Of a stretch of DNA of 13,958 nucleotides, positions 1 through 13,958 are shown in pieces (the stretch's first letter is position 1; every line of letters starts with the position of its first letter). A program made the translations under genes and the position numbers. The notes under the pieces are model-generated. The model saw nothing but the letters and a program-made list of their open reading frames with translations, ran no database searches and was not told where the DNA came from. Origin of the DNA: Candidatus Parcubacteria bacterium (GTDB lineage Bacteria; Patescibacteriota; Patescibacteriia; Patescibacteriales; UBA12075); NCBI GenBank assembly GCA_023139655.1, contig JAGLNE010000026.1:1-13958 (forward strand), written 5' to 3'.

Positions 1-31
1 TTAAGCTTTGGATTAGAATTTAAGAGCAAAG

Positions 32-67
32 AAAAAACAGGAGACAAATTTTTTTATCCATCCCCTG
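32..67 (-). terminator. Intrinsic terminator after the 43-aa ORF
   Basis: On the minus strand a seven-pair stem (61-67 with 38-44, one G-U pair) is followed by six T residues (37-32). It lies 27 nt beyond the stop codon of the ORF at 94-225. The loop is long (16 nt) but has complementary A and T runs that may tighten it. Only 31 bases remain to the window edge, and nothing was recognised there. Confidence 0.6.
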
Positions 68-93
68 CTTGTTTAACAAAATCAAACCGATAT

Positions 94-225
94 TTATTTT
101 CCTCGGTTTTCTTTTGTTTCTTCACTAGGTGTTTGTCTGCCCGGTCCTGGTTCAGATAAACAACTCCATGCAGCCTTTAAAGCATCTTCAACACTTAAAT
201 TCTTTGTGATCATCCGATTTTCCAT
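94..225 (-). CDS. Unrecognised 43-aa protein
   Basis: This ORF begins MENRMITKNLSVEDAL and ends in a Pro/Glu/Lys-rich tail (residues 26-43). I do not recognise a family. Its reality rests on context: an ideal Shine-Dalgarno sequence (AAGGAGGA at 231-238) sits 5 nt before the ATG, and an intrinsic terminator follows at 32-67. The first 22 residues could form an amphipathic helix; the rest looks disordered. There is no signal peptide or membrane segment. A terminator-like hairpin (257-285) lies only about 20 nt before the Shine-Dalgarno sequence, leaving no room for a normal promoter, so expression probably depends on read-through of that hairpin. It could be a regulatory peptide or a small cargo gene; function unknown. 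Confidence 0.6.
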   Translation of the reverse strand: MENRMITKNLSVEDALKAAWSCLSEPGPGRQTPSEETKENRGK

Positions 226-256
226 AATACTCCTCCTTATTTGCTAAAAGATTAAT

Positions 257-285
257 AAAAAAACCGGCTTTCTTATTTGAAGCCG
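257..285 (-). terminator. Terminator-like hairpin in the leader of the 43-aa ORF
   Basis: Minus-strand stem CGGCTT/AAGCCG (280-285 with 265-270), loop of 9 nt, an extra G, then seven T residues (263-257). It closely matches the hairpin at 1161-1187, which also sits just ahead of a Shine-Dalgarno sequence. It is either a true terminator of the upstream unit or an attenuator of the 43-aa gene. Confidence 0.65.
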
Positions 286-311
286 ATTCATTCCTTGATT
301 ACGTAATTATT

Positions 312-392
312 TTACGCAAAGCAAAAAACCGGCTGCCATTCGTAGCCGTAATAATAATATTTATTTTGTTTTTTAATTATTTTATTTTGCAT
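312..392 (-). CDS. Possible 26-aa aromatic leader peptide
   Basis: This is a short ORF, MQNKIIKKQNK followed by YYYYGYEWQPVFCFA. It has no Shine-Dalgarno sequence and its 3' half is the hairpin at 323-348. It is listed because the ORF at 1221-1307, in the same position ahead of another tiny gene, has a similar aromatic core: YYYYG-x4-PVFC here against YFYG-x4-PGFC there. The similarity may be forced by the shared hairpin and AT-rich DNA rather than by the peptide, so translation is doubtful. Confidence 0.25.
   Translation of the reverse strand: MQNKIIKKQNKYYYYGYEWQPVFCFA
323..348 (-). terminator. CCGG-type intrinsic terminator
   Basis: Minus-strand stem CGGCT/AGCCG (344-348 with 330-334), loop of 9 nt, then G and six T residues. 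It follows the three-gene operon that ends at 498 and precedes the hairpin at 257-285, so the two could act as tandem terminators. It resembles the hairpin at 1243-1266, including the flanking TTACGG and TTTTTTG-type ends. Confidence 0.65.
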
Positions 393-419
393 ATATAAAT
401 TTATTGGTTGTGAAAGGGT

Positions 420-457
420 GGGGCGGCAGATTTATTATTTAATAAACCTACCACCCC
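420..457 (-). other. Long hairpin downstream of the 50-aa gene
   Basis: A 17-bp stem (441-457 with 420-436) closed by a 4-nt loop (437-440). Three pairs (424/453, 427/450, 430/447) are G-U on the minus RNA but would be C-A or A-C mismatches on the plus RNA, so the structure fits minus-strand transcripts. It lies 40 nt after the stop of the gene at 498-650. No T run follows on the minus strand, so it looks like a 3'-end stabiliser or processing site rather than a simple terminator. Confidence 0.6.
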
Positions 458-497
458 AAAAATTTTTCTTACCATTTTACTGGCTTTAATTGTTGCT

Positions 498-650
498 TTA
501 TGTTCCTAGCAGTTGATGAAGATCATCGCTTGATCCATGAATTTCACATGTGCTTCTAATAACTTGCACGTTTCCCATCATAGTTATTCCTTCTCCCTTT
601 TCTTTTCCTTTGCCTTTGTCTTTTACGCTTGTCGCTTTTTCATCTGCCAT
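498..650 (-). CDS. Unrecognised 50-aa protein
   Basis: Last gene of a three-ORF minus-strand operon. The start at 650 is chosen because AAGGAGG (660-666) sits 9 nt upstream; an ATG six bases earlier opens a frame that stops after five codons. The protein begins MADEKATSVKDKGKGKEKGE, a highly charged Lys/Glu/Gly stretch, followed by a more ordered half with TMMGNVQVI (residues 23-31), one cysteine (about residue 35) and two histidines. It has no signal peptide or membrane segment. It starts 24 nt after the preceding gene stops and is followed by the 17-bp hairpin at 420-457. I recognise no family; a small cytosolic accessory protein is all that can be said. Confidence 0.6.
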   Translation of the reverse strand: MADEKATSVKDKGKGKEKGEGITMMGNVQVIRSTCEIHGSSDDLHQLLGT

Positions 651-674
651 TTGTCATTTCCTCCTTTTTTGAAT

Positions 675-875
675 TTATCTGCCTACATCAGCAAAATTTG
701 CTTTACTTCTTTTTGGATTACGTAAGATATTTATGCCTTTCGCAATCCAATCTCTTAACTTTCTCAACTTTTGAATCCTTTGTTTGTCAGGATTTATCCC
801 TGACTGTTCCTCGGATAATTGCGTGCAACAATTCCTAAAATCAACCTCCAAATCGTCTTTTGTTCTCTCGGCCAT
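675..875 (-). CDS. Unrecognised 66-aa helical protein
   Basis: Middle gene of the three-ORF operon. The ATG at 875 has the Shine-Dalgarno sequence AAGGAGA (881-887) 5 nt upstream and lies 19 nt after the preceding stop. The sequence is rich in Lys, Arg, Asp and Glu and looks mainly helical: MAERTKDDLEVDFRNCCTQ, then a helix around residues 28-52 (KQRIQKLRKLRDWIAKGI) and a basic tail. It has a Cys-Cys pair at residues 16-17. There is no membrane segment. The basic helix could bind nucleic acid, but that is inference; I recognise no family. Confidence 0.65.
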   Translation of the reverse strand: MAERTKDDLEVDFRNCCTQLSEEQSGINPDKQRIQKLRKLRDWIAKGINILRNPKRSKANFADVGR

Positions 876-894
876 ACCTATCTCCTTTCTTGGT

Positions 895-1128
895 TTATGT
901 TAATATTCCGGCTTGGTCATTTATTATTTCCAAACCAGACTCTTCAATTTCTCTACTGACTGGGCGTAACGTAAGCGGGAACATAAATGTATCTACTGAA
1001 GCGAGGATAACATGGCTTTTGTCTTTGGGATCCAATTCGATTATATTTCTGATTATCCCCGATGTTACTAATTGTAAACCGGGTCCAAGCTTCCAATAAG
1101 ACGCGTAATAAATCGTTTTAATTTGCAA
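895..1128 (-). CDS. Unrecognised 77-aa protein, TTG start
   Basis: First gene of the three-ORF operon. The start is a TTG (1126-1128), supported by a perfect AAGGAGGT (1135-1142) 6 nt upstream. The protein has hydrophobic strands alternating with charged turns (residues 1-25, 30-33 and 39-50) and ends in an acidic stretch around SREIEESGLEI. It looks like a compact beta-rich fold with no signal peptide or long membrane segment. Its leader is about 180 nt long, running from the promoter at 1317-1344 through hairpins at 1243-1266 and 1161-1187, so transcription into the operon may be attenuated. I recognise no family. Confidence 0.65.
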   Translation of the reverse strand: MQIKTIYYASYWKLGPGLQLVTSGIIRNIIELDPKDKSHVILASVDTFMFPLTLRPVSREIEESGLEIINDQAGILT

Positions 1129-1160
1129 AGAACTACCTCCTTTTTATTTTTGTTTATATA

Positions 1161-1187
1161 AAAAAACCAGCCTTCTTACGTGGCCGG
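1161..1187 (-). terminator. Terminator-like hairpin in the operon leader
   Basis: Minus-strand stem CCGGCC/GGCTGG (1182-1187 with 1167-1172) with a 9-nt loop, followed by six T residues. The pair 1185/1169 is G-U on the minus RNA and C-A on the plus RNA, so it folds better in minus-strand RNA. It sits about 20 nt before the Shine-Dalgarno sequence of the 77-aa gene, matching the layout at 257-285. Confidence 0.6.
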
Positions 1188-1220
1188 ATCTTTATGTTTG
1201 TTGTATATATAATCTATTGA

Positions 1221-1307
1221 TTAATTCGTTTTACAACCACAAAAACCCGGCTTCGTAAAAAAACCGTAAAAATAAAAATACCAGTTGTTTTTGTGATTTA
1301 AATTCAT
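1221..1307 (-). CDS. Possible 28-aa aromatic leader peptide
   Basis: This short ORF begins only about 3 nt after the start point expected for the promoter at 1317-1344, so it would be leaderless. Its core WYFYFYGFFTKPGFCGC is strongly aromatic, and the hairpin at 1243-1266 lies inside it. Aromatic leader peptides overlapping terminators are known from attenuators such as pheL, but no aromatic amino-acid gene is present here. T-rich DNA encodes Phe and Tyr by chance, so translation is uncertain. Confidence 0.3.
   Translation of the reverse strand: MNLNHKNNWYFYFYGFFTKPGFCGCKTN
1238..1295 (-). promoter_or_regulatory. Leader hairpin pair ahead of the tiny-gene operon
   Basis: Two exclusive folds are visible in minus RNA. 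The inner one pairs 1261-1266 with 1248-1253 (CGGTTT/AAGCCG, one U-G pair) and is followed by GGTTTTTG, a terminator-like form. The outer one pairs CACAAAAAC (1287-1295) with GTTTTTGTG (1238-1246), nine perfect pairs, plus CTGG with CCGG after a two-base bulge. They share the CCGG segment (1247-1250) and so compete. This could be a switch, or simply a redundant terminator. Confidence 0.45.
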
Positions 1308-1316
1308 ATTAAAAGT

Positions 1317-1344
1317 ATATTACCAGATATAAAAAATATGTCAA
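1317..1344 (-). promoter_or_regulatory. Promoter for the tiny-gene operon
   Basis: Minus-strand -35 TTGACA (1339-1344, consensus), 16-bp spacer, and -10 TAATAT (1317-1322, four of six) preceded by TG in extended -10 position. The expected start is near 1310. It lies directly after the terminator of the candidate RNA at 1352-1503 and would drive the genes at 895-1128, 675-875 and 498-650. Confidence 0.6.
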
Positions 1345-1351
1345 ATTTGAA

Positions 1352-1503
1352 CTAAAACCGGCCCCCTGTAAAGGAGGCCGGTTTAGTTTTCCCTAATGGT
1401 GTTAAACTTAATTTTCAGTTAAAACACCACAATAAACCAATCTCCCGAAGAGGACAAACATAAAGTAGAAATAGGTTGTTTGTAGTGTTTTAACCATATC
1501 TGT
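1352..1503 (-). ncRNA. Candidate structured small RNA, unrecognised class
   Basis: A self-contained transcript of about 150 nt is predicted: promoter at 1509-1536, intrinsic terminator at 1354-1384, and no credible ORF between. The 5' arm (1474-1494) pairs with 1418-1438 over 21 positions: 18 Watson-Crick pairs, one G-U (1484/1428, A-C on the plus strand) and two mismatches. The 35-nt apical loop contains CTCTTCGGGAG, a small UUCGG-loop hairpin. The inner arm can instead pair with 1397-1408 (TGGTGTT with AACACCA plus four further pairs), so two exclusive folds are possible. It does not match SRP RNA, tmRNA or RNase P RNA as I know them; a divergent 6S RNA or a regulatory RNA remains possible. 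Confidence 0.5.
1354..1384 (-). terminator. Strong terminator of the candidate RNA
   Basis: A 12-bp stem (1373-1384 with 1355-1366) of AAA plus CCGGCC plus three further pairs, with a 6-nt loop (1367-1372). The pair 1375/1364 is U-G on the minus RNA and A-C on the plus RNA. The following T run is short (TTTT then AG), so release may be incomplete. Confidence 0.65.
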
Positions 1504-1509
1504 GGATAA
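1501..1509 (-). promoter_or_regulatory. DnaA-box-like site at the RNA start point
   Basis: The minus strand reads TTATCCACA, a perfect match to the DnaA box TTATNCACA. It abuts the -10 element (1509-1514) and covers the expected transcription start of the candidate RNA. It is the only perfect match noticed in the window. Confidence 0.4.
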
Positions 1510-1536
1510 TTATATCATATTGGTAGTAAAAATCAA
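1509..1536 (-). promoter_or_regulatory. Promoter of the candidate structured RNA
   Basis: Minus-strand -35 TTGATT (1531-1536), 16-bp spacer, consensus -10 TATAAT (1509-1514) and an extended -10 TGA just before it. The expected start is about 1502. It lies 45 nt beyond the stop of the Gmad2 gene (1582) and reads away from it in the same direction. Confidence 0.7.
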
Positions 1537-1581
1537 GGAAATTCAAGAAAAATAAAATATCTAATTTTAGCTATTTTTTCG

Positions 1582-2217
1582 TTAAAAATGCGGGCAAACA
1601 ACCGTACATTTATCATTTATACACCTGGATTCATACGGACAGCTGGAACGAATCATGAATTCAGCCGGAGTCTGGCACTCCGAATCTAGCTTGCATGGCT
1701 CGCCTGCCCCTTGAGTAGTAGCGCGAAAACGGATTGAAATACTAAAACGCTCATCCAAATGTTTAAGACCGGAGGGATTATCTTTGCTAAACACTATGCT
1801 CCCGTCCTCGGTAACCGGCGCCACAAACTCCAGCTGAGAGATAAAAGGCACCATTGATTCAGTGGTCCAAATACCCTGGGCTTGGGCAAAACCAATGGCT
1901 ATTCGCTTACCGTTGGAATCCAAAAGGACTATTGGGAAATCGCCCTCAAAAAACCAAGTGCCGGGTGCAACACCCTTAATTGTTAACGGACTCTCAATAA
2001 AATCATTTTCTACGGGGGAATTTACAATAATCGTATCGTCATCTTTTGCGTTTTGCTCACCTGATTTACTTGCATTTTTTTCTTCTATATTCTCTATATT
2101 CGCGCTTGGTTTTTTTGAAACCGAAATAAGGCCAGGCAAAACCCGCCAAACCAAAATAAGGGAACCAATAAAAATTAATACAAAAGTGAGGATTAAAAAT
2201 ATTATTATCTTTTTCAT
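1582..2217 (-). CDS. Membrane-anchored Gmad2-domain protein with Cys-rich tail
   Basis: A 211-aa envelope protein. Residues 1-30 form a signal anchor (MKKIIIFLILTFVLIFIGSL), residues 35-62 are a polar linker, and residues 63-167 match the Gmad2 immunoglobulin-like fold: IIVNSPVENDFIESPLTIKG, then GTWFFEGDFPIVLLDSNGK and GFAQAQGIW. Gmad2 domains occur in spore-germination and other envelope proteins. The C-terminal 37 residues hold six cysteines (175, 181, 193, 199, 204, 208), suggesting a disulphide-bonded extracytoplasmic knot. It is 7 nt downstream of the VTT-family gene and almost certainly in its operon. No clear Shine-Dalgarno sequence precedes the ATG. A role in cell-surface binding or adhesion is inference. 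Confidence 0.8.
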   Translation of the reverse strand: MKKIIIFLILTFVLIFIGSLILVWRVLPGLISVSKKPSANIENIEEKNASKSGEQNAKDDDTIIVNSPVENDFIESPLTIKGVAPGTWFFEGDFPIVLLDSNGKRIAIGFAQAQGIWTTESMVPFISQLEFVAPVTEDGSIVFSKDNPSGLKHLDERFSISIRFRATTQGAGEPCKLDSECQTPAEFMIRSSCPYESRCINDKCTVVCPHF

Positions 2218-2224
2218 AAAAGGT

Positions 2225-2878
2225 CTATAATTTTTGACAAATCTCTTTTATATATCCACGAATTTTGTTATAGCGGAAAATTATTACGATGGCGGCAAAA
2301 GCCGCGATCAAGGCTTGAATTTCTACGCGAAGCTGTGAGCCATAAGCAAAGAGGTAGGCAAAGGGAATAATACCAATCAATGTAGCCGCTAAATAAGCAC
2401 CCCAATGCATCTTGGTAAATAAACCAACCGCGTAGCTAATTACGTCAACCGGCAGGACGAAACGGGCAAAAGCCACCAGCCAGAATATATTTTTGGGCCT
2501 AATCATCTCGGCCCATTCTTTGATATGATACTTGTCGGTAATCCGGTAGACAAACTTCTGTCCAAATTTACGGGCCAAAGTAAAGGCAATTAATGAGCCC
2601 GCGGTCCAGCCGATAGCCGTTAATATTGCGGCGAGGTTCGGCCCCCAGATGGTGGCTGCTACCGGCAAAAGAGGCAGGGTTTCAAAAGGGGCGATAATCA
2701 CGGCCAACACCATAATCAAGATGTAAAATATTTCACCGGCCGGCCCTTGGATTAACTCCGAACTGCCCAAAAAAGTGGAATATTTCTTAGAAAAATAAGA
2801 AACCACTACAAATAGTATTATAGTCAAAGCGGGAATCAATATTTTCTTGTTTTTTATTGCTTTTATAAACCGGCTCAT
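2225..2878 (-). CDS. VTT-domain (TVP38/TMEM64, DedA-like) membrane protein
   Basis: A 217-aa polytopic membrane protein. Hydrophobic segments lie near residues 12-30, 50-76, 82-102, 132-155, 160-182 and 186-202. The motif GWTAGSLIAFTLARKFGQ (90-107) and the later FARFVLPVDVISYAVGL (138-154), with Arg139 and Pro143, fit the VTT (SNARE-associated Golgi protein) family, whose members include DedA/TVP38 proteins linked to lipid scrambling and membrane homeostasis. Substrate here is unknown. It starts 62 nt after the AlkD-like gene and is followed 7 nt later by the Gmad2 gene, with which it is probably co-transcribed. The sequence AAAGATAAAG before the ATG is a poor Shine-Dalgarno match. Confidence 0.85.
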   Translation of the reverse strand: MSRFIKAIKNKKILIPALTIILFVVVSYFSKKYSTFLGSSELIQGPAGEIFYILIMVLAVIIAPFETLPLLPVAATIWGPNLAAILTAIGWTAGSLIAFTLARKFGQKFVYRITDKYHIKEWAEMIRPKNIFWLVAFARFVLPVDVISYAVGLFTKMHWGAYLAATLIGIIPFAYLFAYGSQLRVEIQALIAAFAAIVIIFRYNKIRGYIKEICQKL

Positions 2879-2940
2879 CTTTATCTTTAATGTGTTTCTA
2901 TTACTGTTATTGTAGCTATTTAGAGCTTGTGACGCAAATA

Positions 2941-3651
2941 TTATTTTTTCATATAATACTTTCTCTTCTTTTCCTCAAACCGCTCAATCGCGTAGCGAAG
3001 CATGGTGCGCGGCATTACCTGGTAATGCGCGCGCAAAAATTTCTCTTCTGCGTCCTGGTCCCGCTTACCTACTTCCCTAAGCATCCAGCCCACGGCTTTA
3101 TGAATTAGATCATGCTCATCGTGAAGTAATGTTTTGGCAATGCGTAAAGTGTCCTTAAAATCATTATCGCGGATGAAAGTAAATGTCGCGAGAATGGCAA
3201 TGCGCCGCTCCCAAAGGTCCTTGGACTTGGCTAATTTATATAATATTTCCCGCGGTTTATCCAGTAAATAAACACCGACAATATTAGGAGCACTTAAATC
3301 AACCAAATCCCAATTATTAATAAATGCCATATTTTTTAAATATAGATCATAGATTTTTTTCTTTTCTGCCGCGCCAATATCTTTGACATTGAATTTCGCT
3401 ACCAGTATTAATAGCGCCGCCAAACGGTACTCATGGACTTTTGTTCGCAGTATTTTGGGAATCTCACTAAGAGGCAAATCTTTATAACACTTTTTTACCA
3501 CTTGCCTTTGCTGTGGCACCTTAATGCCCAGGAAAATATCCCCTTCACCGTATTCACCTGGCCCGGTCTTAAAAAAACGCTGAAGAATTTGCGCCTGCTT
3601 CAAGCTGGCCAATTTTCCTAATTCTTTTTTTATTGTTATGGCTGTTGTCAT
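2941..3651 (-). CDS. AlkD-family DNA alkylation repair glycosylase
   Basis: A 236-aa protein of HEAT-like repeats, matching the usual AlkD length. AlkD excises N3- and N7-alkylated purines without base flipping. Landmarks are KTGPGEYGEGDIFLGIKVP (28-46), NNWDLVDLSAP (112-122), WERRIAILATF (147-157) and HKAVGWMLREVGKRD (184-198). Trp114, Asp118, Arg149 or Arg150, and Trp189 occupy the positions of the Trp, Asp, Arg, Trp set known from Bacillus AlkD, so activity is likely. The C-terminus is basic. The start codon comes two bases after the T run of a terminator hairpin (3654-3687) and has no Shine-Dalgarno sequence, so its expression is unusual: read-through, or a leaderless transcript. Confidence 0.88.
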   Translation of the reverse strand: MTTAITIKKELGKLASLKQAQILQRFFKTGPGEYGEGDIFLGIKVPQQRQVVKKCYKDLPLSEIPKILRTKVHEYRLAALLILVAKFNVKDIGAAEKKKIYDLYLKNMAFINNWDLVDLSAPNIVGVYLLDKPREILYKLAKSKDLWERRIAILATFTFIRDNDFKDTLRIAKTLLHDEHDLIHKAVGWMLREVGKRDQDAEEKFLRAHYQVMPRTMLRYAIERFEEKKRKYYMKK

Positions 3652-3653
3652 AT

Positions 3654-3687
3654 AAAAACTAAGCCCGACATATAATTACTGTCGGGC
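3654..3687 (-). terminator. Terminator abutting the AlkD start codon
   Basis: Minus-strand stem GCCCGACA/TGTCGGGC (3680-3687 with 3663-3670), eight perfect pairs, 9-nt loop, then TTAGTTTTT. It follows the stop of the 55-aa gene (3717) by about 30 nt and ends two bases before the AlkD ATG. Confidence 0.75.
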
Positions 3688-3716
3688 CTTAAGGACGCAC
3701 TTAGCTTAAATCAAAA

Positions 3717-3884
3717 TTATCGAAAATACAATATTAAACTAGCGGCTACTACGGCGAATATAACACCCCAGCCGATTATTCTCCTATCATGATCCGGCAA
3801 ATTAAGAGCAGATTCTATCTTAATGTCATCATCAAACTCATCTTCCAAATCATCTTCGCTATCTGTTAAGTTTTTATCCTTCAA
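3717..3884 (-). CDS. 55-aa single-pass membrane protein, TTG start
   Basis: A small ORF whose TTG start (3882-3884) is fixed by a consensus AAGGAGGTG 6 nt upstream. The first 22 residues are very acidic (TDSEDDLEDEFDDD), followed by IKIESALNLPDHDRR, then a single hydrophobic helix IIGWGVIFAVVAASLILYF ending in Arg55. The likely topology is an acidic cytosolic N-terminus with a C-terminal tail anchor. No family is recognised. It is divergent from the plus-strand gene at 4052 and ends in its own terminator (3654-3687), so it may be monocistronic. No convincing promoter was found, though TTGATT at about 3943-3948 is a candidate -35. Confidence 0.65.
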   Translation of the reverse strand: MKDKNLTDSEDDLEDEFDDDIKIESALNLPDHDRRIIGWGVIFAVVAASLILYFR

Positions 3885-3957
3885 AAAACACCTCCTTGTT
3901 TATAGTGTTAATCTACCTTTACCTTAGCTTAGCTCTAATGACAAAAAAAATCAACAC

Positions 3958-3986
3958 TTGACTTTAACTCTTATTTATATTATAAT
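3958..3986 (+). promoter_or_regulatory. Near-consensus promoter of the plus-strand cassette
   Basis: -35 TTGACT (3958-3963), 17-bp spacer and -10 TATAAT (3981-3986). The expected start is near 3993, giving a leader of about 60 nt to the gene at 4052. This is the only strong plus-strand promoter noticed, and it serves the only plus-strand genes. Confidence 0.8.
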
Positions 3987-4051
3987 CTTTTAAGCCCTTT
4001 ACATTAATAATAACTCTAAAACAAAAAATAACCTACAAGGGAGAAATAATT

Positions 4052-4336
4052 ATGACACCTACACCTAAGCACGGAAAGGATATATGTATAGTTAGGCGTG
4101 GGTCTGAAGAAATTATTATACCCTACCTAAAACAATTAGTAAAAATAGAAACAATTTGTCCTTGTTGTGGCAAAAAAGAAAAAAGCGAACAGGTATTTAG
4201 GTTCATTGAGTGGCAAATTAAATACAAACATCGCCGATTAATTGATCTTAATAAAATTAAACAACAAATCAACGAAATATTAAATACCCAAACTCATATA
4301 TGCATGAACTGCTGTGCCAGATTAACTGGCCAATAA
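4052..4336 (+). CDS. Small zinc-ribbon-like protein
   Basis: A 94-aa protein with two CxxC-type clusters: ICPCCGKKE (Cys36, 38, 39) and HICMNCCARL (Cys84, 87, 88). Spaced this way they could bind one zinc ion as a split zinc ribbon. Between them is a charged helical region (EWQIKYKHRRLIDLNKIKQQ). No further domain or membrane segment is seen and the family is not recognised. The ATG has AAGGGAG (4037-4043) 8 nt upstream and a near-consensus promoter at 3958-3986. It is followed 38 nt later by the unrecognised gene at 4375, and together they form a two-gene unit closed by a strong terminator. A nucleic-acid or protein-binding adaptor role is inference from the zinc ribbon only. Confidence 0.7.
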   Translation: MTPTPKHGKDICIVRRGSEEIIIPYLKQLVKIETICPCCGKKEKSEQVFRFIEWQIKYKHRRLIDLNKIKQQINEILNTQTHICMNCCARLTGQ

Positions 4337-4374
4337 TAAACTCATTAAAATTATTCATCAAAAAAGGGGGAAAT

Positions 4375-4863
4375 ATGACTAGTGAAATTGCATTAATACA
4401 ACCGGAAAAACTGCCAGATTGGCTCTTTGAAAAAAATAATGAAATCAACGAAAGGGACTATGCCTATAAAGTAGTAAATGCTGATTTCAAAAGCGTTTTT
4501 GCACCGGGTAAATATTGCCAAGAATATTTTGAAGGTAATACGGTAGAGGCTCTTCCTGATACTATCGGCCTACGGCTTTTCTTAGCAAAAGACTCTGCTC
4601 AAGCCAGAGCAGAAAGTATCACCAATGGCCATGTGCTAAGAGTCGCCCCATGTAAAAATGACGCTTTCTATCTGCCTCGTCTGAAATGCTTGAGTCCAAA
4701 CTCGGAAACTGAACTGGACGACTTTTATAATATTTTACGTCAGCAACAAAACAATGACATTGATTATCTTTATTCGGCACTATATAAATACGGCCCATTA
4801 CCAGGATACACAATCGGCGATGAAATATATTGCCAAAAAATAATTGTGTCGACTGAAGTCTAA
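4375..4863 (+). CDS. Unrecognised 162-aa protein
   Basis: Second gene of the plus-strand cassette. The frame is open from 4300, inside the previous gene, but the ATG at 4375 is chosen because AAAAAAGGGGG lies just upstream; the extended version would overlap the zinc-ribbon gene by 37 nt. The protein is soluble and mixed alpha/beta. Notable segments, by residue from 4375, are ERDYAYKVVNADFKSVF (26-42), EALPDTIGLRLFLAKDSAQA (58-77) and a C-terminal region GPLPGYTIGDEIYCQKIIV. It has three cysteines. I cannot assign a family. The Asp/Ala-rich segment and VLRVAPCKN suggest an enzyme or ligand-binding fold, but this is weak. Co-transcription with a zinc-ribbon protein suggests joint function. Confidence 0.7.
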   Translation: MTSEIALIQPEKLPDWLFEKNNEINERDYAYKVVNADFKSVFAPGKYCQEYFEGNTVEALPDTIGLRLFLAKDSAQARAESITNGHVLRVAPCKNDAFYLPRLKCLSPNSETELDDFYNILRQQQNNDIDYLYSALYKYGPLPGYTIGDEIYCQKIIVSTEV

Positions 4864-4872
4864 AAGACTAAA

Positions 4873-4910
4873 GGCGGTCTCATGAAAGAATGAGAGACCG
4901 CCCTTTTTTT
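4873..4910 (+). terminator. Strong terminator of the plus-strand cassette
   Basis: Nine perfect pairs GGCGGTCTC/GAGACCGCC (4873-4881 with 4894-4902), 12-nt loop, a C, then seven T residues (4904-4910). It begins 9 nt after the stop at 4863. It lies between convergent genes and may also end the long minus-strand operon, though the T run on that side is broken. Confidence 0.9.
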
Positions 4911-4930
4911 ATCTAAATTATTTTTAACAA

Positions 4931-5536
4931 TTAAATCTTGTAAAAAAAAGCTTTGTTTTCTTTTTTAAATTTCTTTGATTTACGCTGGAATAATTTCTGG
5001 TTCTTGCTTAGCCAATCCAGTTTGCCGCGCCTGTCTTCCAAGGGAATAGCTTTATCCAGATTAAGATTCATAATATTAAAACCGGTACTAACAATAATAG
5101 TGTCAGGCCGGCATTCAAACTTAAATTTTTTACCCATCCCCCGCAGATCATTCGGGTACAAATGGCAATAAACAAAATCCGCGTCCCTTACATTTACCCG
5201 GAAAACTTCTTCTCTAACTACATTTATTTTAGTTTCTCGCACTAAAGTCTGAACCCAGGAAACCAAAAAAGGAAATAAATTAGGTTCAATGGCGGTCAAC
5301 TTGGCCTGAGGATATTTACGCTCCAGAGCGTGAAAAAACCCGGAACGCCCGGTAGAAAAAGCAATACAATTTTGCTTGCCAACCGGCAAGTCAAACTCAT
5401 TAATGATCTGCTCCACCACCCAGGGCCGCGAAGGGATAAAAGGCAAAAAGCCCCTGAGCAGTATATCAAACAAAAAACGGGCAGTAAAATAAACTATAAC
5501 GATAACTATTACTCCGGGTATAATATAAGAAAGCAT
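4931..5536 (-). CDS. Membrane-anchored methyltransferase-like protein
   Basis: A 201-aa protein with an N-terminal membrane helix (residues 3-27), the segment FLPFIPSRPWVVEQI (30-44) and a Rossmann-like core: CIAFSTGRSGFFHALERKYP (57-76), LTAIEPN (80-86), and NVVREEVFRVNVRDADFVYCHLYP (105-128). The layout (membrane helix, PF(I/V)PS, SAM motif, acidic residue after the second strand) resembles the small anchored class I methyltransferases of the FAM173/ATPSCKMT type. The SAM-binding glycine motif is degenerate (TGRSG rather than GxGxG), so activity is uncertain. The C-terminus is very basic. It lies 18 nt after the macro-domain gene, has no Shine-Dalgarno sequence, and ends the long operon. 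Confidence 0.65.
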   Translation of the reverse strand: MLSYIIPGVIVIVIVYFTARFLFDILLRGFLPFIPSRPWVVEQIINEFDLPVGKQNCIAFSTGRSGFFHALERKYPQAKLTAIEPNLFPFLVSWVQTLVRETKINVVREEVFRVNVRDADFVYCHLYPNDLRGMGKKFKFECRPDTIIVSTGFNIMNLNLDKAIPLEDRRGKLDWLSKNQKLFQRKSKKFKKENKAFFYKI

Positions 5537-5554
5537 AAAATTTTAATAACTTTT

Positions 5555-6118
5555 TTAGAATTCCGCCTGATTAAAAAAGAAAATGTTAAGATCATAGTCT
5601 TCCTCTGTAAATGATACGAAAACAATTTTTTCAAATTTATAATATTGATGGCTTTGCATCCACTGCCAAACAGATGAAAAAGCGATTTCCGCCGCCTCTT
5701 CCTTGGGGTAGCGATAAAGGCCGGTTGATAAATTCGGGAAAGCAATCGACCTGATATTGTGCTCAAAAGCCAGGCGCAAACAATTCTGGTAGCAGTTGCC
5801 GAGCAATTCGTCTTCGTTCCCATCCTCAGAGCCATATTTCGGGCCAACAGTATGGATAACATACTCGGATGGCAAATGATAGCCCTTGGTAATAACCGCT
5901 TCACCGGTCTTACAACCCCCGATCCGCTGGCACTCATCAAATAACTCGGGCCCGGCCGCAGCATGGATTGCTCCATCCACTCCCTTACCTCCACCCAAAT
6001 TCTCATTAGCCGCATTAACAATCGCACCTATTTTCAGCTTGGTAATATCACCATGTAAAACCTGAAGCTTGGTATTAAAACCCTCAGGTATTTTTTCTAT
6101 TAACTTATCTTCGTTCAT
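5555..6118 (-). CDS. Macro-domain protein, likely O-acetyl-ADP-ribose deacetylase
   Basis: A 187-aa single macro domain. Key motifs are GDIT (23-26, Asp for adenine), IVNAANENLGGGKGVDGAIH (33-52, with Asn35, Asn38 and Asp48), CKTGEAVITKGYHLP (69-83), YVIHTVGP (86-93) and IAFPNLSTGLYRYP (125-138, the phosphate loop). These define the MacroD/YmdB-like family that hydrolyses O-acetyl-ADP-ribose or removes ADP-ribose from proteins. Gly-rich loop residues differ slightly from the usual LLGGGGVDG. Its neighbours are an anchored C39-like peptidase upstream and a methyltransferase-like gene 18 nt downstream. No ADP-ribosyltransferase or sirtuin is visible in the window, so the substrate source is unknown. 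Confidence 0.9.
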   Translation of the reverse strand: MNEDKLIEKIPEGFNTKLQVLHGDITKLKIGAIVNAANENLGGGKGVDGAIHAAAGPELFDECQRIGGCKTGEAVITKGYHLPSEYVIHTVGPKYGSEDGNEDELLGNCYQNCLRLAFEHNIRSIAFPNLSTGLYRYPKEEAAEIAFSSVWQWMQSHQYYKFEKIVFVSFTEEDYDLNIFFFNQAEF

Positions 6119-6176
6119 AAATATACTTATATCTTTATTTTACAATTATTACTAACCTTGGTCAACTCTGACGCCA

Positions 6177-6977
6177 TCACTTCCAGATTACTATCATCGC
6201 CTTCTTCTCTTCTGTTATCGGAATATGGTCACCGGTTGGGTAGTCCAGAACAGCGTTAAATAAAATATCTTCTTGGTAGCGGTACGCCGCGCCGCGCTTT
6301 GTGCCCGGGTCATTGGTGATAAATTCACGCGTTTTAAGGTCATAACCGCGGATTAAAAGCATATGCCGCGCCGGGCCGGGCGAAGTAAAGTAGGGGTTGC
6401 CAAGCTTGCGTCCGTCTGCCGGCACCAGGACTACGCGGCCCTGGTTTAATTCATCAATAATATCCGTGATACTAACATCTGTTTTAGCCCTTGCGTTTTG
6501 GTGGCCAAAATAGCCAAGCACGATCCGCTTAAGCGTATCCGCGGCCGAGGTATCAACATAGCTTTGGTATTTATTTAACTCCCAATCACTGATCGCCAAA
6601 ATTTCATCTTTGGCGATCTGCGCTGAAAGCTTCTCGTCTCTGACCCAGGCGATTGCCATTAAAACGCTGGCTTCTTCACAACCGTCTTGTTGGCGCGGAT
6701 CATGCCACTCAGCCAAAGGGGCTTGCGGAGTAAAAGGCACTTGATTGTCAATAAATTCCCCGGCCTGGACAAGGAGAATAATTCTATCCGGATTTATTGG
6801 CAGAAAAAACCGCTGCGCCTGAATCTTATTAACACTCGGATTCAAATCCGCTGACACCGGATAATTAAATAAAACAATATCGTTCGGACTTAGGCTTAGT
6901 GCCCAAAGAAAAACTCCAATTAAAGCAATCAAAAAAACTCCACTAACTTTAAATTTATTTCTCTTCTTTTTAAACAT
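6177..6977 (-). CDS. Membrane-anchored C39-like cysteine peptidase
   Basis: A 266-aa protein with an N-terminal basic stretch and one membrane helix (residues 11-30), so the rest is extracytoplasmic. The peptidase C39-like domain covers about 78-266: VPFTPQAPLAEWHDPRQQ (80-97), catalytic Cys100 in DGCEEAS, His205 in RHMLLIRGYD, and Asn222/Asp223 in FITNDPG. These fit the papain-like Cys-His-Asn/Asp arrangement of the C39_2 family, which cleaves peptides at the cell surface; the substrate is unknown. It is 33 nt after the CAP-domain secreted protein and 58 nt before the macro gene. The CAP protein is a possible partner or substrate, by context only. Confidence 0.85.
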   Translation of the reverse strand: MFKKKRNKFKVSGVFLIALIGVFLWALSLSPNDIVLFNYPVSADLNPSVNKIQAQRFFLPINPDRIILLVQAGEFIDNQVPFTPQAPLAEWHDPRQQDGCEEASVLMAIAWVRDEKLSAQIAKDEILAISDWELNKYQSYVDTSAADTLKRIVLGYFGHQNARAKTDVSITDIIDELNQGRVVLVPADGRKLGNPYFTSPGPARHMLLIRGYDLKTREFITNDPGTKRGAAYRYQEDILFNAVLDYPTGDHIPITEEKKAMIVIWK

Positions 6978-7010
6978 AAAAAAGAGCTCAGCTCAAACAG
7001 TATAATTAAT

Positions 7011-8447
7011 TTAATTTACACAAAAATTTTCTACGCAACTATAGGGGACATAGCAGTAAGGCATATAGCCGCTCTCCTTGCAACAAGCACCGCCCGGGTA
7101 ACCGCAAGTGGCCCGGGTAATAAATACCTGCGTGCTAATAATATAGCCGTTAACATAATCAATCCCTACTCCGGCTTCATTATATTCCTGCGTTAATATA
7201 TTGTCCTTGTGCCCCTGGCTTTCCATCCAACCGCGCACCGTGTCCTGAGCAAGCAAAAGCTCACTAAGCCATACGACCTCGGCTGCTTCTACTTCACTGC
7301 GCTTACCAAACTCAAGGGACCGCCGCCCCAGCTCACTGTTTAAATCTTCTAATTTAACACTTTCGCTTACGTCCATTGCCATTTTAACCCTAAACTCCTC
7401 GTCCCATTTGTTTCGCTGACTAGAGCAATTCTCCAGCTCTGCCCCTGCCGGATCGCCTTCGCCGTAACGAACCGTTACCCGGGCGGCTGACACCAGGGCA
7501 ATGTTTTCCCCGGTCTTTTGGTAATAATAAATATCACGACTATTCAGCCTGTTGGAATTGTAATAACCAAAATCATTTCCTTCGTGGTGGATGATCGGAT
7601 AGTCGCAAGCTTTATAAAATCCGGTAAAATTACTGTTTTCTAGAGCCAAGTCCTCACTATGCTCCCGGGCCACATTAGCCAGCTCACTGTTCCACTCGAC
7701 CGCTTTTAAGCCGGCATTCAAGCGCTCCTGATTAACCAACTCCATAATTAAAAATTCAATTTGCCTAAGATCAAAATTATCCGCCTTAGTTACTATCTCT
7801 TTAAAATCCGGGGTTTCCTCCGTACTTGGTTCATTGATCTGGGCATTATTTGGAAACAGATCCTGGTTGCTGATCCCTAAGCCAAGCTGTCTCATTACGT
7901 CAAAGGCGTCAGCCGGTTGGCCAAGAAAATATCTTTTATTGTCTTCCGGGTTTACATACCAGGCCTCACCCCTTTGCTCCACTTGTAAAAATATCCGCCC
8001 CTTATGCTTGGCGCTAAAAACCAGATCAATCGGCATAATCCCTGTACCCAGGGCATTATAGGCGCTACTTACCTCCGCCCAATCACTGTGAGAGTCCGCG
8101 TCGCTGTCATTTAAATTAGCATTGGTGTTAATTGCGCTTTCCAGCGCGTCGCTAAGGCCGTCATTATCACTATCAAGGCCGGTATACGCAAGCAGCCCGA
8201 TCGGAATTTTATTAAGGTCATTATTGCTAATACCAATTCCTTGCTCGCGCATAATGCGGAAAGCGTCCATTGGACGGCCTAAAAAATGCATTTCCAGACT
8301 TTCCGGATTGACATACCAGGCTTCGCCGCTCTGCTCCACCTGCAATAAAATATAGCCGGCTAAATCAGCCGTGGCCTGGCTGGCAGTCAATGCTTGGGGA
8401 GCAAAAACCAACAATAATATAATAATTTTTATTAAATTTTTTTTCAT
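7011..8447 (-). CDS. Secreted CAP-domain protein with two VNP/FLG repeats
   Basis: A 478-aa secreted protein. A signal peptide covers residues 1-22. Two related repeats at about 31-78 and 150-197 share LQVEQ.GEAWYVNPE, FLG.P.DAF and G.GISN.DL. Between them residues 91-125 have acidic Asp-rich loops (DSDNDGLSD, DSDADSHSD) like thrombospondin type 3 or calcium-binding repeats. Residues 228-443 form a CAP/SCP-PR1 domain: LVNQERLNAGLKAVEWNSEL, with His263, Glu314 (TGENIA) and His413 (SQGHKDNI). The CAP domain is much longer than usual because of an insertion around 270-400. A six-cysteine tail (448, 455, 456, 465, 471, 476) ends the protein. Its ATG overlaps the stop of the preceding gene by four bases, so translation is probably coupled. 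Confidence 0.88.
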   Translation of the reverse strand: MKKNLIKIIILLLVFAPQALTASQATADLAGYILLQVEQSGEAWYVNPESLEMHFLGRPMDAFRIMREQGIGISNNDLNKIPIGLLAYTGLDSDNDGLSDALESAINTNANLNDSDADSHSDWAEVSSAYNALGTGIMPIDLVFSAKHKGRIFLQVEQRGEAWYVNPEDNKRYFLGQPADAFDVMRQLGLGISNQDLFPNNAQINEPSTEETPDFKEIVTKADNFDLRQIEFLIMELVNQERLNAGLKAVEWNSELANVAREHSEDLALENSNFTGFYKACDYPIIHHEGNDFGYYNSNRLNSRDIYYYQKTGENIALVSAARVTVRYGEGDPAGAELENCSSQRNKWDEEFRVKMAMDVSESVKLEDLNSELGRRSLEFGKRSEVEAAEVVWLSELLLAQDTVRGWMESQGHKDNILTQEYNEAGVGIDYVNGYIISTQVFITRATCGYPGGACCKESGYMPYCYVPYSCVENFCVN

Positions 8448-8734
8448 TTTTGCAGTTCTTCTTCTATGGTCTTATTATATTCTTTCTGTATGACATTCCT
8501 TTCTTCGTAAAAATTAATTAAATCAAATTGGAAAAGAATATACGCGATCAGATATATTAACAAAAGCGCTCCCAGGCCACCCACTCCGGTTTTTTTATAA
8601 ACCAAGTAAGCTACCAAAACCGCCAATAAAGCAACAATTAAACACAATTCAGTACTGCCAAGATTAAGTACAATTTCAACAAAAGATTCAAACCAGCCAA
8701 AAACCATTAATTTGTCATAAATTGAATCAATCAT
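8444..8734 (-). CDS. Small two-helix membrane protein
   Basis: A 96-aa protein with two clear membrane helices, residues 31-46 (CLIVALLAVLVAYLVY) and 55-69 (GALLLIYLIAYILFQ), joined by KKTGVGG. The C-terminal 25 residues (EERNVIQKEYNKTIEEEL) form an acidic coiled helix. No family is recognised. Its TGA stop overlaps the ATG of the CAP gene by four bases (8444-8447), and the acidic coding region before it supplies a GAAGAAG-like Shine-Dalgarno sequence for that gene. The tight coupling suggests it assists secretion, anchoring or export of the CAP protein, which is inference. The MscS gene is 35 nt upstream. Confidence 0.75.
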   Translation of the reverse strand: MIDSIYDKLMVFGWFESFVEIVLNLGSTELCLIVALLAVLVAYLVYKKTGVGGLGALLLIYLIAYILFQFDLINFYEERNVIQKEYNKTIEEELQK

Positions 8735-8769
8735 ATCTATAAGTTAAATTATAAAAAAATCTAATTTTT

Positions 8770-9288
8770 CTACTGGGACATATTAATTACATCTTTAATT
8801 AACCCGTTGGATATATAATATATTTTTCCTTCTTCATCTTTCAATACAGTGGAACGCATACTAATCCTGATAACCTTCCCTTCGGCACTGCCTATTTTTA
8901 CTTTGTCGCCGATGCCATATTGATTTTCAACTAAAATAAAGAGTCCGGAAACAAAATCCTTGACCAATGATTGAGCGCCAAAACCGACAGCCAGCCCAAT
9001 AATACCCGCGGCTGCCAGGATCGGCCTTATATCAATGCCGAATAAATTTAGAACCATAAACAAAATTATGGCGTAAATAACGATATTTCCGATTGATATA
9101 ATAACCCGGCCCAGAGTTTCCGCTCTTTTTTCTTTTTGAGAAATATGCGAGTCATCCCCGTCGTCAACTACTTGCGCCAGCCGTTTTACGATTAATTTCA
9201 AAATTAATTTGCCAAAAAAGAACAAAATAATGATCCAGATAATATCAATTGCGTTTTGCTTGATAAAGCTAATAATAAGTTCTTGCAT
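8770..9288 (-). CDS. Short MscS-family mechanosensitive channel
   Basis: A 172-aa MscS-like channel that releases solutes under osmotic downshock. Membrane helices lie at about 14-37 and 60-83, and the pore helix is ILAAAGIIGLAVGFGAQSLVKDFVSGLFI (90-118) with the alanine/glycine pattern of MscS TM3. The beta domain follows: YGIGDKVKIG (124-133), GKVIRISMRSTVLKDEEG and YYISNGLI. It ends there: the C-terminal alpha/beta cage domain of E. coli MscS (286 aa) is absent. The stop and the next gene's start are well spaced, so this is a naturally short version rather than a frameshift. The gene starts 13 nt after the GIY-YIG gene and has no Shine-Dalgarno sequence. Confidence 0.9.
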   Translation of the reverse strand: MQELIISFIKQNAIDIIWIIILFFFGKLILKLIVKRLAQVVDDGDDSHISQKEKRAETLGRVIISIGNIVIYAIILFMVLNLFGIDIRPILAAAGIIGLAVGFGAQSLVKDFVSGLFILVENQYGIGDKVKIGSAEGKVIRISMRSTVLKDEEGKIYYISNGLIKDVINMSQ

Positions 9289-9301
9289 AGTGTTTTATTT
9301 A

Positions 9302-9544
9302 TTATTTATTTATAATACTAAACTTTTCTGCTCTTGATAATTTTTTTATTCTGCACTCTTCTTTTAGCGCCCTGGACTTATCTTTTCTTTTGCATGAATA
9401 TACTAATTTTACCGGCCGTCTTCCTTTGGTATATTTGGCACCTATTGCGGAAGTGTTATGCTCTTCTGTCCGCCTTTTCAAATCCTTAGTGACCCCGGTA
9501 TAAAAAGTCTTATCCTTACATTCTAATATATAAACATACCACAT
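9302..9544 (-). CDS. GIY-YIG nuclease-superfamily small protein
   Basis: An 80-aa single-domain GIY-YIG protein, the length typical of the UPF0213/YhbQ-like group. The GIY-YIG core appears as YVYILECKDKTFYTGVTKD (3-21), with Tyr3 or Tyr5 and Tyr15-Thr-Gly; Arg24/Arg25, Glu28 and His29 follow in LKRRTEEHN, and the C-terminal helix has EECRIKKLSRAEK. Proteins of this family cut DNA or have putative repair roles. It sits 7 nt after the DEDDh exonuclease gene and 13 nt before MscS, with no Shine-Dalgarno sequence. Together with the exonuclease it forms a small nuclease pair within the operon. Confidence 0.88.
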   Translation of the reverse strand: MWYVYILECKDKTFYTGVTKDLKRRTEEHNTSAIGAKYTKGRRPVKLVYSCKRKDKSRALKEECRIKKLSRAEKFSIINK

Positions 9545-9551
9545 ATTTTAA

Positions 9552-10139
9552 CTAAATAATCCCTTGCTTTATTAATTCAAAAAAACAACGGGCGCAGGCT
9601 TTAACATCGGCCAAAGCGTCATGGGCACCCTCAAATTCTTCATCAAAAAGCTTTTGGTGCAATTCAATTAACTTGGGCCACTTATAGCCATAACCATTGT
9701 CTACCCGCAGGGCACTTTGTATCTGGCAAAAATCAGTCGAGCTATGCATAGTGCATATTTTTGGTTTATCAAACAATTTATGCTCATGTTTTTTTCTAAG
9801 CAATTCCGCTCCCATTATTTTCTCGTCAAAGCTCATATTATGCGCCACCAATATTTTCGCTTCGTCAACGGCATTAGTAAATTCTTTAAGCGCTGTATTT
9901 AATAAAATCCCTTCTTCGTGTGCTCGCGCCGTACTTATCCCATGTACCGCGGCCGCTCCCTCAGGTATTATAAAACCCTCCGGCTTAATGATCCGGTTTG
10001 AGCACTCAACTTCTTTGCCGTTTTCATCCGTCAAAAGCCAGGCTAATTGCACCAAGCGCGGCCAATTATCCAAATCTTCCAACGGGGCTTGCCAATTTCG
10101 CGGCAAACCCGTAGTCTCGGTATCAAAAAATAAAAACAT
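9552..10139 (-). CDS. DEDDh 3'-5' exonuclease (DnaQ-like)
   Basis: A 195-aa single-domain exonuclease of the DnaQ/RNase T superfamily. The catalytic acids are in FFDTETTGLP (Asp6, Glu8), LVAHNMSFDEKI (Asp105) and GAHDALADVKA (His173, Asp178), the DEDDh set. It removes nucleotides from the 3' end of DNA or RNA using two metal ions. It lacks any polymerase or helicase fusion, so it could serve as a proofreading subunit or an oligonucleotide trimmer. It begins 11 nt after the glycosyltransferase gene and overlaps no neighbour. No Shine-Dalgarno sequence precedes the ATG. Confidence 0.9.
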   Translation of the reverse strand: MFLFFDTETTGLPRNWQAPLEDLDNWPRLVQLAWLLTDENGKEVECSNRIIKPEGFIIPEGAAAVHGISTARAHEEGILLNTALKEFTNAVDEAKILVAHNMSFDEKIMGAELLRKKHEHKLFDKPKICTMHSSTDFCQIQSALRVDNGYGYKWPKLIELHQKLFDEEFEGAHDALADVKACARCFFELIKQGII

Positions 10140-10150
10140 AAATTAAAAAT

Positions 10151-11200
10151 TCAAGACGCCTTTATTATTTTCAAAAACAATTTCTCAAAAGAATCGATCA
10201 TTCTACTTTCTGTATATTGCGCGGCTGTCTTTTTGGCATTATCTGATAATTTAGTATTGTAATAATCTAAATTTTCATTTATTTTCTTAATTAACTTTAC
10301 AATTGAGTTGACATCTCTTTTAACCAATAAACAATTTTTATTCGGTATAATAAAATCTCTAACTCCCCCGGAGTCGCTGACAACACATACCAAGCCCGCC
10401 GACATTGCCTCAAGTAAAGTTAGGCCAAAACCTTCTTCTTGGCATAGATGAAAAAGGATATCACACTGGCCATAAATATTAGCTAGCCCTTTATCGTCCT
10501 TGGGCCGATGAATTATTACCGGAAAATCAGCTTTAATTTTTAAATCTCTTTGTGTAGCAATATTTAACTCAAAATTAACATTTTTTAATTTAGCCGCTAC
10601 CTGATACAAAATATCAAAACCTTTGTTTTTACTTTTTACATCACCAACAAATAAAATGCGTAATTTCTTGTGCTTTTTATATTCCTTTTTAAACTTCAAG
10701 TCAACAAAAGGCGGGATCACAAGAGCTTTGTTGTTATATTTTACTTCTATCATTTTTTTCAAATATGATGAAGGCGTAACTATGGGAATATTCAATTTAT
10801 ACGTAGAATAAGTCAAACCATTTAATATTTTTAATGACCGTTGTTTAAAATCATAAGATTCATTGGCTTGTGCTAAAAACACGGTTCGGCCAAGATTATT
10901 GTTGGCAATACAGGGTATAACCGTAAAGATATAATTGGCCAAAAAAATGTCAGAATATGGTAAATTGTTAGCTATATTATTCATAGCTCTCATAACCGAT
11001 TTTATTCTATTTTTTTTATCAGTCTTAAACGGAACTGTAATTAAATTTACTCGAGGTGACAACGGGTAAGGCAAGGGTTTTCTTCCTAGACTTACAATAT
11101 TAATTTTATGTCCGCGTTTAACAAAATTATTGGCAATTGAGGATAGCACCCTATCACCACCTGTCGGGCACAACCCAAATGATGGAATTGTTATAATCAT
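10151..11200 (-). CDS. Family 4 glycosyltransferase (GT-B fold)
   Basis: A 349-aa glycosyltransferase, the normal length for GT4. The N-terminal acceptor domain begins MIITIPSFGL-CPTGGDRVLSS, with a glycine-rich loop. The donor domain from about 175 has KLRILFVGDVKSKNKGFDIL (179-198) and the GT4 signature EEGFGLTLLEAMSAGLVCV (255-273) with the EX7E pair Glu256/Glu264, then SDSGGVRDFI. It transfers a sugar from a nucleotide donor; the acceptor is unknown, possibly a surface glycan. It is markedly more AT-rich than the CAP and peptidase genes in the same operon, consistent with a separate origin. It is probably the first gene of the operon, with a promoter at 11242-11270 and no Shine-Dalgarno sequence. 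Confidence 0.9.
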   Translation of the reverse strand: MIITIPSFGLCPTGGDRVLSSIANNFVKRGHKINIVSLGRKPLPYPLSPRVNLITVPFKTDKKNRIKSVMRAMNNIANNLPYSDIFLANYIFTVIPCIANNNLGRTVFLAQANESYDFKQRSLKILNGLTYSTYKLNIPIVTPSSYLKKMIEVKYNNKALVIPPFVDLKFKKEYKKHKKLRILFVGDVKSKNKGFDILYQVAAKLKNVNFELNIATQRDLKIKADFPVIIHRPKDDKGLANIYGQCDILFHLCQEEGFGLTLLEAMSAGLVCVVSDSGGVRDFIIPNKNCLLVKRDVNSIVKLIKKINENLDYYNTKLSDNAKKTAAQYTESRMIDSFEKLFLKIIKAS

Positions 11201-11230
11201 TTATTTATACTTTATAAAAATAAAATCCTG

Positions 11231-11249
11231 ATTATATCTTAATTATAAC
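11231..11249. repeat. Copy 1 of a 19-bp intergenic repeat
   Basis: ATTATATCTTAATTATAAC here matches 17 of 19 bases at 12128-12146. Both copies lie next to a hairpin with a TTGGCGATTTT arm (11284-11294 and 12161-12171). Confidence 0.5.
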
Positions 11250-11270
11250 CCATCCAAGGCGGACAAGCAA
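11242..11270 (-). promoter_or_regulatory. Candidate promoter of the nine-gene operon
   Basis: Minus-strand -10 TATAAT (11242-11247) with TTGCTT (11265-11270) at 17-bp spacing as a weak -35. A second TATAAT-like word follows at about 11231-11236. The leader to the ATG at 11200 would be about 35 nt. Confidence 0.5.
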
Positions 11271-11272
11271 AG

Positions 11273-11292
11273 AATCGCCTAAATTGGCGATT
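11273..11292. terminator. Hairpin with GGCGATT arm, likely bidirectional terminator
   Basis: Seven perfect pairs AATCGCC/GGCGATT (11273-11279 with 11286-11292) and a 6-nt loop. The plus strand continues TTTATATT and the minus strand TTCTTTG, so either direction is plausible. It follows the minus gene at 11362-11697 and immediately precedes the operon promoter at 11242-11270. Confidence 0.55.
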
Positions 11293-11361
11293 TTTATATT
11301 AAAAACTAATTAATTTTATAATCTACAACAATTATCTTCTTTTGTTTAGGGTGTTGTAATA

Positions 11362-11697
11362 TCAGATACACATAGGTCCGCAATTAATATGGGGGTATAT
11401 GCCAATAAAATGTTCATAATAAAAATATAAAGCGATTAATATTAATAATGATAAAATACCGGCAATTTTTAAAAACTTATTTTTTTTGTAAACTCCGTAT
11501 ATTAAAACTGCTATTGAACAAACAGCTACGCAAATTTCATAATATCTAATATGGCCATAGTATACAGTGCCAATTTCCCACTGTACTAAATCGTTTTGAT
11601 ACCAAACAATAAACTCAATGATTACCACCACTAAAATTATGTTCATTGTCGTCAATAAAGCAACGAGGGGCCAATTAAAAAAATTGTTTTTATTCAT
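11362..11697 (-). CDS. Three-helix membrane protein, function unknown
   Basis: A 111-aa protein with three predicted membrane helices: residues 9-32 (WPLVALLTTMNIILVVVIIE), 52-69 (YYEICVAVCSIAVLIYGV) and 73-91 (KFLKIAGILSLLILIALYF). It ends in FIGIYPHINCGPMCI, with two cysteines close together, possibly outside the membrane. I recognise no family. The ATG has GAGGAG about 10 nt upstream, in contrast to its upstream orphan neighbour. The next gene upstream ends at 11753, so the two are probably co-transcribed from 12100. No role can be assigned. Confidence 0.65.
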   Translation of the reverse strand: MNKNNFFNWPLVALLTTMNIILVVVIIEFIVWYQNDLVQWEIGTVYYGHIRYYEICVAVCSIAVLIYGVYKKNKFLKIAGILSLLILIALYFYYEHFIGIYPHINCGPMCI

Positions 11698-11752
11698 AAA
11701 TTTATTTCTCCTCGCCTTGCCATAACTTATCAGTAAGGGAGGGTTATTTTTT

Positions 11753-12100
11753 CTATTGTTCTCGCGACGATGGTGTCAGTTCGCGGCTCTTGGCAGTATC
11801 AATTACAGCACGATAAAAGAAGGGTTTTTTTATTAACTCTGATTGGTCGTAATTATTTATTTCAAAATTTATGGCATCATCATCCCAGGTGCCAACCATT
11901 TGCATATTTTTTTGATATACATCACAATCCAAATTACCGGGAATAGTTTTTAAAATTTTAGAAAGTTCAATTAATAAATCAGTGTATTTTTCTACATTCA
12001 AATAAATTTTTTCCTGAAATTTTTTAACTTCAGGCTTCGGCGTTTTGCTTACCCCAGGAAATATTTCTACTACTTTGCCCATATAATTAAGGTTATGCAC
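11753..12100 (-). CDS. Unrecognised 115-aa soluble protein
   Basis: An AT-rich gene encoding a soluble alpha/beta protein. The frame opens with a GTG (12100); an ATG at 12082 (MGKVVEIFPGV) is an equally good start since neither has a Shine-Dalgarno sequence. Notable segments are KTPKPEVKKFQEKIYLNVEK (19-38), a helical region YTDLLIELSKILKTI and the polar MQMVGTWDDDAINFEINNYD. No family, membrane segment or signal peptide is recognised. It is followed 55 nt later by the three-helix protein, and both lie between two copies of the TTGGCGATTTT hairpin module, suggesting they form one accessory unit. Confidence 0.6.
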   Translation of the reverse strand: MHNLNYMGKVVEIFPGVSKTPKPEVKKFQEKIYLNVEKYTDLLIELSKILKTIPGNLDCDVYQKNMQMVGTWDDDAINFEINNYDQSELIKKPFFYRAVIDTAKSRELTPSSREQ

Positions 12101-12127
12101 TGTTGCAATGCTTAGTAATAATATTTA

Positions 12128-12146
12128 ATTATATTCTAATTATAAC
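12128..12146. repeat. Copy 2 of the 19-bp intergenic repeat
   Basis: ATTATATTCTAATTATAAC, 17 of 19 bases identical to 11231-11249. On the minus strand it contains TATAAT words, so both copies may be promoter elements. Confidence 0.5.
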
Positions 12147-12226
12147 AAAAACCGCCCATTTTGGCGATTTTCATAATAAAAATTGATTGTTTCTCTTTCT
12201 TTAATTGTTAAATGTTTATATATCAT
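12140..12226 (-). pseudogene. Probable N-terminal remnant of an IS30-family transposase
   Basis: A 28-aa ORF starting MIYKHLTIKERETINFYYEN. The KHLTIKERETI word matches the start of the IS30-type HTH_38 domain, where family members read K/Y-HLT-x2-ER-x2-I. It stops after 28 codons, and no DDE domain is found downstream. A GTTGCACCTACTTATTGAAC stretch at 12249-12268 lies just upstream and could be a terminal inverted repeat, but no partner was found. This is the best sign of past transposition here. Confidence 0.45.
12149..12170 (-). terminator. Terminator with TTGGCGATTT arm
   Basis: Eight pairs (12163-12170 with 12149-12156) and a 6-nt loop. The pair 12167/12152 is U-G on the minus RNA and A-C on the plus RNA, supporting the minus strand, where the stem is followed by TTTTTG. 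It would close transcripts coming from the 12445-13939 genes. Confidence 0.6.
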
Positions 12227-12269
12227 ACACTTCCATTTTAACAAAAGTGTTGCACCTACTTATTGAACC

Positions 12270-12317
12270 CAGGGTAACATTTACACTGAAAGATAACGTT
12301 ACCCTAACGTTACCCTG
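12270..12317. promoter_or_regulatory. Operator-like TAACGTTACCC repeats
   Basis: Two perfect tandem 11-bp repeats TAACGTTACCC (12294-12304 and 12305-12315), each containing the palindrome TAACGTTA. An inverted CAGGGTAAC (12270-12278) pairs perfectly with GTTACCCTG (12309-12317). The 11-bp spacing places the sites on one face of the helix, as for a DNA-binding repressor. It lies between the IS30 remnant and the 52-aa gene unit, and which gene it controls is unclear. Confidence 0.5.
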
Positions 12318-12363
12318 TTTAAATTTAAAATCTAGATTCTTATCTACCGAAACCTTAACGAAG

Positions 12364-12402
12364 GAGGATAAATATTTTACGAATATTTTTATCCTCAGTT
12401 TT
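12364..12402 (+). terminator. Palindromic hairpin with plus-strand T run
   Basis: Stem GAGGATAAA/TTTATCCTC (12364-12372 with 12388-12396) plus four inner pairs after a two-base bulge, then AGTTTTTCT on the plus strand. No plus-strand gene reaches it. The stretch 12227-12444 holds this hairpin and the operator repeats; I see no credible gene in it. Confidence 0.4.
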
Positions 12403-12444
12403 TCTCCTGATCATAAGTAATATAGATTATAATATAGATTAAAA

Positions 12445-12522
12445 TTATTTTATCCCAAAATGAATTTTTAAATATTTCTCGATTTGATTCATTATTGCCA
12501 AATCAATTTCGCCGATCCTCAT
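12445..12522 (-). CDS. Possible 25-aa ORF
   Basis: MRIGEIDLAIMNQIEKYLKI and five more residues. Its ATG comes one base after the 52-aa ORF's stop, which would allow coupled translation. There is no Shine-Dalgarno sequence. At this length it could be chance; it is listed because of the tight junction. Confidence 0.25.
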   Translation of the reverse strand: MRIGEIDLAIMNQIEKYLKIHFGIK

Positions 12523-12523
12523 A

Positions 12524-12682
12524 TTATTTCAGATTTCTATAATAATCAGCTTCTGCCTTTGATATCGGCCCCAGAGCTTTGAGCGCGTCGCGGCCGGCTG
12601 CATTCTGTATATCCTGCCACGCAAGATCAAAGTCTTCTTTTTTTTCACGCTTTATAAATTTTGTTATCAGTTTTCTTATCAT
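12524..12682 (-). CDS. Unrecognised 52-aa ORF after the PIN gene
   Basis: An ORF that starts two bases after the stop of the PIN-like gene (TAA-TT-ATG), so translation is probably coupled. It encodes MIRKLITKFIKREKKEDFDL, then AWQDIQNAAGRDALKALGPI and a C-terminal SKAEADYYRNLK. It looks like one basic amphipathic helix followed by a more acidic helical half. Its G+C content is clearly higher than the neighbouring genes in its middle (CCGGCCGCGACGCGCTC). No family is recognised. As the third gene of the ImmA/IrrE-PIN string it may be a small antitoxin-like or accessory protein, which is inference. Confidence 0.6.
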   Translation of the reverse strand: MIRKLITKFIKREKKEDFDLAWQDIQNAAGRDALKALGPISKAEADYYRNLK

Positions 12683-12684
12683 AA

Positions 12685-13188
12685 TTATATTTTAAAACTC
12701 TCTTTTGCTAATAGCCCAACTATTTCGCCATAATCATTTTTAGTTATCTGCTTATTCTTTAAAAGTATTTCCAAAAAATTTACCGTATCTCTAAATTCGT
12801 GTTTATTAAAAATTTCTATCCCAATTGATGCCGCCTTTTTACTGGCTTGTTCATCGTCAGTTATAAATAATCCATTTACTTCCCTAGCCAAAACCATAGC
12901 CGAGATCTCGCCAATACCAAGTACTCGCCCCTGAATTAAACCATCCATAAATATTATGCTTTCTGTCTGCTCCAGTGTACCAACGGATATTTTATTCTTA
13001 TTAACTAATTCAATTATACTAAAAAGTGTTGGCTTTTTGCGTATCCCTTTTTTAACTTCTTCGATCACTTCCTTGGTCGTAATCAACTCTTTTGATAAAT
13101 AGAATAAAAGCTCTAGCTTGTTAATTCGAGCGAAATTACTTAAAACAGCGTTATCAAATACTAATTTTTTATTTATCAAATTTTTCAT
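12685..13188 (-). CDS. PIN-like nuclease (DUF3368-type), possible toxin
   Basis: A 167-aa PIN-like protein. The N-terminus LVFDNAVLSNFARINKLELL (9-28, Asp12) and EVIEEVKKG (40-48, Glu44), then LGIGEISAMVLARE (90-103, Glu94) and GLFITDDEQASKKAASIGI (106-124, Asp111/112), give the acidic set of PIN nucleases and resemble the DUF3368 group. PIN proteins cleave RNA and are common VapC-type toxins. The ATG overlaps the ImmA/IrrE-like gene by 20 bases and no Shine-Dalgarno sequence is seen, so translation is coupled to it. Target RNA is unknown. Confidence 0.8.
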   Translation of the reverse strand: MKNLINKKLVFDNAVLSNFARINKLELLFYLSKELITTKEVIEEVKKGIRKKPTLFSIIELVNKNKISVGTLEQTESIIFMDGLIQGRVLGIGEISAMVLAREVNGLFITDDEQASKKAASIGIEIFNKHEFRDTVNFLEILLKNKQITKNDYGEIVGLLAKESFKI

Positions 13189-13939
13189 TATTTTTTATTT
13201 CTGCTATTTTGTCTTTTGCCTCATCATATGATATGCGTAAAAATTCCGCCAAACGATTAAGGGATATTTTTTTATTAAAATAAGAATTAAAGGCCATGCG
13301 GTTATATTCTGCCGGAAGCAGGGTTTTTTCTGTATTAAATTTCCTTTCCGCTTTATAGCCCATCTGCAACGCCAACCGATTTAATCCGGCTGTATCTTTT
13401 ATTTTTTTATCCATAGGCTTGTCAAAGCGATATCCTAAATTACCCAGATGATAAATTGTGGCTAACCAGCTTGCTCCAAATTCATTTCTGGTTTTTACTA
13501 ATTCAATATCATCTAATTGATTTGACTTATTTTCTAAAATTGAATGTATATAATGATCAACTCCTTCTTGGGGCATTAAAAAATGCGCGGCAAAACAATC
13601 CGCTCTTTGCTCTATTGGAGATTTTTTTTCTTTATCATTCTCAATTATCAATTCCTTGTCTTTATCTAGAAGATAATGGCAATATTCATGGGCGGCCGTA
13701 AAAATCTGATGCCCTCTAGTACGGTTACTATTTATCAATACCTTTCCGGTTTTGCCATCTTTGTCATAATAAAAAGCACCGGAAAGATCCTCGCAATCAA
13801 TCGGCATACGCACAATAAACAGACCTTGACTTTCAAGTAATAAAAAAATGTCTTTAATGCCGTCATTACCTATATTAAGTTCACGTCTTTTGTCCGCGGC
13901 CAACCTTATGGCCTCGTTGTAGATGTTATTTTGTTTCAT
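13169..13939 (-). CDS. ImmA/IrrE-type metallopeptidase
   Basis: A 256-aa protein of the ImmA/IrrE (COG2856) family. The zinc motif HEYCH (84-88) and the third ligand Glu110 in EQRADCFAAHFLMP (110-123) are clear. The fold continues with ASWLATIYHLGNLGYRF and a C-terminal HTH-like segment around KISLNRLAEFLRISYDEAK. Family members cleave regulators such as ImmR (phage/ICE induction) or DdrO (IrrE, DNA damage). No N-terminal XRE domain is present. The ATG at 13939 follows the sequence CAGTAAT, where an in-frame TAA (13941-13943) may end an upstream gene cut off by the window edge. The gene overlaps the PIN gene by 20 bases. Confidence 0.85.
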   Translation of the reverse strand: MKQNNIYNEAIRLAADKRRELNIGNDGIKDIFLLLESQGLFIVRMPIDCEDLSGAFYYDKDGKTGKVLINSNRTRGHQIFTAAHEYCHYLLDKDKELIIENDKEKKSPIEQRADCFAAHFLMPQEGVDHYIHSILENKSNQLDDIELVKTRNEFGASWLATIYHLGNLGYRFDKPMDKKIKDTAGLNRLALQMGYKAERKFNTEKTLLPAEYNRMAFNSYFNKKISLNRLAEFLRISYDEAKDKIAEIKNNEKFDK

Positions 13940-13958
13940 ATTACTGGATAGATTTAAG

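Follow-up and report, generated by a model that had tools for sequence, protein, structure and literature searches.

An element on the minus strand of the window (the whole 13,958-nt stretch of contig JAGLNE010000026.1 of a Candidatus Parcubacteria bacterium that was analysed) is very probably a transcription attenuator of the ribosome-mediated, leader-peptide kind that responds to aromatic amino acids. The folded RNA is most likely the 5′ start of an mRNA that carries a tiny phenylalanine-rich gene inside the fold, and it would act as a switch that permits read-through when aromatic amino acids are short. It would represent an attenuator family that has no Rfam match and is kept across a single order of Patescibacteria, that of Ca. 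Falkowbacteria and its relatives, and what is new here is this family, a putative regulon of orphan tiny genes and a DnaA-type box at the promoter. Gene regulation in the Candidate Phyla Radiation (CPR) is little studied because most of its members are uncultured. The input of an attenuator is readable from its peptide, which provides a testable handle on the nutrient that these cells monitor, and the attenuator marks tiny orphan genes that the cells would switch on when this nutrient runs short. Through a DnaA-type box conserved at that promoter, amino acid supply would be tied to replication in an unusual way.

Leader-peptide attenuators are well known in enteric bacteria, such as pheL/pheA, pheM, trpL and the his leader. 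Like them, the element has a short ORF rich in the amino acid to be sensed (coding by comparative sequence evidence), mutually exclusive hairpins, and an intrinsic terminator between the leader ORF and the structural gene; among the predicted pairings are an antiterminator that uses the 5′ arm of the terminator and an anti-antiterminator that includes part of the ORF. Matching biosynthesis genes are found downstream in relatives and are not found in the window's own genome. Unlike the enteric systems, the ORF here has 29 codons and extends across a 22-position helix, its aromatic codons are a mixture of Phe, Tyr and Trp, the antiterminator is nested, there is almost no 5′ UTR (in the window's copy), and the family occurs in one order of Patescibacteria. 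The features are collected in Table 1.

Table 1. Leader 1 and the tiny-gene operon behind it, in window coordinates.
Feature	Position	Strand	Description
Promoter P1	1509..1536	-	-35 TTGATT 1536-1531, 16-nt spacer with TG, -10 TATAAT 1514-1509; conserved across relatives
TTATCCACA	1501..1509	-	Exact DnaA-box consensus match directly 3′ of the -10; putative function
Leader peptide ORF 1	1408..1497	-	29 codons, ATG at 1497, stop 1410-1408; MVKTLQTTYFYFMFVLFGRLVYCGVLTEN*
Strand 1	1467..1495	-	5′ side of the anti-antiterminator helix
Strand 2	1417..1446	-	Partner of strand 1, or alternatively of strand 3 plus terminator 5′ arm
Strand 3	1396..1408	-	Inner antiterminator arm, AGUUUAACACCAU
UAGGGAAAAC stretch	1386..1395	-	Highly conserved, bulged out of the predicted antiterminator
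Leader 1 intrinsic terminator	1350..1388	-	5′ arm (1385-1372) doubles as outer arm of the antiterminator
Promoter-like P2 of leader 2	1317..1344	-	TTGACA, 16 nt with TG, TAATAT
Leader peptide ORF 2	1221..1307	-	MNLNHKNNWYFYFYGFFTKPGFCGCKTN*; R1 E = 2.1e-5 in the window
Leader 2 terminator	1161..1193	-	
Tiny gene 1	895..1128	-	77 aa, TTG start, strong Shine-Dalgarno, no Pfam match
Tiny gene 2	675..875	-	66 aa, no Pfam match
Tiny gene 3	498..650	-	50 aa, no F/Y/W, no Pfam match
Leader peptide ORF 3	312..392	-	MQNKIIKKQNKYYYYGYEWQPVFCFA*; probable; R1 E = 0.006; weaker structure and conservation
Leader 3 terminator	254..290	-	
Tiny gene 4	94..225	-	43 aa, no Pfam match
Terminator-like site closing the tiny-gene operon	35..70	-	35 of 36 bases the same in sister genome G001

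When window positions 1340-1545 were searched by BLAST in 59 related genomes, many of these proved to have a clear homologue (all 59 match at the loose threshold of E ≤ 10). From the matches, 37 segments were taken, 34 were trimmed (L037, L042 and L022 were left out) and 33 were aligned as A1 (without the second L033 copy), and the model R1 was built from the 33 rows of A1. R1 matches 46 of the 59 genomes at E ≤ 0.01, and at E ≤ 1e-9 we count 38 places in 36 of the 59, made up of the A1 rows and five others (in G009, where the BLAST match had been left out, in G041, where it was weak, in G027, in G056 and a second copy in G002). Among 285 genomes sampled from the class, R1 matches at E ≤ 1e-9 are confined to the same order, and nine genomes of the class outside that order give weak matches (E 2.4e-6 to 8.1e-4). 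A sequence pattern run over genome contigs returned 24 stretches, 21 of them with an R1 score of at least 83 bits, and 20 of these 21 are titled Falkowbacteria, Parcubacteria or Patescibacteria. The pattern matches L118, L128 and L133, outside Patescibacteria, have no R1 match and are taken as chance, and a phage origin was dropped after the pattern gave 0 matches in viral contigs. A further R1 match in the window's genome (G000:C82:747-840) was rejected as the end of an ordinary ORF and a terminator-like hairpin, no leader ORF being seen there, and a weak one on the minus strand of the window (4866-4971, E = 1.1e-4 in the window), which lies between convergent genes, is probably a bidirectional terminator. 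The 5′ part of the leader, which we had taken to resemble a Cas12a-type CRISPR repeat, was dropped as such after the alignment showed the ORF and BLAST against its own genome found no other copy.

The first-pass annotation had described this region as having no ORF, and an ORF list with a 40-aa minimum omits the 29-codon leader ORF; a conserved ATG ORF is nevertheless present at 1497-1408. It spans the long helix, with aromatic codons 9-12, 14 and 17 in the loop and codon 22 in strand 2. No Shine-Dalgarno sequence was seen in the window's copy, for which the position of the -10 suggests a 5′ UTR of a few nucleotides. That the ORF is coding is argued by comparison. In the unselected alignment of 37 segments an ATG stands in the aligned column in 27; all 27 reading frames run through strand 2 without a stop, and 26 of them keep a common frame with respect to it. 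In the trimmed set of 33 the ATG is present in 29, and 28 of these share the same frame despite six different distances between the ATG and strand 2; the trimming rule (an ATG whose ORF has 24 codons or more and an early K) favours the ORF, and the frame count was repeated on all 37 untrimmed segments. The G038 ORF is out of frame at strand 2. The peptide consensus is approximately M-I-K-T-x-Q-K-T-x-F-[WYF]-F-S-F-[YWF]-F-Y-G-S-x-R-R-S-V-F-C-G-V-L-T. Each leader peptide contains 6-10 aromatic residues, with at least three Phe, 0-3 Tyr and 0-1 Trp, and Phe makes up 18.4% of leader peptide residues. The three differences between ORF 1 and its counterpart in the sister genome G001 are one synonymous change and two non-aromatic replacements (M13T and V15A).

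The near-perfect long helix proposed in the first-pass annotation is borne out, with 20 pairs over 22 positions (1495-1474 with 1438-1417), and the minimum free energy (MFE) of the minus strand of 1345-1505 is -54.4 kcal/mol (z = -6.3), with none of 200 shuffles as low. The competing 3′ helix and the strong terminator that had also been described are present in the predicted folds, and the minus-strand sense of the RNA is backed by conservation and by the ORF. The UUCGG mini-hairpin said to cap the loop is absent from the minimum-energy fold, and the sequence is UUUGG in G001. A covariation check on homologues, which had been proposed, found covarying pairs in excess of chance. For helix 1:2 and the terminator together, 92.2% of cells are paired (46-59% in slid versions), double-change cells number 116 versus 28.2 in shuffles, and covariation is 0.372 versus 0.10-0.15 in slid controls; the terminator helix (helix 3) has 93.8% of its cells paired, and 10 of its 12 pairs are changed on both sides. 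In full-segment MFE folds, helix 1:2 is present in 30 of the 33 members and the terminator in 32.

Covariation support for the antiterminator is weaker than for the other helices. Its cells are 82.2% paired, and it has 35 double-change cells versus 20.0 in shuffles (none of 500 as high); its count of doubly changed pairs is reached by 29 of 500 shuffles, and sliding it by -1 gives 31 double-change cells. When scored as present if strand 2 makes at least six pairs to the terminator 5′ arm in the MFE, the outer antiterminator occurs in 29 of 33 members, namely in 28 of the 29 that have the ORF and in one of the four that do not. In most members, then, ORF and antiterminator are either both present or both missing, as the attenuator model requires. 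The four aligned members that have no ATG ORF (G004, G010, one G011 copy and G040) also have a very short loop, and three of them are without the antiterminator, yet the one in G010 precedes prephenate dehydratase. The attenuator model leaves these four unexplained. The loci of the ORF-less members with a very short loop are L039, L027, L031:3897-4027 and L032, the copy in L031 preceding a gene with a tRNA-editing domain (PF04073). The UAGGGAAAAC(A) stretch is highly conserved in leaders with and without the ORF.

From the parts, their conservation, the predicted alternative pairings and the genes downstream, all of which are read from sequence, we infer ribosome stalling, the amino acid sensed and the regulatory outcome as follows. 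Transcription would begin at P1, and a ribosome would start on the leader ORF very near the RNA's 5′ terminus. With ample charged tRNA-Phe (and Tyr/Trp), it would reach the stop codon at 1410-1408 and cover strand 2, the terminator at 1388-1350 would form, and termination would yield a discrete RNA of about 150 nt. During aromatic shortage the ribosome would halt at F/Y codons of the loop (1473-1447), masking strand 1, and the freed strand 2 would pair with strand 3 and the terminator 5′ arm, so that transcription continues. In an untranslated RNA, strands 1 and 2 would pair and transcription would terminate. The genes controlled in this way would be those of DAHP synthase, ADTH synthase or the prephenate branch in relatives and, in the window's genome, a tiny orphan operon with two more aromatic leaders in series.

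In relatives the leader repeatedly precedes genes of aromatic biosynthesis. DAHP synthase (PF00793) occurs in five of the 59 genomes, and in four of these (G014, G033, G042 and G044) a leader lies on the same strand within about 0.9 kb upstream; the fifth, G048, has a doubtful one, a weak R1 match (E = 0.0048) with no aromatic ORF. ADTH synthase (TIGR01949) is above cut-off in three of the 59 (G016, G024 and G039), and all three have a leader upstream, those of G024 and G039 scoring weakly (E = 0.0016 and 2e-7) but having aromatic ORFs and terminators. One Pfam scan of the ADTH synthase was made on the first 70 residues, and the full protein was scanned too. According to NCBIfam, the first-step enzymes behind the leader are of three unrelated kinds, the AroFGH type, the B. 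subtilis type and an archaeal-type ADTH synthase. Prephenate dehydratase (PDT, PF00800) is found in 17 of the 59 genomes and has an R1 leader on the same strand within about 1.3 kb upstream in nine (G007, G010, G022, G027, G032, G038, G049, G054 and G056). In G040 the leader 230 nt upstream of the PF00800 gene is of another kind, with a run of seven Phe and a terminator, and no leader was found at the PDT gene in the other seven (G003, G006, where only about 300 nt of contig lies upstream, G021, G024, G033, G039 and G048). We calculate that, in genomes of about 1.1 Mb with 1-2 leaders each, a given gene would have a leader placed before it by chance in about 0.1% of cases. Chorismate synthase (PF01264) was found in none of the 59 genomes, although some of them have DAHP or ADTH synthase and prephenate enzymes, and controls were detected in 14 of 14 cases; the aromatic pathway looks incomplete or looks to contain an unknown enzyme.

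As the first-pass annotation had noted, leader 1 precedes an operon of tiny genes, and four tiny orphan genes lie downstream with leaders 2 and 3 interspersed among them. The order 3′ of leader 1 is leader 2, three tiny genes, leader 3, the fourth tiny gene and a terminator, behind which G001 has a sodium/hydrogen exchanger gene. Of the four, tiny gene 2 alone was compared with 5.8 billion proteins and gave three matches, including the window's own. It has a tail in common with its G001 counterpart, KRSKANFADVGR (window 675-710, minus strand), the rest having diverged, and one tiny gene of G002 ends in FSDVGR. An apparent aromatic depletion of the tiny proteins (6.6% versus 9.4% in large ones) is not claimed, there being no fair small-protein control. 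Tandem leaders are also found in G002, G015 and G041 (by R1) and in G005 and G054 (by an aromatic ORF with a terminator); the finder used for the latter also returns many unlabelled ORFs and was therefore used only beside other evidence. R1 matches contig C22 of G015 (L033) at four successive places (E 2.4e-16 to 1.4e-4), and the tiny genes that follow differ from place to place.

In the window's reduced genome (G000, 89.65% complete) no match to PF00793, PF00800 or PF01264 was found, and TIGR01949 gave only a sub-threshold match. In this genome the leader appears detached from the aromatic pathway and stands in front of tiny orphan genes, as would also be expected if the window's leader were a functionless relic that has survived the loss of its aromatic genes. 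We read a PDT-like fragment and ACT-like small proteins, present in G044 and G051, as signs that such loss is ongoing (the ACT-like protein of G044, the only one of these scanned, has no Pfam match). That the leader is a relic is unlikely, however, in view of how it has been kept. Between G000 and G001, leaders 1 and 2 are 96% and 95% identical (leader 3, 86%), and the adjoining tiny genes 1-4 are only 35, 63, 29 and 54% identical. The three differences in ORF 2 between these genomes are all synonymous. ORF 3 differs by an in-frame deletion and by several replacements, one of which removes its Trp. The occurrence of three leaders in series also argues against a relic.

What the leader peptide senses could in principle differ from charged tRNA. 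Erm and SecM leaders are examples in which the nascent peptide arrests the ribosome, and here such arrest might respond to a small molecule or a stress, as the long conserved C-terminal segment, the mixture of F, Y and W rather than one amino acid, and the tiny genes downstream in genomes without the pathway would allow. Such a mechanism is very unlikely, as an aromatic signal is in keeping with the first-step and prephenate-branch enzymes found behind the leader and the tandem leaders have mainly the aromatic cluster in common.

The first-pass annotation had proposed a small RNA gene, possibly a divergent 6S RNA. A regulatory RNA with its own promoter and mutually exclusive folds is what the analysis also finds; that it stands alone is not upheld, given its attenuator anatomy and the aromatic genes downstream in relatives. 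A small RNA of about 150 nt that acts in trans and has a promoter and terminator of its own would account for the strong fold and for the members without ORF and antiterminator, and a terminated attenuator RNA would resemble a small RNA in RNA-seq, but it is made highly improbable by the aromatic ORF, conserved in frame, by the overlap of antiterminator and terminator and by those downstream genes. The terminated attenuator RNA may nonetheless have some effect in trans. With 6S RNA the element has in common a long imperfect helix and a large loop, and it differs in its coding ORF and terminator switch; RF00013 gave nothing above cut-off in 19 genomes including G000, and the one match found in the set was at chance level (E = 4.4). 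The Rfam search that had been proposed, covering 4227 families, gave no gathering-score match in the window, in keeping with the earlier view that no named RNA class applies, and a T-box or known riboswitch was rejected on this result. Phe_leader (RF01859) reached 23.9 bits, below its gathering score of 55, and no tRNA or tmRNA match exceeded the threshold. It is scarcely credible that the locus is a small-protein gene whose product (e.g., a short aromatic membrane-active peptide) is the functional output, the fold serving expression only, because the conserved peptide sequence, including the C-terminal R-S-V-F-C-G-V-L-T, is encoded at that end by strand 2, where pairing can account for conservation, because such a gene has no place for a terminator and antiterminator, and because tandem leaders with other termini retain the aromatic cluster.

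For the aromatic attenuator itself, searches of the accessible literature on attenuation and leader peptides in Patescibacteria or CPR, a scope that excludes most subscription journals and all bioRxiv preprints, turned up no earlier description. The accessible part of one report describes a Phe-Tyr-Phe run in the Corynebacterium glutamicum aroF leader before DAHP synthase (PMC4046766), and the likeness lies in an aromatic leader peptide preceding a first-step enzyme; the C. glutamicum leader is from another phylum and shows, in that accessible part, only the Phe-Tyr-Phe run.

The extended -10 promoter described on the minus strand (TTGATT, TG and TATAAT) was recovered and is conserved in relatives. 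This conservation, and not the number of promoter matches, makes P1 credible, as promoter-like matches in positions 1-2300 are overall at chance level (8 found versus 8.5 expected). In most promoters of the attenuator family TTATCCACA follows directly behind the -10, and it matches the DnaA-box consensus given in the accessible text of PMC10989985, TTA/TTNCACA. Including the weak leaders, 30 of 47 leader places carry TTATCCACA within 180 nt upstream or at their start; that of the third G015 copy is inside an ORF, leaving an exact copy in the promoter of 29 of the 47, the window's leader 1 among them. As a control, 435 of 20000 random 190-nt segments of the analysed loci contain it. The box is retained where the -10 varies (TAAACT, TATACT and GATAAAT). 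The 14-mer TATAATTATCCACA has 34 sites in the 59 genomes and its reversed control two, and by our own comparison against the R1 matches these 34 comprise 22 sites at strong leaders, two at weak short variants (G025 and G048), eight sites elsewhere and two at contig ends that resemble cut-off leader copies. In G016, G032, G034, G044 and G051 an inverted second TTATCCACA lies 31-32 nt upstream and frames the promoter; such a dyad (spacer 15-45) has six sites in the 59 genomes, five of which are these leaders, and its reversed control has one site each in G032 and G051.

DnaA boxes have been proposed, in the accessible text on the E. coli his operon, to act on its attenuator in the RNA, with two mismatches each (PMC10989985), in contrast to the exact putative box found here in the DNA directly after the -10. 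Around 20 loci with dnaA domains only two boxes occur in 64 kb, and oriC was not located. As there are no box clusters around dnaA, another regulator with the same site may act at these promoters. Tentatively, we suggest that an order-wide aromatic attenuator with a DnaA-type-box promoter may have outlived its pathway, being kept, in places serially, in lineages that lost aromatic biosynthesis, and that it might now couple an operon of tiny, extremely fast-evolving orphan proteins to the aromatic supply (probably that of a host or neighbours), the box tying the operon to the replication state. The DnaA-box-like TTATCCACA is seen after the -10 at loci L203-L207 as well as at positions 1501-1509 of the minus strand of the window.
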